The notes under the pieces: model-generated
The model's database searches: none
What the model was told of the DNA's origin: nothing
The model's input: the letters and a program-made list of their open reading frames with translations, nothing else
Position numbers and translations under genes: made by a program
Assembly: GCF_008693385.1 (NCBI RefSeq)
Contig: NZ_CP044067.1
Span: 1,738,501 to 1,802,500 of the forward strand
DNA from: Cupriavidus pauculus
GTDB lineage: Bacteria > Pseudomonadota > Gammaproteobacteria > Burkholderiales > Burkholderiaceae
DNA: 64,000 nt
Reading direction: 5' to 3'
Part shown: one piece after another, positions 1-64,000 of the stretch
Layout of the letters: each line of letters begins with the position of its first letter
Position numbering within the stretch: the stretch's first letter is position 1

Positions 1-112
1 GGGCAGTACCGCCGGTACTGCCGGTCGGCGGCGGATCGGAATCGCCACCACAGCCCGCGACGGCCATTGCCAGTACGGTCCCGATCACGAGACCTTTCTT
101 CGTGGATTTCAC
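1..112 (-). CDS. putative lipoprotein, N-terminal fragment (cut by window edge)
   Basis: The reading frame begins at a GTG whose upstream bases include GGGAG, a good ribosome binding site, and runs off the left edge after 37 codons. The visible peptide has two or three lysines, a hydrophobic stretch (GLVIGTVLAMAVAG) and then Cys-Gly-Gly, a lipobox of the AVAG-C type. It should therefore be a type II signal peptide of a lipoprotein anchored in the envelope. After the Cys comes a low-complexity linker of Asp, Pro, Thr, Ser and Gly. The body lies outside the window, so no function can be given. Confidence 0.6.
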   Translation of the reverse strand, partial: MKSTKKGLVIGTVLAMAVAGCGGDSDPPPTGSTGGTA

Positions 113-164
113 TACGTACTCCCGTTTGAGTGTGAAGGTTCTTGTTCTTCTTCTACGGGAGAGC

Positions 165-205
165 GTAAGCAACGAACGTGCCGTTTGAAAACATCCGTTG
201 CTTAC
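165..205. repeat. 10-bp perfect inverted repeat upstream of the lipoprotein gene
   Basis: GTAAGCAACG at 165-174 is matched by CGTTGCTTAC at 196-205, with 21 bases between the arms. It lies in the 137-bp gap between the partial lipoprotein start and the end of the DUF4410 gene. It could be an operator for the lipoprotein promoter. There is no T-tract, so a terminator is unlikely. Confidence 0.35.
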
Positions 206-249
206 AGCGTATTTCGCGAAGCTTGCGGGCGCATCGCAATTCTGATTTG

Positions 250-1008
250 TCACATCGTGATGCTACGCGTCCAGCCGTTCGAAGCGGTGTCGGTCACGAC
301 CTGCCGCGCGATCGCATCGGCGAGCCGCTTTGCGTCGGCCGAGATGGTGTCGTGCCTGACCTCGGAGGCACCATGCACGCCCGCACCGGCCGCGGCGGAC
401 ATGGCCACGTGGCCGGCCAGCGCGCCCACACCAGCGGTTTCGGCGACGCCGGGCATATGGCCGCTGTCGGCGTTCGACGTGAAGTGCTCGAGCGACACCG
501 GTGCGCCATCGGCGGGCTTGTACAGGACCTGCACCGACGCGCCCACGTCGCTCTTGCCGGCGCCGAGGCCTATCAGCAGACGGCGGCGCGACTTGCCTTC
601 GTCGATCTTGTCGAAGTCGCCCGTGAGGATCAGCGCGTTTGCGCCGGCGGGAACGGGGCCATCCAGGCGTTCGGCATTGAGACCCTTCGCGCGGAGGTCT
701 TGCACGATCCCGTTCGCTACGGCTTCGCGCGCCTGCATCACGGCCTGATATTGCTGGTCGGAGGACGACTCGCCGGTGGCCATGTTCGCCACCTTCTTCA
801 CCATGCCGCTGTCGAGGCGGACCATGTCGGTGGTGGCGACGAACGGCGTGACGTAGATGATGTCGGCATGCACGGGCGCAGCGAAGGGCGCGCGATTGAC
901 GTCGGCGGTCTGCGCGCTGGCGCAGCCGGTCATGAGCATCGTCGCGGCGGCGGCGGCGGTCAGTACGACGATCCTGGCTTGCTTGAAGAGGCGGGTGGTG
1001 GTTTGCAT
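250..1008 (-). CDS. DUF4410-like lipoprotein
   Basis: A 252-residue protein with a clear lipoprotein signal (MTGCASAQ, Cys near residue 29), so it is probably lipid-anchored in the periplasm. The remainder matches the layout I know for DUF4410 lipoproteins: an early strand (IIYVTPFVAT), a helix with RxAVANGIVQDLRAKGLNAERL, then ILTGDFDKIDEGKSRRRLLIGLGAGKSDV and a C-terminal helix KRLADAIARQVV. The RLLIGLGAGKSDVGASVQVLY segment is typical of this family, whose function is unknown. The start is supported by GGAGATCATC just before the ATG. The gene is single, 120 bp from the downstream sensor kinase gene on the same strand. Confidence 0.7.
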   Translation of the reverse strand: MQTTTRLFKQARIVVLTAAAAATMLMTGCASAQTADVNRAPFAAPVHADIIYVTPFVATTDMVRLDSGMVKKVANMATGESSSDQQYQAVMQAREAVANGIVQDLRAKGLNAERLDGPVPAGANALILTGDFDKIDEGKSRRRLLIGLGAGKSDVGASVQVLYKPADGAPVSLEHFTSNADSGHMPGVAETAGVGALAGHVAMSAAAGAGVHGASEVRHDTISADAKRLADAIARQVVTDTASNGWTRSITM

Positions 1009-1128
1009 GATGATCTCCGGGTCTGGTTTCGCCGCGGTGGTCGCGACGTCGTTTGCTTGGGACCCAGTATGGAAAACACGCGACCAACTATCCAGCCATC
1101 AAGTATGTCGACACATGTCACGGAGATT

Positions 1129-2442
1129 TCACGGCGCGGGCAGCGCCACCACGGCCTCCATGCCACCGCCCTCGCGCGCGCGGAAATGCAGGGTGCCGCC
1201 GTGCAGGCGCGCGATGCGATCGACGATCGCCAGCCCCAGCCCCGTGCCCTTGGTCTGCGTGCGCGCGTTGTCGCCGCGGCTGAACGGCTCCTTGAGCCGC
1301 TCGAGCGCTTCCGGCGAAATTCCGTTGCCGCGATCGCCGACGGCGACGTACGCCGTGCCGTCCTCGCGCCACGTGCGCACCGCGAATCCGCTCTTGCCGT
1401 AGACGATGGCGTTCTGCATCAGGTTCATCAGCAGCCGCATCATGCTGATGGGCCGGAAGGATACCGGCGGCAGATCGCCGAGCGTCAGCGCGAAATCGTG
1501 GCCAAGGCCCGCGAAGTCCGATGCAAGCTGGCCGACCAGCGCGTTGAGATCGCCGGGCTCCGGCGCCTCGCGCTCGCCGCTGCCCGCGTAGTCCATGAAC
1601 TGCTGCAGGATCGTGTCGATCTGGTCGAGGTAACCCTCGGCGGACGCGACGAAGTTGTCGTCGGCGCCACGCGGCAAGGACATCGCCATGGCCAGCCGCA
1701 GCTTCGTCAGCGGCGTGCGGATATCGTGCGAGATACCGGCGAGCATCAGCGCGCGCGTCGCTTCCGCCTGCTGCAGCGACTGCAGCATCTGGTTGAACGC
1801 GTGGCTCACCTGCGCGATCTCGGTCGGCCCATCGGTGGGCTGAGGCGGCGGCGCGCGGCCGGCACTCAACTCGCGCGCGGCACCGGCCAGCGTCTGGAGC
1901 GGGCGGTTCAGGTAACGCTGAAGCAGCAAACCCGTCAACGCGGCAAGCAAGGCGAGCCCGAGCGAGAGGAACAGCGTGGTCGTGATGCCGCTCGCCTGTG
2001 CGTCGGCCGTCATCGGCAGGGCCACCCAGCGTGGCTCTCCGGCCACGTGCACGCGAATCCAGAGGCGTTCGATCTCGCCGCTCTCCCATCGCACGGGCAT
2101 ATCGGGCGGCAACTGCGTGCGCAGCGCGCGGACGAACGTCTCGCGCTGCCAGGTGCCGAAAAAGTGCGAAAGGCCCTGCCCCCGGTGCGGGGACTCTCCC
2201 GGTGTCTGCGTCTGCGCGCCGAGTTTCGCGGCCACCGCCTGCCCGGCTTCGCGGGGCATCGCGACGAGCACCGTGTCGAGCGTCCTGACGTAGTCGGCGA
2301 ATATCGTGGCGGCCCGCTCGATGCGGGGACGCTGCACGAAATGCAGCAGCACGGTGAGCGAACACAGTTGCGTGAACGCGACCAACGCCACCAGGAGCGC
2401 GATATTGCGTGCGAGCAGCGACCGCGGCAGCAGCCGCATCAT
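1129..2442 (-). CDS. EnvZ-type sensor histidine kinase
   Basis: A 437-residue inner-membrane sensor kinase. Two membrane helices (about residues 13-33 and 152-174) bracket a periplasmic domain of about 120 residues. A HAMP-like linker follows, then the H-box GISHDIRTPLTK with the phospho-accepting His near 239, the N-box NLMQNAIVYG, the G1 box VAVGDRGNGIS and the G2 box KGTGLGLAI. Layout and length are those of EnvZ-like class I kinases. I chose the ATG at 2442 because it overlaps the response-regulator stop (ATGA), giving translational coupling; the longer frame adds 13 unlikely residues. It should phosphorylate and dephosphorylate the regulator encoded just upstream. The signal is unknown, though neighbouring envelope genes make an envelope cue plausible. 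Confidence 0.9.
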   Translation of the reverse strand: MMRLLPRSLLARNIALLVALVAFTQLCSLTVLLHFVQRPRIERAATIFADYVRTLDTVLVAMPREAGQAVAAKLGAQTQTPGESPHRGQGLSHFFGTWQRETFVRALRTQLPPDMPVRWESGEIERLWIRVHVAGEPRWVALPMTADAQASGITTTLFLSLGLALLAALTGLLLQRYLNRPLQTLAGAARELSAGRAPPPQPTDGPTEIAQVSHAFNQMLQSLQQAEATRALMLAGISHDIRTPLTKLRLAMAMSLPRGADDNFVASAEGYLDQIDTILQQFMDYAGSGEREAPEPGDLNALVGQLASDFAGLGHDFALTLGDLPPVSFRPISMMRLLMNLMQNAIVYGKSGFAVRTWREDGTAYVAVGDRGNGISPEALERLKEPFSRGDNARTQTKGTGLGLAIVDRIARLHGGTLHFRAREGGGMEAVVALPAP

Positions 2443-3152
2443 GCCTCCACGCCGGCAACCAGCATGTATCCGACGCCCCACACCGTCTTGACGAAGCGGG
2501 GCTTGGACGGGTCTTCCTCGATGATCTGCCGCAAGCGCAGGATCTGGACGTCGATGCTGCGATCGAGCGCGTTATGGTCGCGGCCGCGCGCGCGGGCAAG
2601 CAGGTTGTCGCGGCTGACCGGCCGGTTCGGCGACGAGCCCAGCGCGTGCAGCAGCAGCATCTGCGCCGAGTGCATTTCCACCGGTTCGCCGCCGCGCCGC
2701 AGCGTCTGCCTGCCGACATCGAATTCGAAGTCCCCGAAGCGTAGCGTCCGCGACGTGACGGTGGGATCGCCAGCCGCCATCTTCTGCCGCCGCAGTAGCG
2801 CGCGGATGCGCGCGACCAGTTCGTCGGGCAGGAAAGGCTTGGCCAGGTAATCGTCGGCGCCGGTCTCGAGACCGAGCACGCGATCGACGGGATCGCCCTT
2901 GGCGGTCAGCATCAGAATCGGCAGCGTCTGCCCTTCCGCGCGCAGGCGGCGGCAGACGGACAGGCCGTCCTCGGGCTCCATCATCAGATCGAGCACGAGG
3001 AGGTCGTACGGTTCGCGTTGCAGGTAGCGGTCCAGCTGCTTGCCGTCGGCGACGGTCCGCACGCTGAAGCCGTGGCCCGTCAGGAACCGCTGCAACATGT
3101 TGCGGAGCTCGGCCTCGTCGTCGAGCACCATGATCTTGTTCGCCTGCTCCAT
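2439..3152 (-). CDS. OmpR-family response regulator
   Basis: A 237-residue two-domain regulator. The receiver domain has the acidic pair at residues 11-12 (VLDDE), the phospho-acceptor Asp near 55 (LLVLDLMM), a Thr in the LMLTAK strand and the conserved Lys near 105 (YLAKPF). The C-terminal half is a winged helix of the OmpR/PhoB type ending in RFVKTVWGVGYML. I chose the ATG at 3152 because the longer frame to 3452 adds residues that do not resemble a receiver. It is the cognate partner of the downstream kinase, overlapping it by 4 bp. Sequence alone does not show whether it is the true OmpR orthologue or a paralogue. Confidence 0.9.
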   Translation of the reverse strand: MEQANKIMVLDDEAELRNMLQRFLTGHGFSVRTVADGKQLDRYLQREPYDLLVLDLMMEPEDGLSVCRRLRAEGQTLPILMLTAKGDPVDRVLGLETGADDYLAKPFLPDELVARIRALLRRQKMAAGDPTVTSRTLRFGDFEFDVGRQTLRRGGEPVEMHSAQMLLLHALGSSPNRPVSRDNLLARARGRDHNALDRSIDVQILRLRQIIEEDPSKPRFVKTVWGVGYMLVAGVEA

Positions 3153-3175
3153 GCGCGTCTCCCGGTGCGGGTCAG

Positions 3176-3481
3176 CTATCGACTCATCATCTGCTTCGCC
3201 ATGAACGCCTCGATCTGCGGCAGCGTGATATAGCCGGCGCGCTGCGTGTCGATCTCGTCGAAGTGCCGTGCGACCATCGGCATCCCGGCCGCTGCCTGCT
3301 CCCGCGTCAGCTTGCCGTCGCGGGTCGTGTTGGCGTTGGCGAAGCGCGACTGCAGTTGCTGCTCGGCGCGCTCCATGCGCGGATTCGGCGCGGCGGGGGC
3401 CGCAGCCGGCTGCGGGCTGGCCTGTGCATAGGCACCTGCCGAAACGATACACAAGAAAAGTGCGGCAATCATCCGATTCAT
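3176..3481 (-). CDS. exported EF-hand protein
   Basis: A 101-residue protein with an N-terminal signal peptide (MNRMIAALFLCIVSAGAYAQA) and an Ala/Pro linker, so probably periplasmic. Two EF-hand-like segments follow: FANANTTRDGKLTREQA and FDEIDTQRAGYITLPQIEAF. The first keeps the Asn/Thr/Asp ligand pattern and the invariant Gly; the second has Asp at position 1 but is degenerate further on. Small EF-hand proteins of this kind often bind calcium. The gene ends 23 bp before the response regulator start and may be co-transcribed with the two-component system. No target or enzymatic role is visible. Confidence 0.75.
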   Translation of the reverse strand: MNRMIAALFLCIVSAGAYAQASPQPAAAPAAPNPRMERAEQQLQSRFANANTTRDGKLTREQAAAGMPMVARHFDEIDTQRAGYITLPQIEAFMAKQMMSR

Positions 3482-3559
3482 GATGGACTCCGTGGGGTGG
3501 CCGACATGGCCGGCCGGGTGAAATAGGGATAGGTCAGGAGAGCGCGGGAGCGCCCGATA

Positions 3560-4510
3560 TCAGGCGTAGTGCCCAGGTACCCAGACGCGGCCGATCCAGT
3601 GGCCCGGAACATAGACGGCCACGCGTGCGGGTGGCGCCACATACACGACGCGCGGCGGGGGCGGCGCGACATATACGACCTTCGGTGCCGGCGCCACATA
3701 GACGACCTTGGGTGCGGGCGCCACGTAGACGGGCGGCTTCGGCGCGGCCGGCGCATACACGGTGACCGGCGGGAGCACGTACGGCGTGGCGGGCGGGGGC
3801 GGCGGAGGCACCACCACCGCTGGCGCCGGGGCGACGGCGACCGTTGCGCCGACCGTGGTCACGCCGCCGGTCGCCACGACCGCAGTGGTGGTGCTGCCCG
3901 TCGTCACGACGCCGCCGTGCACGACGGTCGTGCCGCCGCCGGTGGTCACGACGCCACCCGACACCTGCGTCGCGGTGCCGCCGTGAACGACCGTGCCGCC
4001 ATTGCCGCCCGTGACGGTGCCGCCGCGGTAGCAGGTGTTGCCGGCGCAGCTGGTCGCGGCCGAATGGTTGTAGGTGTTGCCGTTGCCGGTGGTGACCGTG
4101 CCGTTCGAGCTGTACTGCCCCGGTGCCTCGCGTGTCACGCTGCCCGACGTCGTGGCCGAGCGGCCATCGGAGCCGGTGAGGTCGCCCGTATGCGAACACG
4201 TGCCGCCGGCGCAGCTTGTCGATCCGTCGTGCTGCACCTGGCGGCCATTGGGGCCGGTCGCGGTGCCGCTGTTCGAGAACTGGCCCGGCGCGGTCCGCGT
4301 GACGGCGCCCGTGTTGGTACCGATGCCGCCGTACGGGCCGATGGCGCCGCCGGCATGGTTGCAGGTGCCGCCGCCGCACGAAACGGCATGCGCGCCGTTG
4401 TACGTGCCGTGCGGGGTGTAGGCCGTGCCGTGACCGGTCCAGCTGGCGAACGCGGGGGTGCTGGCGATGACGAGCGTCGCGGCGGCGGAGATGAGCTTGA
4501 GCGATTTCAT
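3560..4510 (-). CDS. secreted Gly/Thr/Cys-repeat protein with Pro/Val-rich tail
   Basis: A 316-residue protein with a signal peptide (MKSLKLISAAATLVIASTPAFA). The start at 4510 is supported by AAAGGAG eight bases upstream; the longer frame lacks such a site. The N-terminal half holds three imperfect modules, each with a cysteine pair in an SCxGxTC pattern (SCGGGTCNH, SCAGGTCSH, SCAGNTCYR), and the turn motif VTR-APGQ-(F/Y)S occurs between them. A Gly/Thr/Val-rich stretch follows, then a Pro-rich region with repeats of VYVAPAPK and a C-terminal WVPGHYA. Such W-x-PGH endings occur in small exported proteins of betaproteobacteria. It looks structural, perhaps cell-surface. No catalytic motif is visible and the function is unknown. 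Confidence 0.7.
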   Translation of the reverse strand: MKSLKLISAAATLVIASTPAFASWTGHGTAYTPHGTYNGAHAVSCGGGTCNHAGGAIGPYGGIGTNTGAVTRTAPGQFSNSGTATGPNGRQVQHDGSTSCAGGTCSHTGDLTGSDGRSATTSGSVTREAPGQYSSNGTVTTGNGNTYNHSAATSCAGNTCYRGGTVTGGNGGTVVHGGTATQVSGGVVTTGGGTTVVHGGVVTTGSTTTAVVATGGVTTVGATVAVAPAPAVVVPPPPPPATPYVLPPVTVYAPAAPKPPVYVAPAPKVVYVAPAPKVVYVAPPPPRVVYVAPPARVAVYVPGHWIGRVWVPGHYA

Positions 4511-4681
4511 GTGAACTCCTTTCGGTTCGGATCTGCACCGCCGCGGTGGCGCGGTGCCGGTGACGGGACGAACTATAGAAGTCGGTCCGCGCGATCCAAA
4601 CCCGAAAGGCATGTCACGGTGTTACACGCCGGGCTCCTGACATCGGGCGACATATTTGCCCGATGCGCCGTGCATCAGAGG

Positions 4682-5797
4682 CTACCCGAAAAGCGCGGAT
4701 GGGGGCGCGTAGAAACCGCGTCCGATTAGCCCCGCGTCGCCCGCCTCGTCGAGGATGGCGAGGTTCACGATTGGCACGCATGCGGCCTCGCGTACGCGGC
4801 CGGCATCGACGATGCCCGTGACCGCATCGGTCACGCTCGCGCGGCGCGTCGCGAGGTCCGCCGGCAACCATTGCTGCCAGTCCGCGCGCAGTGCCGGCGC
4901 CAGCATCAGCGCCTGCCCGCCGAGTCCGCCGAAGTCGATCACCGCGCTGTCGCCGATCGCGCCGAGCGCGACGGTCGCATCGTGGCCCGGCAGACGAATA
5001 CCGACCGGCGGCGCCGCGGGTACCGTCTGCCATGCCGCCGCGCGATGCAGACGCATGCCGAAGTCCACGCCGTTGCCTCCCGCGGCGGCGATGCCGGACG
5101 CCTGCCTGCGCAGATGCCAGCATGCGGTCGCCATCAGAATCGGCAGTACGAAACCCGCATTGGCGCCGACGACGGCCAGCGCCTCCGGCTTCAGGCCCGC
5201 GAGCGCGGTGACCAGCGCCGCATTGGCCGCAACCGTGCGGCCGTGACAGTCGTCGCCGTTGGCAAGCGCCTCGGCAATCAGCGGTCCCATGGCCACCGCA
5301 TGTTCGCGCAGCCAGCCGTCGAGTGCGTCCAGGCCGCAGGCGGCAACCGCCGCGAGACGCGTTTGCGCCGCGGCGTCGCGGGTGCCGAAGCGTAGCGCGG
5401 GCGGCGGTCCCTCGATCAGCGGCGCATAGGCGAGGGACGCGCCGTCACCCACGACTGCAAGCGGCATCGACGCCGACACCACCTGCGCGAGCGGCGTCGC
5501 CACGCCGTAGTCCTGCGCGGGCGCCAGCGTGACGTCTCCACCGGCCAGCAATTGCCCTGCCGCTTCGGCGTCCGGGGCAAGCCCCTCGAACATCACGGCC
5601 TGAATCGCCGCATTGCGTACGGGCGCCGGCACGGCCGCCGCGCTGGCATACGGCGGTCCCGCATGCAGCAGCACCGTGCGCGGCAGATCGGGCAGCACCG
5701 CGTCGCGGCGTTGCACGCCACGCCATAGCGCTGCCGCATACGGACGCGCGTACAGGCGCGCGAGGGCGTGTGCAGCCGGGTCGGCAGTCGTGGTCAT
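4682..5797 (-). CDS. DUF1116 (YlbE/AllG-like) protein
   Basis: A 371-residue protein that I assign to DUF1116, the family of E. coli YlbE (AllG). That family works with FdrA-type proteins in carbamoyl transfer from oxalurate, yielding oxamate, in allantoin breakdown. Seen here: long Ala/Gly-rich helices, GLAPDAEAAGQLLAGGDVTLAPA, a GANAGFVLPILMATACWHL stretch and GGNGVDFGMRLH. No FdrA partner and no carbamate kinase gene occurs in the window, which is odd. It is the last gene of the leftward amidohydrolase pair, 12 bp after the amidohydrolase stop. Its association with a molybdenum hydroxylase and an amidohydrolase suggests a late step in the breakdown of a nitrogen heterocycle, but that is inference. 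Confidence 0.65.
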   Translation of the reverse strand: MTTTADPAAHALARLYARPYAAALWRGVQRRDAVLPDLPRTVLLHAGPPYASAAAVPAPVRNAAIQAVMFEGLAPDAEAAGQLLAGGDVTLAPAQDYGVATPLAQVVSASMPLAVVGDGASLAYAPLIEGPPPALRFGTRDAAAQTRLAAVAACGLDALDGWLREHAVAMGPLIAEALANGDDCHGRTVAANAALVTALAGLKPEALAVVGANAGFVLPILMATACWHLRRQASGIAAAGGNGVDFGMRLHRAAAWQTVPAAPPVGIRLPGHDATVALGAIGDSAVIDFGGLGGQALMLAPALRADWQQWLPADLATRRASVTDAVTGIVDAGRVREAACVPIVNLAILDEAGDAGLIGRGFYAPPSALFG

Positions 5798-5809
5798 CGT
5801 GGACGCTCC

Positions 5810-7075
5810 TCAGGCAGCCTGCGCCAGCGGCAGGATTGGCGATTGCGCGTCGAAACGCCGACCCGCGCGCAGACAGAAGCTCGGCGAGAGCCAGCGGTCG
5901 GTCACGACCTCGGTGCCTTCGTTGTCGCGCATCACCCAGCGGCCACGCGCATCGTCGAGGACGCTCACGTCCGCCACGCCGCCCACCTTGAGCACACCGA
6001 GTTCGCCTTCCATGCCGATCATCTGCGCGGCGTTGCGCGTAACCATCGCCACCACGTGCTCGAGCGGCAGGCCCAGCGCGATCATGCTCGTCATCGCGGA
6101 GACCAGGCCGAAGCGCGAATTGCCCTTGAACAGATGGTCCTCCTCGTCCGGATGATGGTCAGGCGTGCCCGGCGGCGCGGGCACCGACGTGTTGTAGCCA
6201 TGCATGTCCGCCCCGAGCGTATCGGGAATGACGCCCGCATCGAGCACGATGCGCGCGGTCTTGAAGCTGAAGTGCGAGCCGTGGCCGACGTCGATCTTGA
6301 GCCCGCGCGCGATCGCTTCCGGCACCAGCGGATGCAGCTTGCCGTCGATCTCCACGAAACCGCCCGGATGGCGGCTGAACGGGTGCGCGAGGATGTCGCC
6401 CGGCTTCAGCATTTCCACCACCTGGTTGAAGATCGAATCCGGATTCACGGCACGGCCGCCGTCTTCGGGTTTCGGCCACAGCTGACCGAAGTGGATATAG
6501 ACGGGCAACTGCGATTCGCGCCCGATACGCGTGGCAATGCGCATCACATCGACACCCCAGCGCGCAAAACCGCCAATCTCCGCATGGGCCTTGAGTCCGC
6601 GCACGAGGTCGCGATTGCTGCGCGCCGACTTGACCGTGGCATCGACGTCGAGGCACTCGGGCCGATACAGCTCCGGATAGTAATGGCCCTCCAGCCCGCC
6701 GACGAGATAGGCCGAGAGAAAGGCCAGCACGCGCGTATGCGAGGGCTGCGCGACGTACTGTCGAAAGCCCGGCAACGTGATGCAGCTTGGGCCGCCCTGA
6801 TCCACCAGCGTGGTCACGCCGGAATGCACGCCACACATGTCGGCATTGAGGCCGAAGCGGCCGGTCACGCCTTCGTACACGTGGGCGTGAGTATCGATGA
6901 GCCCCGGCAGCACGAGCTTGCCCCGGCAGTCGATCACTTCCGCGTCGCCGGCCTGCGCCGCCAGGTCCGCGCCGATGGCCGCGACGGTACCGCCGTCGAT
7001 CAGCACATCGAACACGCCATCGCGTTGGCTGGAGGGGTCGATCACCCGTCCGCCCTTCAAAAGCTTCTTCGTCAT
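5810..7075 (-). CDS. metal-dependent amidohydrolase (dihydroorotase-like)
   Basis: A 421-residue amidohydrolase-superfamily enzyme. It has the N-terminal beta-sandwich strand (KLLKGGRVIDP), the metal-binding GLIDTHAHV motif, later histidines (YIHFGQLW, ILAHPFSRHP, VGHGSHFSF) and the conserved Asp/His segment DTLGADMHGYN. It lacks the exact NxGD signature of true dihydroorotase and fits the hydrolase/deacetylase group. The expected reaction is hydrolysis of a cyclic or linear amide bond. I chose the ATG at 7075 rather than 7117 because the operator-like palindrome at 7105-7128 would otherwise cover the start. The gene follows the ABC importer genes after 87 bp and heads a two-gene unit with the DUF1116 gene. 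Confidence 0.75.
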   Translation of the reverse strand: MTKKLLKGGRVIDPSSQRDGVFDVLIDGGTVAAIGADLAAQAGDAEVIDCRGKLVLPGLIDTHAHVYEGVTGRFGLNADMCGVHSGVTTLVDQGGPSCITLPGFRQYVAQPSHTRVLAFLSAYLVGGLEGHYYPELYRPECLDVDATVKSARSNRDLVRGLKAHAEIGGFARWGVDVMRIATRIGRESQLPVYIHFGQLWPKPEDGGRAVNPDSIFNQVVEMLKPGDILAHPFSRHPGGFVEIDGKLHPLVPEAIARGLKIDVGHGSHFSFKTARIVLDAGVIPDTLGADMHGYNTSVPAPPGTPDHHPDEEDHLFKGNSRFGLVSAMTSMIALGLPLEHVVAMVTRNAAQMIGMEGELGVLKVGGVADVSVLDDARGRWVMRDNEGTEVVTDRWLSPSFCLRAGRRFDAQSPILPLAQAA

Positions 7076-7104
7076 GTGAGGTGAGTGTGCATTGTGGAGC
7101 GTTG

Positions 7105-7128
7105 ATTTACGTGGCATACCTCATATTT
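7105..7128. promoter_or_regulatory. putative MarR operator, copy A (before the amidohydrolase gene)
   Basis: The core GGCATACCTCATATTT at 7113-7128 belongs to a motif that recurs three times near the MarR gene at 16362-16556. The ideal form is a 24-bp palindrome centred on GGCATGCC with arms AAATATGT/ACATATTT. This copy matches 19 of 24 positions by hand count. It lies about 30 bp upstream of the amidohydrolase ATG, so it probably marks an internal promoter under the same regulator. Confidence 0.55.
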
Positions 7129-7162
7129 GTGGCGAGGCAGCCCCCGGAATGGCGCGCGGACG

Positions 7163-7867
7163 TCAGCCGCCCAGATACGCGCGCCGGATATTCGGGTCCG
7201 CCAGCATCTTGTCGGCCGGCCCTTCATTGACCACGCGCCCGTTCTCGAGCAAATACGCGCGGTCGCACATTTCCAGCGCGGCGTAGGCGTTCTGCTCGAC
7301 CATCAGCACCGTGGTGCCTTCGCGGCGCACTTCCAGAATCAGGTCGAAGATCATCTCGACGAAGTTCGGCGCCAGGCCCAGCGACGGCTCATCGAACATC
7401 ACGAGTCGCGGCCGCGCCATCAGCGCGCGCGCGATCGCCAGCATCTGCTGCTCGCCGCCGGACAGTGTGCCCGCCGCCTGCTTCAATCGTTCACGCAGCC
7501 GCGGAAAGCGATCGAGCATGCGCTCGCGATCCTGCCGCACACGATTGCGATCGATGCGGCGATACGCGCCCATCTCGAGGTTCTCCGCCACCGTAAGCTG
7601 CGGGAAGACACGCCGGCCTTCCGGGCAGTGCGCGACCCCGCGCTCGATCACCGCCGCGGCCGATGCCCCGGAGATCTGGTGGCCGTCGAACGTGATGCGG
7701 CCATGCACGAGCGGCTCGAGGCCGCTGATCGCGCGCAGCGTCGTGGACTTGCCCGCGCCGTTGGCGCCGATCAGCGTGACCAGTTCGCCTTCGCGCACCT
7801 CGATCGAGACGCGCTCGACGCCGACGGCCGGGCCGTACCGTACAGAAATCTGTTCAACCTTGAGCAC
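7163..7867 (-). CDS. LivF-type ABC transporter ATP-binding protein
   Basis: A 234-residue ATPase of the branched-chain amino acid (LivF) class, on the cytoplasmic side of the importer. It has Walker A GANGAGKST, the LivF-like CPEGRRVFPQLTVAENL segment, signature TLSGGEQQM, Walker B LVMFDEPSLGL and the switch region MVEQNA. I chose the GTG at 7867, which overlaps the LivG stop by 14 bp; the longer frame adds an unrelated N-terminus. With LivG it should energise import through LivH and LivM. The substrate is not amino acids by necessity: linked enzymes suggest a heterocyclic or amide compound. Confidence 0.88.
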   Translation of the reverse strand: MLKVEQISVRYGPAVGVERVSIEVREGELVTLIGANGAGKSTTLRAISGLEPLVHGRITFDGHQISGASAAAVIERGVAHCPEGRRVFPQLTVAENLEMGAYRRIDRNRVRQDRERMLDRFPRLRERLKQAAGTLSGGEQQMLAIARALMARPRLVMFDEPSLGLAPNFVEMIFDLILEVRREGTTVLMVEQNAYAALEMCDRAYLLENGRVVNEGPADKMLADPNIRRAYLGG

Positions 7868-8636
7868 GTTTGAGCCCCGATCCGAGATAGGCCCGGATAA
7901 CTTCCGGGTCCTGCTGAATATCCGCCGGCTTGCCGGTTGCAATGCGCTTGCCGTGGTTGAGCACCACGATATGGTCGGAGATCGACATCACCATATGCAT
8001 GTCGTGCTCGACCAGCAGTACCGTCACACCGCTGTCGCGAATGCGCCGGACCATCGTCTTGAAGGCGTCCGTCTCCGACGGGTTGAGACCGGCCGCGGGC
8101 TCGTCCAGCAACAGGATGCGCGGCCGCGCCGCGAGGGCAATCGCCACGCCGAGCAGCCGTTGCTCGCCATAGGCAAGGCTCGATGCCAGTTCTTCCGCGC
8201 GATGCGCAAGACCGACGAACGCGAGCAGTTCTTCGGCGCGGGCACGCAGCGCGCGTTCCTCTTCGCGGACGCGGCGGCCGCGCGTCAGCGCCTGCCACAA
8301 TCCCGAACGGCCCTGCAGATGCAGCGCGGTCAGCACGTTGTCGAACACCGTGCAGCCGGGGAACACGTTCGTGCGCTGAAAGCTGCGAACAAGCCCCAGC
8401 TCGGCGATCTTCTCGGGCGGCAGTCCCACCACGTTGCGGCCGAACACGCGAACCTCGCCAGCGGTCGGGCGCATATAGCCCGAGATGGCGTTGAATGTCG
8501 TGGTCTTGCCCGCGCCGTTGGGTCCGATCAGGCTGACGATCTGTCCCTCCTCCACGTCGAAGCTCACGGTGTCCATCGCCTTGAGACCGGCGATGTCCAT
8601 CGTCACCCCACCCAGCGTCAGTACGGCCGCGCTCAT
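7854..8636 (-). CDS. LivG-type ABC transporter ATP-binding protein
   Basis: A 260-residue ATPase of the LivG class. Visible motifs are Walker A GPNGAGKTT, the family-typical SFQRTNVFPGCTVFDNVLTALH, signature SLAYGEQRLLGVAIAL, Walker B ILLLDEPAAGLNPSE and the switch VEHDMHMVM. In LivG proteins the signature is usually (L/S)xYGxQR, as here. The ATG at 8636 overlaps the LivM stop as ATGA. A much longer open frame continues upstream to 9692, but that part is antisense-like read-through over livM and is not coding. It pairs with the LivF-type ATPase. Confidence 0.88.
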   Translation of the reverse strand: MSAAVLTLGGVTMDIAGLKAMDTVSFDVEEGQIVSLIGPNGAGKTTTFNAISGYMRPTAGEVRVFGRNVVGLPPEKIAELGLVRSFQRTNVFPGCTVFDNVLTALHLQGRSGLWQALTRGRRVREEERALRARAEELLAFVGLAHRAEELASSLAYGEQRLLGVAIALAARPRILLLDEPAAGLNPSETDAFKTMVRRIRDSGVTVLLVEHDMHMVMSISDHIVVLNHGKRIATGKPADIQQDPEVIRAYLGSGLKRAQG

Positions 8637-9685
8637 GCTTCGTCTCCCTTTGCCGGCACCGCCATGGCGATCGGCGAGGCCACCGCCGTCGGCCGCGCGC
8701 GGCGGCGCAGCCTGGCGAACGCCGGCACGATGCCGCGCGGCAGCAGGATCAGGATCACGATCATCAGCGTGCCGTAGAGCATCCATTGCATTTCCGGAGC
8801 CATCACGCCGCGCAACGCTTCGGGCATCAGCCCGAAGATCAGGCCGCCGACAACGGGGCCGGCCAGCGTGCCCTTGCCGCCCGCGATCACCATGATGACC
8901 ATCGTGATCGTGAACATGAACATGAAGACGTCCGGATCGATGATCTGCACGGTGTGCGCATAGAGGCCGCCCGCCGCACCCGCGATGCCGGCCGAGACCA
9001 GCGTGGCGATGCGCAGATAGCGCGATGCCTCGATACCGATCGAGCGCGCCAGCGTTTCGTTCTCGCGCAGCGCGACCATCGCGCGGCCCACGCGGCTGCG
9101 CACGATCGCCGCCACGGTGAACCATGCAACGGTTCCCGCCGCGAGCACGAGCCAGTAGCGCGCCGCCTTGGTCGTCAGGTCCATCACGCCCTGGCCGGGG
9201 ACCCACATCGTCAGCGCGGGAATGTTGTTCAAGGCCATCGGACCCTCGGTGAGGTCCACCCAGTTCAGCGCGACCATGCGCATCACCTGCGCGAAGCTGA
9301 TGGTCACGATGACGAAATAGGCGCCGCGCACGCGGAATGCGAGCTTGCCGACGAGCCAGCCCGACAGGCTGGCCATGGCGATACCGGCAACGAATGCCAC
9401 CCAGACCGGCTTCGGCGCCACGACGAACGGCGTGTCGAAACCGTAGATCGATACGTCGAAACCCAGCGAGAGCAGCGCGCTGGTGTAGGCGCCGATGCCG
9501 AAGAAGGCCACGTGGCCAAGGCTCAGCTGCCCCGTATAGCCGAGCAGCAGGTTCAGGCTGATGGCCGCGACGATGAAGATGCCGCACGAGGCCATCACCG
9601 ACAGCACGTAAGGGTCCGGCCAGAGCACGGGCAGCAATGCGAGCGCCGCGACACAGGCCAACGGCGTGAATCTTGCGAGAGTCAT
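8633..9685 (-). CDS. LivM-type ABC transporter permease
   Basis: A 350-residue hydrophobic protein with about nine membrane segments. It carries the LivM hallmarks NLLLGYTGQLSLGHVAFFGIGAY near the N-terminus, REN.. in the cytoplasmic coupling loop (ALRENETLARSIGIE) and GGKGTLAGPVVGG near the C-terminus. The ATG at 9685 overlaps the LivH stop as ATGA. With the LivH-type protein it forms the inner-membrane channel of the importer. The C-terminus ends in a basic Ala-rich tail (RRRARPTAVAS). Confidence 0.88.
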   Translation of the reverse strand: MTLARFTPLACVAALALLPVLWPDPYVLSVMASCGIFIVAAISLNLLLGYTGQLSLGHVAFFGIGAYTSALLSLGFDVSIYGFDTPFVVAPKPVWVAFVAGIAMASLSGWLVGKLAFRVRGAYFVIVTISFAQVMRMVALNWVDLTEGPMALNNIPALTMWVPGQGVMDLTTKAARYWLVLAAGTVAWFTVAAIVRSRVGRAMVALRENETLARSIGIEASRYLRIATLVSAGIAGAAGGLYAHTVQIIDPDVFMFMFTITMVIMVIAGGKGTLAGPVVGGLIFGLMPEALRGVMAPEMQWMLYGTLMIVILILLPRGIVPAFARLRRRARPTAVASPIAMAVPAKGDEA

Positions 9686-10554
9686 CCCACACGCTCCTTG
9701 GTGGAAAACAGGCCCTGCGGCCGCACGATCATGACGATCAGGATGACCAGGAATCCGATGGCATCGCGGTACGCGGTGGACACGTAGCCCGCGCCGAACT
9801 CCTCGACGAGGCCCAGCGTGAACCCGCCCAGCGCGGCACCCGGCAGATTGCCGAGGCCGCCCAGGATCACGATCGCGAACGCCTTGAGGCTGGCCAGATC
9901 GCCCATGGTCGGATTGACCACGAACACGGGCGCGAGCAGCGCGCCAGCCACCGCCGCGAGCGACGAGCCCAGCGCGAAGGTGAGCGTGTACATGTACGGC
10001 ACCTTGACGCCGACGATCTCCGCGGCGTCGCGGTCCTGGAACGTCGCCCGCATGGCGAGACCCAGCCGCGTGCGCTCGATCAGCAGGTAGAACAGTCCCA
10101 GCAGCACGACGGCCGTGCACAGCACGAACAGGCGAATCGGCGAGACGGATACGAGCCCCAGCACGAGCGGCTCCTGCGAGAACGGCGACGGCACCGCCTT
10201 GGCGACGCCGCCCCAGAGCAGCAGTTCGCCGTTCTGCATCACGATCATCACGCCGATCATGATCAGCATGATCTCGTCCATGGCCGCGAGGTTTCGCCGC
10301 CGCAGCAGCACGTACTCGATCAGCGCGCCCACGGCAAAGCCGCCGACGGCCGCGAGAATCAGCGAGCCGAAGAAATTGAGGCCCAGCACCGATACCACCG
10401 CGTAGGCGATATAGGCACCCAGCGCATAGAGCTCGCCGTGCGCGAAGTTGACGACCCGCATGATGCCGAAGATCAGCGTCAGGCCGATGCCCAGCAACGC
10501 ATAGGTCGCCCCAAGCACGAGTCCGTTCAGCGCATGCTGCAGGAACGATTCCAC
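9682..10554 (-). CDS. LivH-type ABC transporter permease
   Basis: A 290-residue inner-membrane permease. The start is a GTG (VESFLQHALNGLVLGATYALL) with AGGGGAAA upstream; the ORF continues further without coding features. LivH signatures include GLTLIFGIMRVVNFAHGELYALGAY in the first third and GGLGNLPGAALGGFTLGLVEEFG near the C-terminus. It overlaps the LivM start by 4 bp and lies 32 bp after the solute-binding protein gene, so all five ABC genes should be one transcript. Confidence 0.88.
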   Translation of the reverse strand: MESFLQHALNGLVLGATYALLGIGLTLIFGIMRVVNFAHGELYALGAYIAYAVVSVLGLNFFGSLILAAVGGFAVGALIEYVLLRRRNLAAMDEIMLIMIGVMIVMQNGELLLWGGVAKAVPSPFSQEPLVLGLVSVSPIRLFVLCTAVVLLGLFYLLIERTRLGLAMRATFQDRDAAEIVGVKVPYMYTLTFALGSSLAAVAGALLAPVFVVNPTMGDLASLKAFAIVILGGLGNLPGAALGGFTLGLVEEFGAGYVSTAYRDAIGFLVILIVMIVRPQGLFSTKERVG

Positions 10555-10586
10555 TGTGTTTCCCCTGTCCGTGCGTGGCTGCGGTA

Positions 10587-11765
10587 TTACTTCACCGCGA
10601 CCGCGCCATCCTTGAGCTCGACCACATAGATGTTCGGCTCGGCCTGGCCGCTTTCCTTGCCGGCGGGGCCCTCCTTGATGAACGCGATGTCGCCGTTCAC
10701 GCCCTTGAGCTTGACCTTCCACAGCGCGTCGCGGATGGCGGCCGGCTCGGCCTTGCCGGCCACGCGGATGGCTTCGGCGATGGTCAGGATGGCGTCATAG
10801 CCGCGGAAGCCTTCGGTCTGGCCGGCGAAGTCGAGCTTGCGCGCGTTCCAGCCTTCCACGAAGTCCTTTGCCACTTCCGGATACTTCGCACGTTCCACGG
10901 CCCACGGCGCGAAGAACAGCAGATGCTGGCTCGCGTAGCCCTTCGGGCCCGGCGTCTTCAGCAGCGGCTCCGGGAACGAGCCGCCGGTCGTGATGATGCG
11001 TTGCGGCAGGCGCTGCTCGGCCGCCTGACGAATCGCGAGCGTCAGCTGCTCGATGCCCGACGTGACGATCAGCGTGTCCGCGCCCGTGCTCTTGAGCGAG
11101 GCGAGCTGCGCCGACAGGTCGGTGGCGTCGGGCGCCATCGTTTCCGTGCGGCCTACCGCGATACCCTTGCCTTCGAGCGCCTTGCGGAACTCGGCGGCGG
11201 CACCGAGACCCCAGTCGTTGTTGACCGACAGGAAGTCCACCTTCTTGATGGCGGGGCTGAACGAGGCCAGATGCCTGGCGAATGCCGCGGCTTCCATTGC
11301 CGACGTCGGGCTCGTGCGGAAGATCCACGGATTGCCCGCGGTCGTGATCTTCGTCGACGACGCGGTCTCCACGACCATCGGCACGCCATACTCGACCAGC
11401 TTCGGCATGACGGCGAGCGTGAACGTGGAGCTCCACGCGCCCATCAGCACGGGCACCTTGTCCTTGAGGATCAGCTTCTCGGCCGAGTTGACCGCTTCGC
11501 GCGGGTTCGACTTGTTGTCCTCGATCACCAGCTCGATCTTGCGGCCCAGCACGCCGCCACGGCTATTGATGACGTCCGCCGCGATGCGCGCGCCGTTGGT
11601 CACGTAGGTGCCCGACGCGGCCACCGCGCCGGTCAGCGGCTCGGTGACGCCGATCTTGATCGTTTCCTGTGCCTGCGCGGACGACGCGCCGTAGGCGAGA
11701 ACGCACGTGGCCACCAGAGTGGCGGCATGACGGATGGGGGCGCTGCGCTTGCTGCGGATCCACAT
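10587..11765 (-). CDS. LivK-type periplasmic substrate-binding protein
   Basis: A 392-residue exported binding protein of the Leu/Ile/Val type (type I periplasmic fold). The signal peptide is MWIRSKRSAPIRHAATLVATCVLAYGASSAQA, followed by QETIKIGVTEPLTGAVAASGTYVTNGARIAADVINSRGG, the classic first strand and helix of this family. AAGGAG precedes the ATG by 8 bases. It should deliver the ligand to the LivHMGF complex. Specificity cannot be read from sequence. Its position directly behind the molybdenum hydroxylase and CoxG-like genes implies that the imported compound is the hydroxylase substrate. Confidence 0.87.
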   Translation of the reverse strand: MWIRSKRSAPIRHAATLVATCVLAYGASSAQAQETIKIGVTEPLTGAVAASGTYVTNGARIAADVINSRGGVLGRKIELVIEDNKSNPREAVNSAEKLILKDKVPVLMGAWSSTFTLAVMPKLVEYGVPMVVETASSTKITTAGNPWIFRTSPTSAMEAAAFARHLASFSPAIKKVDFLSVNNDWGLGAAAEFRKALEGKGIAVGRTETMAPDATDLSAQLASLKSTGADTLIVTSGIEQLTLAIRQAAEQRLPQRIITTGGSFPEPLLKTPGPKGYASQHLLFFAPWAVERAKYPEVAKDFVEGWNARKLDFAGQTEGFRGYDAILTIAEAIRVAGKAEPAAIRDALWKVKLKGVNGDIAFIKEGPAGKESGQAEPNIYVVELKDGAVAVK

Positions 11766-11820
11766 GGGGATCTCCTTGTTCGAGATGAGACAGGACGATG
11801 GGTTACTGCAAGGGATGGAA

Positions 11821-12450
11821 TCAGGCGGCATTCTTGCGGCCGCGCCACCACTGGCGCAGCCATGCCTTGAACACGCTCCACAGGTCGATGGAGGCCGACG
11901 CCGGCGCGGGTGCCGCGACAGCGGCGACAGCGGTGGGCGCACCGAGGGCCGCCTCCGCGCTCGCCGTGCGCGCGGCAACCTCGGCGGCCATCGGCGTCTC
12001 CGCGGGCAACGCCGCCTGCAAGTTCGCCGCAAACTCGCGCGTCAGCTGTTCTGCCAGCGCCCGCACGATGCCCTCGCGGCTGAACTGCGCCAGCGCGCCC
12101 GTCACCGTATAGTCCACGGCCACGACGACCTCGGTCCCGGTGCCGTCCGGCTGCAGCGCGAACCGCGCCACTCCCTTGACGCGGCTTTGCGTCTTGCCAT
12201 CGACGGCCGACCCGCTGAACGCGCCACTGCGGGCAGCGGCGTCCTGCTCCAGCTCGCCCTGCCCCTTGAAGCGCGCGGCGATCGGGCCGAGCTTGACCTG
12301 AAACAGCAGCGGCACCTTGTTGCCTTCCACCGCCGCATCGTCCGGAATGGACGCACCGGGCAGGCAGTTGACCAGCAGGCGGACATCCTGGAATGCCTGC
12401 CATACGGCGTCCGGCGCGGTAGACAGCGTGAAACGTTGTTCGATTTCCAT
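11821..12450 (-). CDS. CoxG-like SRPBCC-fold protein
   Basis: A 209-residue protein of the carbon monoxide dehydrogenase subunit G (CoxG) family. Residues about 1-145 form the SRPBCC fold: an N-terminal strand (EIEQRFTLSTAPDAVWQAFQDV), then NCLPGA, GPIAARFKGQGEL and a C-terminal helix with LAEQLTREFAANL. An Ala-rich linker leads to WSVFKAWLRQWWRGRK, an amphipathic tail that could touch the membrane. CoxG anchors CO dehydrogenase to the membrane in Oligotropha, and homologues accompany many molybdenum hydroxylases. GAGGAG precedes the ATG. Gene order (10 bp after the iron-sulfur subunit gene) supports a role in maturation or membrane docking of the hydroxylase. Confidence 0.8.
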   Translation of the reverse strand: MEIEQRFTLSTAPDAVWQAFQDVRLLVNCLPGASIPDDAAVEGNKVPLLFQVKLGPIAARFKGQGELEQDAAARSGAFSGSAVDGKTQSRVKGVARFALQPDGTGTEVVVAVDYTVTGALAQFSREGIVRALAEQLTREFAANLQAALPAETPMAAEVAARTASAEAALGAPTAVAAVAAPAPASASIDLWSVFKAWLRQWWRGRKNAA

Positions 12451-12460
12451 GCAGCGCTCC

Positions 12461-12982
12461 TCAGGCGGCCAGTTCGGGTTGCGCACGGCGCTCGCGCAGC
12501 ACGCGCTGGATGGCGCGCACGATGCCGATATATCCCGTGCAGCGGCACAGGTTGCCCGCCAGTTCTTCCTGAATCCGCGCTTCGTCCGCGTCGGGCAGGC
12601 GCAGGACGATGTCCCGGGCGGTCATCAGCATGCCGGGCGTGCAATAGCCGCATTGGAGCGCGTGCTCCGCCGTGAAGGCCGCGCGCAGCTGCGCCATCAC
12701 GGCGTCGTCGTCGAACGCCTCGAGCGTGCGCACCGCCTTGCCGACGAAGCGCACCGCCGATTGCAGGCACGACCGCTGCGGCGTGCCGTCGATCTCCACC
12801 GTGCACGCGCCGCACACACCGTGCTCGCAGCCGATATGCGTGGCCGTCAGGCCGCAGTGGTCGCGCAGTGCGTCGGCCAGGTGCGTGCGGTCCTCGATCT
12901 CCAGTGCGTACCGGCGACCATTCACGTCGAGGTCGATGCGCGTCGCGCGGACTTCCGGAAAATTCAGTTCAGGGGCGCTCAT
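12461..12982 (-). CDS. molybdenum hydroxylase, [2Fe-2S] subunit
   Basis: A 173-residue small subunit of the xanthine dehydrogenase/CO dehydrogenase family. It carries the plant-ferredoxin-type cluster motif CEHGVCGACTVEIDG...SCL and the second, helical cluster motif CGYCTPGMLM...CRCTGY. Both [2Fe-2S] sites look complete. These clusters pass electrons from the molybdenum centre to FAD in the medium subunit. The ATG at 12982 overlaps the FAD subunit stop as ATGA, so production is translationally coupled. The substrate is unknown; the family oxidises CO, aldehydes, purines and N-heteroaromatics. Confidence 0.92.
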   Translation of the reverse strand: MSAPELNFPEVRATRIDLDVNGRRYALEIEDRTHLADALRDHCGLTATHIGCEHGVCGACTVEIDGTPQRSCLQSAVRFVGKAVRTLEAFDDDAVMAQLRAAFTAEHALQCGYCTPGMLMTARDIVLRLPDADEARIQEELAGNLCRCTGYIGIVRAIQRVLRERRAQPELAA

Positions 12983-13797
12983 TCGGTGGTCTCCATATCC
13001 ATGACGACGCGTCGCAGCATCTCGGCAAGCTGGGTGGCACGCGCGGGATCGACATCGATGCCGGCATCCGCGAGCCATGCGGCACGCTGCGAGGCATTCG
13101 AGAGCGAAGCAATCAGGCCCGCGCCTTCGAACACGCGCGGAGCGCCATCGAGCGCGCCGATGACGAGGCGCTCGACACCGAGCGCGGGATCGCGCAGCGC
13201 GCACACCAGCGCATGCGCGAACTCGCCGGTCTTGCGGCAGAACTTGCGATACGACCATTGGGCTTGTGCGGACAGCCGCGGCACGCTGACGGCGGTCAGG
13301 AGTTCGCCTTCGGCGAGCTGCGTCTCGAACGCGGCCAGCATGAAGTCGGCCGCGGGGACCGTGCGCCCGCCATCGGGGCCTTCGAGCCGGAGCGTCGCGC
13401 CAAGCAGCGGCATCGTGCTGACCCAGTCAGCCGCCGGATCGGCATGGCACAGGCTGCCGCCGATCGTGCCGCGGTTGCGCACCGCGCGATAGGCAATACC
13501 GCGCGCCACGGTGGGCATCAGACCGCGGCTCGGGTCCGGCAGCCTGCCGTCCTCGAACGCCGCGTGAGTACACATCGCGCCGAACACGATCGCATCGGCG
13601 TCCTCCCTCACCGCGCGCAGTACCTCGATGCCGTCCAGATCGACGAGCATCTCTGGCTGCGCGAGCCGCAGGTTCAGCATCGCACCGAGCGACTGGCCGC
13701 CGGCGATGGGCTTGCCGCCCCAGCCGGCGTCGCGCAGCGCGCTTGCCGCGGCGTCGATCGAACTGCCGCGCTCCAGGCGATAGGCAACGGCTTTCAT
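12979..13797 (-). CDS. molybdenum hydroxylase, FAD-binding subunit
   Basis: A 272-residue medium subunit with the two FAD motifs of this family: KPIAGGQSLGAMLNLRLAQP near the N-terminus and RNRGTIGGSLCHADPAAD in the middle. The C-terminal domain has the CODH flavoprotein shape (FCRKTGEFAHALVCA). It accepts electrons from the iron-sulfur subunit and passes them to a respiratory or soluble acceptor. The ATG at 13797 overlaps the large subunit stop as ATGA. Length is slightly short of the usual 280-290 residues but complete. Confidence 0.92.
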   Translation of the reverse strand: MKAVAYRLERGSSIDAAASALRDAGWGGKPIAGGQSLGAMLNLRLAQPEMLVDLDGIEVLRAVREDADAIVFGAMCTHAAFEDGRLPDPSRGLMPTVARGIAYRAVRNRGTIGGSLCHADPAADWVSTMPLLGATLRLEGPDGGRTVPAADFMLAAFETQLAEGELLTAVSVPRLSAQAQWSYRKFCRKTGEFAHALVCALRDPALGVERLVIGALDGAPRVFEGAGLIASLSNASQRAAWLADAGIDVDPARATQLAEMLRRVVMDMETTE

Positions 13798-16223
13798 TGC
13801 GCACCTCCCTGATGGGCGGCGACCCGCGCCTCGGCCAGCGCGGCGAGCACGCGTTCCGGACTTGCGGGGCATTGCGTCAGTTCCGCGCCCAGCGCATGCA
13901 GCGCATCGTTGACCGCGTTGATGATGGCGGCTGGCGGTGCGATGGCGCCGCCTTCGCCCAGCCCCTTCTGGCCATACTTGCTGTGCGGGCTCGGCGTTTC
14001 CATATGCAGCAGCTTGAGCGCGGGCATTTCTCCGGCGCCGGGCAGCAGGTAGTCGGCCATGGTCGAAGCCAGCGGCTGGCCTTCCGTATCGAACGGCATC
14101 TCTTCGTAGAGCGCCGTGCCGATACCTTGTGCAAGGCCGCCGATGATCTGGCCATCGACGATCAGCGGGTTCAGCAGCACGCCGCCGTCCTCGCAGATCG
14201 CGTAGTCGAGCAGCGTCACCTTGCCGGTGGCGGTATCGACCTCCACCGCGCACGCGTGCGTGGCGTAGCTGAAGGTGCCCGTATCGGGCTGGGTCTTGTA
14301 TCCGGTTACCACTTCGAGCCCGCCCGGATCGACGCCGGCCGGCACCTTCTGCGGCGCGCGATACCAGGTGTGGGCGATCTCGGCGAGCGACATGCCCGTC
14401 GGTTGACCGGGTTCCCGCACAACCCCGTCGATCAACTGCCGGGACGCGGCGGGCTTGCCGAGCACGCCGGCCGCAATGCCGATCAGGCGCTGGGCGAGCA
14501 CATCGCACGCCGCGCCGACGGCGCCGCCGGCCATCACGGCGCAGCGCGAGCCCCATGTGCCGGTGGAGTACGGCGAGACCGCCGTGTCGCCATGCACCAC
14601 GCGCACACGTTCGATCTCGATGCCGAGCACCGTGTGCGCGACCTGCGCCATCGACGTTTCCATGCCCTGCCCATGCGAATGCACGCCGAGCCGCAGTTCC
14701 AGCACGCCGTCGGGGGTGATGCGGGCCGAGCATTGTTCGTGGCCGGGCACCATCGGGATGCCCCAGCCGTGATAGACCGAGGTGCCGTGCGCGCCCTGCT
14801 CGCAATACACGGACAGGCCCAGGCCGATACGCGTGGTGCCGCCCGCCGCATTGACCTCGCGCTGCCGCGCGCGCCAGCGTTGCCAGTCGAGCGCGGCCAC
14901 CGCGCGCGTCATGCTTTCCGCGTAGTCGCCGGAGTCGAACAGCTTGCCGGTGATATTGACGAACGGCATCGCGCTGGCCGGCACGAGGCTGCGCGCGCGC
15001 AGGTCGTAAGGCTCCATGCCGAGGTCGCGCGCGGCCGCGTCCATCATCAGCTCGATGGCGAAGCACACACCGGTGCGCGCGACACCGCGGTAGGGCAAGA
15101 TGCCGGGCTTGTTCGTCGCCATCGCGCGCGAGCGGCAGACATATCGATCCATCGTGTACGGGCCGGGCAGGATCGACGCCACCTGCGACGCTTCCAGGCA
15201 GGCGCTGAACGGATATAGCGAGTACGCGCCGGAGTCCACCATCGCCTCGCACTCGATGCTCACGAGGCGGCCGTCGGGCTCGACCTCGATGGCGATGTCA
15301 TACGCATGCTCGCGGCAGTTGGCATTCGCGCTCAGTTGCTCGCGGCGGTCTTCGAGCCAGCGGACGGGGCGGTTCAGATGGCGCGCGAGCCAGGCGCAGC
15401 AGACTTCCTCGGGCAGCAGCAGCCCCTTGTAGCCGAAGCCGCCGCCGACGTCGGGCGAAATCACGCGTACCTGGCCTTCGTCGAGGCCCAGGCACTCGGC
15501 CAGACCGGTACGGTTGATATGGGGCACCTGCGCCGCGGAGTACATCACGAGCTGGTCGAGGCGGTGGTCCCACCAGCAGAGCACGGCGCGGCCCTCCATC
15601 GGCATCATGCACTGGCGCGCGGTACGAAGCTTGCGGTGATAGCGACGTGTGTTCGTTGCCGACGGCGTGTCGCCGCCCTTCTCGCCCTTCTCGCCCTTCT
15701 CGCCTTTCTCGATGCGCGTCTCGACGAACACGTTGTCGCTCCACGCGTCGTGCACGCGCGATTCGGACGTATCCGCCGTGTTCATGTCGGCCAGCACCGG
15801 CAGCTCGTCGTAGTCGACCTCCACCTGCGCGGCGATATCCTCGGCACGCGCCCGCGTCGGTGCGATACACGCGGCCACCAGTTCGCCCACATGGCGCACC
15901 TTGTCGCTGGCCAGCGGATGCTGCACCGAGCGCTTGAAGCCCGGCAGGCCCGCGGCGGCGAGGATTGGCGCCACGCCCTGCAGATCGGCCATCGTGTACA
16001 CCAGCGATTCGAGGCCCGCCGGCTTGTGGATGGCGCCGAGGCGCGCGTGGGCGACCGGGCTGCGCACGAAGGCGACGTCGAGCATGTCCGGCATGCGGAT
16101 ATCGCCGACGAACTGTCCGCGGCCAAGCAGCAGCCGCTGGTCTTCCTTGCGCGGCACGCGCTCGCCGATGCCCTGGGCACGGACAACGGGCGCGAGGTGA
16201 TCCCTGGATGTTGGAGCGTTCAT
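13794..16223 (-). CDS. molybdenum hydroxylase, molybdopterin-binding catalytic subunit
   Basis: An 809-residue large subunit. Family landmarks are GIGERVPRKEDQRLLLGRGQFVGDI at the N-terminus, DVGGGFGYKG in the molybdopterin region, the loop PYRGVARTGVCFAIE that resembles the CoxL-type AYRGAGR loop, and near the C-terminus KGLGEGGAIAPPAA with the presumed catalytic Glu. The CoxL active-site Cys loop is absent, so this is a generic hydroxylase, not form I CO dehydrogenase. A collagen-like insert EKGEKGEKGEKGG lies near residues 170-182. I chose the ATG at 16223 because the frame upstream to 16328 lacks family sequence. It heads the operon, divergent from marR, behind operator-like palindromes. 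Confidence 0.9.
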   Translation of the reverse strand: MNAPTSRDHLAPVVRAQGIGERVPRKEDQRLLLGRGQFVGDIRMPDMLDVAFVRSPVAHARLGAIHKPAGLESLVYTMADLQGVAPILAAAGLPGFKRSVQHPLASDKVRHVGELVAACIAPTRARAEDIAAQVEVDYDELPVLADMNTADTSESRVHDAWSDNVFVETRIEKGEKGEKGEKGGDTPSATNTRRYHRKLRTARQCMMPMEGRAVLCWWDHRLDQLVMYSAAQVPHINRTGLAECLGLDEGQVRVISPDVGGGFGYKGLLLPEEVCCAWLARHLNRPVRWLEDRREQLSANANCREHAYDIAIEVEPDGRLVSIECEAMVDSGAYSLYPFSACLEASQVASILPGPYTMDRYVCRSRAMATNKPGILPYRGVARTGVCFAIELMMDAAARDLGMEPYDLRARSLVPASAMPFVNITGKLFDSGDYAESMTRAVAALDWQRWRARQREVNAAGGTTRIGLGLSVYCEQGAHGTSVYHGWGIPMVPGHEQCSARITPDGVLELRLGVHSHGQGMETSMAQVAHTVLGIEIERVRVVHGDTAVSPYSTGTWGSRCAVMAGGAVGAACDVLAQRLIGIAAGVLGKPAASRQLIDGVVREPGQPTGMSLAEIAHTWYRAPQKVPAGVDPGGLEVVTGYKTQPDTGTFSYATHACAVEVDTATGKVTLLDYAICEDGGVLLNPLIVDGQIIGGLAQGIGTALYEEMPFDTEGQPLASTMADYLLPGAGEMPALKLLHMETPSPHSKYGQKGLGEGGAIAPPAAIINAVNDALHALGAELTQCPASPERVLAALAEARVAAHQGGAQ

Positions 16224-16361
16224 ACGCGGGGGCGTCTTGTTGTGTGGTCCCGGCTTTCGCCGGCTGTGCGCTGCATAAAGCAACGCGTGTGCCACCGCGC
16301 ACGCCTGGCGCGCCATCACATCGCGCAACCCATTGATCCGATTGATAAAATTCCACTGAAT

Positions 16362-16385
16362 AAATATGTGCCATACCCCCTATCT
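16362..16385. promoter_or_regulatory. putative MarR operator, copy B
   Basis: AAATATGTGCCATACC at 16362-16377 is one clear half plus centre of the shared 24-bp palindrome (19 of 24 positions by hand count). It lies 139 bp upstream of the hydroxylase large-subunit ATG on the leftward side of the divergent region, where that promoter is expected. Confidence 0.5.
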
Positions 16386-16444
16386 CGCTAAAATGCGAGG
16401 GCCGCCGCGACGTCCGCGCACCAACTTGAGTCGCACCCTGACGC

Positions 16445-16468
16445 ATAAATGGGGCATGCCACATATTT
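16445..16468. promoter_or_regulatory. putative MarR operator, copy C (best match)
   Basis: GGCATGCCACATATTT at 16453-16468, preceded by AAATGG, gives the most symmetric copy: the centre GGCATGCC is a perfect 8-bp palindrome and 21 of 24 positions fit the ideal site by hand count. It sits 117 bp before the MarR ATG. Confidence 0.55.
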
Positions 16469-16535
16469 CATGGTGCGCGAAACCGCCTTACATGTCGCAA
16501 TTTCCCGAAATACTCCGACATATGGGCTGCGGCGA

Positions 16536-16556
16536 TACGTGGCATACTTCCCAAAT
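16536..16556. promoter_or_regulatory. putative MarR operator, half-site D
   Basis: TACGTGGCATAC at 16536-16547 is identical over 12 bases to the left half of copy A at 7108-7119. The right half is degenerate. It lies about 30 bp before the MarR ATG, a usual place for autoregulation. Confidence 0.4.
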
Positions 16557-16584
16557 CGCCTGCGGGCTATCCAGTACCCCTTCC

Positions 16585-17094
16585 ATGATTCGCGAAGACA
16601 GCCTTCCCCTGCTCGAGGCGGAGCTAGCGGCGGTCCAGCAGCGCTCGGTGCTTTATTCCCGCCCGGGCTTTCTGATTCGCCGGCTGCATCAGATCCATGG
16701 CGGTCTGTTTCTCGAAGAGACCAGCGAGTTCAACATCACGCCGGTCCAGTACAGCCTGATGTCGGCCCTGCTCGAGCAGGGCGAGCTCGATCAGAATTCA
16801 CTGGCGATGGCGATCGGCCTCGAACGCACCACGGTGGCCGAGGTGTTGCCGCGCCTCGAGGCACGCGGATTGATCGAGCGCCGGCAGTCGCCCCTCGACG
16901 GCCGCGTCAAGCTCGTGCGTCTGGCGCGCAAGGGCCGCACGCTCGTGCAGCGCATGCAGGAGGCCGTGGAGCGCGCGCATGCGCGCACGATCGAGCATCT
17001 GACGCCAGCCGAGCGCGACCTCTTCATGCTGATGATGATCCGGATCGTAGAGGCGAGCGACGTGCCCGGCGTGGCACCCTTGAAGAGCAAATAA
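16585..17094 (+). CDS. MarR-family transcriptional regulator
   Basis: A 169-residue winged-helix regulator. The MarR core is evident: FNITPVQYSLMSALLEQGELDQNSLAMAIGLERTTVAEVLPRLEARGLIERRQSPLDGRVKLVRLARKG, that is the recognition helix and the DxR wing. The long C-terminal helix (VQRMQEAVERAHARTIEHLTPAERDLFMLMM) forms the dimer interface in this family. It is divergent from the molybdenum hydroxylase operon, so it very probably controls it, usually as a ligand-released repressor. I chose the ATG at 16585 because the family N-terminus begins there. Palindromic sites before its own start suggest autoregulation. Confidence 0.9.
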   Translation: MIREDSLPLLEAELAAVQQRSVLYSRPGFLIRRLHQIHGGLFLEETSEFNITPVQYSLMSALLEQGELDQNSLAMAIGLERTTVAEVLPRLEARGLIERRQSPLDGRVKLVRLARKGRTLVQRMQEAVERAHARTIEHLTPAERDLFMLMMIRIVEASDVPGVAPLKSK

Positions 17095-17109
17095 GCCTCA
17101 CACGCGCTT

Positions 17110-18198
17110 TCATGTCTCCCTGGCTTCGCGCAGCGGAAACATCAGCATCGCTGCCGCAATGCCCAGCGCGCCACCGAGCAGCGTCTCCCAGGCGCGCGCG
17201 ACCAGCACCGCCAGCGAATGCTCGCCGGAGACGGCCAGCGTGACCACGAGCGTGAATGCAAAGGCGCCGCAGGCCACGTCGTACCGCTCGGGAAGCGCCA
17301 TCGCGTAGACGATCATCGCCAGCGACGCGGCACACCAGATCAGCAATGGCGCGTGCGCCGCGAGCGGCAGGCAGACGAGGCCCAGCGGTACGCCCACGAG
17401 CGTGCCGACGATGCGGCGCCGTCCGCGCTCCAGCGTCGCTGCGGCGGTGCCCGTCACCACATACACGCATGCGGTGACGCCCCAGGCGGATTCGATCAGA
17501 CCGAAGGCGCTGTTCAACGCCACGACCACCAGCGAGGCGGTTGCCGCCTGCAGGCCCATGACCAACTCTGGCGAGCCGAACCGCGGCCGCACGATCGGCG
17601 CGAGCGGTGGCGCCGGCACCGGCTGCTCGGCGGGACCGGTCAGCATGCGTGGCACCACGGCGGATACGATCGCAATCAATACGGCCGCGACAATGGCCAT
17701 CAGGTCGCGCGGCCCGAGGTCCGCCGTATAGCCCAGCAGCTGTCCGATATAAAGCTGCGATCCCACGCCAGCGCCGAGCACACCGTAACGGCGCAGAAAC
17801 CCGACACCGAACGCCCCACTGATCAGCACCCACTCTCCGCCCGCGCGCAGATGCGCGGACAGCCAGGGCGACGCCACCGCATAGACGGCCGCGCCGAGCC
17901 CGGCCGCGATGCAGAGCGCGACGAGATCGCGGGCCGAGGCATACCGTGTCGTACGTGCCTCCGACACACTGGCCCACAACGCGAACCCGGCCGCCAGCGT
18001 CACGAGGGGCGCCGCGTCGGGCAATCCAACCGATACGTCCCGCAGCGCGCCGAGCGCCGCCGCGATGCCATAGGCCGTGACGAGGCGCAGTCCCTTGATA
18101 CGGCGATGCGTACCCGGGTCGATGCGATCCAGCCACTGGGAAAGCCTTTGGGAGAGCCGCTGGGCGAGGGCGGCCGCGGCGGTAAGAGCGGCGGGCAA
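17110..18198 (-). CDS. FUSC-family inner membrane protein
   Basis: A 362-residue protein with two blocks of hydrophobic helices (about residues 45-170 and 220-355) separated by a Pro-rich linker (QPVPAPPLAPIVRPRF), the layout of FUSC (fusaric-acid-resistance-like, YccS-like) proteins. The C-terminal block has ESAWGVTACVYVVTGTAAATLERGRRRIVGTLVGVPLGL, the usual FUSC_2 signature. The start is a TTG at 18198 with GGAG upstream. Proteins of this family are linked to aromatic acid efflux, but no HlyD-type partner is present here. It is convergent with marR and divergent from pcaD. Confidence 0.75.
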   Translation of the reverse strand: MPAALTAAAALAQRLSQRLSQWLDRIDPGTHRRIKGLRLVTAYGIAAALGALRDVSVGLPDAAPLVTLAAGFALWASVSEARTTRYASARDLVALCIAAGLGAAVYAVASPWLSAHLRAGGEWVLISGAFGVGFLRRYGVLGAGVGSQLYIGQLLGYTADLGPRDLMAIVAAVLIAIVSAVVPRMLTGPAEQPVPAPPLAPIVRPRFGSPELVMGLQAATASLVVVALNSAFGLIESAWGVTACVYVVTGTAAATLERGRRRIVGTLVGVPLGLVCLPLAAHAPLLIWCAASLAMIVYAMALPERYDVACGAFAFTLVVTLAVSGEHSLAVLVARAWETLLGGALGIAAAMLMFPLREARET

Positions 18199-18347
18199 TG
18201 GGTGCTCCGGCGAAGGAACGGCTGCCTGCTATTAAACGCCGCCTCTGGCCGGCACGCAACGGCACGCGGAACGCAGGGACATCGCGGCAGGCTTGGCGCG
18301 GCGGCGCTATCATCGCGGCTTTGCTCGCTCGCTTTCAGGAGACTCGC

Positions 18348-19124
18348 GTGCCCTACCTCGATCACGCCGGCGCCCGGCTGTTCTACACCGTCGATGGCCC
18401 CGATGGCGCGTCCGCCATCGTCTTCTCCAATTCTCTCGGCGCCGATCACACGATGTGGCAGCCGCAGGCCGACGCGCTGGCGGGCGAGTACCGGGTAGTC
18501 CGGTATGACACGCGCGGTCATGGCCGCTCGACGTTCGACGGCAAGCCGTTCGACATCGACACGCTCGGCCGCGACGTCCTGGCTGTTCTCGATGCATTGG
18601 AGATCGATACGGCCGCGTTCTGCGGGCTATCGATGGGCGGATCGACGGGGCAGTGGCTCGGCATTCACGCGCCGGAGCGCTTCTCGCATATCGTGCTGGC
18701 CAACACGGCGGCGAAGATCGGGGGCACCGACGGCTGGAACACGCGTATCGCCACGGTGCTGAGGGATGGCATGGGCGTCATGGTGGAGCCTTCGGTCCAG
18801 CGCTGGTTCACGTCCGGCTTCGTCGCGCGCGAGAACGCGGCGATCGCGCCGCTGCGTGAGGTACTGGCGGCGCTCGACCCGCAAGGCTATGCAGCCAACT
18901 GCGCCGCCGTGCGCGACGCGGATTTCCGCACGACCGCGTCCTCGATCACGGTGCCCGTGCTCGTCATCGCGGGCAGCGACGATCCTTCCACAACAGCCGC
19001 CGAAGGCCGCGCGCTGGCCGATGCGATCCCGAACGCTCGCTATCTCGAACTCCCTGCCGCCCATATCTCGAGCTTCGAACAGCCGGCGCGCTTCACGCAG
19101 GCGCTGCGGGAGTTCCTGCGCTGA
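18348..19124 (+). CDS. pcaD: 3-oxoadipate enol-lactonase
   Basis: A 258-residue alpha/beta hydrolase. It begins VPYLDHAGARLFYTVDGPDGASAIVFSNSLGADHTMWQPQ, closely the PcaD N-terminus. The nucleophile elbow is GLSMGG (Ser), the acid lies in IAGSDDPST and the His in LPAAHISSFEQP. PcaD hydrolyses 3-oxoadipate enol-lactone to 3-oxoadipate in the protocatechuate and catechol branches of the beta-ketoadipate pathway. I chose the GTG at 18348, preceded by CAGGAG; the longer frame has no family residues. No other pca gene is in the window, so it is isolated. Its last 32 bp overlap the convergent LysR gene. Confidence 0.85.
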   Translation: MPYLDHAGARLFYTVDGPDGASAIVFSNSLGADHTMWQPQADALAGEYRVVRYDTRGHGRSTFDGKPFDIDTLGRDVLAVLDALEIDTAAFCGLSMGGSTGQWLGIHAPERFSHIVLANTAAKIGGTDGWNTRIATVLRDGMGVMVEPSVQRWFTSGFVARENAAIAPLREVLAALDPQGYAANCAAVRDADFRTTASSITVPVLVIAGSDDPSTTAAEGRALADAIPNARYLELPAAHISSFEQPARFTQALREFLR

Positions 19125-20022
19125 CGGCGGGCGCGGGCCCGAGCCGCGCGGCGAAGACACGCCGGCAGATGTCGAGGAAATCGCGGCTCAGAATATTGCC
19201 CTCGGCCTGCAACGCAGTCGCCGCAATGATCGGCAGCCGCACATCCGGCACCAACGGCACCGCGCGCAATCCCATGGCCTCCGCCCCCAGCGCGGTGGCC
19301 GCTTCGACGATACCCACCCGCCTGCAGCGCGCGGCCAGCGCCATCACCGAGTGATAGGACAACGCCTGCACGCTCGACTTCACGCCGATGCCGAGATCCC
19401 GGCAGGTCTGCGCAAGCAGCCGCCCGACGGGATCGTCCGGGTCCGGCCCGATCAGCGGATGCTCGCCCAGGAACGCCAGATCGATCGCATTGACCGGCGG
19501 CACCACGCTCGGCGGGCCAATGCACATGAGCCGGCTCATCGCGAGCAACTCCTCGCGCACCGCCGGATGCGGCACGTTATGGAACAGAATGCCGATATCC
19601 GCATCCAGCAGCGCGAGATCCGCCGCCGCCTGATCGGAGTAGATCGCGCGCACCGTAATGCGCGCGTTCGGATAGCGCAGTGTCATCTCGGCCACGGCCT
19701 CCGCCACCAGCGTCTCGGCCAGCGCCGGTGCCGCAATGATCCGCAACGTATCCGACCGCTCCCCCCGCAGGTTCTCGGCAAGCTTGCGAATCGCGCCAAG
19801 CTGCGCATCCAGCTTCTCCATCTCCGGATACAGCTGCAGCGCCTCGCGCGTGGCGACCAGGCGCCCGCGCACGCGCTGGAACAACACGTAGCCAAGCTGC
19901 CGCTCCGCACTATGCAGGATCTGCGTGACGGCCGGCTGGCTCAGGTTCAGCAGCTCGGCCGCCGCGCTGAGCGTACCCGTGACGCGAATGGCATTGATGA
20001 CCTCGATATGGCGCAGCCTCAT
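19093..20022 (-). CDS. LysR-family transcriptional regulator
   Basis: A 309-residue LysR regulator. The N-terminal helix-turn-helix reads RLRHIEVINAIRVTGTLSAAAELLNLSQPAVTQILHSAERQLGYVLFQRVRGRL. A type 2 periplasmic-like effector domain follows. The ATG at 20022 has GGGGGAAG upstream and is preferred to 20046. It is the last gene of a leftward group after an M20 peptidase and an MFS carrier, with 49 bp to the MFS stop, so it may be co-transcribed with its own targets. The effector could be an N-acyl amino acid given the peptidase, but this is a guess. Confidence 0.87.
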   Translation of the reverse strand: MRLRHIEVINAIRVTGTLSAAAELLNLSQPAVTQILHSAERQLGYVLFQRVRGRLVATREALQLYPEMEKLDAQLGAIRKLAENLRGERSDTLRIIAAPALAETLVAEAVAEMTLRYPNARITVRAIYSDQAAADLALLDADIGILFHNVPHPAVREELLAMSRLMCIGPPSVVPPVNAIDLAFLGEHPLIGPDPDDPVGRLLAQTCRDLGIGVKSSVQALSYHSVMALAARCRRVGIVEAATALGAEAMGLRAVPLVPDVRLPIIAATALQAEGNILSRDFLDICRRVFAARLGPAPAVSAGTPAAPA

Positions 20023-20071
20023 CGGCACTTCCCCCTGTTGCGGCATCCGCGGCCATTATGCGCCGCCGCGC

Positions 20072-21409
20072 CTACGCCTTCTGCGGCAATGCCCCCTCAG
20101 CCCCCTCGGCCCCCTCGGTCCCCACGTCCGGCGTGCCCACCCGCTGCCTGCGGAAGTACACGAGGCAAGCGAGCGCGAGCATGACCGTCGCCATCACGTA
20201 GTAGGCGGGAATCATCTTGCTGCCGGTAGCCTTCGACAGCCACGCGCACGCCAGCAGCGACAACCCGCCCACGACCGTGAAGTTCAGGTTATGGATCAGT
20301 GCCAGCCCCGTCGTACGCGTACCGTGAGGAAACAGCTCCGCGAGAAACGCCGGCATCGCGCCCTGGAACACCATCACGCACGCGGTAAGCCCGGTCACGC
20401 AGGTGACATACACCGGAACGGTCGGCACATTCACCATCCACAGGAACGCGGGCACGGTCAGTACCGCGGTCAGCAACGTCCCGAGCGTGATCATCGCCAG
20501 CCGGCCATGACGATCGGACAACGCGCCGAACACCGGCGGCAGGATGATCTGCGCCATGGCGTAGCCCATCGCGCCATACATCGAGTCCGCGACCGACAGG
20601 CCCAGCTCCTTCTGCGCATACAGCGGGATGTAGACACCAAGCAGATAGTTGGTCGAGGCCGCCAGCGAGTACACGCCGATCGCACAGGCGATGCGTGTCT
20701 TGGCGGTGGTCAGCGTGGTGCGCACCGGATTCGCCTCGTGCCGCCCCTGCGTGAACTCGGGTGTCTCGTCGACGCGACGACGCAGCCAGTAGCCGAACGG
20801 CACGATGACTAGCCCAAGGATGAACGGCAACCGCCAAGCCCATGCAACAATCTGCTCGCTGGGCACGGCGGCCGTCAGCACGTACGTCACCACGCTGGCG
20901 AGTCCCGTCGCCAATCCGATACCGACCACCTGAAAGCTCGCGAAATAGCCGCGCCGATGCCTGGGCGCGTGCTCGGTGACGAACGACACCGACGTCCCGA
21001 ACTCGCCGCCCGCCGAGAATCCCTGCAGGAACTTGCCGGCGACCAGCACGACGGTGCCCGCGATGCCCCATGCCGCATAAGACGGCGCAAACGCGATCAT
21101 CGCGGTGCCGACGCCCATCGCCCAGATGGTGAGCATCATGCCGGCCTTGCGGCCATGACGATCGGCGTAGCCACCGATGACGAGCGCGCCGAGCGGGCGC
21201 ACGAAGTAACTCACGCCGAACGTGGCCAGCGTCACCAGCAGCGACGTGTAGGGATCGGCGGTGGGAAAGAAGACTCTGGCGATATAGACGGCGAGAAAGC
21301 CGTAGATGAACAGATCGTAGAACTCCAGCATATTGCCGACGAGCGCCGAGCCGATGACGCGGCGAAAGCGGGCGCGGGTGGCCTGATCGAGTGCATGAGA
21401 TTGCGGCAT
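20072..21409 (-). CDS. MFS transporter, metabolite:H+ symporter type
   Basis: A 445-residue carrier with 12 predicted membrane helices. It has the MHS-family start GSALVGNMLEFYDLFIYGFLA, the loop 2-3 motif GGYADRHGRKAGM, GKFLQGFSAGGEFGTS and ELFPHGTRTTGLAL in the second half. This subgroup imports small organic acids with protons. The C-terminal tail GTEGAEGAEG is low complexity, encoded by tandem 9-bp units. The ATG at 21409 has CGGAG upstream. It follows the M20 peptidase gene by 32 bp, so it probably imports the peptidase substrate. Confidence 0.87.
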   Translation of the reverse strand: MPQSHALDQATRARFRRVIGSALVGNMLEFYDLFIYGFLAVYIARVFFPTADPYTSLLVTLATFGVSYFVRPLGALVIGGYADRHGRKAGMMLTIWAMGVGTAMIAFAPSYAAWGIAGTVVLVAGKFLQGFSAGGEFGTSVSFVTEHAPRHRRGYFASFQVVGIGLATGLASVVTYVLTAAVPSEQIVAWAWRLPFILGLVIVPFGYWLRRRVDETPEFTQGRHEANPVRTTLTTAKTRIACAIGVYSLAASTNYLLGVYIPLYAQKELGLSVADSMYGAMGYAMAQIILPPVFGALSDRHGRLAMITLGTLLTAVLTVPAFLWMVNVPTVPVYVTCVTGLTACVMVFQGAMPAFLAELFPHGTRTTGLALIHNLNFTVVGGLSLLACAWLSKATGSKMIPAYYVMATVMLALACLVYFRRQRVGTPDVGTEGAEGAEGALPQKA

Positions 21410-21441
21410 GACGGACTCCGGTGTGGGTGGCGGGGCCGCCA

Positions 21442-22737
21442 TCAAGCGTTCAGGAAATCGAAGCCCGCCAACGCAAAGGCTTCCGCCAGCACGCGCAGCT
21501 CGGCAATCGACACGTGCTCGTCGGGTGCGCCCATGTTCCGCGGCGTCAGACCGCAGACGACGGTCGGGACGCCCGCGCGCCGGTACAGCCGCGCATCGGA
21601 TGCGCCAACGCGCATGTTCACCACCGACGGCATGCCCGAGACCTCCTCGCAACAGCGCCGCAGCGTGGCGACCACCGCGTGGTCCGGCGACGTCCAGCTC
21701 GGTTCGTAGCGGCGGTCGATGATCGCTTCCACACCTGGGCATTGCTGCAGGATCTGCGCCAGCTCGTGCTCGACATCGGACACGCTCGTCCCCACGGGAA
21801 GACGGAGGTCAACCGTCGCTTCGGCCGTGTCGGCCACCAGGTTCGGCAGCCGGCCCCCGCGAATCGTGCCGATCGTCATCGTGATCCGGCGCAGCACGTC
21901 GCTCTCTCCCGCGCCGGACAGCGCTTCGGAAACATGGCTTGCCTCGCGGATCGCGGCCAGCACCGTCGGCGGCGCCGCCACCGGCATGTCGCGCAGCCCC
22001 GTCAACGCATCGAGCGCGCGCAGCAGCTTCTCAATCGCGCTATCGCCCTTGTGCACATGGGCGGCATGCGCGGAGGTCCCCCGCGCACGCAGCGTCAGCC
22101 ACACCATGCCCTTCTCGCCAAAGCGCAGCACGCGCATCGATCCGGTGTCGGCGCTGATCATCGCGTCGCCGCGCGCATGCGGGACGTGGTCGAGCAGGTA
22201 CTGCGTGCCTTCCACCCCCATGGTCTCCTCGTCGCCGACGAATGTCGCCACCACCTCGCCCGGCCAGGCATGCCGGCACGCTGCAAGCTGCCGCATCGCA
22301 ACAAGAATGGCGGCGATGCCGCCTTTCATGTCCGACACCCCGAGACCGAATAGATCGGTGCCGCGCACTTCGCCGGCAGGGTCGGCGGTCCACGCGTCGG
22401 CATCGACGAGCGGAAACGTATCCATATGCCCATTGAATACCAGCGTGCGCCCGGGGCCATTGCCCTTCAGCCGCAGCACGAGATTCATCACGTGCGGCAA
22501 GGTGCCGTACCGCTCCACCTCCACGCCGGGAATGTCGCGCGCATAGGCGGCGATGGTCTCCGCCATCGCGTGCGTGTCGCCGGGCGGGCAGGCGCTGGGC
22601 ACCGCGACAAGGCGGCGCGCGACGTCGATGGTGTCGGCGGAAGCCGAGCGTGCGGCGGCCGCCAGCCATGCACGCGTGTCGTGCCGGCCCACTGGCGCGG
22701 CGGTGGCCGGATATGAGGAGTCGAGAGTGTCTTGCAT
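21442..22737 (-). CDS. M20-family metallopeptidase (ArgE/DapE type)
   Basis: A 431-residue zinc hydrolase. Metal-site motifs are LVFNGHMDTFP (His/Asp), GLGVSDMKGGIAA (bridging Asp) and VGDEETMG (general-base and metal Glu). A dimerisation domain follows (ADTGSMRVLRFGEKGMVWLTLRARGTSAHAAHV). Family members remove acyl or aminoacyl groups from amino acids or small peptides. I chose the ATG at 22737; the longer ORF has no family-like residues. It heads the leftward peptidase-MFS-LysR group and is divergent from the amide operon. The exact substrate is not visible. Confidence 0.87.
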   Translation of the reverse strand: MQDTLDSSYPATAAPVGRHDTRAWLAAAARSASADTIDVARRLVAVPSACPPGDTHAMAETIAAYARDIPGVEVERYGTLPHVMNLVLRLKGNGPGRTLVFNGHMDTFPLVDADAWTADPAGEVRGTDLFGLGVSDMKGGIAAILVAMRQLAACRHAWPGEVVATFVGDEETMGVEGTQYLLDHVPHARGDAMISADTGSMRVLRFGEKGMVWLTLRARGTSAHAAHVHKGDSAIEKLLRALDALTGLRDMPVAAPPTVLAAIREASHVSEALSGAGESDVLRRITMTIGTIRGGRLPNLVADTAEATVDLRLPVGTSVSDVEHELAQILQQCPGVEAIIDRRYEPSWTSPDHAVVATLRRCCEEVSGMPSVVNMRVGASDARLYRRAGVPTVVCGLTPRNMGAPDEHVSIAELRVLAEAFALAGFDFLNA

Positions 22738-23017
22738 GGCGAATGGACGATGTCGATGGGGGAGCCGATGTCGATCGGTGTGTGCCGCATGTCGTCGATG
22801 ACGATTGCGTGAACCCATCTTCGGCGCCGCGATGGGCGCCGTCCAATTAGCAAGTGGTGCGCGCCTATAAGAGAAATCAAAGTCCGGCACCGTTCTCGCG
22901 CATGGCGCACCGCAATAAAGATTCCCGTGCGCCGCAACGGGGAACGCAAGACGTTCTTCGCAGGATTGGTAAAAATCCCTACACCCGCCGCAAATCCTTA
23001 TGCTATAAATCCCTGCA

Positions 23018-23082
23018 AGACGAGATGTCGTCTCACAACATGTCGCGCTAGCTGCCAATATTGCCAGCGGAGCGCAAGGCAA
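23018..23082 (+). promoter_or_regulatory. candidate ANTAR-target hairpins in the amide operon leader
   Basis: AmiR/ANTAR proteins are known to bind two RNA stem-loops with hexaloops having A at position 1 and G at position 4. The segment 23061-23077 can fold as TTGCC / G(C)GCAA with one bulged C around the loop AGCGGA, which has A1 and G4. The hairpin at 23018-23033 has a perfect 6-bp stem (AGACGA/TCGTCT) but its loop does not fit the rule. An alternative pairing TTGCC/GGCAA (23061-23065 with 23078-23082) also exists. Support is therefore partial. Confidence 0.35.
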
Positions 23083-23085
23083 CAG

Positions 23086-23119
23086 AGCCCGAACCGGTGA
23101 AGACCGGTTCGGGCTTTTT
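23086..23119 (+). terminator. intrinsic terminator in the leader (attenuator candidate)
   Basis: AGCCCGAACCGGT (23086-23098) pairs perfectly over 13 bp with ACCGGTTCGGGCT (23103-23115) around the loop GAAG, followed by a T-run. It faces rightward and lies about 120 bp before urtA, with no gene upstream on that strand that would need it. It is therefore best read as a leader attenuator of the operon that encodes AmiR. Confidence 0.8.
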
Positions 23120-23239
23120 CGTTTTCAGATTTCTGCGCCTTTCGTAGTGCCCCAGTCGAATGGATGCCACGGCAACCAGGGCGGAGCTTTGCCTTCGACT
23201 TCGAAAACAACACCGCATCACATGGCCTAGGAGAACACG

Positions 23240-24433
23240 ATGAGCCAGTTCAATCGCCGCCGCTTCGTCAAGACCGCCGGATCCATGCTCGCGCTCGGCG
23301 CGACCTCGGGCACGCTGCTGCGCCCGCTTGCCGCGCATGCGCAGGAGAGCGTCAAGCTGGGGCTGCTGCATTCGCTGTCGGGCACCATCGCCATTGCCGA
23401 GGCATCGCTCGTGGATGCCGAGAAAATGGCCGTGGACGAGATCAACGCCTCGGGCGGCATCATGGGCCGCAAGATCGAGGTAGTGGTCGAGGATGGCGCG
23501 AGCGAGAACCCGATCTTCGCCGAGAAGGCGCGCAAGCTGCTGGAGCGCGACAAGTGCGCGGCGATCATCGGCTGCTACACGTCGGCCTCGCGCAAGGCCG
23601 TACTCCCCGCGCTTGCGCGCGCCAACGGCCTGCTGTTCTACCCGACGTACTACGAGGGACAGGAGCAGGACAAGCACGTCATCTACCCGTCGCAGGAAGC
23701 CACGCAGTCCGTCATCGCCGCCATCGACTGGATGGCGCGCGAGAAAGGCAAGACCATCTTCCTGGTCGGCTCCGACTACATCTATCCGCGCACCTGCAAC
23801 AAGATCGCCAAGGCCACGATCACGAAGCTCGGCGGCAAGCTCGCGGGGGAGGAATACGCACCGCTCGGCCATACGGAGTTCTCGTCGATCATCAACAAGA
23901 TCAAGGCCGCGAAGCCCGACTGCATCTACAGCACGGTGGTCGGCGGCTCCAACGTCGCGTTCTACAAGCAGCTGCGCGCCGCGGGACTCGACGGCAGCAA
24001 GATCACGCTGCTCTCCACCGTGGTGTCGGAGAACGAGATCGAGGGCATCGGCAAGGACAACGCGGCGGGTTACTACGCGTGCATGGGCTACTTCCAGAGC
24101 CTGAAGAATCCCGTCAACGAGCGTTTCGTCAAGGCCTTCAAGACGCGCTATGGACAGGAGCGCGTCATCGGCGATCCGATGGAAGTGGCCTACAACAGCG
24201 TCTACCTGTGGAAGCTCGCCGTGGAGAAGGCCAAGACCTTCGACCCCGAGAAGGTGGCGGCGGCGGCCGGCGGCGTCACGCTCGACGCGCCCGAAGGCAC
24301 GGTCCGCGTGCATGCCACCAACCATCACGTATGGAAGAAGGTGCGCGTCGGGCGCGCGCGCCCCGACGGCCAGTTCGACATCGTGTGGGAGTCCGCGAAC
24401 CTGATCGAGCCGAATCCGTTCCCGCAGCTGTAA
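23240..24433 (+). CDS. urtA: UrtA-type (urea/amide) ABC substrate-binding protein
   Basis: A 397-residue binding protein with a Tat-like signal (RRRFVKTAGSMLALGA) and cleavage after AAHAQ. The mature part has VKLGLLHSLSGTIAIAEASLVDAEKMAVDEINASGGIMGRKIE and GCYTSASRKAVLP...LLFYPTYYEGQE, typical of UrtA and related short-chain amide binders (FmdD). AGGAG precedes the ATG. It should present urea or, given the linked amidase, short aliphatic amides to UrtBC. The same region is conserved in AmiC encoded later in the operon, so the two are paralogues with different locations. Symbol is by family; the ligand is not proven. Confidence 0.82.
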   Translation: MSQFNRRRFVKTAGSMLALGATSGTLLRPLAAHAQESVKLGLLHSLSGTIAIAEASLVDAEKMAVDEINASGGIMGRKIEVVVEDGASENPIFAEKARKLLERDKCAAIIGCYTSASRKAVLPALARANGLLFYPTYYEGQEQDKHVIYPSQEATQSVIAAIDWMAREKGKTIFLVGSDYIYPRTCNKIAKATITKLGGKLAGEEYAPLGHTEFSSIINKIKAAKPDCIYSTVVGGSNVAFYKQLRAAGLDGSKITLLSTVVSENEIEGIGKDNAAGYYACMGYFQSLKNPVNERFVKAFKTRYGQERVIGDPMEVAYNSVYLWKLAVEKAKTFDPEKVAAAAGGVTLDAPEGTVRVHATNHHVWKKVRVGRARPDGQFDIVWESANLIEPNPFPQL

Positions 24434-24445
24434 CGGAGACGACGC

Positions 24446-25348
24446 ATGGATATCGATATCGTCGCGATGCAGGTGTTCAACGGCATCAGCCTGTTCACGA
24501 TCCTGTTCCTGATGGCGATTGGCCTCGCCATCGTGTTCGGGCTGATGGGCGTCATCAACATGGCGCACGGCGAGCTCATGGCGCTCGGCGCGTACATGAC
24601 GTACCTGACGTCGCGCGCGTTCGAGCATTGGGCGCCGCAGTGGATGGACGGCTACCTGTTTGCCGCCATCCCCGTGGCGTTCGCCACCACGTTCGCCGCG
24701 GGCTATGTGCTCGAGCGGGGCTTTATCCGCTTCTTCTACGACCGCCCGCTCGATACGCTGCTGGCCACGTGGGGCCTGAGCCTGATCCTGCAGCAAACCT
24801 ACCGCTCGGTGTTCGGCCCGCAGGAAGTCAGCGTACCGCTCGCGTCGTGGCTGTCCGGCGCATGGGAGCCCGTGAGCGGCATCCAGCTGCCGCTCACGCG
24901 CATCTTCGTGATCGGGCTGACCGCAGTGGTCGCGCTCGCGGTGTATCTGCTGCTCTATCGCACGCGATGGGGACTGCGCGTGCGCGCCGTGACGCAGAAC
25001 CGCGCGATGAGCGATGCCGTCGGCATCAACACGGACCGCGTGGATGCCGCCACGTTCGCGCTCGGCTCCGGCCTGGCGGGCATCGCCGGCTGCGTGTTCA
25101 CGATGATCGGCTCGACCAACCCCGGTACCGGGCAGCTGTATATCGTCGATTCGTTCATCGTGGTCGTGTTCGGCGGCGTCCAGAGCCTGATCGGCACGGC
25201 GCTATCGGGCTTCACCATCGCGCAGTCGCAGACGACGCTCGAGTACCTGATGAGCGGCTCCATGGCGAAGGTTGCGATCCTGCTGCTGGTAATCACCGCG
25301 CTGTACTTCCGGCCCAACGGCCTGTTCGCCCGCAAGGCACGGAGGTGA
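24446..25348 (+). CDS. urtB: UrtB-type ABC permease
   Basis: A 300-residue inner-membrane permease. It shows the LivH/UrtB motif GLAIVFGLMGVINMAHGELMALGAYMTYL near the N-terminus, WGLSLILQQTYRSVFGPQEVSVP in the middle (a UrtB-typical segment), RVRAVTQNRAMSDAVGI in the coupling loop and FGGVQSLIGTALSGF near the end. It lies 12 bp after urtA and 4 bp before urtC. With UrtC it forms the channel of the importer. Confidence 0.87.
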   Translation: MDIDIVAMQVFNGISLFTILFLMAIGLAIVFGLMGVINMAHGELMALGAYMTYLTSRAFEHWAPQWMDGYLFAAIPVAFATTFAAGYVLERGFIRFFYDRPLDTLLATWGLSLILQQTYRSVFGPQEVSVPLASWLSGAWEPVSGIQLPLTRIFVIGLTAVVALAVYLLLYRTRWGLRVRAVTQNRAMSDAVGINTDRVDAATFALGSGLAGIAGCVFTMIGSTNPGTGQLYIVDSFIVVVFGGVQSLIGTALSGFTIAQSQTTLEYLMSGSMAKVAILLLVITALYFRPNGLFARKARR

Positions 25349-25352
25349 TGCC

Positions 25353-26411
25353 ATGAAACGCTCCACGAAGCTCGTCTACCGCAGGACCGACGTCGCCGCG
25401 CTCGCCGCCGTCGCCGTGCTGCTGCTTGCGGTGCTGCCGCTCGCGCTCGATGCGTTCCGGCTCAACCTCGTCGGCAAATACCTCGCCTTCTCGTTCGTCG
25501 CCATCGGCATCGTCATCACATGGGGGTATGGCGGCATCCTGAGCCTGGGCCAGGGCATCTTCTTCGGCCTCGGCGGCTACATGATGGCGATGTTCCTGAA
25601 GCTGGAAGCTTCCGCGCCCGAACTGCCCGACTTCATGGTCTGGAGCAGCGTGGAGAAGCTGCCGCTATGGTGGGAGCCGTTCCACAGTTTCGCCGCCACC
25701 GTCGTGCTGATCCTCGTGCTGCCGGCACTGCTCGCCTACGGCCTGTCCTACGCCGTGTTCAAGCGCCGTCTCAGCGGCGTGTACTTCGCGATCGTCACGC
25801 TGTGCCTTGCCACCACGCTTACCGTGCTGATCATCGGCCAGCAGGGCGACACCGGCGGCGCCAACGGCATCACCGACTTCCGCACGCTGCTGGGCATGGA
25901 CGTGGTCGGCGACGCCGCGCGGCAGGTCATCTACTTTGTGCAGGCCGGCACGATCCTCGTACTGATGGCCCTCGCCGTCGCCCTCCTGCGCAGCCGCTTC
26001 GGCAAGGTGCTCATCGCCATCCGCGACAGCGAGGACCGTGTGCGCTTCAGCGGCTACAACACCGCGCACTTCAAGGCGTTCGTGTTCATGCTCGCGGCCA
26101 TCCTGAGCGCGATTGGCGGCGCGTTCTACACGCTGCAGGTCGGCCTGGTCTCGCCGGGTGTGGTCGGCGTGGTCACCTCCGTGGAGATGGTCATCTTCGC
26201 GGCCGTCGGCGGGCGGCTATCGGTGCCGGGCGCCGTGGTCGGCGCGCTGCTCGTCGGTTTCCTCAAGTCGTGGCTGTCGGAGACCTTCCCGCAAATCTGG
26301 CTCTACTTCCTCGGTGCGATCTTTATCGTCGTGGTCGTGGCCATGCCCAATGGACTCGCCGGGCTATTCAGCAACGTCGGTGACGCTCGCCGCGCGAAGG
26401 AGAGCCCATGA
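25353..26411 (+). CDS. urtC: UrtC-type ABC permease
   Basis: A 352-residue permease of the LivM/UrtC class. Typical parts are WGYGGILSLGQGIFFGLGGYMMAMFLKLEA, VKLPLWWEPF-like text (VEKLPLWWEPFHSF, common in UrtC), DFRTLLGMD, IRDSEDRVRFSGYN in the coupling loop and GGRLSVPGAVVGALLVGFLKSWLSE. About nine membrane segments are expected. Its stop overlaps the urtD start by 4 bp (ATGA). Confidence 0.88.
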   Translation: MKRSTKLVYRRTDVAALAAVAVLLLAVLPLALDAFRLNLVGKYLAFSFVAIGIVITWGYGGILSLGQGIFFGLGGYMMAMFLKLEASAPELPDFMVWSSVEKLPLWWEPFHSFAATVVLILVLPALLAYGLSYAVFKRRLSGVYFAIVTLCLATTLTVLIIGQQGDTGGANGITDFRTLLGMDVVGDAARQVIYFVQAGTILVLMALAVALLRSRFGKVLIAIRDSEDRVRFSGYNTAHFKAFVFMLAAILSAIGGAFYTLQVGLVSPGVVGVVTSVEMVIFAAVGGRLSVPGAVVGALLVGFLKSWLSETFPQIWLYFLGAIFIVVVVAMPNGLAGLFSNVGDARRAKESP

Positions 26412-27220
26412 ACGCGGAACTCGATATGGACAACATGATGCCCGCCCCGGCGATGGCCGCCACGCAGGCCGAACCTGCCGCACCCGTGGCCGGCTGCCTC
26501 GAGATCGAAGCACTGACGGTGTCGTTCGACGGCTTTCGCGCGGTGGACGGACTGAGCCTGCGCGTCGATCCGTGCGAGTTGCGCGTGATCATCGGCCCGA
26601 ACGGCGCCGGCAAGACCACGCTACTCGACATGATCTGCGGCAAGACGCGCCCCTCCTCCGGGCATGTGCTGTTCGAGGGAAAAGACCTCGCCCAGATGCC
26701 CGAGCACGAAATCGTGCGCGCGGGTGTCGGCCGCAAGTTCCAGACGCCGTCGGTCTATGAAGACCTGACCGTGTTCGAGAACTTCGAGATCTCGCTGCCC
26801 AATGCGCACGGCGTGCTGCGCTCGGTGTTCTTCCATCGCCGCAGCGACGTCATTGCGCGCATCGAAGCGGTCGCGGACATGGTGTTCCTGCGCGACCGCC
26901 TGGACGGCAAGGCCGGCCGGCTGAGCCACGGGCAGAAGCAATGGCTCGAGATCGGCATGCTGTTGCTCCAGGAGCCGCGCCTGCTGCTGCTCGACGAACC
27001 CGTGGCAGGCATGAGCCCGCGCGAACGCGAACTCACGGCTGCGCTACTCGCCCGCATCGCGCAGGGCAAGTCGGTCATCGTGATCGAGCATGACATGGAC
27101 TTCGTGCGCCAGATCGCGAGCAAGGTGACCGTCCTGCATCAGGGCCGCGTGCTCAGCGAGGGCACCGTCGCGGAGGTACAGGCGGACCCCCGTGTCATCG
27201 ACGTCTACCTCGGCCACTAG
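26408..27220 (+). CDS. urtD: UrtD-type ABC ATP-binding protein
   Basis: A 270-residue ATPase. It has Walker A GPNGAGKTT, GRKFQTPSVYEDLTVFENFEISL, the UrtD-specific signature LSHGQKQWLEIGMLLLQEPRLLLLDEPVAGMS (signature plus Walker B) and switch IEHDMDF. The N-terminal 35 residues are a Met/Ala/Pro-rich extension; an internal start is possible but the ATGA overlap with urtC supports 26408. It pairs with UrtE. Confidence 0.9.
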   Translation: MNAELDMDNMMPAPAMAATQAEPAAPVAGCLEIEALTVSFDGFRAVDGLSLRVDPCELRVIIGPNGAGKTTLLDMICGKTRPSSGHVLFEGKDLAQMPEHEIVRAGVGRKFQTPSVYEDLTVFENFEISLPNAHGVLRSVFFHRRSDVIARIEAVADMVFLRDRLDGKAGRLSHGQKQWLEIGMLLLQEPRLLLLDEPVAGMSPRERELTAALLARIAQGKSVIVIEHDMDFVRQIASKVTVLHQGRVLSEGTVAEVQADPRVIDVYLGH

Positions 27221-27230
27221 GAGCCCAGCC

Positions 27231-27920
27231 ATGCTCGACGTGCAACGACTCAATGTGGCCTACCGCGAATCGCATGTGATCAAGGATGTCTCGTTCTCGG
27301 TCGCCGAGCGCGAGTCGGTCGCGATCATGGGCCGCAACGGCATGGGCAAGACCACGCTGCTCAAATCGCTTATCGGCATGCTGCCCGCGCGCAGCGGCAG
27401 CATCCGCCTGCGCGGCACGGAGCTCAATGGCCTGCGCGGCCACGCGCGCGTGCGGCAGGGGCTCGCGTTCGTGCCGCAGGGACGCATGATCTTTCCGGCG
27501 CTGACCGTGGAACAGAACATCCTGACCGGCACCGAGTATTCGCGCTATCGCGCGGTGCCCGACTACATCTACCAGTGCTTTCCTGTGTTGAAGGAGATGC
27601 GCAACCGGCGCGGCGGCAATCTCAGCGGCGGTCAGCAGCAGATGCTCGCCATCGCGCGCGCGCTCGTTTCCGACCCGCAGGTACTGATTCTCGACGAGCC
27701 GACCGAAGGCATCCAGCCCTCGATCATCAAGGACATCGCGCGCACCCTCAACACGCTGCGCAAGGAGCGTGGGTTCGCGATCGTGGTGTCCGAGCAGATG
27801 CTGAGCTTCGCGCTCGACCTCGCTGACCGCTTTCTGGTCATCGACGGCGGGCGCATCGTGCACGAGGAAGCGCGCGAGACGCTCGACCAGGAGAAAGTGC
27901 GGTCATTCCTGACCGTCTGA
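27231..27920 (+). CDS. urtE: UrtE-type ABC ATP-binding protein
   Basis: A 229-residue ATPase. It has Walker [27 protein letters not shown], signature NLSGGQQQM, Walker [19 protein letters not shown] (a UrtE hallmark) and switch [10 protein letters not shown]. The start ATG at 27231 lies 10 bp after the urtD stop with AGGAG nearby. It completes the five-gene importer before the amidase gene. Confidence 0.9.
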
Positions 27921-27952
27921 GGTGTTACCCGTTTTTTCCAAGGAGAAATAAC

Positions 27953-28990
27953 ATGCGACATGGCGATATCGGCAGCTCGAAGGACACGGTTGGCGTGGCG
28001 GTGGTGAACTACAAGATGCCGCGGCTGCATACGAAGGCGGAGGTACTCGACAACGCGCGCAAGATCGCCGAGATGCTCGTGGGCATGAAGCAGGGCCTGC
28101 CCGGCATGGATCTCGTGGTGTTTCCCGAGTACTCGACGCACGGCATCATGTACGACGCGAAGGAGATGTACGAAACCGCATCGCAGATTCCCGGGGAAGA
28201 GACCGAGATCTTCGCGGCCGCCTGCCGCAAGGCCAATGTGTGGGGCGTGTTCTCGCTGACCGGGGAACGGCACGAGCAGCACCCGAACAAGGCGCCGTAC
28301 AACACGCTCATCCTGATGAACAACCAGGGCGAGATCGTGCAGAAGTATCGCAAGATCATGCCGTGGGCGCCGATCGAAGGCTGGTATCCGGGCGACTGCA
28401 CGTACGTGTCCGAAGGGCCGAAAGGGCTCAAGGTCAGCCTGATCATCTGCGACGACGGCAACTATCCCGAGATCTGGCGCGACTGCGCGATGCGCGGCGC
28501 CGAGCTGATCGTGCGCTGCCAGGGCTATATGTACCCCGCGCGCGACCAGCAGATGATGGTCGCCAAGACCATGGCATGGATGAACAACAGCTACGTGGCG
28601 GTGGCCAATGCCACGGGCTTCGACGGCGTGTACTCGTACTTCGGCGGGTCGTCGCTGATCGGCTTCGACGGCCGCACGCTCGGCGAGTGCGGCACCGAGG
28701 AGATGGGCATCCAGTACGGCGAGTTCTCGCTGAGCCTGATCCGCGACGCGCGCAAGAACCAGCAGTCGAACAACCACCTGTTCAAGCTGCTGCACCGCGG
28801 CTATACGGGCAAGATCAACTCTGGCGAGGGAGCGCAGGGCGTGGCCGCCTGTCCGTTCGAGTTCTACGGCAAGTGGGTGAACGATCCGGATGGCACGCGA
28901 AAGATGGTCGAGTCCATCACGCGCACGACCGTCGGCACGCCCGAGTGTCCGATCGAAGGGATTCCGCACGAGCAGGCCGAGCACCGCTGA
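27953..28990 (+). CDS. amiE: aliphatic amidase AmiE
   Basis: A 345-residue cytoplasmic enzyme of the nitrilase superfamily, nearly the same length as Pseudomonas aeruginosa amidase (346) and very similar from the first residue ([21 protein letters not shown]). The catalytic triad is present: Glu59 in VVFPEYS, Lys134 in QKYRKIMPW and Cys166 in LIICDDGN. It hydrolyses short aliphatic amides such as acetamide to ammonia and the acid. AAGGAG lies upstream of the ATG. It sits between the importer genes and amiC-amiR, so uptake, hydrolysis and sensing are encoded together. A distinct 9-bp-stem hairpin follows the stop. Confidence 0.95.
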
Positions 28991-29009
28991 CGCGATTGCG
29001 GTGACCGCA

Positions 29010-29039
29010 CCCACCGCGGATGACGCACGCCGCGGTGGG
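29010..29039 (+). other. intercistronic hairpin after amiE
   Basis: CCCACCGCG (29010-29018) pairs with CGCGGTGGG (29031-29039) around a 12-base loop. There is no T-run, so it is more likely an RNA-stability or partial-termination element that lowers expression of the genes after amiE. Confidence 0.45.
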
Positions 29040-29077
29040 CCACCTTTCCACGACGATCCCTCTCACCAGACCGCGCA

Positions 29078-29884
29078 ATGTCCAGTGCCATCGCCGCCTA
29101 TCGCATCGAGACCGAACCGTTCTATCAACCCGTCGGACAGGAAGTCGCATGGTTCGAGCACGCCTATGCGCACCGGCTGCCGACCGTACTCAAGGGCCCG
29201 ACGGGCTGTGGCAAGACGCGGTTCATCGAGTACATGGCGTGGAAACTGCGCAAGCCACTCATCACGGTGGCATGCAACGAGGATATGACCGCGTCCGACC
29301 TCGTCGGCCGCTACCTGCTCGACGCGCAGGGCACCGCCTGGCATGATGGCCCGCTCACCACGGCCGTGCGCGAGGGCGCGATCTGCTACCTCGACGAGAT
29401 CGTCGAGGCGCGGCAGGACACGACCGTGATCATTCACCCGCTCACGGACGCGCGGCGCATCCTGCCGCTCGACAAGAAGGGCGAACTGATCCACGCGCAT
29501 CGGGACTTCCAGCTCGTCGTGTCGTACAACCCTGGCTACCAGAGCCGCGCGAAGGACATGAAGCCGTCCACGCGGCAGCGCTTCGTCGCGATGCAGTTCG
29601 ACTATCCCGATGCCGCCGCGGAGGCGCGCATCGTCGCGGCGGAAGCCGATATCGCCCCGCAACTCGCCACGCGGCTCGTCGATATCGCCGCGCGCACGCG
29701 CGCGCTGCGCCATCGCGGCCTCGACGAAGGCGCCTCCACCCGCATGCTGATCCACGCGGGCACGCTCATCCGCTCGGGCGTCTCCCCGCGCGACAGCTGC
29801 GACATGACGATGACCCATGCGCTGACCGACGATCCCGATATGGCGCTCGCGCTGCGCGGGCTCATCGAGGCTACGTTCGCATGA
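29078..29884 (+). CDS. MoxR-type AAA ATPase (CbbQ/NorQ/AmiB-like)
   Basis: A 268-residue AAA ATPase. It has Walker A GPTGCGKTRF, a DLVGRYLLD segment and Walker B AICYLDEIVEA of the CbbQ/NirQ/NorQ type, followed by the family text VSYNPGYQSRAKDMKPSTRQRFVAMQFDYP. CbbQ-like ATPases work with VWA proteins to remodel a target enzyme; here a VWA gene overlaps the stop by 4 bp. The Pseudomonas amidase operon also has an ATPase, AmiB, between amiE and amiC, and this gene holds the same place. The target is not known: it may be the amidase or the importer. Confidence 0.85.
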   Translation: MSSAIAAYRIETEPFYQPVGQEVAWFEHAYAHRLPTVLKGPTGCGKTRFIEYMAWKLRKPLITVACNEDMTASDLVGRYLLDAQGTAWHDGPLTTAVREGAICYLDEIVEARQDTTVIIHPLTDARRILPLDKKGELIHAHRDFQLVVSYNPGYQSRAKDMKPSTRQRFVAMQFDYPDAAAEARIVAAEADIAPQLATRLVDIAARTRALRHRGLDEGASTRMLIHAGTLIRSGVSPRDSCDMTMTHALTDDPDMALALRGLIEATFA

Positions 29885-31536
29885 CGGCTTCGGACGTCTC
29901 CGCATCGCTCGATCCGCTGCTGACGGGATTGTCCGGGCCAGCCGGATGCGGTCTCACCGTGGCGACCGCCGGACGCCTGCGCCGCCCGGTGCTGACGCCC
30001 ACGCATCTGCTGATTCCGGCCGCCGAGGCCTACACGGCGTCCTACGCCATGCAACGCGCGGCGGCCGCGCATGCCGCCGCGCATCTGCGCTTCTCGCCCC
30101 GCGCGCAGTCCTCTCGCGGTCTCAAGCCCCTGAGCATTGCCGTGATCTCGGCCATCGAGGATGCGCGGGTCGATAGCCTGATGCTGCAGGATTGCCCCGG
30201 CTTGCGCGCGTGGTGGCTACCCACGCTGCGCGATGCCGTCGATCCGCATGGTCTGAGCTTCCGCGCGATGATGAGCCGCCTGGGCGCGGCGCTGCTCGAC
30301 GACGACTGGCCGGACGACAACTACTGGATCGACAAGGCGCGCCGGGGCTTCGCGGCACTGCGCGCACGCCTGCACGACCATGCGGCGTTCCGCGAGATGG
30401 CGTCGATCCTCGCCAACGATCTCGGGCAGATGCGCGTACGCTTCGATGCGAACGACTACGCCGTGCCGGCCCCCTATCGCGACGACAACAGCTTCCTGTG
30501 GGACCATGGCGATGCCGCGCCGCCGCCCGATGCGGAATCGCTCGCGCTCGCGGGCACATCGACTTATCAACGCGACGAACGCGATGAAGCGAGCGGCGAG
30601 GTTGCCCGCGCGGAGATGGCCGACGAACTGTCGCGCACGATGTACCCCGAGTGGGACTATCGGCTCGACCTCGCTCGCCAGGACTGGTGCACGGTCATCG
30701 AGCGCTCGCCGATGGCGCAGTCGTTGCCGCATGGTGACGTGACGCCACCGGACCCGTCGCGAATCGGCGCGCGTCTCTCGCTGCCCCATCGCCAGCGCCT
30801 GAACCGCGAACGGCGCCTCCGGCGCCAGCTCGAAGGCGAGTCGCTCGATCTCGACGCGGCCGTCACGGTCATGGTCGATCGCCGGCTCGGCCTGGCGCCG
30901 GAGCCGCGGCTGTTCCTGCGTCCCGCCCGCGGTACGCCACACTTCAGCATCCTGCTGCTCGTCGATGCCTCGGCGTCCACCAACGACGTGGTGACCGGCA
31001 TTGGTACCGGCAACGGCGCCACGGTGCTCGACGTGGAACGCACCGCCACCGCGATGCTCGCCCATGCGGCCGCGGAGTGCGGCCATCGCGTCGCCATCCA
31101 CGCGTTTTCGTCGGACACGCGCGAGGCGGTCAACTACTTCCGGCTGCTCGACTTCGGCAAGCCGCTAGACCTCGACGCGCGCGCGAGACTGGGCGGACTC
31201 GCGGGCCGCTTCTCCACGCGTCTCGGTACCGCGCTTCGCCACGCCACCACGTGCGTGATGGACGAACCCAACCCCCATCGCGCCATCGTCGTCATCACGG
31301 ATGGCGAACCGTCCGATGTCGATGTATTCGACCGCCGCTATCTCGTCGAGGACGCGCGCGCGGCCGTGCAGGCGGCACGCCGCGCGGGCGTGGCGGTCTG
31401 CGGTGTCACGATCGACTCGGGTGCGGCACCGTACATCCGCACCATCCTCGGGCATGGCAACTTCTGCATTGCCGATACGGCGCGGGCCTTGCCTGCGCAA
31501 CTGTCGGCAATATATGCTCGACTCGTGTCCAACTAG
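29881..31536 (+). CDS. VWA-domain protein (CbbO/NorD/CoxE-like)
   Basis: A 551-residue cytoplasmic protein. The N-terminal half is helical (YTASYAMQRAAAAHAAAHLRFS, AVISAIEDARVDSLML), as in NorD and CobT-like proteins. The C-terminal third is a von Willebrand factor A domain with a complete MIDAS motif LLVDASAST, a later Thr (GRFSTRLGTALRHAT) and Asp (VVITDGEPSDV). It overlaps the AAA gene as ATGA and they surely act as a pair. VWA/MoxR pairs load metals or unfold inhibited enzymes. Why a cofactor-free amidase operon would need such a pair is unclear. Confidence 0.85.
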   Translation: MTASDVSASLDPLLTGLSGPAGCGLTVATAGRLRRPVLTPTHLLIPAAEAYTASYAMQRAAAAHAAAHLRFSPRAQSSRGLKPLSIAVISAIEDARVDSLMLQDCPGLRAWWLPTLRDAVDPHGLSFRAMMSRLGAALLDDDWPDDNYWIDKARRGFAALRARLHDHAAFREMASILANDLGQMRVRFDANDYAVPAPYRDDNSFLWDHGDAAPPPDAESLALAGTSTYQRDERDEASGEVARAEMADELSRTMYPEWDYRLDLARQDWCTVIERSPMAQSLPHGDVTPPDPSRIGARLSLPHRQRLNRERRLRRQLEGESLDLDAAVTVMVDRRLGLAPEPRLFLRPARGTPHFSILLLVDASASTNDVVTGIGTGNGATVLDVERTATAMLAHAAAECGHRVAIHAFSSDTREAVNYFRLLDFGKPLDLDARARLGGLAGRFSTRLGTALRHATTCVMDEPNPHRAIVVITDGEPSDVDVFDRRYLVEDARAAVQAARRAGVAVCGVTIDSGAAPYIRTILGHGNFCIADTARALPAQLSAIYARLVSN

Positions 31537-31551
31537 CGAGACCGCGGAACC

Positions 31552-32703
31552 ATGGCCAACAAGGACCCCGTGCGCGTCGGCGTACTGTTCTCCGAGACGG
31601 GCGCCACTTCGACGATCGGTCACTCGCAGCTTCAGGGATCGCTGCTGGCGATCGAGGAAATCAACGCGGCAGGCGGCCTCGACGGGCGCGAACTCGTGCC
31701 CGTGGTCTACGACGCGCAATCGTCGCCCGCCGTCTATGCGCGCCTGGCCGAGCGCCTGATCGTGCACGACCGCGTCAACACGATCTTCGGCTGCTACATG
31801 TCGAGCAGCCGCAAGGCCGTGCTGCCTGTGGTCGAGCGCTGGAACAAGCTGCTGTTCTACCCGACGCTCTATGAAGGCTTCGAATTCTCGAACAACATCA
31901 TCTACACAGGTGCCGCCCCGAACCAGAACAGCGTGCAGCTGGCCGAGTTCATGACGGCGAACTTTGGCGCGCGCGTGTATCTGATCGGCTCGGACTATAT
32001 CTATCCGTACGAATCCAACCGCATCATGGGCGAACTCGTGCTGCAGCGGCAGGACAGCCAGAAGGTCGGCGAGCGCTATGTGCCGCTCGATGCCGGCGAA
32101 CGCGACTTCGCACCGATCATCGCGGAGATCCGCGAGCGGCGGCCGGACTTCATCTTCTCGACCGTGGTGGGCAATTCGACGGCCGCGTTCTACCGCGCCT
32201 ATGCGGAGGCGGGCCTCGATCCGCGCACGATGCCCATCGCGAGCCTCACGACCTCGGAGGCGGAGATCAGCCAGATGGGCGCCGACGTGGCTACGGGCCA
32301 TGTCACGGCGGCCCCATACTTCCAGTCGATCCAGCGCGACGACAACCTCAAGTGCCTCGAACGTCTGCGCCGCCGCTTCGGCGACTCGGTGCCGAACCTG
32401 TGCTGGGAGGCCGCCTACTTCCAGATGCACGTCTACGCGAATGCGTTCCGCCGATGCGGCGAGGACGAGATCCTGCATATCATGCCCCATATCCTCGGCA
32501 GCGAGTTCGATGCGCCGCAGGGACGGATCCGCATCGATCCGTCGAATCATCACACCTGCCTGTATCCGCGCATCGGTATCGCCAATTCCCGCGGCCAGTT
32601 CACCATCGTGCGGGAGGCCACGCGTCCGGTCCATCCCGACCCCTACCTCGTCACGCATTCGCTCGGGGACTGGACCACGACGCTCACGACGCTGGAGCTC
32701 TGA
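31552..32703 (+). CDS. amiC: amide sensor AmiC
   Basis: A 383-residue protein with the periplasmic-binding fold but no signal peptide, so cytoplasmic, exactly as Pseudomonas AmiC (385 residues). It begins RVGVLFSETGATSTIGHSQLQGSLLAIEEINAAGGLDGREL and has FGCYMSSSRKAVLP...LLFYPTLYEGFEFS. AmiC binds AmiR and holds it inactive until acetamide or a similar amide binds. The gene precedes amiR directly, with 1 bp between, as required for the coupled folding of the complex known in Pseudomonas. Confidence 0.92.
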   Translation: MANKDPVRVGVLFSETGATSTIGHSQLQGSLLAIEEINAAGGLDGRELVPVVYDAQSSPAVYARLAERLIVHDRVNTIFGCYMSSSRKAVLPVVERWNKLLFYPTLYEGFEFSNNIIYTGAAPNQNSVQLAEFMTANFGARVYLIGSDYIYPYESNRIMGELVLQRQDSQKVGERYVPLDAGERDFAPIIAEIRERRPDFIFSTVVGNSTAAFYRAYAEAGLDPRTMPIASLTTSEAEISQMGADVATGHVTAAPYFQSIQRDDNLKCLERLRRRFGDSVPNLCWEAAYFQMHVYANAFRRCGEDEILHIMPHILGSEFDAPQGRIRIDPSNHHTCLYPRIGIANSRGQFTIVREATRPVHPDPYLVTHSLGDWTTTLTTLEL

Positions 32704-32704
32704 C

Positions 32705-33334
32705 GTGGGTGCGGAAGGCCAGCGTCGCACGATCCGGGCGACTCCCCAGATTCTCAAGGACCTGCGCTCGCTGCGCGTGCTCGTCTTTCATCCCGACGAT
32801 GCCGACGGCAAGCAACTGACCGACCAGCTGCAGCGCATCGGCTGCCAGGTGCAGGCGTTCTGGCCCCCGCTGCCGACGCTGCCCGAAGGCATCGACGCAG
32901 TGTTTCTCGCCGTGCGGCCCGATTGCATCGAGCTCGGCTTCGACTGGTTCAAGGCCGAGAATGCGCCGACGCTGATCGCAGTGGTGACCTACGAGAATCC
33001 GACCATCGTCGAGGCCGTGCTGCATATCGGCGCGCAGGCGGTACTGGGTTCGCCCGTGCGCTCGTTCGGCCTGCTGTCGTCGCTCGTGGTTGCGCGGCAG
33101 GTGCATGGGCAAGCCGGCGCATCCGGCCGCAAGATCCGCAAGCTCGAGGCCAAGCTCGTCGGCGTGCGACAGATCGAGGAAGCGAAGAACATCCTCATGC
33201 GCACGCGTCAGATCAGCGACGGTGCCGCCTACGACCTGATCCGCGACCAGGCCATGAGCAAGCGCGTGACCACCGAGGTCATCGCCGCCGCCATCATCAA
33301 CGCCAACGAGATCCTGTCGATCGGCAAGACCTGA
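32705..33334 (+). CDS. amiR: ANTAR-type antiterminator AmiR
   Basis: A 209-residue protein. Residues about 18-130 form a pseudo-receiver (LRVLVFHPDDADGKQLTDQLQRIGCQVQAFWPPLPTLP) lacking the usual phospho-Asp, followed by a coiled coil (GRKIRKLEAKLVGVRQIEEAKNIL) and the ANTAR three-helix unit (MRTRQISDGAAYDLIRDQAMSKRVTTEVIAAAIINA). The ANTAR unit binds leader RNA to prevent termination. The start is a GTG at 32705, next to the AmiC stop. A strong terminator in the leader at 23086-23119 is the likely target. It ends 13 bp before the convergent permease gene. Confidence 0.92.
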   Translation: MGAEGQRRTIRATPQILKDLRSLRVLVFHPDDADGKQLTDQLQRIGCQVQAFWPPLPTLPEGIDAVFLAVRPDCIELGFDWFKAENAPTLIAVVTYENPTIVEAVLHIGAQAVLGSPVRSFGLLSSLVVARQVHGQAGASGRKIRKLEAKLVGVRQIEEAKNILMRTRQISDGAAYDLIRDQAMSKRVTTEVIAAAIINANEILSIGKT

Positions 33335-33347
33335 TCGGCAGGCGCGG

Positions 33348-34736
33348 TCAGCCGAACAGCTTGAGCAGCGCGGGCACCGTGAGCACCGCCGTGTAGTAGC
33401 CCATGAACTGCACGCCGGTGTTGAAGCCGATCGTGCGCGCCAGCAGGCCCCCCATCAAACCCATCGTCAGGATCACCAGGAGCCCGACGAGTCCGCCTTC
33501 CCACACGCTGATCACGAGAATCAGTCCGACGAACGTCGCGATGATCGCCTCGTGCGAGACGCGGCGCGAGACGAACAGCGCCGCGCGGCGCGCGTAGTTC
33601 ATCGCGAACGGATACGACACCAGTGCGGCCAGGCAGACGGCGAGCAGCCCGTAGCCGAGGAACTCCCAGTGATTGAGGAGGTTGTGCAGATTGTGCGTCT
33701 GCCCGCCGCCAGCGTCCACGGTGAAGACCGGCGGCGCATTGAACAGCGGCGCGGCGGGACCTGCCGCGACCGGGCTCAGGGGCAGCCCGAACGCGATAAG
33801 CGGAATCAGGGCCTCGGCGATATAGGTGGCTTCGGTCACGCCATTGCGCGCGCTCAGGACCGTGGTCAGGCGATGGTAGGCATGCCGGATGCGCGACCCG
33901 ACCAGTTCGCCGAGCACGACCGTCATCGCCACGGGGCTGAACACGAACGTCGCGCTCGAGATGGCTGCCGTGGCCACCGTCCATCGCGTCTGCTCGCGAT
34001 CGAGCACGCGGAACGGGTTAGGGAAGTAGCCGGCCCAGCCCTTGACGTCCGGCGCGATGGCAAAGGTACGTACCTTGTCGCGCCGCATGCGCTGGCGATC
34101 GGTGGGCGAGATCACCGAGTACAGGTCGGCGATCAGGGGGCCGATCGCAATCCCGAGGAAATAGCTGATGCTCAGCTTGACGCCGAACTTCGCCGTCAGC
34201 GTCTGCAGCGCCACCACCACGAAGACGAACGGCACCAGCGCGGCAACCGAGGCCCAGCGTCCGGCCGAACTGTACGCGATGATCACGGCGGCGATCACGA
34301 AGATCCATGGTGCCGCCTTGGTGATCGTCGCGCCGAACGGTGCAAGCAGCACCGCGAACAGGACCGCGAGCGGCACCGCGACGAATGCCGCGATGATGGC
34401 GCCCGAGATCATCTTGCGTAGCGCGATATGCGGCACGCCGAGATTGCGCAGGTGGTTGGCATCCTGCAGCAGCGGGGTGGCCAGCGTGTCGCCCGGGATG
34501 CCGAGCAGCGCGGTGGGAATCGCGTGGGTCATATGCTTGGCCACGGCGCCCGCGAGGAAGAACGTGAACACGCCTTCGGGGGGCACGCCCAGCAGCACGA
34601 CGAGCAGCGTCAGCGGGGCCAGCGTGGTGGTCTCGTCGGTGCCGGAGACCAGGCCGATGGCCGCGAACACGACCGCGCCGATCAGGCCCATGCCGGCGGC
34701 CACGAGGATATGGGACAGCAGTGTGGATTCCATCAT
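33348..34736 (-). CDS. TctA-type permease (tripartite tricarboxylate transporter family)
   Basis: A 462-residue membrane protein with about 11 hydrophobic segments. The first half has LLGVPPEGVFTFFLAGAVAKHMTHAIPTALLGIPGDTLATPLLQ, a variant of the TctA motif around GIPGxxxxxAT, and the second half repeats a similar GLPLSPVAAGPAAPLF arrangement. TctA proteins import carboxylates using a periplasmic binding protein. The gene is downstream of mvaA and a small membrane protein on the same strand, so its substrate is plausibly mevalonate. It is slightly shorter than the usual 500 residues. Confidence 0.72.
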   Translation of the reverse strand: MMESTLLSHILVAAGMGLIGAVVFAAIGLVSGTDETTTLAPLTLLVVLLGVPPEGVFTFFLAGAVAKHMTHAIPTALLGIPGDTLATPLLQDANHLRNLGVPHIALRKMISGAIIAAFVAVPLAVLFAVLLAPFGATITKAAPWIFVIAAVIIAYSSAGRWASVAALVPFVFVVVALQTLTAKFGVKLSISYFLGIAIGPLIADLYSVISPTDRQRMRRDKVRTFAIAPDVKGWAGYFPNPFRVLDREQTRWTVATAAISSATFVFSPVAMTVVLGELVGSRIRHAYHRLTTVLSARNGVTEATYIAEALIPLIAFGLPLSPVAAGPAAPLFNAPPVFTVDAGGGQTHNLHNLLNHWEFLGYGLLAVCLAALVSYPFAMNYARRAALFVSRRVSHEAIIATFVGLILVISVWEGGLVGLLVILTMGLMGGLLARTIGFNTGVQFMGYYTAVLTVPALLKLFG

Positions 34737-34752
34737 CGTTCATCTCCGTGTC

Positions 34753-35247
34753 TTACGACGATGCGGATACCGGCGACGCCGGCGCCGGCACGTGCCGCGC
34801 CGCGGCGGCCACCGCCTCCGGACGCGCCGCGCGTTCGCGTGCGGCGAAGAGTTCGAGCAGTTGCAGGGCCTCGAGCTCGCGCACCGCGGCGGCGGGCAGG
34901 TCGGCGATCGAACCGAGGCCGCCGTTCTCCGCCGCGAGCTTGTCGAGCACTTCCTCGCGCCATGCGGGATCCGCGGCTGCATCCTCCGTGACCTCGCGCT
35001 TGGGCGCGAACAGCAGTGCGCACAGCACGCCCGAGAGCAGGCAGCCGCCCAGCCCCGCGAGCATGGCGTAAGCCCGTGCAAGATCGGCATTGGCGACGAG
35101 GGTCGCGAGCAGGCGGCTCGCGGCAAGGTAAGCGGCAATGCTGACAACGGCCCCGATCGCGATGGCCCAGGCGAGATGGCGCGTATCCGCGGTATCTCCC
35201 CAGACCTCGACCAGGTCCCATGCCGATGCGTCGGCTTGAGGTTTCAT
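34753..35247 (-). CDS. small two-helix membrane protein beside the TctA-type permease
   Basis: A 164-residue protein with two membrane segments (about residues 25-45 and 59-81), followed by a charged cytoplasmic tail with EVTEDAAADPAWREEVLDKLAAENGGLGSIADLPAAAVRELEALQLLELFAARE. It is in the place of the small TctB subunit but does not show the usual four TctB helices. AAGGAG precedes the ATG at 35247. It lies 16 bp before the permease gene, so it is probably an accessory subunit of that transporter. I do not recognise a named family. Confidence 0.6.
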   Translation of the reverse strand: MKPQADASAWDLVEVWGDTADTRHLAWAIAIGAVVSIAAYLAASRLLATLVANADLARAYAMLAGLGGCLLSGVLCALLFAPKREVTEDAAADPAWREEVLDKLAAENGGLGSIADLPAAAVRELEALQLLELFAARERAARPEAVAAAARHVPAPASPVSASS

Positions 35248-35333
35248 CGACTTGTCTCCTTGATGGCCCGTCTTGCCGCGCGCACGGGTGTGGCGCGGCA
35301 GACGATGCTCTGGTTTTCTCTCCTGCAAAGGCT

Positions 35334-36617
35334 TCAGGCGCGCAGTTCCGCGAGCAACGCCACGGCCCGGTCGGTCCGCACGTCCTTCTCCTCGGCCATC
35401 CGCTTCGCGATGCGATCGACTTCGTCGCCGACCGCGCCCGCGACGAGCGCGATATTGCGCGCGTGCAGCGCCATATGGCCGCGCTGGATCCCTTCCGTGG
35501 CCAGCGCCCGCAACGCCCCGAGATTCTGGGCAAGTCCGACCGCCGCCGCAATCTCGCCGAGCTCCTGCGCGGACTTCACGTCCAGAATCTTCAGCGCGAG
35601 GCGTGCCAGCGGATGCGTCTTCGTCGCGCCGCCCACCAGCCCGACCGGCATCGGCAGTTCGATCGTCCCGACCAGCGCGCCGCTGGCATCCTTCTCCCAG
35701 TGCGTCAGCGATGTGTACTGGCCGTTGCGGCACGCGTAGGCATGGGCGCCAGCCTCCACCGCGCGCCAGTCGTTGCCGGTGGCCACGACCACGGGGTCGA
35801 TCCCGTTCATGATGCCCTTGTTGTGCGTGGCCGCGCGGTACGGATCGATCGCCGCGAACACGTAGGCATCGATCACGCCCTCGACAATCTCTTCGCCGCT
35901 GCGCTCGGCCGTGGCGAGCACCGATGCGGGCAGCCTCACGCGGGCGCGCGCGAGCCGCAGGTCCGCGAGGTTCGACAGGATACGCAGCCGTACCGATCCG
36001 CCCGTGATTTTCTCCACGAGCGGCGACACGGCCTCGGCCATCGTGTTGACCGTGTTGGCGCCCATGGCATCACGCACATCGACGATCAGGTGCATGACCA
36101 CCATCGGTCCGCGCGGCGTGTCCTGGAACACGTGCACGGCAATATCCTTGCAGCCTCCGCCCAGGCCGATCAGCACCTTGTCGCGGCTGTTGGCCACGGC
36201 GAGAATGTCTTCGCGCTGACGCAGCAGTGCCTGGCGCGCGCCGTGCGGATCGGACACACCGAGCACCTGCACCTGCGCCCGCATCAGCGGCACGGTGCTC
36301 GATGTCTCGAAGCCGCCGCAGTCGCGCGCAAGCTTGGCCATGAACGACGCGGCGGCGACCACCGAGGGTTCTTCCACGACCATCGGCACGAGCACGTCGC
36401 GGCCGTTCACGCGGAAGTTGCCGGCCACGCCGAATGGCAGCTCGAACGTGCCGACCACGTTCTCGATCATCCCGTCCGCCAGCGCGCTGCCCAGCGCGCC
36501 GGGCTCGGCCAGCAGGCGGATGTCGTCGGGGGAGAGGGCGGCGGCGCCGGCCAGATGCTGCAGGCGTTGCGCGGGCGTGAGGGCGCGAAAATTCGGTAGC
36601 CGGGAGTCGAGGCCCAC
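35334..36617 (-). CDS. mvaA: degradative HMG-CoA reductase (class II)
   Basis: A 427-residue enzyme very like Pseudomonas mevalonii MvaA (428 residues). Motifs seen are [31 protein letters not shown] with the catalytic Glu, [28 protein letters not shown] with the catalytic Lys, [10 protein letters not shown] with the Asp and GHMALHARN with the His. Class II enzymes run in the oxidative direction, mevalonate plus CoA to HMG-CoA with NAD+, in mevalonate catabolism. GTG start with AAGGAG upstream. It is divergent from a MocR regulator and followed by a transporter, but no HMG-CoA lyase gene is in the window. Confidence 0.94.
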
Positions 36618-36658
36618 GGTGTCTCCTTGTTGGTATGGAATGGTGACACTTTAGGTCC

Positions 36659-36684
36659 ACTGTACCCATGAAAAAAGGTACAGT
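36659..36684. promoter_or_regulatory. perfect inverted repeat, putative MocR operator
   Basis: ACTGTACC at 36659-36666 and GGTACAGT at 36677-36684 form a perfect 8-bp inverted repeat with a 10-bp spacer. It lies in the 99-bp gap between the divergent mvaA and MocR genes, close to the mvaA start. One bound dimer could control both promoters. Confidence 0.65.
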
Positions 36685-36716
36685 TCGGCAGGACACTCGC
36701 CTACCCGCCCGCCATC

Positions 36717-38108
36717 GTGACCCGATCGACCACCCTCTCCGCCACGCTCGCCAACTCGCTCGAGCGCCAGATCGTCGAAGGCGCCTACCGTGCCGGCGAC
36801 AAGCTGCCCTCCCTGCGCGAACTCGCTTCGCTGCACGGCTACAGCAAGAACACGATCGTCGCGGCGTTCGAATTGCTGGTGAGCCGCGGCCTCGTGGAGC
36901 CGCGCCGCGGGGCCGGCTATTTCGTGCTGGACCAGCACGCGAAGGCGCGGCCCGACGAGGAACCCGGTTCGTTGCGGCGCGCGATGGATATCGTCTGGCT
37001 CATGCGCGAGCAGCTCAAGAGCCGGCCCGACGTGCTCGCGGTCGGCGATGGCTTTCCGCCGGTGGAATGGCTCGCGGAAGCGCGGCTCGACAAGTACCAC
37101 CACAAGGTCGCCCGCACCGGTCTGGGTGCGTTGTTCCGGTATGGCAATCGCTTTGGCTATGGGCCGCTGCGCGACCATCTCGTGCGCAAGCTCGGCGATG
37201 TGGGGGTGGGCGCCGATGCGCGCCAGATCGTGCTTACGCACGGCGCCAACGATGCACTCGATCTGGTCATCCGCTACTTCGTGCCGCCGGGCGCGACGGT
37301 GTTCGTCGATGACCCGGGCTATTACCCGTTGTTCGGCAAGCTCAAGCTCGCCGGCGCGCGCATCGTCGGCGTGCCGCGCCTGGCCGATGGTCCCGACCTC
37401 GATGCGCTCGAGCAGTTGCTCGTTCAGCGGCGGCCACGGCTGTTCTTCACGCAATCGGTCGGCCACAACCCCACGGGCTCCGACCTGTCGGCCGCGAAGG
37501 CCTACCGCGTGCTGCAGCTCGCGCAGAAGTATGACGTGATGCTGGTCGAAGACGATGCACTGGCCGATTTCAAGCCGACCACGCTGCCACGTCTGTCCGC
37601 GCTGGACCAGCTGACGCGCACGATCTACGTGGGCAGCTTTTCCAAGTCGTTCTCGGCGGCGTTACGCGTGGGGTTCATTGCATGCAGCGCCGATCTGGCG
37701 AGCGATCTCGCGGACCTGAAGGCGCTGATCCACGTGAGCAGTTCGGAATACTGCGAGCGCACGATCGACGTGATTCTCAGCGAAGGGCATTACCAGCGCT
37801 ATATCGCGCGGCTGCGCGCTCGGATGACGGCGGCGACGGCCAGGGCCCATGCGCTGTTCGACCGCCTTGGCATCGATATCTTCGCGCGGACCGAACAGAG
37901 CCTCTATCTATGGGGCACGATGCCGGGGGTCACCGACTCGCTGGTCGTCGCCGAGCGCATGCTGGCGCAAAAAGTCATGATCGCCCCGGGCCGCGTCTTC
38001 CGCGTGAACGCCGAGGCCACGTCGCCGTGGTCGAGGTTCAACGTGGGGGCCGTGCTGGATCCGCGATTCGAGCGCGCGCTACACGCGGTGCTTGGGCAGC
38101 GCTTATAG
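36717..38108 (+). CDS. MocR-type (GntR/aminotransferase) transcriptional regulator
   Basis: A 463-residue fusion. Residues about 1-75 are a GntR winged helix (YRAGDKLPSLRELASLHGYSKNTIVAAFELLVSRGLVEPRRGAGYFV). The rest is a fold type I aminotransferase domain with the PLP lysine in VGSFSKSFSAALRVGFI and the substrate-domain text LTHGANDALDLVIRYFVPPGATVFVDDPGYY. MocR proteins sense an amine or amino acid through PLP, so pairing with a mevalonate enzyme is unusual. GTG start. It is divergent from mvaA with a perfect inverted repeat between them and overlaps the following convergent gene by 6 bp. Confidence 0.88.
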   Translation: MTRSTTLSATLANSLERQIVEGAYRAGDKLPSLRELASLHGYSKNTIVAAFELLVSRGLVEPRRGAGYFVLDQHAKARPDEEPGSLRRAMDIVWLMREQLKSRPDVLAVGDGFPPVEWLAEARLDKYHHKVARTGLGALFRYGNRFGYGPLRDHLVRKLGDVGVGADARQIVLTHGANDALDLVIRYFVPPGATVFVDDPGYYPLFGKLKLAGARIVGVPRLADGPDLDALEQLLVQRRPRLFFTQSVGHNPTGSDLSAAKAYRVLQLAQKYDVMLVEDDALADFKPTTLPRLSALDQLTRTIYVGSFSKSFSAALRVGFIACSADLASDLADLKALIHVSSSEYCERTIDVILSEGHYQRYIARLRARMTAATARAHALFDRLGIDIFARTEQSLYLWGTMPGVTDSLVVAERMLAQKVMIAPGRVFRVNAEATSPWSRFNVGAVLDPRFERALHAVLGQRL

Positions 38109-38666
38109 CGGTGCCTGCACCTTCGCCGCGGGCACGGCCGGCGCGGGGGCCGGGCCAGTCGGCTGCGCGCCGCCGTAAGCGAAGTACTTCGCCTTGGCGC
38201 CCTTGGCCCAGTAAGCGGTGGTGAACTGCTTGCTGTCGCGCCCATAGAGCAGTTCGATGCTGCCATTGGCCGCCGCCCACTCGGCATAGCCATTCTCGGC
38301 GCCCGGGTCCGTCTTGCGCTTCGATTCGTAGCGCGCATCGAGCTTCTTCGTCACGTCATCGAGCGCGGGCCGATCGAACGTCAGCGTAATCAACGCCACC
38401 GCATCGGACCCATCGCAATTCACGATCACGCGCGTCAGCCCCGGCAGATTGAACCGCTCGAGATGCTTGATCTCGATCGCATCCCCACCCGCCCAGGCTG
38501 CCTTCCCCGCGTTGACGTGGTTCTGCGCATGCGTGAGCTTCGCGCACTTGCTTACCCCGAGCTCGAGCCCCAGCGGCGCGGCCGCCGGGGGTACGGGCTG
38601 CGCCATCGCGCCCGTGGCCACGGCAGCGGAGATCCAAAAACCAGCGAAAGAGAAAACCTTGAGCAT
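38103..38666 (-). CDS. exported hypothetical protein
   Basis: A 187-residue protein with a signal peptide (MLKVFSFAGFWISAAVATGAMAQ), an Ala/Pro linker and two cysteines (KCAKL and VNCDGSDAV) that could pair in the periplasm. The body, LGVSKCAKLTHAQNHVNAGKAAWAGGDAIEIKHLERFNLPGL, resembles small exported proteins of Burkholderiales for which I know no function. The C-terminus is a Pro/Ala-rich tail. It is convergent with the MocR gene, overlapping by 6 bp. Confidence 0.65.
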   Translation of the reverse strand: MLKVFSFAGFWISAAVATGAMAQPVPPAAAPLGLELGVSKCAKLTHAQNHVNAGKAAWAGGDAIEIKHLERFNLPGLTRVIVNCDGSDAVALITLTFDRPALDDVTKKLDARYESKRKTDPGAENGYAEWAAANGSIELLYGRDSKQFTTAYWAKGAKAKYFAYGGAQPTGPAPAPAVPAAKVQAPL

Positions 38667-38757
38667 CGTGAGACAAACCTGAAAAGAGTCTGCGCAATAT
38701 TACGGCCATTTCCTGCAGAAACTGAAACAGGCCCGTTACATGTGGGACATCGCCCGC

Positions 38758-39648
38758 TCAACCGGGCGCGCTCTGCTTGACCCGCTCGATCAATGCCTCG
38801 GCCGCATTCGAGAGCCGCGCGTTCCAGCGCCGGATCAGCGAGATCGGATGCCGATACCCGGTCGCGGGCAATCGCCGCGCCACGAGCCCGAGGTCCTTCA
38901 CGAAGTCGAGCACATAGCCTGGCAACACGGCCACGCCCACCCCCGATTTCACCATCGCCAGCACCGACAGCACCGTGCCTACCTCGATCGCCGAGCGATA
39001 CGTCAGCCCGTGCTGCGCGTACACGCGATCGACGGTGCGGCGCGTGCTGAACGACGGATGCATCGAGATATGCGGATAGCGCGCGAGCACGTCCCACGTC
39101 AACGCACGCTTGCGCGCGAGCGCATGGTCGGCCAGGCAGATCGCGTGCAGGGTCTCGTCGTAGAGATGCTCGATCGCGAGCTTGGGATGCCCGGCCTCCA
39201 GCGAGACGAGCCCGAAGTCGACCCGCCCGTTCACCACATACTCGACGGTTTCGTCCGTGGACAGTTCGTGCAGCCCGATCTCGATACCGGGATGCGCGGC
39301 GTGGAACGCCGCCACGGGCTGCCGCAGCAAGCCGTAGGACATCATCGGCGACGCGGCCACGCGCACCTCGCCGCTTTCCAGATCGAGCAGCGTCTGCAGG
39401 CTGCGCTCGGCCGCGTCCATGGTGCCGAGCACCTCGCAGACATAGCCATAGAGCTGGTCTGCCAACTGGGTCGGCAGGACCTTGCGCGTGGTGCGCTCGA
39501 ACAGGCGCTGACCGACCTTGGCCTCCATCTCCTGGCAGATCTTGCTGACCGCGGACTGGGTCATATGCACGGTCTGCGACGCGGCACTGAAGCTGCGCAG
39601 TTCGTACACCACACGGAACACGCGGAATTCGCGAAGGGTCAGGTTCAT
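38758..39648 (-). CDS. LysR-family transcriptional regulator
   Basis: A 296-residue LysR regulator. The N-terminal domain reads NLTLREFRVFRVVYELRSFSAASQTVHMTQSAVSKICQEMEAKVGQRLFERTTRKVLPTQ, a standard LysR helix-turn-helix. The effector domain contains GEVRVAASPMMSYGLLRQPVAAFHAAHPGIEIGLHEL. It is transcribed away from the porin gene, so the porin is a possible target, though a 243-bp gap with other signals lies between. No T-N11-A site was identified with confidence. Confidence 0.87.
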   Translation of the reverse strand: MNLTLREFRVFRVVYELRSFSAASQTVHMTQSAVSKICQEMEAKVGQRLFERTTRKVLPTQLADQLYGYVCEVLGTMDAAERSLQTLLDLESGEVRVAASPMMSYGLLRQPVAAFHAAHPGIEIGLHELSTDETVEYVVNGRVDFGLVSLEAGHPKLAIEHLYDETLHAICLADHALARKRALTWDVLARYPHISMHPSFSTRRTVDRVYAQHGLTYRSAIEVGTVLSVLAMVKSGVGVAVLPGYVLDFVKDLGLVARRLPATGYRHPISLIRRWNARLSNAAEALIERVKQSAPG

Positions 39649-39746
39649 GGCGCGATGATAAATGACGAGCTAGGGTTCTCCCGTATTTGCGCTGCAACAT
39701 CGGGCAGTACACAATCCGATCCCATATTCGGATGTTGTCCGGTTGC

Positions 39747-39824
39747 ATGGACAACCATTCCTTCCAACCGCTGCACGCGAGCCCGCTCGCGATGCCCAAA
39801 GTGGTGATTCTCAGCCCTTACTGA
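39747..39824 (+). CDS. possible 25-residue leader peptide before the porin
   Basis: An ATG frame encodes MDNHSFQPLHASPLAMPKVV followed by ILSPY and TGA. It has no strong ribosome site and could instead start at the internal ATG at 39792. It ends 9 bp before a terminator-like hairpin that precedes the porin gene, which is the arrangement of a leader peptide with an attenuator. Coding status is uncertain. Confidence 0.25.
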   Translation: MDNHSFQPLHASPLAMPKVVILSPY

Positions 39825-39832
39825 CGAATGAA

Positions 39833-39871
39833 ATCCGGCCGTTTTCCACGGAGCCGGATGGCGGTTTTTTT
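39833..39871 (+). terminator. terminator-like hairpin before the porin (attenuator candidate)
   Basis: ATCCGGC (39833-39839) pairs with GCCGGAT (39853-39859) around a 13-base loop, and seven T follow at 39865-39871 after a GGCGG spacer. The gap between stem and T-run is unusual for a strong terminator. It lies 20 bp before the porin start, where it would act on the porin transcript itself. Confidence 0.45.
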
Positions 39872-39891
39872 GTCACGAGGGAAGTCAAAGC

Positions 39892-40941
39892 ATGAAGGCG
39901 AGAGAATTACGCATTGCGGCAGCTGTAGCAGGTCTGTTTACCGGTGGAGCGTTCGCTCAGACGTCCGTCACGCTGTACGGCGTCGTCGATGCCGGTATCG
40001 AGTACGTCAATCATCTGGGTCCAGGCGACAACACGTCGGTACGGATGCAGTCGGGCAACCTCTCCGGTTCGCGCTGGGGCCTGCGCGGCGCGGAGGATCT
40101 CGGTGGCGGCCTGAGCGCGATCTTCGCGCTGGAGAGCGGCTTCAATATCGACGATGGCAAGAGCGGGCAGAGCCGCCTGTTCGGCCGTCAGGCATGGGTC
40201 GGCCTGCGCCACACCTATGGCCAGATCACGCTGGGCCGTCACAACACGCCGATGTACGAGTACGGGGTGCAGTACGACCCGATGGCCATTTCCACGCGCT
40301 ATTCGATCGGGATACAAGACCCGACCTTCCAGTCGCGCGCGGACAACGCGATCCGATACGAAGGCAAGTTCGGTCCGGTCACCGGCAAGCTGTTCTACAG
40401 CTTCGGCGCGGATGGCACGTCGGGCGTCAACGTCGAGGTACCCGGCAACTACAAGGTGGGCCGCGAGATCAGCGGCAGCCTTGCCTACGAGAATGGCCCG
40501 CTCGCCGTGGCCGTCATCTACGACGAACTGAACGGCAATACGGTCGCCACGGACGAGAACAAGACGCGCAAGGCCGCGATCGCCGCGAACTACAAGATCG
40601 GCCCGGTCAGGCCTTACCTTGGCTATCGCTATGCCCGGATCATGACGCCGCCCACGTCGCAGACGACCAACCTGTACTGGGCGGGCGCGATCTGGGATGT
40701 CACGCCGGCATGGTCGCTCACGGGTGCCGCCTACTATCAGGACTTCCGTAACGCCGGGGCGGACCCCTGGCTCTTTATCGCCTCCGCGGACTATGCGTTC
40801 TCGAAGCGTACCGATGTCTATCTGAGCGTCGCCTACACGCGCAACAAGGACGGTTCGGATCTTGGCACGGGCGGGTTCGGCACCACCGTCGCCGGCAAGA
40901 ACCAGACGGGCGTGCTGCTGGGGATGCGTCACAAGTTCTGA
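39892..40941 (+). CDS. trimeric general porin (Burkholderiales type)
   Basis: A 349-residue outer-membrane porin. A signal peptide (ending GGAFAQ) is followed by TSVTLYGVVDAGIEYVNH, SGSRWGLRGAEDLGGGLSAIFALESGF, RQAWVGLRHTYGQITLGRHNTP and the C-terminal VLLGMRHKF ending in Phe. These are the marks of the 16-stranded Gram-negative porins of betaproteobacteria. It should form a passive diffusion channel for small anions or neutral solutes. A strong terminator follows the stop. It lies behind an attenuator-like leader. Confidence 0.93.
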   Translation: MKARELRIAAAVAGLFTGGAFAQTSVTLYGVVDAGIEYVNHLGPGDNTSVRMQSGNLSGSRWGLRGAEDLGGGLSAIFALESGFNIDDGKSGQSRLFGRQAWVGLRHTYGQITLGRHNTPMYEYGVQYDPMAISTRYSIGIQDPTFQSRADNAIRYEGKFGPVTGKLFYSFGADGTSGVNVEVPGNYKVGREISGSLAYENGPLAVAVIYDELNGNTVATDENKTRKAAIAANYKIGPVRPYLGYRYARIMTPPTSQTTNLYWAGAIWDVTPAWSLTGAAYYQDFRNAGADPWLFIASADYAFSKRTDVYLSVAYTRNKDGSDLGTGGFGTTVAGKNQTGVLLGMRHKF

Positions 40942-40965
40942 TCTGCGCAGCAGTTGGACGATAGA

Positions 40966-40994
40966 GGGGAAGTGGGCGACCGCTTCCCCTTTTT
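40966..40994 (+). terminator. intrinsic terminator of the porin gene
   Basis: GGGGAAGTGG (40966-40975) pairs with CCGCTTCCCC (40980-40989) with one T-G wobble around a GCGA tetraloop, followed by five T (40990-40994). It starts 25 bp after the porin stop. Confidence 0.9.
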
Positions 40995-41014
40995 CTATCG
41001 GCGCTCGTCAGCGG

Positions 41015-41103
41015 TTAGAACAAACGCTCTAAACTTCGCCCTTGCTTATCTATCTAGTAGTAGATAATATTCACTCCATCGACGCACCTACCTAGTAGTA
41101 GAT
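41015..41103. repeat. short inverted and direct repeats upstream of the DGAR-repeat gene
   Basis: TTAGA (41015-41019) and TCTAA (41028-41032) form an inverted repeat with 8 bases between. TATCTA (41047-41052) and TAGATA (41061-41066) form a second one, also with 8 bases between. CTAGTAGTAGAT occurs twice, at 41054-41065 and 41092-41103, 38 bp apart. The region is AT-rich in a GC-rich genome and directly precedes the gene at 41134, so it probably holds its promoter and operators. Confidence 0.5.
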
Positions 41104-41133
41104 GCAGGAACCGAACAGACCCAGGAGCCAATC

Positions 41134-41559
41134 ATGACCGCCAAGACCATCCTTACCGCCGCCGCCCTCGCCGTTGCTTTCATCGGTGGTGCCGCCCAAG
41201 CCGCCCAGGGTTCGCGTGACCCGTACCTCGACGGTGCCCGCACCATCAGCGAGCCGCGCAGCACCTTTACCGACGGCGCCCGTATCAGCAATCGCGATGG
41301 CTTCACCGACGGTGCTCGTACCGCCGACCCGTATCTGGATGGTGCCCGTGTTGGCAAGGCCGACCCCTTCACCGACGGAGCGCGGGTGGGTACCCAGACG
41401 GTTGCTGGTCTGGACCGCGTCGGTGTCTCCGCCGAACCGAGCCGCAAGGTTGACCCGTACACCGACGGCGCCCGCGACATCAACCGCCCCCGCAACCCGT
41501 TCGTCGATGGCGCCCGTAACGGCCAACGCGACGTGTACACCGACGGCGCCCTCGTCTGA
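41134..41559 (+). CDS. small exported protein of eight DGAR octapeptide repeats
   Basis: A 141-residue protein. A signal peptide (MTAKTILTAAALAVAFIGGAAQA) is followed by eight copies of an octapeptide with the pattern (D/N/S)-x-(F/Y)-(T/L/V)-D-G-A-R, for example DPYLDGAR, STFTDGAR, NPFVDGAR; the last ends DGAL. Spacers of 4-8 residues vary, with one longer stretch (about 22 residues) after the fifth copy. The protein is acidic-basic balanced, has no Cys and no further domain. Repeated Asp-Gly turns could bind a metal or sugar, but this is inference. I know the pattern only from short uncharacterised proteins of Burkholderiales. CAGGAG precedes the start by several bases. Confidence 0.8.
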   Translation: MTAKTILTAAALAVAFIGGAAQAAQGSRDPYLDGARTISEPRSTFTDGARISNRDGFTDGARTADPYLDGARVGKADPFTDGARVGTQTVAGLDRVGVSAEPSRKVDPYTDGARDINRPRNPFVDGARNGQRDVYTDGALV

Positions 41560-41625
41560 TCGGTAGCCAGGTTGCTCCGTCCCCCCGCAAGCGGACCCTC
41601 CCACCGCAAACGAGGGGTGCAAGAA

Positions 41626-41654
41626 GAAACCGGCGGCCCATGGCCGCCGGTTTC
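41626..41654 (-). terminator. intrinsic terminator between convergent genes
   Basis: GAAACCGGCGGCC (41626-41638) pairs over 13 bp with GGCCGCCGGTTTC (41642-41654) around a 3-base loop. Read leftward it is followed by TTTCTTCTT, so it serves best the outer-membrane barrel gene at 41679, and it may also stop the rightward DGAR gene. Confidence 0.8.
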
Positions 41655-41678
41655 CCGTTGACGCGCGACACCAGGCCA

Positions 41679-42689
41679 TCAGAACCGATACCCGATCCCC
41701 GCCAGCACCACATCGGTATCGCGGTCATACCCCGTCACCGTCCGGTTCCATGACACGCGCGCCAGCCAGTGCTCGCCAAAGCGATAACTGGCGGACATCG
41801 TCAGCAACCCCGACCATCGCGACGGCGCCCCGGACGCCGAGCGGCCCCGCTCGCTGAGATCGATCGCGTAATACGGCCCCGCGCCCACCCCGAGCGTCCA
41901 CGTATCGTGGAAGAACGCGCGCTCCAGCCACAGCTGGCCCGCCACGCCATGGCGCCGCAACGCCGAGCTCTCCCCTTCATCGACGTAGCTGATCGTGCCC
42001 GAGGCGTAGCGCATCAGCCCGCGCCGATACTCGACAGCCTTGGCGAACGACGTTTCCGAATTGAACGTATTGACGATGGTCTGACCCAGAAACACCGTGA
42101 GCTCGTTGCCCGTGACGGCATCCCCGCGCGATGGGGGCGGCACGACCGGGCCGCCCCGGTCACCACGATCGAGCTGGTAGCCCACGCCGATCAGCAGCGT
42201 ATTGGTCTTGATGCTCGAAGGCGTCTGGGTCCGGTTGTAGCGTGCCTGCACCATCCACGGTCCGCCCCCGACGTACCACGTCGCCGCCACGCTCGCGAGC
42301 AGCCCCCAGCCGTGATGGTTGTCGCTCGTCCCGTCGTCGTTGCGGTCCGTCGTGTCGAAGTATCGATAGGGTCCGGCGCCGACGGCAACGTTGAACGCTC
42401 GATCGGCAAACGGATAGCGCCACCAGAGCTGGGCGCCAAAGCCGTCTCGATGATGATTCGTGACATGGCCCTCGTTCAGGTACGAGAACGAGGCAAACCA
42501 GTTCTCCGCGAGGTTGTGCTGATAGCTGTAGCCATAGCCATAGCTGCTCTCCCCACCCGTGTCCGCACGCTGCAGGCCACCCAGCACGAGCAATTCCTGC
42601 GCCGCCGCGGGATGCATCCACGCCGTGGCGATCAGCAGCAGGACCGGCAGACACCGGCGAAGCGCAGCGGCAGTTGCAAGGGTGGGCAT
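41679..42689 (-). CDS. outer-membrane protein with two tandem beta-barrel repeats
   Basis: A 336-residue protein with a signal peptide (ending HPAAAQ). Residues 31-172 and 194-336 are homologous halves joined by a Pro-rich linker. Matching segments are VGAGPYRYFD (103-112) with VGAGPYYAID (268-277) and YNRTQTPSSI..IGVGYQL (151-173) with WNRTVTGYDR..AGIGYRF (315-336). Alternating aromatic/polar strands and the C-terminal Phe indicate an outer-membrane barrel. Each half resembles a small 8-strand PagL/OmpW-like barrel. I chose the ATG at 42689, though a GTG at 42737 is open. Function is unknown; a transporter or lipid-modifying enzyme is possible but no catalytic residues were identified. Confidence 0.7.
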   Translation of the reverse strand: MPTLATAAALRRCLPVLLLIATAWMHPAAAQELLVLGGLQRADTGGESSYGYGYSYQHNLAENWFASFSYLNEGHVTNHHRDGFGAQLWWRYPFADRAFNVAVGAGPYRYFDTTDRNDDGTSDNHHGWGLLASVAATWYVGGGPWMVQARYNRTQTPSSIKTNTLLIGVGYQLDRGDRGGPVVPPPSRGDAVTGNELTVFLGQTIVNTFNSETSFAKAVEYRRGLMRYASGTISYVDEGESSALRRHGVAGQLWLERAFFHDTWTLGVGAGPYYAIDLSERGRSASGAPSRWSGLLTMSASYRFGEHWLARVSWNRTVTGYDRDTDVVLAGIGYRF

Positions 42690-42793
42690 GGCATGACCAG
42701 TCAACGAATTGCCGTGCCATCTTAGCAACGCGGCCACCGCCCCGCTCCACCGTTATGTGCGACCGGTAACGGAAGCGCTCCGGTCACCGTCCC

Positions 42794-43591
42794 CTAGCGC
42801 TTCGCCTTCTCCGCCGCCTTGCGCGCGAAAAAGCGCGTCATATACGCATCGGGTTCCGGCCCGGCGTAGGACTCGCCGAACATCGCGATGCTCGTCTTGA
42901 GTCCGCGCTCGATGGATGGATCCTCCCAGGCGCGCAGCAGCGCCTTCTGCGTCCGGATTGCCACCGGGCCGCCCTCGAGGATCTCCCCGACCGTGTGTTC
43001 GATGGCGTCGTCGAGCGCGGCATTCTCCACCACCTCGTTGAGAAATCCCCACGCCTGCGCGCGCGCCGCGTCGATCGCCGCACCCGTCAGCAGCAGCCAT
43101 CGCGTATTGCCCTCGCCGATCAGTCGCGCCAGGATGTTCGCGTGGATGACCGAGGGAATACCGATGCGCACCTCCGGCATCGCGAAGTTCGCGGCCGTAT
43201 CGGCGATGCGGATATCGGCCGCAGCGGCCAGTTCCAGTCCGCCCCCCATGCACCAGCCCGCCAGCCGCACGATCGTCGGCACGGGGAAATCGCGGACCGC
43301 CTCGCACAGATCGTGCAGCCGCGTGATAAAGGCCACGGCGGTGTCGGGCTGCAGGGCGGCCAGTTCCTTGATGTTCGCACCGCCGATAAACGCCTTCTCG
43401 CCGGTGCCGCGCAGCACCAGCACGCGGATGTCCGGGTCGCGCGCGAGTGCGCGCAGCGTGCGCGTGAACTCGACGATGGTGTCCGAGTCGAGGATATTCA
43501 GCGACGTGCCATTGGCAATCCGCAGCGTGGCCACGCCACGTGCGTCGATATCGAGGGTCAGATGTTCGAGGTCTTGCATGTCGGGACTCAT
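42794..43591 (-). CDS. enoyl-CoA hydratase/isomerase family protein
   Basis: A 265-residue crotonase. It has the oxyanion-hole segment EKAFIGGANIKELAAL, then GWCMGGGLELAAAADIRIAD with the first catalytic Glu position and FAMPEVRIGIPS with the second. Such enzymes hydrate or isomerise enoyl-CoA thioesters. The start overlaps the CoA-transferase stop as ATGA, so the CoA-transferase should make its substrate. The acid involved is unknown. The C-terminus ends in a basic helix (FFARKAAEKAKR). Confidence 0.87.
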   Translation of the reverse strand: MSPDMQDLEHLTLDIDARGVATLRIANGTSLNILDSDTIVEFTRTLRALARDPDIRVLVLRGTGEKAFIGGANIKELAALQPDTAVAFITRLHDLCEAVRDFPVPTIVRLAGWCMGGGLELAAAADIRIADTAANFAMPEVRIGIPSVIHANILARLIGEGNTRWLLLTGAAIDAARAQAWGFLNEVVENAALDDAIEHTVGEILEGGPVAIRTQKALLRAWEDPSIERGLKTSIAMFGESYAGPEPDAYMTRFFARKAAEKAKR

Positions 43592-44745
43592 TCGTTAGCG
43601 GTGCGCGAAGGCAATGCGGGGGCCGGGGGCGCGCCCGTCGTCGCGGCGGGTGAGCGGAAGCGCGCGGCGATGTGTCGCTGGTGTCGCGGGTGGCGCTGGT
43701 GCGGCTCGCCTTCGTCGAAGAACCCCACCGCGCGCAGTTGCGGATCGTCGATCAGGTCCTCGACACGATTCACGCGCGCGCACGGGATATCGGACGCTTC
43801 GAACAAGGCGAGCCACGCATCGCTGGTGCGCGTCGCCAGCGTCTCGGCCAGATAGCCGTAGATCGCATCGTAGTTGTCCGCGCGCGCGGCCGCGGTCTGG
43901 AAGCGCGCATCGGCCTCGAACGTCGGCAGTTCGCCAATCGCCTCGAAGAACGAACGCCAGTGCTTGTCGTTGTAGACCACCGCGGCGATATATCCGTCCC
44001 GCGTGCGGTACGGACGGCGATACGGCGTCAGCAGGCGGCTGTAGCCCATCGGCCCCGCCGGCGGTTCGAACGAGGCGCCGCCGAGATGATCGCCCAGCAC
44101 GAAGGCCGCAATCGTCTCGAACATCGACACACGCACGAAGTCGCCTTCGCCGCTCTGCTGCCGCCGGTACAGCGCGGCCAGAATGGCATGCGCGGCGGTC
44201 AGGCCCGTCACGCGGTCCGCGATCAGTGTCGGCACATACTGCGGCGCACCGCCGGTCTGGCGCGCGAACAGTTCGGCAAGGCCGGTCTGCGCCTGGATGA
44301 CATCGTCGTACGCGGCGCGCCCATGGAGCGGGCCACCTTCGGCATAGCCCGTGAGCTCCGCATAGACGATGGAAGCGTTGAGCGCACGCACCGCCGCTTC
44401 GTCGAGCCCGAGCCGGCGCATGGCCTGCGGCCGCACGTTATGCACGAGCACATCGAACGCCGGCAGCATCGCGCGCAGCCGCGCCTGATCGTCGCCATGC
44501 TTGAGGTCCAGCACCAGCGACTGCTTGCCCTGATTCGCATGCAGGAACATCGCGCCCATGCCGGGCTCGCGCTTGGCCCCGGCATGGCGCATCACGTCGC
44601 CTTCAGGCGGTTCGACCTTGACCACCTCCGCACCGTAGTCGGCAAGAATCTGCGTGCAGACGGGGCCCATGATCACCGACGTGAGATCCAGCACCCGCAC
44701 GCCGGCCAGCGGGCCCTGCCGCGGCTTGTCACCACCATGCATCAT
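43588..44745 (-). CDS. CaiB/BaiF (class III) CoA-transferase
   Basis: A 385-residue enzyme. It has GPLAGVRVLDLTSVIMGPVCTQILADYGAEVVKVEPPEGDVMRHAG, the standard class III start, then HANQGKQSLVLDLKHGD and the family Asp in LTGYAEGGPLHGRAAYDDVIQAQTGLAEL. It moves CoA between carboxylic acids. The ATG at 44745 overlaps the stop of the Bug gene. With the crotonase it would activate and process an imported carboxylate. No regulator gene is adjacent. Confidence 0.9.
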   Translation of the reverse strand: MMHGGDKPRQGPLAGVRVLDLTSVIMGPVCTQILADYGAEVVKVEPPEGDVMRHAGAKREPGMGAMFLHANQGKQSLVLDLKHGDDQARLRAMLPAFDVLVHNVRPQAMRRLGLDEAAVRALNASIVYAELTGYAEGGPLHGRAAYDDVIQAQTGLAELFARQTGGAPQYVPTLIADRVTGLTAAHAILAALYRRQQSGEGDFVRVSMFETIAAFVLGDHLGGASFEPPAGPMGYSRLLTPYRRPYRTRDGYIAAVVYNDKHWRSFFEAIGELPTFEADARFQTAAARADNYDAIYGYLAETLATRTSDAWLALFEASDIPCARVNRVEDLIDDPQLRAVGFFDEGEPHQRHPRHQRHIAARFRSPAATTGAPPAPALPSRTANE

Positions 44746-45698
44746 TGCTGCTCCACACCGGCCCTGGTGGCGCGCGAGACCCAGATGTCGCGCTGCGCCA
44801 CCGCGAACGCCGCATGCTCCTTCGGCGAGTTCGGGCTCGCGACCATGCCGAGCGTGGCCAGCTTCTCCACCACCTGCGGTCGCGCGAGCGCGGCGTTCAC
44901 GGCCTTGTTCCACTTGTCGACGATGGCTGGCGGCGTGCCCGCCGGCGCGGCCAGGCCGACCCATACCACCAGATCGAAGTCCTTGTAGCCGGCTTCGGCC
45001 ATCGTCGGCACCTCCGGCAGTTCGGGCAGGCGCTTCGGCGTCGTGATCGCCAGCCCATTGAGCTTGCCCGCGCGCAGGAAGCTCATGACCACCGACGTAT
45101 CGGCCAGCATGTAGTCGATCTGGCTACCCATCAGGTCCGTCACCGCGGGCGGCTGGCTCTTGTACGGAATCGCGTCGGACGGCGCGTGCGCCACCATCGA
45201 GAACGTCGCCGCGGCAATCTGCGCGGAGCCGCTGCCGTAGCCGTAGCGCAGGCGGTTCTTCTGCGCGAACGCGGACAACTCCTTCGCCGACTTGTACGGC
45301 GTGTCGGGACGCGTCACGAGCACCAGCGGAATCGTGGCGATTCGCGAGACATGCACGAAGTCCTTCACCGGGTCGTACCCCGGCTTCTTGTACAGGGCGC
45401 CAATGCCCGAATGGGTGGCGCTGCTCGTCAGCAGCAGCGTATAGCCATCGGGCGCGGACTTGGCCACGTAGCTCGAACCGATGATCCCGTTCGCGCCGGG
45501 CCGGTTATCGACAACGATGGTCCCCAGCGCCTCGCGCACTTCCTCGGCAACGATACGCGCGGCCGTATCGGACGCACTGCCCGCGCTGAACGGCACCACG
45601 AGCTTGATGGGGCGGCTTGGGTAAGCATCGCCCTGCGCGAGTGCCGGATGAAAAGACGCCGCCAGCAAGAGCGCGGCGGCGATCGAGGACGTCTTCAT
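44742..45698 (-). CDS. Bug/TctC-family periplasmic binding protein
   Basis: A 318-residue exported binding protein. A signal peptide (ending HPALAQ) is followed by YPSRPIKLVVPFSAGSASDTAARIVAEEV, VVDNRPGANGIIGSSYVAKSAPDGYTLLLTSS and LPEVPTMAEAGYKDFDLVVWVGLAAPAGTP, all Bug signatures. Bug proteins bind carboxylates. It is translationally coupled to the CoA-transferase and crotonase genes, which probably act on its ligand. No TctAB permease is adjacent, as is common for Bug genes. Confidence 0.92.
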   Translation of the reverse strand: MKTSSIAAALLLAASFHPALAQGDAYPSRPIKLVVPFSAGSASDTAARIVAEEVREALGTIVVDNRPGANGIIGSSYVAKSAPDGYTLLLTSSATHSGIGALYKKPGYDPVKDFVHVSRIATIPLVLVTRPDTPYKSAKELSAFAQKNRLRYGYGSGSAQIAAATFSMVAHAPSDAIPYKSQPPAVTDLMGSQIDYMLADTSVVMSFLRAGKLNGLAITTPKRLPELPEVPTMAEAGYKDFDLVVWVGLAAPAGTPPAIVDKWNKAVNAALARPQVVEKLATLGMVASPNSPKEHAAFAVAQRDIWVSRATRAGVEQQ

Positions 45699-45819
45699 GG
45701 CATGTCTCCGTATCTGTTCTGGTTTGGATATGAAGACATGCTAAGGGCGATGCACTGATGCTCACAAGCGAATGGTTTTCATAGATTTATCGCTAGTTGG
45801 AATAAACCACCGTTGCCGA

Positions 45820-46812
45820 TCAATCGACGGTCGCGCCCGACGCCTTGACCACCTTGCCCCACTTGTCGATCTCGCGCGTGATGAACTTGCCCGTGTCGGC
45901 GGGCGACGTCCACGCGGCGGCGAAGCCCTGCGTGGCAAATCGCGCGCGGACGTCTTCCTGCGTGAGTACCGCCTTGAGGGCCTCGCTGAGCTTGCCGACC
46001 ACGGCGGGCGGCGTGTTGGCCGGCACGAGCAGTGCATTCCACGCGGTGGCCTCGTAGCCGGGCACACCGGCTTCCGCCATCGTGGGCACATCGGGCGCCG
46101 CGGGCGAGCGCGTGCTGCCGGTCACGGCAAGCGCCTTGAGCTTGCCGTCGCGCACGAACGGCATGGAGGACAGCATCGTGTCGAACATCACGGTAGCCTG
46201 GCCCGCCATCACATCGGTGAGGGCCGGCGCGCTGCCCTTGTACGGCACGTGCGTCATCTTTACGCCGGCCATGCTGTCGAACAGTTCGGCGGCCAGATGC
46301 GTGGACTGCCCGTTGCCCGAGCTGGCGAACGTGACAGCACCGGGCCTGGCCTTGGCAAGCGCGATCAGTTCCGCGACATTCTTTGCGGGGGTCGCGGGCG
46401 CCGTGACCAGCACGAGCGGACCGCTCGTCAGCATCGAGACCGGCGCGAAGTCCTTGCTCGTGCTGTAGCCGGGCTTCGAGAACAACGTCATGTTGATGGC
46501 ATGCGCGGTCGTGGCGACCAGCAGCGTGTAGCCGTCGGGCGCGGACTTGGCCACGGTGTCGGCGCCGATATTGCCGCCCGCACCGGGACGGTTATCGACG
46601 ACGATGGTCTGGCCCAGGCGTTCGGAGAGCTTCTGTCCCACCACGCGCGCCACGATGTCCGTGGGGCCGCCGGGCGGATAGGGCACGATCATGCGGATCG
46701 GCTTGGTCGGCCACTCCTGCGCGGCCGCCGATGACACCATCGACAGGGACCAGAGTGGCAACAGGGCTGCGGCCACGAGGGGCCGCAGCGAAAACATGCG
46801 TTGGGGGGTCAT
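45820..46812 (-). CDS. Bug/TctC-family periplasmic binding protein
   Basis: A 330-residue second Bug protein. The signal peptide ends SSAAAQ; then EWPTKPIRMIVPYPPGGPTDIVARVVGQKLSERLGQTIVVDNRPGAGGNIGADTVAKSAPDGYTLL, an almost consensus Bug start. AGGAG precedes the ATG. It is 121 bp upstream of the first Bug gene on the same strand and may head the same transcript. The two paralogues differ enough to bind different ligands. Confidence 0.92.
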   Translation of the reverse strand: MTPQRMFSLRPLVAAALLPLWSLSMVSSAAAQEWPTKPIRMIVPYPPGGPTDIVARVVGQKLSERLGQTIVVDNRPGAGGNIGADTVAKSAPDGYTLLVATTAHAINMTLFSKPGYSTSKDFAPVSMLTSGPLVLVTAPATPAKNVAELIALAKARPGAVTFASSGNGQSTHLAAELFDSMAGVKMTHVPYKGSAPALTDVMAGQATVMFDTMLSSMPFVRDGKLKALAVTGSTRSPAAPDVPTMAEAGVPGYEATAWNALLVPANTPPAVVGKLSEALKAVLTQEDVRARFATQGFAAAWTSPADTGKFITREIDKWGKVVKASGATVD

Positions 46813-46916
46813 GCGCTCTCCTGACTCGCTGCGGTTTTGCGGGGTGAAACGACATCGAAAGCGTGATCAGAGGGCTTATATGCGCCCTCGCGCATCGATG
46901 TCACTTTGCACCGCAT

Positions 46917-46941
46917 CAAAGTTTCGTCGCTCGAAACTTTG
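46917..46941. repeat. 10-bp perfect inverted repeat between phnW and the Bug gene
   Basis: CAAAGTTTCG (46917-46926) pairs with CGAAACTTTG (46932-46941) around TCGCT. It lies 27 bp after the phnW stop and about 105 bp before the Bug gene start, both leftward. Without a T-run it is either a Rho-aided end of the phosphonate operon or an operator for the Bug promoter. Confidence 0.5.
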
Positions 46942-46968
46942 GCGAGTCAGGCACTGCGCCGGGTGGTG

Positions 46969-48036
46969 CTAGCGGCTGACGAGTTCGCGGAAACCCTGAA
47001 GCAGACGGTTCATGTCGTCGGCCGTCAGCGCGCCCATCGTGGAGATACGGAACAGCTCCGAGGACAAGCCGCCCTGCCCCGCGTAGATCACGAAGCCGCG
47101 CGTCTTCAGCCCGTCATGCAGCTGCTCGTACGTCACGCCCGCGGGCAGACGATACGCGCGCAGCACCACGGACGATTGCTCGGGCGCCCACAGCGGCGCG
47201 ATGCCGAGTTCGGCCAGCCCCGCGCGCACCTGCTCCGCCAGCGCCGCATAGCGCTGGTGACGCGCCTGCCAGCCGCCTTCGTCCTCGTACTCGCGCAACG
47301 CCTCCACGAGCGCGTAGAACGCATGCACGGACGGCGTGAACGGCGTATTGCGCTGATCCTGCAGCTTGGCCATGCGGCCAAGATCGAGGTAGTACGCGCG
47401 TTGCGCCGCCCTGGCCAGCGCATCGCGGCGCGTGACCACGAACGCCGCGCCCGGCACACCGTGCAGGCACTTGTTCGCGGTTGCCGCCACGGCGTCGATG
47501 GCCCCCGAGAAATCGATCGCCTCGGCACCGAAGCTGCTCACCGCGTCGACCAGCAGGCGCACGTTGCGCGACTGGCATAGCGCATTGATCGCCGGCAGGT
47601 CGTTGAGGCGGCCCGTCGTCGTCTCGTGATGGATTACCGTGACATGTGTGATCGACGGATCGGCATCGATCGCCGCCGCCACACGCTCGAGGTCGGGCGC
47701 GCTCTTCCAGTCGTGCGTGACCAGCGTATGCGCGATGCGATATTGCGTCGCGATCTGCGCGATGCGCTCGCCATATACGCCGTTCTGCACGATCAGCAGC
47801 TTGCCCTGTTCGGGGACGAGCGACGCGATCATGCTTTCCACGGCGGCGGTGCCGGAGCCGGTCATCAACACGGCCGACCATTGCGCGGGATTGAGCCCGT
47901 ACACGCCCAGCAGGCGCGCGCGCGCTTCATCCTGCAGATCGAAGAACTCGCCTTCGCGATGGCACAGGTCGGTCTGCAGCAGGCTCTTGCGCACGCGCTC
48001 GCTCAGCGTGACGGGGCCCGGGTTCAGCAACAGCAT
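46969..48036 (-). CDS. phnW: 2-aminoethylphosphonate:pyruvate aminotransferase
   Basis: A 355-residue fold type I aminotransferase starting MLLLNPGPVTLSERVRKSLLQTDLCHREGEF, the PhnW/AGXT start. It has MTGSGTAAVESMIAS, VIHHETTTGRLNDLP, VDAVSSFGAEAIDF and the PLP lysine in ATANKCLHGVPGAAFV. PhnW interconverts phosphonoacetaldehyde plus alanine with 2-aminoethylphosphonate plus pyruvate. In this biosynthetic setting it should run towards 2-aminoethylphosphonate. It is the last gene of the operon, after a tandem repeat. Confidence 0.93.
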   Translation of the reverse strand: MLLLNPGPVTLSERVRKSLLQTDLCHREGEFFDLQDEARARLLGVYGLNPAQWSAVLMTGSGTAAVESMIASLVPEQGKLLIVQNGVYGERIAQIATQYRIAHTLVTHDWKSAPDLERVAAAIDADPSITHVTVIHHETTTGRLNDLPAINALCQSRNVRLLVDAVSSFGAEAIDFSGAIDAVAATANKCLHGVPGAAFVVTRRDALARAAQRAYYLDLGRMAKLQDQRNTPFTPSVHAFYALVEALREYEDEGGWQARHQRYAALAEQVRAGLAELGIAPLWAPEQSSVVLRAYRLPAGVTYEQLHDGLKTRGFVIYAGQGGLSSELFRISTMGALTADDMNRLLQGFRELVSR

Positions 48037-48050
48037 CTTTGTTTCTCCGC

Positions 48051-48105
48051 TTAGTTCGTCCGCTTAGTTCGTCCGCTCAGTTCGTCCGCTCAGTTCGCGT
48101 CCGCC
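48051..48105. repeat. 13-bp tandem repeats spanning the phosphonopyruvate decarboxylase stop
   Basis: On the plus strand, TTAGTTCGTCCGC repeats at 48051 and 48064, as TCAGTTCGTCCGC at 48077, and as a longer imperfect copy from 48090. Each unit read leftward contains a stop codon (TGA or TAA) after GAAC. Because 13 is not a multiple of three, successive stops fall in different frames. Confidence 0.75.
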
Positions 48106-49283
48106 AGCTCGCGGCCCTGATCGGCCCCGATCTGACGGCCCAGCCGCGTCTTCACCTGCACCGGCGTCACCGTCGGACGCGGCAGCCCGTCGGGCGTTCC
48201 CGCGCGAATGGCGAGCCGCACGAACCGCGTACCGTCCGCGGGCGGAGCGCCCAGCACCTCGTCGATCAGGCCAAGCCGGTCGCCTTCGATCGCCGACGCG
48301 TAGCCGCACGAAGCGGCGATACCGGCAAACGAGACGTTGCGCGACACCGTCGCCTGCCCGCCCGTGGAATCGTGCGCGCCGTTGTCGAGCAGCACGTGCG
48401 TGAGGTTCGAAGGACCGTACGCGCCCAGCGTCGCGAACACGCCCATGCGCATGAGCGCGGCACCATCGCCGTCGACGGCCACCACCTTGAGGTCGGGGCG
48501 CGCGAGCGCGAGGCCCAGCGCGAACGGCGTCAGGCAGCCCATCGAGCCGACCATGTACAGCTGGTTCGGACGATCGTCGAGCGCATAAAGCTCGCGGCCG
48601 CAGAAACCCGTGGACGCCACGACGACCGTGCCTTCCAGCGGCGTGTGCGCGATCACGCGTTCCAGCGCATCGCGGCGGGTCGGCAGGTCCGCCTCGGCCA
48701 CGCCGTGCCAGTCGGCCTGCGCGGTCGCGCGCGCACGTGCGGGCAGCGCCGGCTGGGCGTTCAGCGCGTACGGCGCCACGCTGCCCTTCTGCATGATCAG
48801 CGCGTACGGACGGCCCGTGCTGTCCATGTGGGCGATCGCGCGGTCGAGCGCGGGACCGACGGCATCGGCCTCGGTCGGGAACAGCTCCCATGGAATGTCC
48901 ATGGTGTCGAGCATCGCCGGCGTGATCGGGCCCATCAGCGCGTGCTGGGGCTCGTCGGAGGCGCCGCCGGGCTGGCCGCGCCACGTGACGATCAGCAGCT
49001 GCGGCAGGCGGAACGTCCACGTCAGCGACGTGAGCGGGCTCACGGCATTGCCGAGGCCCGAGTTCTGCATCATCGTCACGCCGCGGCGCCCTTCGCGGGC
49101 CCCCTGCGTGACGCCCGCGATGAATGCCACCGCGTCGCCCTCATTCGCAGCCGACACGTAATGCAGCGTCGGGTCCTGCACGACGTAGTTGATGAACGGC
49201 GTCAGGTACGAGCACGGCACGCCCGCGTACCACTCGAAACCGCGCGCACGCGCGGCTTCGACGAACTCGACCGCCTCGATCAT
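48090..49283 (-). CDS. ppd: phosphonopyruvate decarboxylase
   Basis: A 397-residue thiamine-diphosphate enzyme, about the size of known Ppd/AepY. It has [56 protein letters not shown] (Glu and Gln/Asn at the cofactor) and the TPP motif [41 protein letters not shown]. It converts phosphonopyruvate to phosphonoacetaldehyde and CO2, the irreversible step that pulls phosphonate synthesis forward. It overlaps the PEP mutase gene by 4 bp. Confidence 0.94.
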
Positions 49284-50974
49284 CGGGCGCCCTCGCTGCC
49301 AGCGGCGAACGGCGTTTGTCCGTGCGCGAAGTCGCCTGCCAGACGGAAGTCCTCCAGGTCGTTCACGCCGCGCCAGTGGCCATGCACGTACGTCACCGCC
49401 ACCTCCTCGCCCTGCGCGACGAGCGCGTTGAGCAGGTCGGGTACGTCGAGCGAATCGAAGTCCGGACGCGCGCGCAGTTCGCCGAGCAGTTTCTGCAGCT
49501 TTGCCACGCCTTCGCCGCGCACGTTCAGCAGGCCGATCCAGCGGCCATGCGACTTGCCGTCACCGCCGTTCTCGTCGTCGGAGACCTTCCGCAGCGTGAC
49601 CTTCTGGCCGAACAGATCGCGGTTATCGGCCGACGAGGTCCACACGAAGTCGCGCACGCTCTGGTTCGATGCCGCCTTGTCCGACGAATCCGAGGAATCG
49701 ACGACCACCGTGAACGGCGCGTCGCTCTCGACGAGGTCGCGCAGGATGTAGCTGCGGAACAGCAGATCGCCGTAGGCGATCACGGTGTCGCCCTGCAGCG
49801 CATCGGCCGCGCATGCGAGCGAGGCGAGTTCGCCGGTCTGCGCATGGCGTTCGTTCACCGCGAGCTTGATGCCGGCAGCGTCGATGGCCTTGGCCTGATA
49901 GCCGCCGACCACGGTGATGTCGTTGATGCCCTGCTTCTTGAAGCCATCGACGAGATGGCGCAGCAGCGGCTTGCCGGCGATCGGCAGCATGACCTTCGGC
50001 TTGTCCTCGGTCAGCGCCTCGAGGCCCTTGCCGCGTCCGGCCGCGAGCACCACGGCCGCGCCCGGGCCCGAGCCGCCCGACAGGTAGATCTTCTCCGCTT
50101 CCGAGTATTCGTCCGCATCCTGCAGGCGGAAGATCTCGTTGACGGTGGCAATGCGGTCTTCCACATTGACCAGCGTTTCGTTCTCGTAGATGTCCTTCGC
50201 CACGGCCTGCATCGACGATGCGGCAACGCGAATCAGGTGGTTCGCCCAGATCACGAGGCTGATGCCAGCCTTGCGGTACGCATCGGTCGGCGTGCTGTAG
50301 TACTTGGTCGGCACGATCACGATCGGGCAGCGGCCGGCCCACTCGCGCGCGAAGGTCAGGATCTCGTCCGCCTTCGAGAGCTTGCTGTGGATCAGGATCG
50401 CATCGGCACCGGCCTGATGGTAGGCCTCGGCGCGGCGCAGCGCCTCGTCCATGCCCCAGCCCGCGATCAGTGCTTCCACACGTGCGACGATCGAGAAATT
50501 GTCGTCGGCCTGCGAGTCCTTGCCGGCCTTGATCTTGCCGCAGAACTCGTCCATGTCGGCCAGCGGCTGGCGCTCGCCGCCGATAAAGCTGTTGGTCTTC
50601 GGGAACTGCTTGTCCTCGATACACACGCCGGCGATGCCGCGCTGCTCGAGCTTGCGCACCAGACGGCGCACGTTGTTGAAGTTGCCGTAGCCCGTATCGC
50701 CATCCAGCAGGATGGGCAGGTCGCTGGCGTCGGCCATGAACTCGAGGTTGTCGACCACCTGGGTCCAGCTCGCCTCGTTGTTGTCACGCACGCCGAACTG
50801 GGCGGAGATCGCCAGGCCCGAGGCCCAGATGCCCTTGAAGCCCGCCTCGCGCACGATGCGCGCGGAGAGGCCGTTGTGGGCTTCCATGATGAATTCGAGG
50901 TCGTTGCTCTGGAGCATCTGGCGCAGACGGGCCGCGCGCGAGGTCGAAAGCAGGTTCGGGTCGATGGCGTTCAT
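49280..50974 (-). CDS. aepX: PEP mutase fused to a nucleotidyltransferase domain
   Basis: A 564-residue two-domain protein. Residues about 1-300 are phosphoenolpyruvate mutase with the diagnostic [15 protein letters not shown] and [20 protein letters not shown], which makes phosphonopyruvate. Residues about 308-560 form a sugar-nucleotide-type transferase: [53 protein letters not shown] and [17 protein letters not shown]. This second half resembles PntC-type CTP:phosphonate cytidylyltransferases, so it may activate 2-aminoethylphosphonate as the CMP ester. ATGA overlaps both sides. The fusion of first and last steps of head-group synthesis is notable. Confidence 0.92.
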
Positions 50975-51735
50975 TGAGCAACTCCTACAGGTCGCGTCAG
51001 TTGGGGCAGGACTTCTTCGGCGGCGCGTGTCACATCGCCAGGGAAATCGATTTCAATCCACGGCGCGCCGGTCACGTCGGCCGTGTCAAAGGTATGACCA
51101 CCTTCCAGCAGCAGGTCGCGCACCGCTTCTTCATGCGGCATCTTGGCGCGTCCGCCGTTCACATAGTCGGCCACGATCTCGGCCAGGCGGCGCGCGGTCT
51201 TCTCGTCGAAGCGGAAGAAGCCTACCGACTCGCCGATGGTGTCGTATTCGAGATCGGCCATCAGCTGTTTGCGCAGTTCCACGGGCACGCCGTTCTTCAG
51301 GCACAGCTTGACGGGCTCGTCGCCGGCCTCGAAGTCGCGGTCGATCAGCAGACGGTTGGTGCTCTCGCCCGCGACCAGTGCCTTGAGGATGCGCTCGTCG
51401 TAGAGCACATCCGCGTCCATCAGCAGCACGTCGCCGCCGCGCGTCATGGCATCGGCCACGGTATGCACGGTCAGCACGCTACCCAGGTCGTAGCGGTCAT
51501 TGATCACGATCTCGGGGCGACGGGCCAGGCTAAGACGATCGACCTCGGCTTCCACCTGCCTGGGCTCGAAGCCCAGCGCGAGCACGATGTCCTGCACGCC
51601 CGCCGCGTTGAGCATGCGTATGTGACGCTCCAGCAGCGTGGTTCCGTCGAAGCGCAGCAGGCATTTGGGGAACTGGGCCCCCGGCTGCTGCTGCAATCGC
51701 AGGCCAAGGCCCGCGGCAAGGATGATGGCTCGCAT
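50971..51735 (-). CDS. nucleotidyltransferase (sugar-phosphate/choline-phosphate type)
   Basis: A 254-residue stand-alone NTP transferase: [55 protein letters not shown], then [14 protein letters not shown] with the metal-binding Asp pair and [22 protein letters not shown]. The GLGLRL in place of GxGTR is a small variant of the nucleotide loop. Relatives include phosphocholine cytidylyltransferases (LicC) and phosphonate cytidylyltransferases. It overlaps aepX as ATGA. Two transferase domains in one operon imply either two activated head groups or division of labour. Confidence 0.82.
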
Positions 51736-51782
51736 TATTCAGTGACTCGCGATAGAAATTAAATCGGTCGGATAACCGCCCG

Positions 51783-52772
51783 TCATTCGGATGGTTCCAA
51801 AGCCGCGCGTCTGCGCTGGAACTTCCGTTCACTCAAATGCAGATACAACAGGCCCGGCAAACCCAGGATCAGTTCGCGCACGCGCTTGGCCAGCGACAAC
51901 GCCAGCGCCATGTCCGGCGGCAGACCCACCAGCGGGGCCAGCAGCAGGTACCCGCCTTCCTGCGCGCCGAGCGAACCAGGAATCGCAAAGGCCGCGCCAC
52001 GAATGGCCTGGCCCACCGACTCCAGTAACAACGCGTCCACCCAGCTCACCGGATGACCGAGGAAATGCATGATCAGCCAGACCTCGGCGGTGCCGACGAT
52101 CCAGCCGATCAGGTTCAGGAAGAAGCTTGCCGCCACACGGCCCTTCTCGCCGTAGAGCTCGCGAATCGCTTCGTCCACGGCGTCGGCGCCTACCGTCAGG
52201 CCCTTCCAGTCGCGCTTGCCGAAGACCTTCGACAGCAGCCGCAGCACGCGGCCGAACATCCCCCGGCGCTGCAGCACGACAAATCCCACCACCATCAGCG
52301 CCAGCACCGCGGTGGCGGCAATGACCGGCGTACGCTCGCCCGCCAGGCCGCCGTTGGCGCTGAACAGCAGCACGCCGCCCAGCGCGAACAGGATCTGCGA
52401 CAGCGCCTGCGCGGTCGTGCTGACCGTGATCGCCGCGGCCGCGTCGCGAATGCGCGCCCCGCGATGCGACAGGTACCGCACCATCAGCACCGGACCGCCC
52501 AGTTGACCGGCCGGCAACAGGCTGTTGACCGACTCGCCGACCCAGCGCGTCATGATCGCGTCGCGGATCTTGCCTTCGCCGTGGCGGTGCATGAGCACCC
52601 AGATCGATGCCGCATCGAGCAGCAGCGGAATCAGATGGAAGGCCGCGATGAGCGCGAGGCCCCATTTGGCGACCAGCAGCGTCGAGACCACCGCATCGAA
52701 ACCGCGCCATGCCAGCAGCGCGACGAACAGCGCCGCGCCAATCGTAAACAAAAGTACTGCAGCACGAGTCAC
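51783..52772 (-). CDS. flippase-like membrane protein (UPF0104/HpnL type)
   Basis: A 329-residue protein with about eight membrane segments of the lysylphosphatidylglycerol-synthase TM region family. It has WVGESVNSLLPAGQLGGPVLMVRYLS, the conserved SxNxLLPxxxGG-like loop, and RGAAFAIPGSLGAQEGGYLLLAPLVGLPPDMALALSLAKRVRELILGLPGLL near the end, a signature of this family. Members are often linked to lipid transport between leaflets. GTG start overlapping the oxygenase stop (GTGA). In this operon it could flip the phosphonolipid product. Confidence 0.8.
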   Translation of the reverse strand: MTRAAVLLFTIGAALFVALLAWRGFDAVVSTLLVAKWGLALIAAFHLIPLLLDAASIWVLMHRHGEGKIRDAIMTRWVGESVNSLLPAGQLGGPVLMVRYLSHRGARIRDAAAAITVSTTAQALSQILFALGGVLLFSANGGLAGERTPVIAATAVLALMVVGFVVLQRRGMFGRVLRLLSKVFGKRDWKGLTVGADAVDEAIRELYGEKGRVAASFFLNLIGWIVGTAEVWLIMHFLGHPVSWVDALLLESVGQAIRGAAFAIPGSLGAQEGGYLLLAPLVGLPPDMALALSLAKRVRELILGLPGLLYLHLSERKFQRRRAALEPSE

Positions 52773-53602
52773 GCGCGATTCTTCCCACCCGATAGCAGGC
52801 GCCGGAACACCTGACGGAAACCGAAGTACGCGACCGCATCCTTCATATTCGAAATAAGACGCAGCCACGGGCGCATGCCGGGGTCGGTCACGTACTCGAA
52901 CGTGAGCGAGACCCGGAACTCGTTGGCGCGCGCGGGCGTGATGCGGTGGCGCAGCTTGTCGCCGTCGAACAGCACGAGGCCGCCCGGCGGAATCGCGACC
53001 GAGCCCGGCTCGTCGGCGCGGTCCTTGTCACGCGTGTGCAGCTCGTAGTCCAGCCGGCACGACGATTCGTCGATGACGCCAAGCAGCACCGTGTAGCGGC
53101 GGCCGTCGTAGTAAGACGTGTCGTAATGCCAGCCGATATGGTCGCCTTCGCGCGTGTAGTAGTACAGCGCGTAGGCATGCGGATCGGTCGCGGGGCACAC
53201 CTGCAGGCGGTCGCCGGTCATCTGCTCGAGCCAGCCGATCAGCGCCTTCGAGCGATACAGCTCGGCAATGAACGGCGCATGCTCGTCGATGGTGTGCCGG
53301 CTGACGCTGCCGCCCTGCTTGTGGCCGGGCAGGTAGTTGCGGTTGATATGCGGCTGCAGTTCCCGCGCGAGCCGGATCAGCTGCGCCGTGGCATCGGGGG
53401 CGAGGAACTTGTCGAGATACAGAAACGCGCCCTGCCGCACGAAGTCTTCGCGCAGTGCCGCATTGTCGAACGTGGCGGTTTCGCGCGCGACGTCGGCGTC
53501 GGGCGTGGATACCGCGCGCGCCGCGTGCGATGGCGACGACGATGATGATGTGCCGGGCAGGGTCACATCCGGTGCGCTCGCGCGCATGGCCTGGTCAGTC
53601 AT
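52769..53602 (-). CDS. 2-oxoglutarate/Fe(II)-dependent oxygenase
   Basis: A 277-residue protein. The Fe-binding HxD is in GWHYDTSYYDG, the distal His in KLRHRITPARANEFRVSLTFEY, where the following Arg would bind 2-oxoglutarate. The layout resembles prolyl-4-hydroxylase-like enzymes (P4Hc). The N-terminal 40 residues are Ser/Ala-rich and disordered in appearance, so translation may begin later. Being inside a phosphonate operon, it could hydroxylate the phosphonate head group, as known for PhnY on 2-aminoethylphosphonate, or a fatty chain. That is inference. Confidence 0.82.
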   Translation of the reverse strand: MTDQAMRASAPDVTLPGTSSSSSPSHAARAVSTPDADVARETATFDNAALREDFVRQGAFLYLDKFLAPDATAQLIRLARELQPHINRNYLPGHKQGGSVSRHTIDEHAPFIAELYRSKALIGWLEQMTGDRLQVCPATDPHAYALYYYTREGDHIGWHYDTSYYDGRRYTVLLGVIDESSCRLDYELHTRDKDRADEPGSVAIPPGGLVLFDGDKLRHRITPARANEFRVSLTFEYVTDPGMRPWLRLISNMKDAVAYFGFRQVFRRLLSGGKNRA

Positions 53603-53609
53603 GGGTACC

Positions 53610-54278
53610 TCAGGCGTCCTTGGAATTCATCACGGGCTGGGTGCGGCGCACTACGCGCCAGTAATCCACGATGCACCATGCCGCGAAGATCGGCGCGCCG
53701 ATGGCGGCCGCCTTCAGGAATGGCGCGATGCCGTTCGTCAGCGTGACGAGCGGCAGCAGGTACAGCACGTCCTCGGTCTCGAAACCGGCGGCCGATGCCT
53801 GCTTGGTGCCGCTCTTGCCGACCATGGACTCGATGCGCATGCGCAGGAAGAAGATCAGCGCGACGGCAATGCCGGCGATCGTGCCGAGCGCGGCGGATCC
53901 GAGCGGGCCCTTATCGTCGGGGCTCGCGATCGCCACACCCATGCAGCCGAACAGCAGGATCGTGACCAGCGCGTCGGCGGCCAGATCGTAGAAGTGGCCA
54001 AACTTGCTGCCTTTGCCGCTGATGCGGGCGAGTTCGCCGTCGGTGTGGTCGACGAAATTCGACAGCACGATCAGGAACGCACCGATATTCGTCCACAGAT
54101 ACCCGCCACGTGTCAGCGCGATCGCACCGGCAAGGCCGATCAGCAGGCGGACGGTCGTCAGGTGGTTGGGCGTGACGCGGGTGTGCTTGAGGGGTCGGAC
54201 CAGGCGACGCGCGAGGCGTGCATCCCAGGTCGGCGGCAGAGGCGGCTCGTCTGGAAAATTTGTCGAATTGTTGTTCAT
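53610..54278 (-). CDS. CDP-alcohol phosphatidyltransferase
   Basis: A 222-residue membrane enzyme. It has the complete family motif D-H-T-D-G-x2-A-R-x8-G-x3-D-x3-D (DHTDGELARISGKGSKFGHFYD, LAAD), with the catalytic Asp last, flanked by about six membrane helices. Such enzymes move a phosphoalcohol from a CDP-linked donor to an acceptor. With CMP-2-aminoethylphosphonate as donor and diacylglycerol as acceptor, the product would be a phosphonolipid. It is the first gene of the operon. The 233 bp before it should hold the promoter. Confidence 0.92.
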   Translation of the reverse strand: MNNNSTNFPDEPPLPPTWDARLARRLVRPLKHTRVTPNHLTTVRLLIGLAGAIALTRGGYLWTNIGAFLIVLSNFVDHTDGELARISGKGSKFGHFYDLAADALVTILLFGCMGVAIASPDDKGPLGSAALGTIAGIAVALIFFLRMRIESMVGKSGTKQASAAGFETEDVLYLLPLVTLTNGIAPFLKAAAIGAPIFAAWCIVDYWRVVRRTQPVMNSKDA

Positions 54279-54473
54279 CCGGAAACTGTCCAGGAAGCTA
54301 GGGAGATGCTGGGGAGCAAAACGTCAAACAGTACGCCCGCGACCTGCGATTGACAAGTATCCCTTCAGACAGGGCTCGAGCGGGCGGACTCTGGCGCGAA
54401 GAATACTCCAACTCGCGGGGAGGCGTACGTAATCGGGGTGCAGGTACCGCCACTGATGGCCGTCCCGGCGATG

Positions 54474-54495
54474 TTCTTGACTATTCATTCCAAAA
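54474..54495. promoter_or_regulatory. putative TetR operator 1
   Basis: Read on the minus strand, TTTTGGAATGA is followed by ATAGTCAAGAA. This 22-bp site matches the one at 55092-55113 in all but three positions. It lies 16 bp before the TetR start, suitable for autorepression. Confidence 0.6.
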
Positions 54496-54511
54496 TAAGT
54501 ACAACGTCGAC

Positions 54512-55078
54512 ATGGCTAGACCCAAGGCATTCGACAAGGACCGCGCGCTGGACGCCGCCATCGGCGTATTCCGGCTACATGGCTTCGAAGGCACCTCTAC
54601 GGAGATGCTGACCCAGGCCATGGGGATCGGCAGGCAGAGCCTGTACGACACCTACGGCGACAAGTGGCAATTGTATTGCCTTGCCGTGGAACGTTACGCC
54701 TCGAACGAAGCGAGCGCTCACCTTTCAGCACTCCGCGGCAAGACGCGGGCCTTCGATGGCATCGCCGCAATGATTGCCCGCGTCATCGCGGAAGCGGACC
54801 ATGCCTGCCTCGGGGTCCACTCGATCTGCGAGTTCGGACACAGCCAGCCGGATCTGTCGGCGATCCATGCGCGCGCGCACCACGCGCTCACGTCGGCGAT
54901 CGCCGCGCGCGCGGCCGAGGCCCAGTCCGACGGCGAGATCGCGGCGGCGCTGACGCCCGAGGCCGTGGCCACGCATGTCATGGCCAGCTTCGCGGCAATC
55001 CGCATCGCCGCACGGGGCGGTGCGGACGCGGCGCAGCTCGACGTCATCGGGTCGATGACCCTGCGCGCCTTGCGCTGA
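54512..55078 (+). CDS. TetR/AcrR-family transcriptional regulator
   Basis: A 188-residue regulator. The N-terminal HTH reads FDKDRALDAAIGVFRLHGFEGTSTEMLTQAMGIGRQSLYDTYGDKWQLYCLAVERY, the usual TetR form with LYDTYGDK as the end of the recognition helix. The C-terminal domain has the TetR_C helices (ACLGVHSICEFGHSQPDLSAIHARAHHALTSAIAARAAEAQSDGEIAAALTPEA). I chose the ATG at 54512, where the family starts. It lies directly before a quinone oxidoreductase gene on the same strand, and the same 22-bp site occurs before both genes, so it represses both. Confidence 0.9.
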   Translation: MARPKAFDKDRALDAAIGVFRLHGFEGTSTEMLTQAMGIGRQSLYDTYGDKWQLYCLAVERYASNEASAHLSALRGKTRAFDGIAAMIARVIAEADHACLGVHSICEFGHSQPDLSAIHARAHHALTSAIAARAAEAQSDGEIAAALTPEAVATHVMASFAAIRIAARGGADAAQLDVIGSMTLRALR

Positions 55079-55091
55079 TTTTTTTGCCCAG

Positions 55092-55113
55092 TTTTGGAAT
55101 GATCATTCAAGAA
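55092..55113. promoter_or_regulatory. putative TetR operator 2 (palindromic)
   Basis: TTTTGGAATGA then TCATTCAAGAA. Inside it GAATGATCATTC (55097-55108) is a perfect 12-bp palindrome. It abuts the ribosome site (AAAGGAG) of the oxidoreductase gene, so a bound regulator would block transcription start or early elongation. Confidence 0.65.
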
Positions 55114-55124
55114 AGGAGAAACCG

Positions 55125-56093
55125 ATGAAGGTCATCGCAATGCAACGCCCGGGCGGGGCGGACGTACTCCAGCTCGATACGCTGCCCGATCCGGTGGCCG
55201 GCCAGGGCGAGGTGCTCGTCGACGTGGCTGCGGCCGGCGTCAATTTCATGGATATCGGCGTGCGCGGCGGCGAATTCTGGAAGGAGTATGCGTACCCGAA
55301 GCGCCTCGGCGTCGAAGGCGCAGGCCGTGTGGCCGCCCTCGGCCCCGGCGTCACGGACCTCGCCGTCGGGCAGCGCGTGGCGTGGGTCTACGTGCCCGGG
55401 AGCTACGCCGACCGCATCGTCGCGCCGGCTTCGGCGCTAGTCCCGATTCCCGACGATATCGACGATCGCACGGCGGCCGCCCTGATGATGCAGGGCATCA
55501 CCGCCAGCCACTTTGCCACCGACTTCTATCCAGTACAGCCCGGCGACGTCGCACTGGTCCACGCGGCGGCGGGCGGCGTCGGCCAACTGCTCTCGCAGAT
55601 CATTCGCCTGCGCGGCGGCAGCGTCATCGGCCGCGTTTCGTCGGCGGATAAAGTCGGCGCGGCCAAAGCCGCAGGCGCGGCACACGTGATCGTCGATACC
55701 ACCGGCCAGTTCGCGGACGAGGTCCTCCGGCTCACGGACGGCGAGGGCGTGCACGCGGTGTTCGACGGCTCGGGTCCCACGACCTTCAAGGACTCGGTGG
55801 CCTCGCTGCGCCGTTCGGGCACGTTCTGCTGGTACGGTCCGGTACTCGGCGGCCCCGGCCCGATCGACATCATGAGCCTGCCGCGCAGCATCAAGATCGG
55901 CTATGCGGTCTTCTTCGACCACATCCACACGCCTGCACTGCTGCGCGAGAGAACGAACCGCCTGTTCGACTGGATCCGCAAGGGTCAGTTGCGCGTGAAC
56001 ATCGGCGGCGTATATCCGCTGGCGGAAGCCGGCAGGGCCCACGCGGACATGGAAAGCCGCACCACCACGGGCAAGTTGCTGCTGGTGCCGTGA
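55125..56093 (+). CDS. zinc-free NADPH:quinone oxidoreductase (QOR-type)
   Basis: A 322-residue medium-chain reductase. It starts MKVIAMQRPGGADVLQLDTLPDPVAGQGEVLVDVAAAGVNFMDIGVR, a QOR-like start without the zinc Cys/His set, has the nucleotide loop VHAAAGGVGQLLSQI (AxxGVG) and GSGPTTFKDSVASLRRSGTFCWYGP. QORs reduce quinones or unsaturated carbonyls with NADPH. TetR/QOR pairs commonly respond to electrophiles. It is convergent with cynS. Confidence 0.9.
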   Translation: MKVIAMQRPGGADVLQLDTLPDPVAGQGEVLVDVAAAGVNFMDIGVRGGEFWKEYAYPKRLGVEGAGRVAALGPGVTDLAVGQRVAWVYVPGSYADRIVAPASALVPIPDDIDDRTAAALMMQGITASHFATDFYPVQPGDVALVHAAAGGVGQLLSQIIRLRGGSVIGRVSSADKVGAAKAAGAAHVIVDTTGQFADEVLRLTDGEGVHAVFDGSGPTTFKDSVASLRRSGTFCWYGPVLGGPGPIDIMSLPRSIKIGYAVFFDHIHTPALLRERTNRLFDWIRKGQLRVNIGGVYPLAEAGRAHADMESRTTTGKLLLVP

Positions 56094-56121
56094 CGGCTGC
56101 GGCTGGATCGCGGCGCGGAGA

Positions 56122-56601
56122 TCAGAACGGCTTGGTCGGCAAGTACTTGCCGTCGAGCGTGATCACCGCGCGGTGGCCGCCTTCCGGGTCTTCCACTTTC
56201 TTGATATCGAGCTTGAAGTTGATCGCGCTGATAATGCCGTCGCCGAACTTCTCGTGCACGAGCACCTTCAGCGTGGAGCCGTAGACCTGCACCATCTCGT
56301 AGAAGCGATAGATGGTCGGATCGGTCGGCACGCCGCCCGGAATGCTGCCGCGGACCGGGATGGTCTGTAGCAGGCGGATGGCGTCGTCATCGAGTTCCAG
56401 CCGCGCGGCGACGATCTTCGCGACATCGGCCGGCAGCGGATGCTGGCCCAGCAGCGCGGCGGTCACGAACGCGAGGCTCAGGCCCGTGCCTTCGTTGATC
56501 TGCTCGAACGTCAGGCCCTTGCGGTCCTTGGCGTCGATGATGACGTCCGTCAGGTTCTGGCGGGTGGTCTGGGTGACTTGCGATTGCGGCGATTGCGGCA
56601 T
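56122..56601 (-). CDS. cynS: cyanase (cyanate hydratase)
   Basis: A 159-residue enzyme with the whole cyanase profile: an N-terminal helical domain ([26 protein letters not shown]) and the C-terminal [39 protein letters not shown], which contains the catalytic Arg, Glu and Ser, and the end [10 protein letters not shown]. It decomposes cyanate with bicarbonate to ammonia and CO2. AAGGAG precedes the ATG. It follows cynT by 81 bp. Confidence 0.97.
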
Positions 56602-56682
56602 GAACGGCTCCTTGGCAGGTAGGAAGACAATGACGCGCCGGCGGTGGGTCCGCGTTGGCGAGTCCGGTCGGGGTTGCAGGGA

Positions 56683-57333
56683 CTAACGGGGGGTGATACG
56701 GGCCGCGGCCACCGTGCGGTGGTCGGCGAGGGAGACAAACTGCTCGGTCACGCCGTCGAACGCATCGACCGATCCGGTGCCGATGTCGTAGACCCAGCCG
56801 TGGATCGTCAGGCGGCCTTCTCCAAGCGCCTTCGCCACGGACGGATGCGTCCTCAGGTTGGCGATCTGTGCCTTCACGTTCTCGCGCACCATGCCATCGA
56901 CGCGCGCCTTGTCGTCGGCATGCTCGCGCGAGGCATTGATGGCCTTGGCGGCATCGGCATGGCGCAGCCAGCCGGCTACCTGCGGCATATGGTCGAGACA
57001 CGTGCACTTGGCCACCGCGGTCATCGCGCCGCAGTCCGAGTGTCCGCAAATCACGATATCGCTCACGCCCAGTCCGACCACCGCATACTCGACGCTCGCC
57101 GAGACACCGCCGGGCTGCACGCCGTACGACGGCACGATATTGCCGGCATTGCGGATCACGAACAGGTCGCCTGGCTCGCGCTGGGTCAAGAGTTCGGGCA
57201 CCACGCGGCTGTCCGAACAGGCAATGAACAGGGTCGGCGGCTTCTGGGTCGTGGCCAGGCGCTTGAACAGTTCGGACCGCTTCGGAAACTCTTCGCGCTG
57301 AAACTTCAGGAAACCGTCGATCAGGTCTTGCAT
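56683..57333 (-). CDS. cynT: beta-class carbonic anhydrase of the cyanate locus
   Basis: A 216-residue enzyme (E. coli CynT 219). Zinc ligands are in FIACSDSRV (Cys, Asp/Arg) and [10 protein letters not shown] (His, Cys); NAGNIVP and [10 protein letters not shown] are also conserved. It returns CO2 to bicarbonate for cyanase. I chose the ATG at 57333 with GGAGCGAGCC upstream; the longer frame adds 27 residues of poor quality. It is divergent from cynR and upstream of cynS, as in E. coli. Confidence 0.93.
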
Positions 57334-57435
57334 GGCTCGCTCCATCGGGACGTCGCTAATTCGTGTCGCTAATTCGTTGATGCAAGCATCGTGCTTCAGA
57401 GCCATAACGTCCAAGACCAGTTTATTATGTTTTCG

Positions 57436-57450
57436 ATTGGAAATACCAAT
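57436..57450. promoter_or_regulatory. LysR-type box in the cynT-cynR gap
   Basis: ATTGG-AAATA-CCAAT is a perfect inverted repeat and contains the T-N11-A core of LysR sites. It lies in the 130-bp gap between the divergent cynT and cynR genes, 13 bp before the cynR start. Confidence 0.65.
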
Positions 57451-57463
57451 AACGAATGGTCCG

Positions 57464-58396
57464 ATGCTGCTGCGACATATCCGCTACTTCCTGGCCGTCG
57501 CCGAGACGGGCAACTTCACGCGTGCGGCGGAGATCGTGCACGTGTCCCAGCCGACGCTTTCCCAGCAGATCCGGCAGCTCGAGGACGCGCTCGGCGCCCA
57601 GCTGTTCGATCGCACCGGCCGGACCACGCGCCTGACCGACGCCGGCGAGGCCTATCTGGTGCACGCGCGCCGCGCCATCCAGGACCTCGAGGCCGGCCGC
57701 CGCGCGATCCATGACGTGGGCGAACTCACGCGTGGCAACCTGCGGCTCGGCATGACGCCGACGTTCACGCCCTACCTGTTCAGCCAGCTGATCGTGGCGT
57801 TCAACGCCCGCTATCCCAATATCGCGCTCAACGTCCGCGAGATGCCGCAGGAGCGCGTGGAACCGCTGCTTGCCGACGACGCAATCGACCTCGGCATCGC
57901 GTTCGACGATATCCATCTGCCCGAGGTGGAAGCGCTGTCGCTGTTCGAGGAGCCGCTGTCGCTGATGGTCGGCATCCAGCATCCGCATGCGCGCCGGCGC
58001 ACGGCGCTGACTGCCGCGGATCTGGAGAAAGAGTCGATGGCGCTGCTGACGCGGGAATTTGCGACACGCGGCTATATCGAGCGATATTTCGCGCCGCTCG
58101 GCATCGTGCCGAAGATCATGATCGAAGTGAATTCGGTGGCCGGCGTCATCGAAGCGGTGCGCAGTGGCCGGTTTGCCACGGTGCTGCCCTCGGCGATCGC
58201 CGACGTGCACGACGATCTCAAGATCCTGAAGCTGGAGGTCCCGCTGGCACCACGGCGCGCCGCCGTCCTGCAGCGCAAGGGCGCTTATCAGACGGCGGCG
58301 GCACGGGCGTTTATCGCGTTTGCGATGGAAGGTCTTGGAACGATGCTTCCGTCTGCTGCTGCGACGCAGAAACGCGGCGCGGGTAGTGCTCCGTGA
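57464..58396 (+). CDS. cynR: LysR-family regulator of the cyanate genes
   Basis: A 310-residue LysR protein: [57 protein letters not shown], very close to CynR, then an effector domain ([35 protein letters not shown]). CynR activates cyn genes when cyanate is present. I chose the ATG at 57464, where the family begins. The last 86 bp overlap the convergent membrane-protein gene, and the C-terminal 20 residues ([18 protein letters not shown]) look like an extension. Confidence 0.88.
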
Positions 58397-58886
58397 AGCG
58401 GACAGCCGCGCAGATGGCCGCCACGGTCAGCAGCGCACCGGCACCGGGTCGCGTCCGCATCAGCAGGTCGGCACCGATCAGTGCCACGAAGGCCAGTGCC
58501 CAGGCACCCGAGATCACGTAGTTCGTGCGCACGAAAGCCGGGTGGCTCCACAGCGATGGCGCCACACGTTCCCGCGCATACTGCATCGTGAACGGGATGC
58601 CGATTGCCATCGAGGCCAGCACGACGCCGAGCAGGCCCGCATCGACCACGAGCCGCACCTGCGCGATATTCCATGCCGGCTGGTCGCGCCATGCGTAGAG
58701 GGCGAGCGCGCCAAAGAGGATCACGGTACCGATCTCGAGCACCTTCACCGAGCGGCCGCTCGCGGCGTCGCGGACCACGAGTGCCAGCGCCATGACCGCG
58801 CCGGCGGTCAGCCCGGCAAGGATGCCGAACAGATGCTCGACGATCGCGAAGGCAAGAAAGGGGGAAAAACCCAGCAGGATGTTCAT
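58311..58886 (-). CDS. small integral membrane protein, unknown family
   Basis: A 191-residue protein with about six hydrophobic segments: it begins MNILLGFSPFLAFAIVEHLFGILAGLTAGAVMALALVVRD. CGGAG lies 7 bases before the ATG at 58886, supporting that start over 58958. GIPFTMQYARERVAPSLWSHPAFVRTNYVISGAWALAF in the middle resembles septation-protein-like membrane proteins, but I cannot name the family. The C-terminal polar tail ([19 protein letters not shown]) overlaps the end of cynR on the other strand. Confidence 0.65.
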   Translation of the reverse strand: MNILLGFSPFLAFAIVEHLFGILAGLTAGAVMALALVVRDAASGRSVKVLEIGTVILFGALALYAWRDQPAWNIAQVRLVVDAGLLGVVLASMAIGIPFTMQYARERVAPSLWSHPAFVRTNYVISGAWALAFVALIGADLLMRTRPGAGALLTVAAICAAVRFTEHYPRRVSASQQQTEASFQDLPSQTR

Positions 58887-58977
58887 GTTCGGCTCCGTTG
58901 TTCGATTGCGCTTTGCTGTATTGCGCGTTTGCGATGAACCTATCGTACGTAGCGACAATGAGCCGAAAATGAGCCAA

Positions 58978-59002
58978 CAAAAAGAGCGCCCGAAGGCGCT
59001 CT
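58978..59002 (-). terminator. intrinsic terminator of the MFS gene
   Basis: AGAGCGCC (58983-58990) pairs with GGCGCTCT (58995-59002). Read leftward the loop is a stable UUCG-type tetraloop and the stem is followed by a T-run. It ends transcription of the leftward MFS gene 23 bp after its stop. Confidence 0.88.
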
Positions 59003-59024
59003 CGTCGCGTTCCAGGGGCGTCGG

Positions 59025-60344
59025 CTATTGCTGCTGCGTGCCAAGCGACCGGTTGATCCGCAGCGCCAGCAGCGTGCACACCACGCCCGACAGCAGATAC
59101 ACGCTGACGGCCACCAGCCCGAAGCGCGCCGACAGTCCCAGCGCGACCAGCGGCGCGAAGGCCGCCCCGAACAGCCAGCCGAAGTCCGTCGTCAGCGCCG
59201 CGCCCGTATAGCGGTAGCGCCGTTCGAAGTTCGAGGTCACGACGCCCGCCGCCTGCCCGTAGGACAGGCCCAGCAGCGCGAACCCGATCAGGATGAACAG
59301 ATCCTGCCCGGTCGCGCCGCCATCGAGCAGCCATGGCGCGAACAGGCTGAAGACGCCGATCAGCAGCGCCATCGCGCCCAGCATCGAGCGCCGGCCCACG
59401 CGGTCGGCGATCCACCCCGACGACACGGTCGTGACGATCGCGATCGCCGCGCCGACGATCTGGATCGCCAGCACGTCCGACAGCTCCTGCGTCTTGTGCA
59501 ACTGGACCCACGACAATGGGAACACCGTCACGAGGTGGAACAGCGCGTAGCTGGCCAGCGCCGCGAACGCGCCCAGGAAGATATTGCCGGCCTGGGCCTG
59601 CATGATCTCCACGGTGGTGATCGGCTCGAGTTCCACCTCGTCCAGCAGACGGGTGTACTCGTGCGTGACCACCAGGCGCAGCCGCGCGAACAGCGCCACC
59701 ACGTTGATGGCAAAGGCCACATAGAACGGATAGCGCCAGCCCCAGTCCAGGAACTCGGCCTGGCTCAGGCTCGCATGGAGGAACAGGAACAGCGCGCCCG
59801 CCACGATAAAGCCGGTCGGCGCGCCAAGCTGACCCAGCATCGCGTACCAGCCGCGCTTCTCGGGCGGCGTGTTGAGCGCGAGCAGCGACGGCAGTCCATC
59901 CCACGACCCGCCGAACGCCACGCCCTGCAGGAAGCGAAACACGGACAGCAGCACAATCGACGTCGTCCCCAGCGTCGCGTACGTCGGCAGGAAGGCGATG
60001 CCCACCGTGGCGGTGCCAAGCAGGAACAGCGACGCCGTCAGCTTGGTGCCGCGCCCCCATCGCCGCTGGATACGCATGAACAGCGATGTTCCAAACGGGC
60101 GTCCGATAAACGCGAACGAGAACACCGTGAACGCCAGCAGGAGCCCCTCGAGTTCGCCCGCGAACGGAAAGTAGACCGACGGAAAGACCAGCACCGACGC
60201 GATGCCGTACGTAAAGAAGTCGAAATACTCGGAAGCGCGCCCGATCACGACGCCGGTGGCGATCTCGGCCGGCGCGATCTGCGCGTGCCCTGGCGCGGGA
60301 GGTGCAGCCGGCGACTCGCGATGCTGATGGGTCAGACTCGACAT
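59025..60344 (-). CDS. MFS transporter, metabolite:H+ symporter type
   Basis: A 439-residue carrier with 12 predicted helices. It has GRASEYFDFFTYGIASVLVFPSVYFPF at helix 1, RPFGTSLFMRIQRRWGRGTKL in the 2-3 loop, FLQGVAFGGSWDGLPSLLA and GWIADRVGRRSMLGAMAL in the second half. The 2-3 loop is less canonical than in typical members. N-terminal 28 residues are polar and Pro-rich. It is monocistronic between a terminator and the cyo operon. The substrate is unknown. Confidence 0.85.
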   Translation of the reverse strand: MSSLTHQHRESPAAPPAPGHAQIAPAEIATGVVIGRASEYFDFFTYGIASVLVFPSVYFPFAGELEGLLLAFTVFSFAFIGRPFGTSLFMRIQRRWGRGTKLTASLFLLGTATVGIAFLPTYATLGTTSIVLLSVFRFLQGVAFGGSWDGLPSLLALNTPPEKRGWYAMLGQLGAPTGFIVAGALFLFLHASLSQAEFLDWGWRYPFYVAFAINVVALFARLRLVVTHEYTRLLDEVELEPITTVEIMQAQAGNIFLGAFAALASYALFHLVTVFPLSWVQLHKTQELSDVLAIQIVGAAIAIVTTVSSGWIADRVGRRSMLGAMALLIGVFSLFAPWLLDGGATGQDLFILIGFALLGLSYGQAAGVVTSNFERRYRYTGAALTTDFGWLFGAAFAPLVALGLSARFGLVAVSVYLLSGVVCTLLALRINRSLGTQQQ

Positions 60345-60367
60345 CGTGGCTCCTAGTCAACAAATTT

Positions 60368-60396
60368 TTGTGAGATGCGGCGTACTGCATTCACAA
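60368..60396. repeat. imperfect inverted repeat in the MFS-cyoA gap
   Basis: TTGTGAgATGC (60368-60378) is mirrored by GCATTCACAA (60387-60396), with one extra base in the left arm. It is close to the MFS start codon and may be an operator for that gene. It lies 87 bp before cyoA. Confidence 0.35.
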
Positions 60397-60482
60397 GAAT
60401 AGCGCCTAAACTCCAAGAAAACCCGAAACGTTTTACGGCATGAGATTCGGGCGGATGTATTCAACACATCACTTCTTCGAAT

Positions 60483-61541
60483 ATGGGACGCTCAGAACAG
60501 GCGGTGCGATCACATTTCGGGGTGCGAGGGGTAACAAGACTCGTCACCGTGTCCGGCCTGCTCATGGGCCTTGCAGGATGCAATGCAGTGCTGCTTTCGC
60601 CATCTGGAGATCTGGCGGTCAAACAGCGCGACCTGATCATCATCGCCACGTGCCTGATGCTGCTGATCATCATCCCGGTGATCACGATGACGCTGGTCTT
60701 CGCCTTCCGCTATCGGGAGGGCAATAGCGAGGCGACGTACAACCCCGACTGGGATCACTCCACGACCCTCGAACTCGGTATCTGGGCCGCGCCGCTGCTC
60801 ATCATCATCGCGCTGGGCGCCGTGACGTGGGTGAGTACCCACCAGCTCGATCCGTATCGTCCGCTCACGCACCTCGACGATCGCCGTCCGATTCCGGCCG
60901 GCACCAAGCCGCTGACGGTCGAGGTCGTCGCGCTCGACTGGAAATGGCTGTTCCTGTATCCCGAGCAAGGCATTGCGACGGTCAACGAACTCGCCGCGCC
61001 CGTCGATCAGCCCATCCGCTTCAAGATCACCTCCAGCGCGGTCATGAACTCGTTCTTCATCCCGGCGCTGGCTGGGCAGGTCTATGCCATGCCGGGCATG
61101 GAGACCAAGCTCCACGCCGTGATCAACCGCGCCGGCGTCTATGACGGCTTCTCGGCCAACTACAGCGGCGCCGGCTTCTCGCAGATGCGGTTCAAGTTCC
61201 ACGGACTCACGAACGAGGAATTCCAGCAGTGGGTCGCCAAAGCCAAGTCGGATGGAAACCAGCTGTCGCGCGATGCCTACGTCAAGCTGGCCAAACCCAG
61301 CGAGGCCGAACCCGTGCAGCACTTCGCCAGCGTGGCGCCGGGGCTGTACGACGCGATCCTGAACCGTTGCGTGGAGGGCGGCACCTGCCGTGCCGACGTC
61401 ATGGCGCTCGATGCCACGCGCGGCAAGTTCGATCCGTCCGCCTACGTCTGCACCGCGAGCAACACGATCGGGGTCGATGCGCCCACGGTCTCCGGTGACG
61501 CCGTGGCCGACGCGATCGGCAATCGCCGCCTGGTTCGCTGA
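60483..61541 (+). CDS. cyoA: cytochrome o ubiquinol oxidase subunit II
   Basis: A 352-residue lipoprotein (lipobox LAGC, Cys33) with two membrane helices (about 50-75 and 94-115) and a periplasmic cupredoxin domain. [62 protein letters not shown] is the CyoA signature. The copper-A ligands of cytochrome c oxidases are lacking, as expected for a quinol oxidase. The C-terminal region has a Cys pair ([13 protein letters not shown]). It starts the cyo operon. Confidence 0.95.
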
Positions 61542-61590
61542 CACGCTTCTCGACAACTTCTGTTGGCCCTCACGGCCTTTGGTGATCAAC

Positions 61591-63594
61591 ATGCCCGAGC
61601 GTTCCGAACTCGCCACGCAGATTTTCGGCCGGCTTTCGTGGGAAGCCATTCCGTATCACGAGCCGATCCTGCTCATCACCTTCATCGTCGTCGCGCTCGG
61701 CGGGCTCGCCCTCGTCGGGGCGCTCACGTACTTCCGCGTCTGGGGCTATCTCTGGCACGAGTGGTTCACGAGCATCGACCACAAGAAGATCGGCATCATG
61801 TACGTGATCCTCGGCGTGATCATGCTGTTGCGCGGCTTTGCCGACGCCGTGATGATGCGGCTTCAGCAGGCCATCGCGTTCGGCGACAACCTTGGCTACC
61901 TGCCGCCACACCACTACGACCAGATCTTTACCGCGCACGGCGTGATCATGATCTTCTTCGTGGCGATGCCGCTCGTCACGGGGCTCATGAACTTCGTGGT
62001 GCCGCTGCAGATCGGCGCGCGCGACGTCGCCTTTCCGTTCCTCAACAACTTCAGCTTCTGGATGACCACGGGCGGCGCCATCCTCGTGATGATGTCGCTG
62101 TTCGTCGGCGAGTTCGCCAAGACGGGATGGCTGGCCTATCCACCGCTCTCCGGCATCATTCATAGCCCCGACGTTGGCGTCGATTACTACATATGGGCGT
62201 TACAGGTCGCGGGGGTCGGGACATTGCTGTCGGGTATCAATCTGCTGGTGACGATCATCAAGATGCGCGCGCCTGGCATGAGCCTGATGCGCATGCCCAT
62301 CTTCACGTGGACCTCGCTGTGCACGAACGTGCTGATCATCGCGGCATTCCCGGTGCTGACCGCCGCCCTGACGCTGCTGGCGCTCGACCGGTACGTCGGT
62401 ACCAACTTCTTCACCGTCGATAACGGCGGCAGCGCGATGATGTACGTGAACCTGATCTGGATCTGGGGGCACCCCGAGGTCTACATCCTCGTGCTGCCCG
62501 TATTCGGTGTGTTCTCGGAAGTCGTCGCCACGTTCTGCCGCAAGCGCCTGTTCGGCTATGCGTCGATGGTCTATGCGACGGTCGTGATCACGGTGCTCTC
62601 GTACCTCGTCTGGCTGCACCACTTCTTCACGATGGGATCGGGCGCGAGTGTGAACTCGTTCTTTGGCATCACGACCATGATCATCTCGATCCCCACCGGG
62701 GCGAAGGTGTTCAACTGGCTGTTCACGATGTACCACGGGCGCATCCGCTTCGAGGTGCCGATGCTGTGGACCGTCGGCTTCATGGTCACGTTCGTCATCG
62801 GCGGCATGACCGGCGTGCTGCTCGCGGTGCCGCCCGCCGACTTCTCGCTCCACAACAGCCTGTTCCTGATCGCCCACTTCCACAACGTGATCATCGGCGG
62901 CGTGCTGTTCGGGCTCATGGCCGGTATCACGTACTGGTTCCCGAAGGCCTTCGGCTACCGCCTGGATCCGTTCTGGGGCAAGTGCTCGTTCTGGTTCTGG
63001 CTCGTCGGCTTCTACTTCGCGTTCATGCCGCTGTACTGGCTGGGCCTGCTCGGCGTGACCCGCCGCATGAACCATTTCGACGATCCGTCGCTGCAGATCT
63101 GGTTCCAGCTGGCCGCGTTCGGCGCGTTCCTGATCGCGCTCGGCATCGGCAGCTTCCTGATCCAGCTGTTCGTGAGCTTCCGCAACCGCGAAGCGCTGCG
63201 CGACACCACGGGCGATCCGTGGAATGGCCGCACGCTCGAATGGTCGACGTCCTCGCCGCCGCCGCAGTACAACTTCGCGTTCACGCCCATCGTGCATGAC
63301 GCCGATGCGTGGTGGCAGATGAAGCAGCACGGCTACAAGCGGCCACTCGAAGGCTTTATTCCGATCCATATGCCGAAGAACACCGCCGCGGGCATCGTCC
63401 TCGCCGCGCTGAGCTCCATCTGCGCGTTCGGCCTGATCTGGCATATCTGGTGGCTCGTGATCGTCTCCTTCGTCGCCACGATCGGCGGCGCGATTTATCA
63501 CACCTTCAACTACAAGCGCGACTACTACATTCCGGCCGACGACGTGGTCCGGACCGAAGCCGCGCGCACTCAACTGCTAGGCAGCCATGGCTGA
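61591..63594 (+). CDS. cyoB: cytochrome o ubiquinol oxidase subunit I
   Basis: A 667-residue haem-copper oxidase (E. coli CyoB 663). It has [43 protein letters not shown] with a haem-ligand His, [14 protein letters not shown] with the CuB His and cross-linked Tyr, and WLHHFFTMG with two more CuB histidines. I chose the ATG at 61591; the ORF upstream has no family sequence. It reduces oxygen to water at the expense of ubiquinol and pumps protons. It overlaps cyoC by 8 bp. Confidence 0.96.
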
Positions 63595-64000
63595 TACGAC
63601 GATCCCCCTCGCCGGCGGCGCGGCAGCGCCCGAAGATGGCTCGCGGCAGGAGCCGCTGCAGTTCTACATCAAGGTGGAGCACCATCCCGCGCAGGGCACG
63701 CTGCTCGGGTTCTGGTTCTACCTGATGAGCGACTGCCTGATCTTTGCCTGCCTGTTCGCCGCGTATGGCGTGCTCGGGCGCGAATACGCGGGCGGGCCCA
63801 CGGGCGCCGAGCTGTTCGACCTGCCGCTGGTCGCGCTCAATACGACGTTCCTGCTGCTCTCGTCCATCACGTACGGCTTTGCGATGCTCGAGATGCAGAA
63901 GAAGAACCTGCGCGGCACGCAGATATGGCTCGCGATCACCGGGCTCTTCGGCGTGGCGTTCCTCTCGGTGGAGCTCTACGAGTTCGCGCATCTGATCAGC
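63587..64000 (+). CDS. cyoC: cytochrome o ubiquinol oxidase subunit III (cut by window edge)
   Basis: The first 138 codons are present. The protein begins [20 protein letters not shown] and continues with [27 protein letters not shown] and the subunit III motif [20 protein letters not shown], then [12 protein letters not shown] with the conserved Glu. Three helices are visible of about five. It overlaps cyoB as is common in cyo operons. cyoD is expected outside the window. Confidence 0.93.

Follow-up and report, generated by a model that had tools for sequence, protein, structure and literature searches.

The window analysed here, a 64-kb stretch of Cupriavidus DNA, contains seven adjoining genes on the minus strand (54278-46969). 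They are arranged from 5′ to 3′ in the order CDPOH-2OG-HpnL-NTase2-PepM-Ppd-PhnW, with spacings down the operon of 7, -4, 47, -4, -4 and 53 bp. The genes that an earlier note had named were all recovered with the same coordinates and strand:

53610..54278, minus strand: CDP-alcohol phosphotransferase (222 aa), first gene of the operon (PF01066 and complete motif)
52769..53602, minus strand: 2OG-Fe(II) oxygenase with BesD/HalB/HalD fold (PF23169; H159/D161/H219; Foldseek)
51783..52772 (start revised), minus strand: HpnL-type membrane protein, predicted flippase (TIGR03476)
50971..51735, minus strand: predicted PntC-like cytidylyltransferase, NTase2 (best solved relative PntC 6pd1; residues in register)
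49280..50974, minus strand: PEP mutase with a fused nucleotidyltransferase-like domain (TIGR02320, motif, 1m1b)
48090..49283, minus strand: phosphonopyruvate decarboxylase (Ppd), TPP-dependent (TIGR03297; GDG...N motif)
46969..48036, minus strand: 2-aminoethylphosphonate aminotransferase PhnW/AepZ, last gene (TIGR03301; ATANK)

The seven-gene operon is real. Its complete order, which the earlier note had proposed searching for in other genomes, was found in 25 of the 80 named loci, so this gene neighbourhood is not due to chance. The motifs examined are intact, with the exception of the usual Arg, which is missing from the domain fused to PEP mutase.

The three enzymes of 2-aminoethylphosphonate (AEP) biosynthesis (Ppm, Ppd and AEPT) are encoded contiguously and all exceed their cut-offs. 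They are (i) PEP mutase, which scores 403.3 with TIGR02320 (curated cut-off 319.55), carries the motif EDKXXXXXNS at residue 120 and has PEP mutase 1m1b as its best solved relative (4.3e-128), (ii) Ppd, with a score of 442 for TIGR03297 (cut-off 312.5) and the GDG...N motif at residue 272, and (iii) PhnW, with a score of 412.9 for TIGR03301 (cut-off 360.8), a TIGR02326 score below the cut-off of that model, and the motif ATANK at residue 185. The synthesis of AEP from PEP proposed by the earlier note is thus borne out by families and motifs. The PEP mutase part occupies approximately residues 12-298 of its protein and is followed by the fused nucleotidyltransferase-like domain (approximately residues 306-560).

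Two proteins of the operon contain a MobA-like NTP_transf_3 domain (PF12804; 55.7 and 51.0, cut-off 27). Both had been recognized previously, and both are present, but they are not equivalent to each other. The best solved relative of the stand-alone protein, NTase2, is PntC of Treponema denticola (6pd1; 8.6e-11 over residues 2-246). Its signature reads GLGLR...PK, with Leu at the T/S place of GXG(T/S)R...PK, and its LRK and Glu are in register with Tde-PntC. The equivalents of Tde R15, K25, K153 and E196 (numbering from PMC6697681) are all kept in 48 of the 50 loci having NTase2, the exceptions being a sequence that is cut off (L058) and one with Asn for Lys (L060). At the place of Tde Glu104, which contacts the AEP amine (PMC6697681), NTase2 contains Asp rather than Glu (LMDADVLY), the same as LicC, and its substrate may therefore differ. 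Since Ari-PntC, the other characterized PntC, reportedly resembles LicC more closely (PMC6697681), this Asp lowers the PntC assignment, but does not remove it. Judging from its PntC match and residues, NTase2 is a predicted PntC-like AEP (or hydroxy-AEP) cytidylyltransferase. In the fused domain, the catalytic Arg of GXG(T/S)R was found in none of the 80 loci; PK is kept in all 80 and an Arg occupies motif position 2 in 78. As it lacks the signature Arg, this domain was not filed as PntC, although it may bind or use a nucleotide.

The CDP-alcohol phosphotransferase (PF01066, CDP-OH_P_transf; 48.6, cut-off 22) contains the complete motif DxxDGxxARx8GxxxDxxxD (D77 to D102), whose residues are invariant across the 13 rows of alignment A1. 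A Foldseek search with its AlphaFold2 model (pLDDT 87.3) gave AF2299 as the best match, followed by IPCT-DIPPS and PIP synthases. The fold is similar, too, to those of cholinephosphotransferase and CEPT1, one matched entry being a diacylglycerol complex; AF2299 and IPCT-DIPPS are nearer to the transferase than CEPT1, in both fold and sequence. The donor of DIPPS is a CDP-linked polar compound, and diacylglycerol is the substrate of cholinephosphotransferase and CEPT1. Given the proximity to AF2299 and IPCT-DIPPS and the polar donor of DIPPS, the use of ordinary CDP-diacylglycerol appears less likely a priori. The enzyme is predicted to transfer the aminoethylphosphonate of CMP-AEP onto a lipid alcohol. 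IPCT-DIPPS and AF2299, the best fold match, resemble the operon in pairing a cytidylyltransferase with a CDP-OH transferase; compared with these two, the operon supplies AEP instead of inositol phosphate, and has two separate genes instead of a fusion.

The oxygenase matches PF23169 (HalD; 43.8, cut-off 26), while its match to 2OG-FeII_Oxy_3 (24.3) is below the cut-off of 27. The best Foldseek matches of its model (pLDDT 74.4) are HalB, BesD and HalD, and also a BesD-like hydroxylase. In halogenases HxG/A takes the place of HxD. The protein encoded by the operon carries a facial triad of the HxD...H pattern (H159xD161 and H219); among 10 oxygenase relatives H159 and D161 are invariant and H219 is kept in at least 90%. 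The triad is thus of the hydroxylase type and not the halogenase type, and the enzyme is probably a hydroxylase; hydroxylation, which had been considered possible, can be regarded as probable from family and motifs. The membrane protein previously described as flippase-like is more exactly of the HpnL type (TIGR03476; 339.9, cut-off 195.65) and is the sole HpnL match of the genome. Its start was moved from GTG 52868, a longer alternative, to GTG 52772, which overlaps the oxygenase stop. The functions of HpnA, HpnB and HpnL are described as unassigned in the available text of PMC12583986. Overall, families and motifs bear out the predicted CMP activation, transfer to an alcohol and transport put forward in the earlier note.

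A phosphonolipid cluster as such is not new. The legend of Fig. 7 in a 2018 paper (PMC5987646) presents a predicted phosphonolipid cluster of a lichen Nostoc, alongside its Burkholderia homologue and an adapted pathway; it names the whole gene set: CDP-alcohol phosphatidyltransferase, OG-Fe(II) oxidase, NTP transferase, pepM, ppd, AEP aminotransferase and hpnL. The formation of CMP-AEP by PntC enzymes was published in 2019 (PMC6697681). The earlier remark, which knew of no characterized pathway of such composition in this group, is therefore not supported in so far as it implies an unreported pathway. Like the operon, the pnt pathways (PMC6697681) use MobA-like CTP activation of AEP, with a ppm-fused and a separate nucleotidyltransferase per cluster; they are accompanied by LicD-like or glycosyltransferase genes, whereas the operon contains a CDP-alcohol phosphotransferase and HpnL. 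By its abbreviations, the paper on the Nostoc cluster has DAG and AAG as lipids, and neither "hopanoid" nor "hopene" occurs in its main text (PMC5987646); we propose a hopanoid instead. In Roseomonas (Acetobacteraceae), squalene-hopene cyclase (SHC) has been linked to PEP mutase, and an "undiscovered terpene-phosphonate" was guessed in 2021 (PMC8776678). This precedent likewise ties PEP mutase to hopanoid genes, but concerns another family, and the text available names no transferase, cytidylyltransferase or HpnL and draws no tie to the Burkholderiaceae operon. What the genome comparison adds to the known cluster is its likely acceptor, a hopanoid.

Of the 80 named loci, 17 have hopanoid genes in the fetched stretch; these 17 belong to Pandoraea, to beta- and gammaproteobacterial MAGs, and to cyanobacteria. 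The stretches of the other 63, Cupriavidus included, contain none; this is the case for 33 of the 50 loci with NTase2. There is also none, HpnL/HpnL-like genes set aside, in the stretches L095-L100, L102-L104, L106, L107, L109, L110 and L112. The following neighbours were confirmed with curated models: dxs, HpnN and HpnH, which in Pandoraea (L047) adjoin the same seven genes; HpnN, HpnA, HpnH and HpnB (L064); HpnI, HpnH and HpnA (L077 and L066); HpnN and HpnA (L081); HpnN (L054, L085 and L101); HpnI (L078 and L080); and HpnH (L082 and L088). In G533, the segment dxs-hpnH-hpnB-SHC-hpnG-hpnA adjoins hpnN-HpnL-PhnW-Ppd-PepM-NTase2-PhyH-transferase (HpnL: TIGR03476, 353.1, cut-off 195.65). Thus, hopanoid core genes lie beside the operon in relatives such as L047, L064 and G533; the Cupriavidus operon shares an above-cut-off HpnL with hpn clusters, but is not adjacent to SHC or hpnH. 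The transferase gene lies between hpnN and hpnA in L064 and L085, where the gene ends either overlap or are separated by 14 bp, and the order in G402 is hpnN-transferase-HpnL, next to a divergent PhnW. In G380, the transferase, oxygenase, HpnL and cytidylyltransferase form a block separate from PEP mutase. Family f39 (PEP mutase in none of eight) contains a distant transferase relative with inositol-phosphate-synthase-like and IPCT-like genes, and in its locus L108 the transferase relative and inositol-type genes lie behind SHC-hpnG-hpnN-hpnA-HpnL. According to the available text of an alphaproteobacterial survey, hpn clusters have no other obvious candidate genes in their vicinity (PMC12583986).

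Co-occurrence was analysed across a single sample of 398 Pseudomonadota genomes, using alignment A1 for the transferase (E<=1e-20), and thresholds of E<=1e-40 for SHC and E<=1e-60 for PEP mutase. The transferase was detected in 15 genomes and SHC in 50; all 15 carriers contain SHC, compared with 50/398 overall (Fisher 4e-15). Profile A1 was constructed once the hopanoid link had come to notice and draws in part on hopanoid-adjacent loci; eight of the 15 carriers come from one family with a divergent transferase and five from the window's own family. By genus the counts are 9/9 carriers versus 29/212 (5e-9) and by family 4/4 versus 17/~87 (0.001). With SHC over the curated cut-off only, they are 12/15 versus 47/398, the remaining three being fragmentary f39 matches. 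As a control, among the 21 of 398 genomes with PEP mutase, SHC occurs in 7/7 with the transferase and 2/14 without it (p 3e-4), or 7/7 versus 1/12 for PEP mutase over the curated cut-off. Further genomes, picked for the transferase or NTase2, contain SHC in 30 of 31 cases (26 over the cut-off), and of 36 genomes searched for HpnH, 34 have a match over the cut-off; the L086 genome has NTase2 and PEP mutase, with no SHC and no HpnH over the cut-off. Within Cupriavidus, SHC is nearly universal (57/60) and PEP mutase over the cut-off is present in 28/60, so the genus itself provides no test of the link. The genome harbouring the operon encodes SHC, HpnN, HpnH, HpnB and HpnG (the latter four over the cut-off) and a probable HpnA. 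SHC, approximately 0.64 Mb from the operon, and HpnH are located on the operon's contig at distances of about 0.64-0.69 Mb, and no hopanoid core gene other than HpnL adjoins the operon.

Since the same genes often lie among hopanoid genes in relatives, the product suggested is a phosphonate-bearing hopanoid, a reading to which we give an even chance, with a putative acceptor predicted from genome context. In this pathway, well-known enzyme families would convert PEP to AEP, the oxygenase would probably hydroxylate the AEP head group, the stand-alone PntC-like enzyme would form CMP-AEP, and the transferase would take the phosphonyl group off CMP and pass it to a bacteriohopanepolyol hydroxyl, the last step being suggested by genome context. 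HpnL would flip the product, which HpnN could then carry to the outer membrane. This genome is predicted to provide such an acceptor, given its SHC, HpnG, HpnH, HpnB, HpnN and probable HpnA. HpnL and HpnN could also serve another lipid.

The earlier note had also proposed a lipid end product; transfer to an alcohol stands, and the lipid itself is probably to be revised, as genome context favours a hopanoid over a diacylglycerol acceptor. In a diacylglycerol-based pathway, AEP or hydroxy-AEP would pass from CMP to diacylglycerol by Kennedy-type logic, yielding a C-P analogue of phosphatidylethanolamine, and the link to nearby hopanoid genes would be limited to transport (HpnL, HpnN) or to a shared role in the membrane. 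Such a reading resembles the earlier note's view and the published phosphonolipid label. It agrees with that label and with the abbreviations of the published pathway, which include DAG, AAG and HAEP (PMC5987646), with the likeness of the transferase fold to cholinephosphotransferase and CEPT1, and with the absence of an adjacent hopanoid core gene other than HpnL in Cupriavidus and of any in 63 of the 80 loci. However, it predicts neither the SHC association (15/15 versus 50/398; 7/7 versus 2/14 among PEP-mutase genomes) nor placement beside the side-chain and head-group genes hpnA, hpnB, hpnH and hpnI, and the transferase is nearer to AF2299 and IPCT-DIPPS than to CEPT1; we regard it as unlikely, albeit a serious candidate.

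Transfer of AEP to a polyprenyl-linked or lipid A sugar, instead of a membrane lipid, would suit the view that most bacterial phosphonate capacity tailors cell surfaces (PMC6697681), and the hopanoid-associated glycosyltransferases HpnB or HpnI occur within some clusters. Such a phosphonoglycan or lipid-carrier route is nevertheless improbable: the seven genes include no glycosyltransferase, LicD or polymerase, and the tailoring half, which forms the separate block in G380, consists of the transferase, oxygenase, HpnL and cytidylyltransferase. Burkholderia does make phosphonate antibiotics (PMC12871164, in part), and PhnW also begins AEP breakdown in other bacteria, according to the available text of PMC8154272. 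Yet PEP mutase and Ppd are biosynthetic, PhnW scores on the TIGR03301 and not the TIGR02326 side, and the membrane transferase and HpnL would have no evident use, which makes a small diffusible product or AEP catabolism very improbable.

For the hopanoid reading, we tentatively put forward, at slightly less than an even chance, a more specific form: phosphonohopanoids, in which a bacteriohopanepolyol hydroxyl would bear (1-hydroxy-)2-aminoethylphosphonate, added by a hopanoid-specific transferase and followed by HpnL flipping. More broadly, the cytidylyltransferase, transferase family and HpnL would constitute a general module of Proteobacteria and Cyanobacteria by which hopanoids receive polar phosphorus head groups (phosphonate or phospho-inositol), and HpnL would thereby gain a function. 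If the hopanoid link is true, these would form a class of C-P-bonded lipids of which we have found no report, with SHC and the transferase as the genes for a direct test. Almost nothing is known about how the phosphonates that tailor cell surfaces are made or what they do (PMC6697681), and hopanoid derivatives serve as biomarkers in studies of ecology and the geosciences, as stated in the available text of PMC12583986.

The earlier note's seven-gene phosphonate operon is confirmed, the gene identities being based on Pfam and NCBIfam matches together with reading of catalytic motifs. The intergenic gaps along the operon are 7, -4, 47, -4, -4 and 53 bp, respectively, and the start of HpnL was revised from the GTG at 52868 to the GTG at 52772, which overlaps the preceding stop.

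Features of the operon and its flanks
54278 to 46969, minus strand: in this order, CDP-alcohol phosphotransferase (the transferase), 2OG-Fe(II) oxygenase, HpnL, MobA-like nucleotidyltransferase (NTase2), PEP mutase fused to a MobA-like domain, phosphonopyruvate decarboxylase (Ppd) and 2-aminoethylphosphonate (AEP) aminotransferase (PhnW)
54350-57414 region, divergent from the operon: TetR regulator, probable start about 54512 (Pfam match)
Within 54350-57414, beyond TetR: oxidoreductase-like, cyanase-like and carbonic-anhydrase-like genes (named by reading the sequence)
46880-46975, just 3' of PhnW: 10-base perfect inverted repeat with a 5-base loop and without a T run (seen by eye), perhaps a terminator stem

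The genome carrying the window comprises 3 contigs (7.06 Mb), and its PEP-mutase fusion shares 96-97% identity with the Cupriavidus plantarum and C. pampae proteins. When named genomes were scanned for this fusion, 225 relatives were found, from which the best 80 loci were kept, many of them cut short at contig ends. The same gene order, for which the earlier note had suggested a search in related genomes, is complete in 25 of these 80 loci. The carriers are Cupriavidus, a Ralstonia-labelled relative, Paraburkholderia sp. NMBU_R16, Trinickia, Pandoraea, Caballeronia/Burkholderia, leaf-symbiont 'Candidatus' species, one Betaproteobacteria MAG and one Sinobacteraceae MAG. NTase2 is present in 50/80 loci and the transferase in 35/80, all 35 of which also contain NTase2. 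PEP mutase exceeds the curated cut-off in 28 of 60 Cupriavidus genomes, and the operon is therefore accessory in the genus. Matches to the oxidoreductase and cyanase genes, as well as a TctC1 gene beside PhnW, were found only in L009 and L063 of the 80 loci; because of this restriction the adjoining TctC, CoA-transferase, TetR, oxidoreductase and cyanase genes were rejected as members of the operon. In two leaf-symbiont 'Candidatus' genomes the operon appears damaged: the oxygenase of L059 is in two pieces, and L060 yielded no complete transferase motif and has an NTase2 without its Lys, which, judged from sequence, would fit genome decay of the symbionts.

The earlier note knew of no characterised pathway of this composition in this group; that the pathway is unreported does not hold, since the gene set is presented in PMC5987646 and the CMP-AEP chemistry in PMC6697681. 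A figure legend of the former describes the same gene set in Nostoc, with a Burkholderia homologue, as phosphonate lipid synthesis, the pathway having been adapted from Yu 2013. The phosphonolipid label is thus already published.

PMC6697681 reports that the enzyme PntC makes CMP-AEP, and describes the roles of its residues R15, K25, K153 and E196. The best solved relative of NTase2 is PntC of Treponema denticola (6pd1), over residues 2-246, and the residues in register with these four are kept in 48/50 loci. NTase2 has Asp at the place of PntC Glu104, as in LicC, which counts against a plain PntC assignment. In the domain fused to PEP mutase (49280-50974, residues 306-560), nearly all of the 80 loci share the signature LAA[GST]RGxx...PK[VI]M. 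PK is kept in 80/80 and Arg stands at the second motif position in 78/80, but none of the 80 has Arg at the catalytic place of GXG(T/S)R. Judging by these motifs, nucleotidyltransferase activity of the fused domain should not be assumed. We assign the predicted activation of AEP to NTase2, because NTase2 is PntC-like, the fused domain is without the Arg, and in genome G380 (L096, L120) the transferase, oxygenase, HpnL and NTase2 genes are grouped on contig C4, with PEP mutase, Ppd and PhnW on contig C5; the fused domain might nonetheless bind or act on a nucleotide. Fused domains are counted as evidence for nucleotidyl activation in PMC6697681, and that count may need a caveat in this clade.

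The oxygenase has a fold of the BesD, HalB and HalD type (model pLDDT 74.4), several of these proteins having been solved with lysine or ornithine. Halogenases of this fold carry HxG. The window's oxygenase carries HxD instead, from which hydroxylation would be expected, and the protein is a predicted hydroxylase. In L077, L104, L105 and L106 a PhyH protein occupies the place between NTase2 and the transferase; the PhyH proteins of L077, L064 and L106 score 208, 187 and 198 bits, respectively, against the methylphosphonate hydroxylase model NF052437, all below its cut-off of 500. The occupation of one slot by two unrelated oxygenases suggests the same job, namely that both would hydroxylate the phosphonate, although the presence of both kinds in L064 and in L067 argues against one simply replacing the other.

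For the modelled transferase (pLDDT 87.3), AF2299 is the best match (E 4.4e-06, TM 0.69), followed by Archaeoglobus IPCT-DIPPS and mycobacterial PIP synthases; cholinephosphotransferase and CEPT1 are weaker matches. This modelled fold fits a donor with a CDP- or CMP-linked polar group. The CDP-alcohol phosphotransferase of L105 gave no match to NCBIfam at 1e-15. The acceptor cannot be named from gene order alone, nor from fold matches.

The distribution of squalene-hopene cyclase (SHC) bears on the proposal that (hydroxy-)AEP is moved from CMP onto a hopanoid alcohol, with HpnL flipping the product. An even sample of the phylum Pseudomonadota, 398 genomes in all, was searched with a transferase profile (A1, 13 sequences), at most 7 candidates being scored per genome, and also for SHC and PEP mutase; presence was defined by thresholds that we set at E ≤ 1e-20 (transferase), 1e-40 (SHC) and 1e-60 (PEP mutase). 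The transferase was present in 15/398 genomes, SHC in 50/398 (47 of them over the cut-off) and PEP mutase in 21/398 (19 over the cut-off). All 15 transferase carriers have SHC by E-value, and 12/15 by cut-off. Among the 21 PEP-mutase genomes, which served as the control, SHC was found in 7/7 with the transferase and in 2/14 without it (G198 and G259); the PEP-mutase match of G198 is under the cut-off, and over the cut-off the latter figure becomes 1/12. Fisher p-values, which carry no phylogenetic correction, are 3.9e-15 by genome, 5e-9 by genus and 0.001 by family for the transferase-SHC association (about 87 families, taken from the sample labels), and 3e-4 for the control in its 2/14 version. 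The 15 carriers are not independent: 8 belong to family f39, 5 to f1, the family of the window, and one each to f50 and f77. An order-level sample yielded 9/399 carriers, 4 of them new (G473, G522, G533 and G561); all four new carriers have SHC, that of G533 in two pieces. Among 31 genomes chosen for the transferase or NTase2, 30 have SHC, 26 over the cut-off, the exception being the L086 MAG. HpnH exceeds the cut-off in 34 of the 36 genomes searched, including that of the window; in G147 and the L086 MAG it was not found. Comparison of SHC with PEP mutase inside Cupriavidus was rejected as a test of the link, SHC being present in 57/60 genomes.

In some relatives hopanoid genes adjoin the operon. 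At least one of hpnN, hpnA, hpnH, hpnB, hpnI, hpnG and SHC lies within the fetched stretch in 17 of the 80 named loci, none of them from Cupriavidus; among L064-L088, labelled outside Burkholderiales, the proportion is 13/25. All 17 are among the 50 loci with NTase2 and none among the 30 without it, a contrast weakened by split operons, since Paraburkholderia loci may, as the division of the G380 operon between contigs indicates, just lack the other half.

Gene orders of relatives with hopanoid genes (scores in bits vs curated cut-off)
L064, gammaproteobacterial MAG: PhyH, hpnN, transferase, hpnA, HpnL-like, second transferase, oxygenase, NTase2, PEP mutase, Ppd, PhnW, dxs, hpnH, hpnB
L077, Nostocales HT-58-2: hpnI, radical SAM gene, transferase, PhyH, NTase2, PEP mutase, Ppd, PhnW, hpnH, hpnA
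L047, Pandoraea: the window's seven genes, then dxs (842.7 vs 465.95), hpnN (1247.5 vs 1100), hpnH (430.9 vs 225.05; truncated by the stretch end)
G533, one contig: dxs-hpnH-hpnB-SHC-hpnG-hpnA, then hpnN-HpnL-PhnW-Ppd-PepM-NTase2-PhyH-transferase
G402, one contig: hpnN (1006.3 vs 751.85), transferase, HpnL (286.9), divergent PhnW (473 vs 296)

In L064, HpnN (TIGR03480), HpnA, HpnH, HpnB and DXS exceed their cut-offs, and HpnL does not (152.2 vs 195.65). HpnN also has a stricter model, NF052374, whose cut-off of 1100 is reached in L047 and L054 and not in L064, L081, L085 or L101. In G533, HpnH, HpnA and HpnL (353.1 vs 195.65) are over the cut-off, with one SHC piece (430.0 vs 431.1), HpnG (172.7 vs 187.1) and HpnN (632 vs 751.85) below it. 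The PEP mutase of G402 sits with NTase2 and PhyH on another contig, and in the fragmented genome G349 the transferase copies, PEP mutase and SHC are on separate contigs. Near the transferase of G473, G522, G561 and the f1 genomes, the fetched stretches contain no hopanoid genes other than HpnL; the HpnL-like protein of G473 scores 144.5 vs 195.65. On the genes alone, that is, the controlled co-occurrence and the co-localization in part of the relatives, the chances that the acceptor is a hopanoid are about even.

In the window's genome SHC is at C3:2430662, next to HpnG. HpnN, HpnH and HpnB are located at about C3:2468000-2481500, where an HpnA-like sequence was also detected by tblastn. The operon contains the single HpnL match of the genome; the phosphonate operon therefore supplies the only HpnL of a genome otherwise encoding side-chain hopanoids. 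PMC12583986 states that HpnL function is unestablished and, for the alphaproteobacteria it studied, reports that no other obvious candidates were seen close to the hpn clusters.

Family f39 offers a parallel. PEP mutase was found in none of its 8 genomes at E ≤ 1e-50, and a distant transferase relative is encoded in open frames of 354-451 residues, with the motif DGCDGELAR in five stretches. This gene lies beside inositol-phosphate-synthase-like and IPCT-like genes in 5/6 fetched stretches (L107, L108, L110, L111 and L112); neither was seen in L109 (4.3 kb). In L108 both are under the cut-off (455.4 of 638 and 126.4 of 580, respectively), SHC (803.1), HpnN (965.8), HpnA (498) and HpnL (331) are over it, and HpnG scores 177 vs 187.1; L111 contains HpnL (311.4) and part of HpnN. 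The arrangement appears to follow the logic of the phosphonate operon, CDP-inositol replacing CMP-AEP, and an inositol-phosphate hopanoid is a possible product.

The main text of PMC5987646 does not mention hopanoids. PMC8776678 describes linkage of a hopene cyclase gene to a PEP mutase gene in several Roseomonas species and suggests a terpene-phosphonate; among the matches listed for two of the subjects hopanoids, phosphonates and aminoethylphosphonate, it alone showed all three. In the papers searched, nothing was found that joins bacteriohopanepolyol with phosphono compounds, or on a Cupriavidus phosphonolipid; by title, bacteriohopane with phosphonate gave nothing on phosphonate-hopanoids, and hopanoid with CDP-alcohol phosphatidyltransferase gave only general membrane-lipid papers. 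The proposal of a hopanoid acceptor, tied in Proteobacteria and Cyanobacteria to HpnL, the transferase and the cytidylyltransferase, goes further than the literature found. Another Burkholderia phosphonate, as outlined in PMC12871164, comes from a different cluster.

The phosphonate clusters of L064, L066, L067 and L106 each contain two CDP-alcohol transferase genes, the second copies of L064, L066 and L067 having about 37-41% identity to the window's transferase. A cyanobacterial B12-binding radical SAM protein is encoded near the transferase at L077:6645-8282, and also in L066, L074, L078 and L080; that of L077 bears a weak likeness to PhpK P-methyltransferases (77.4 bits vs a cut-off of 600).
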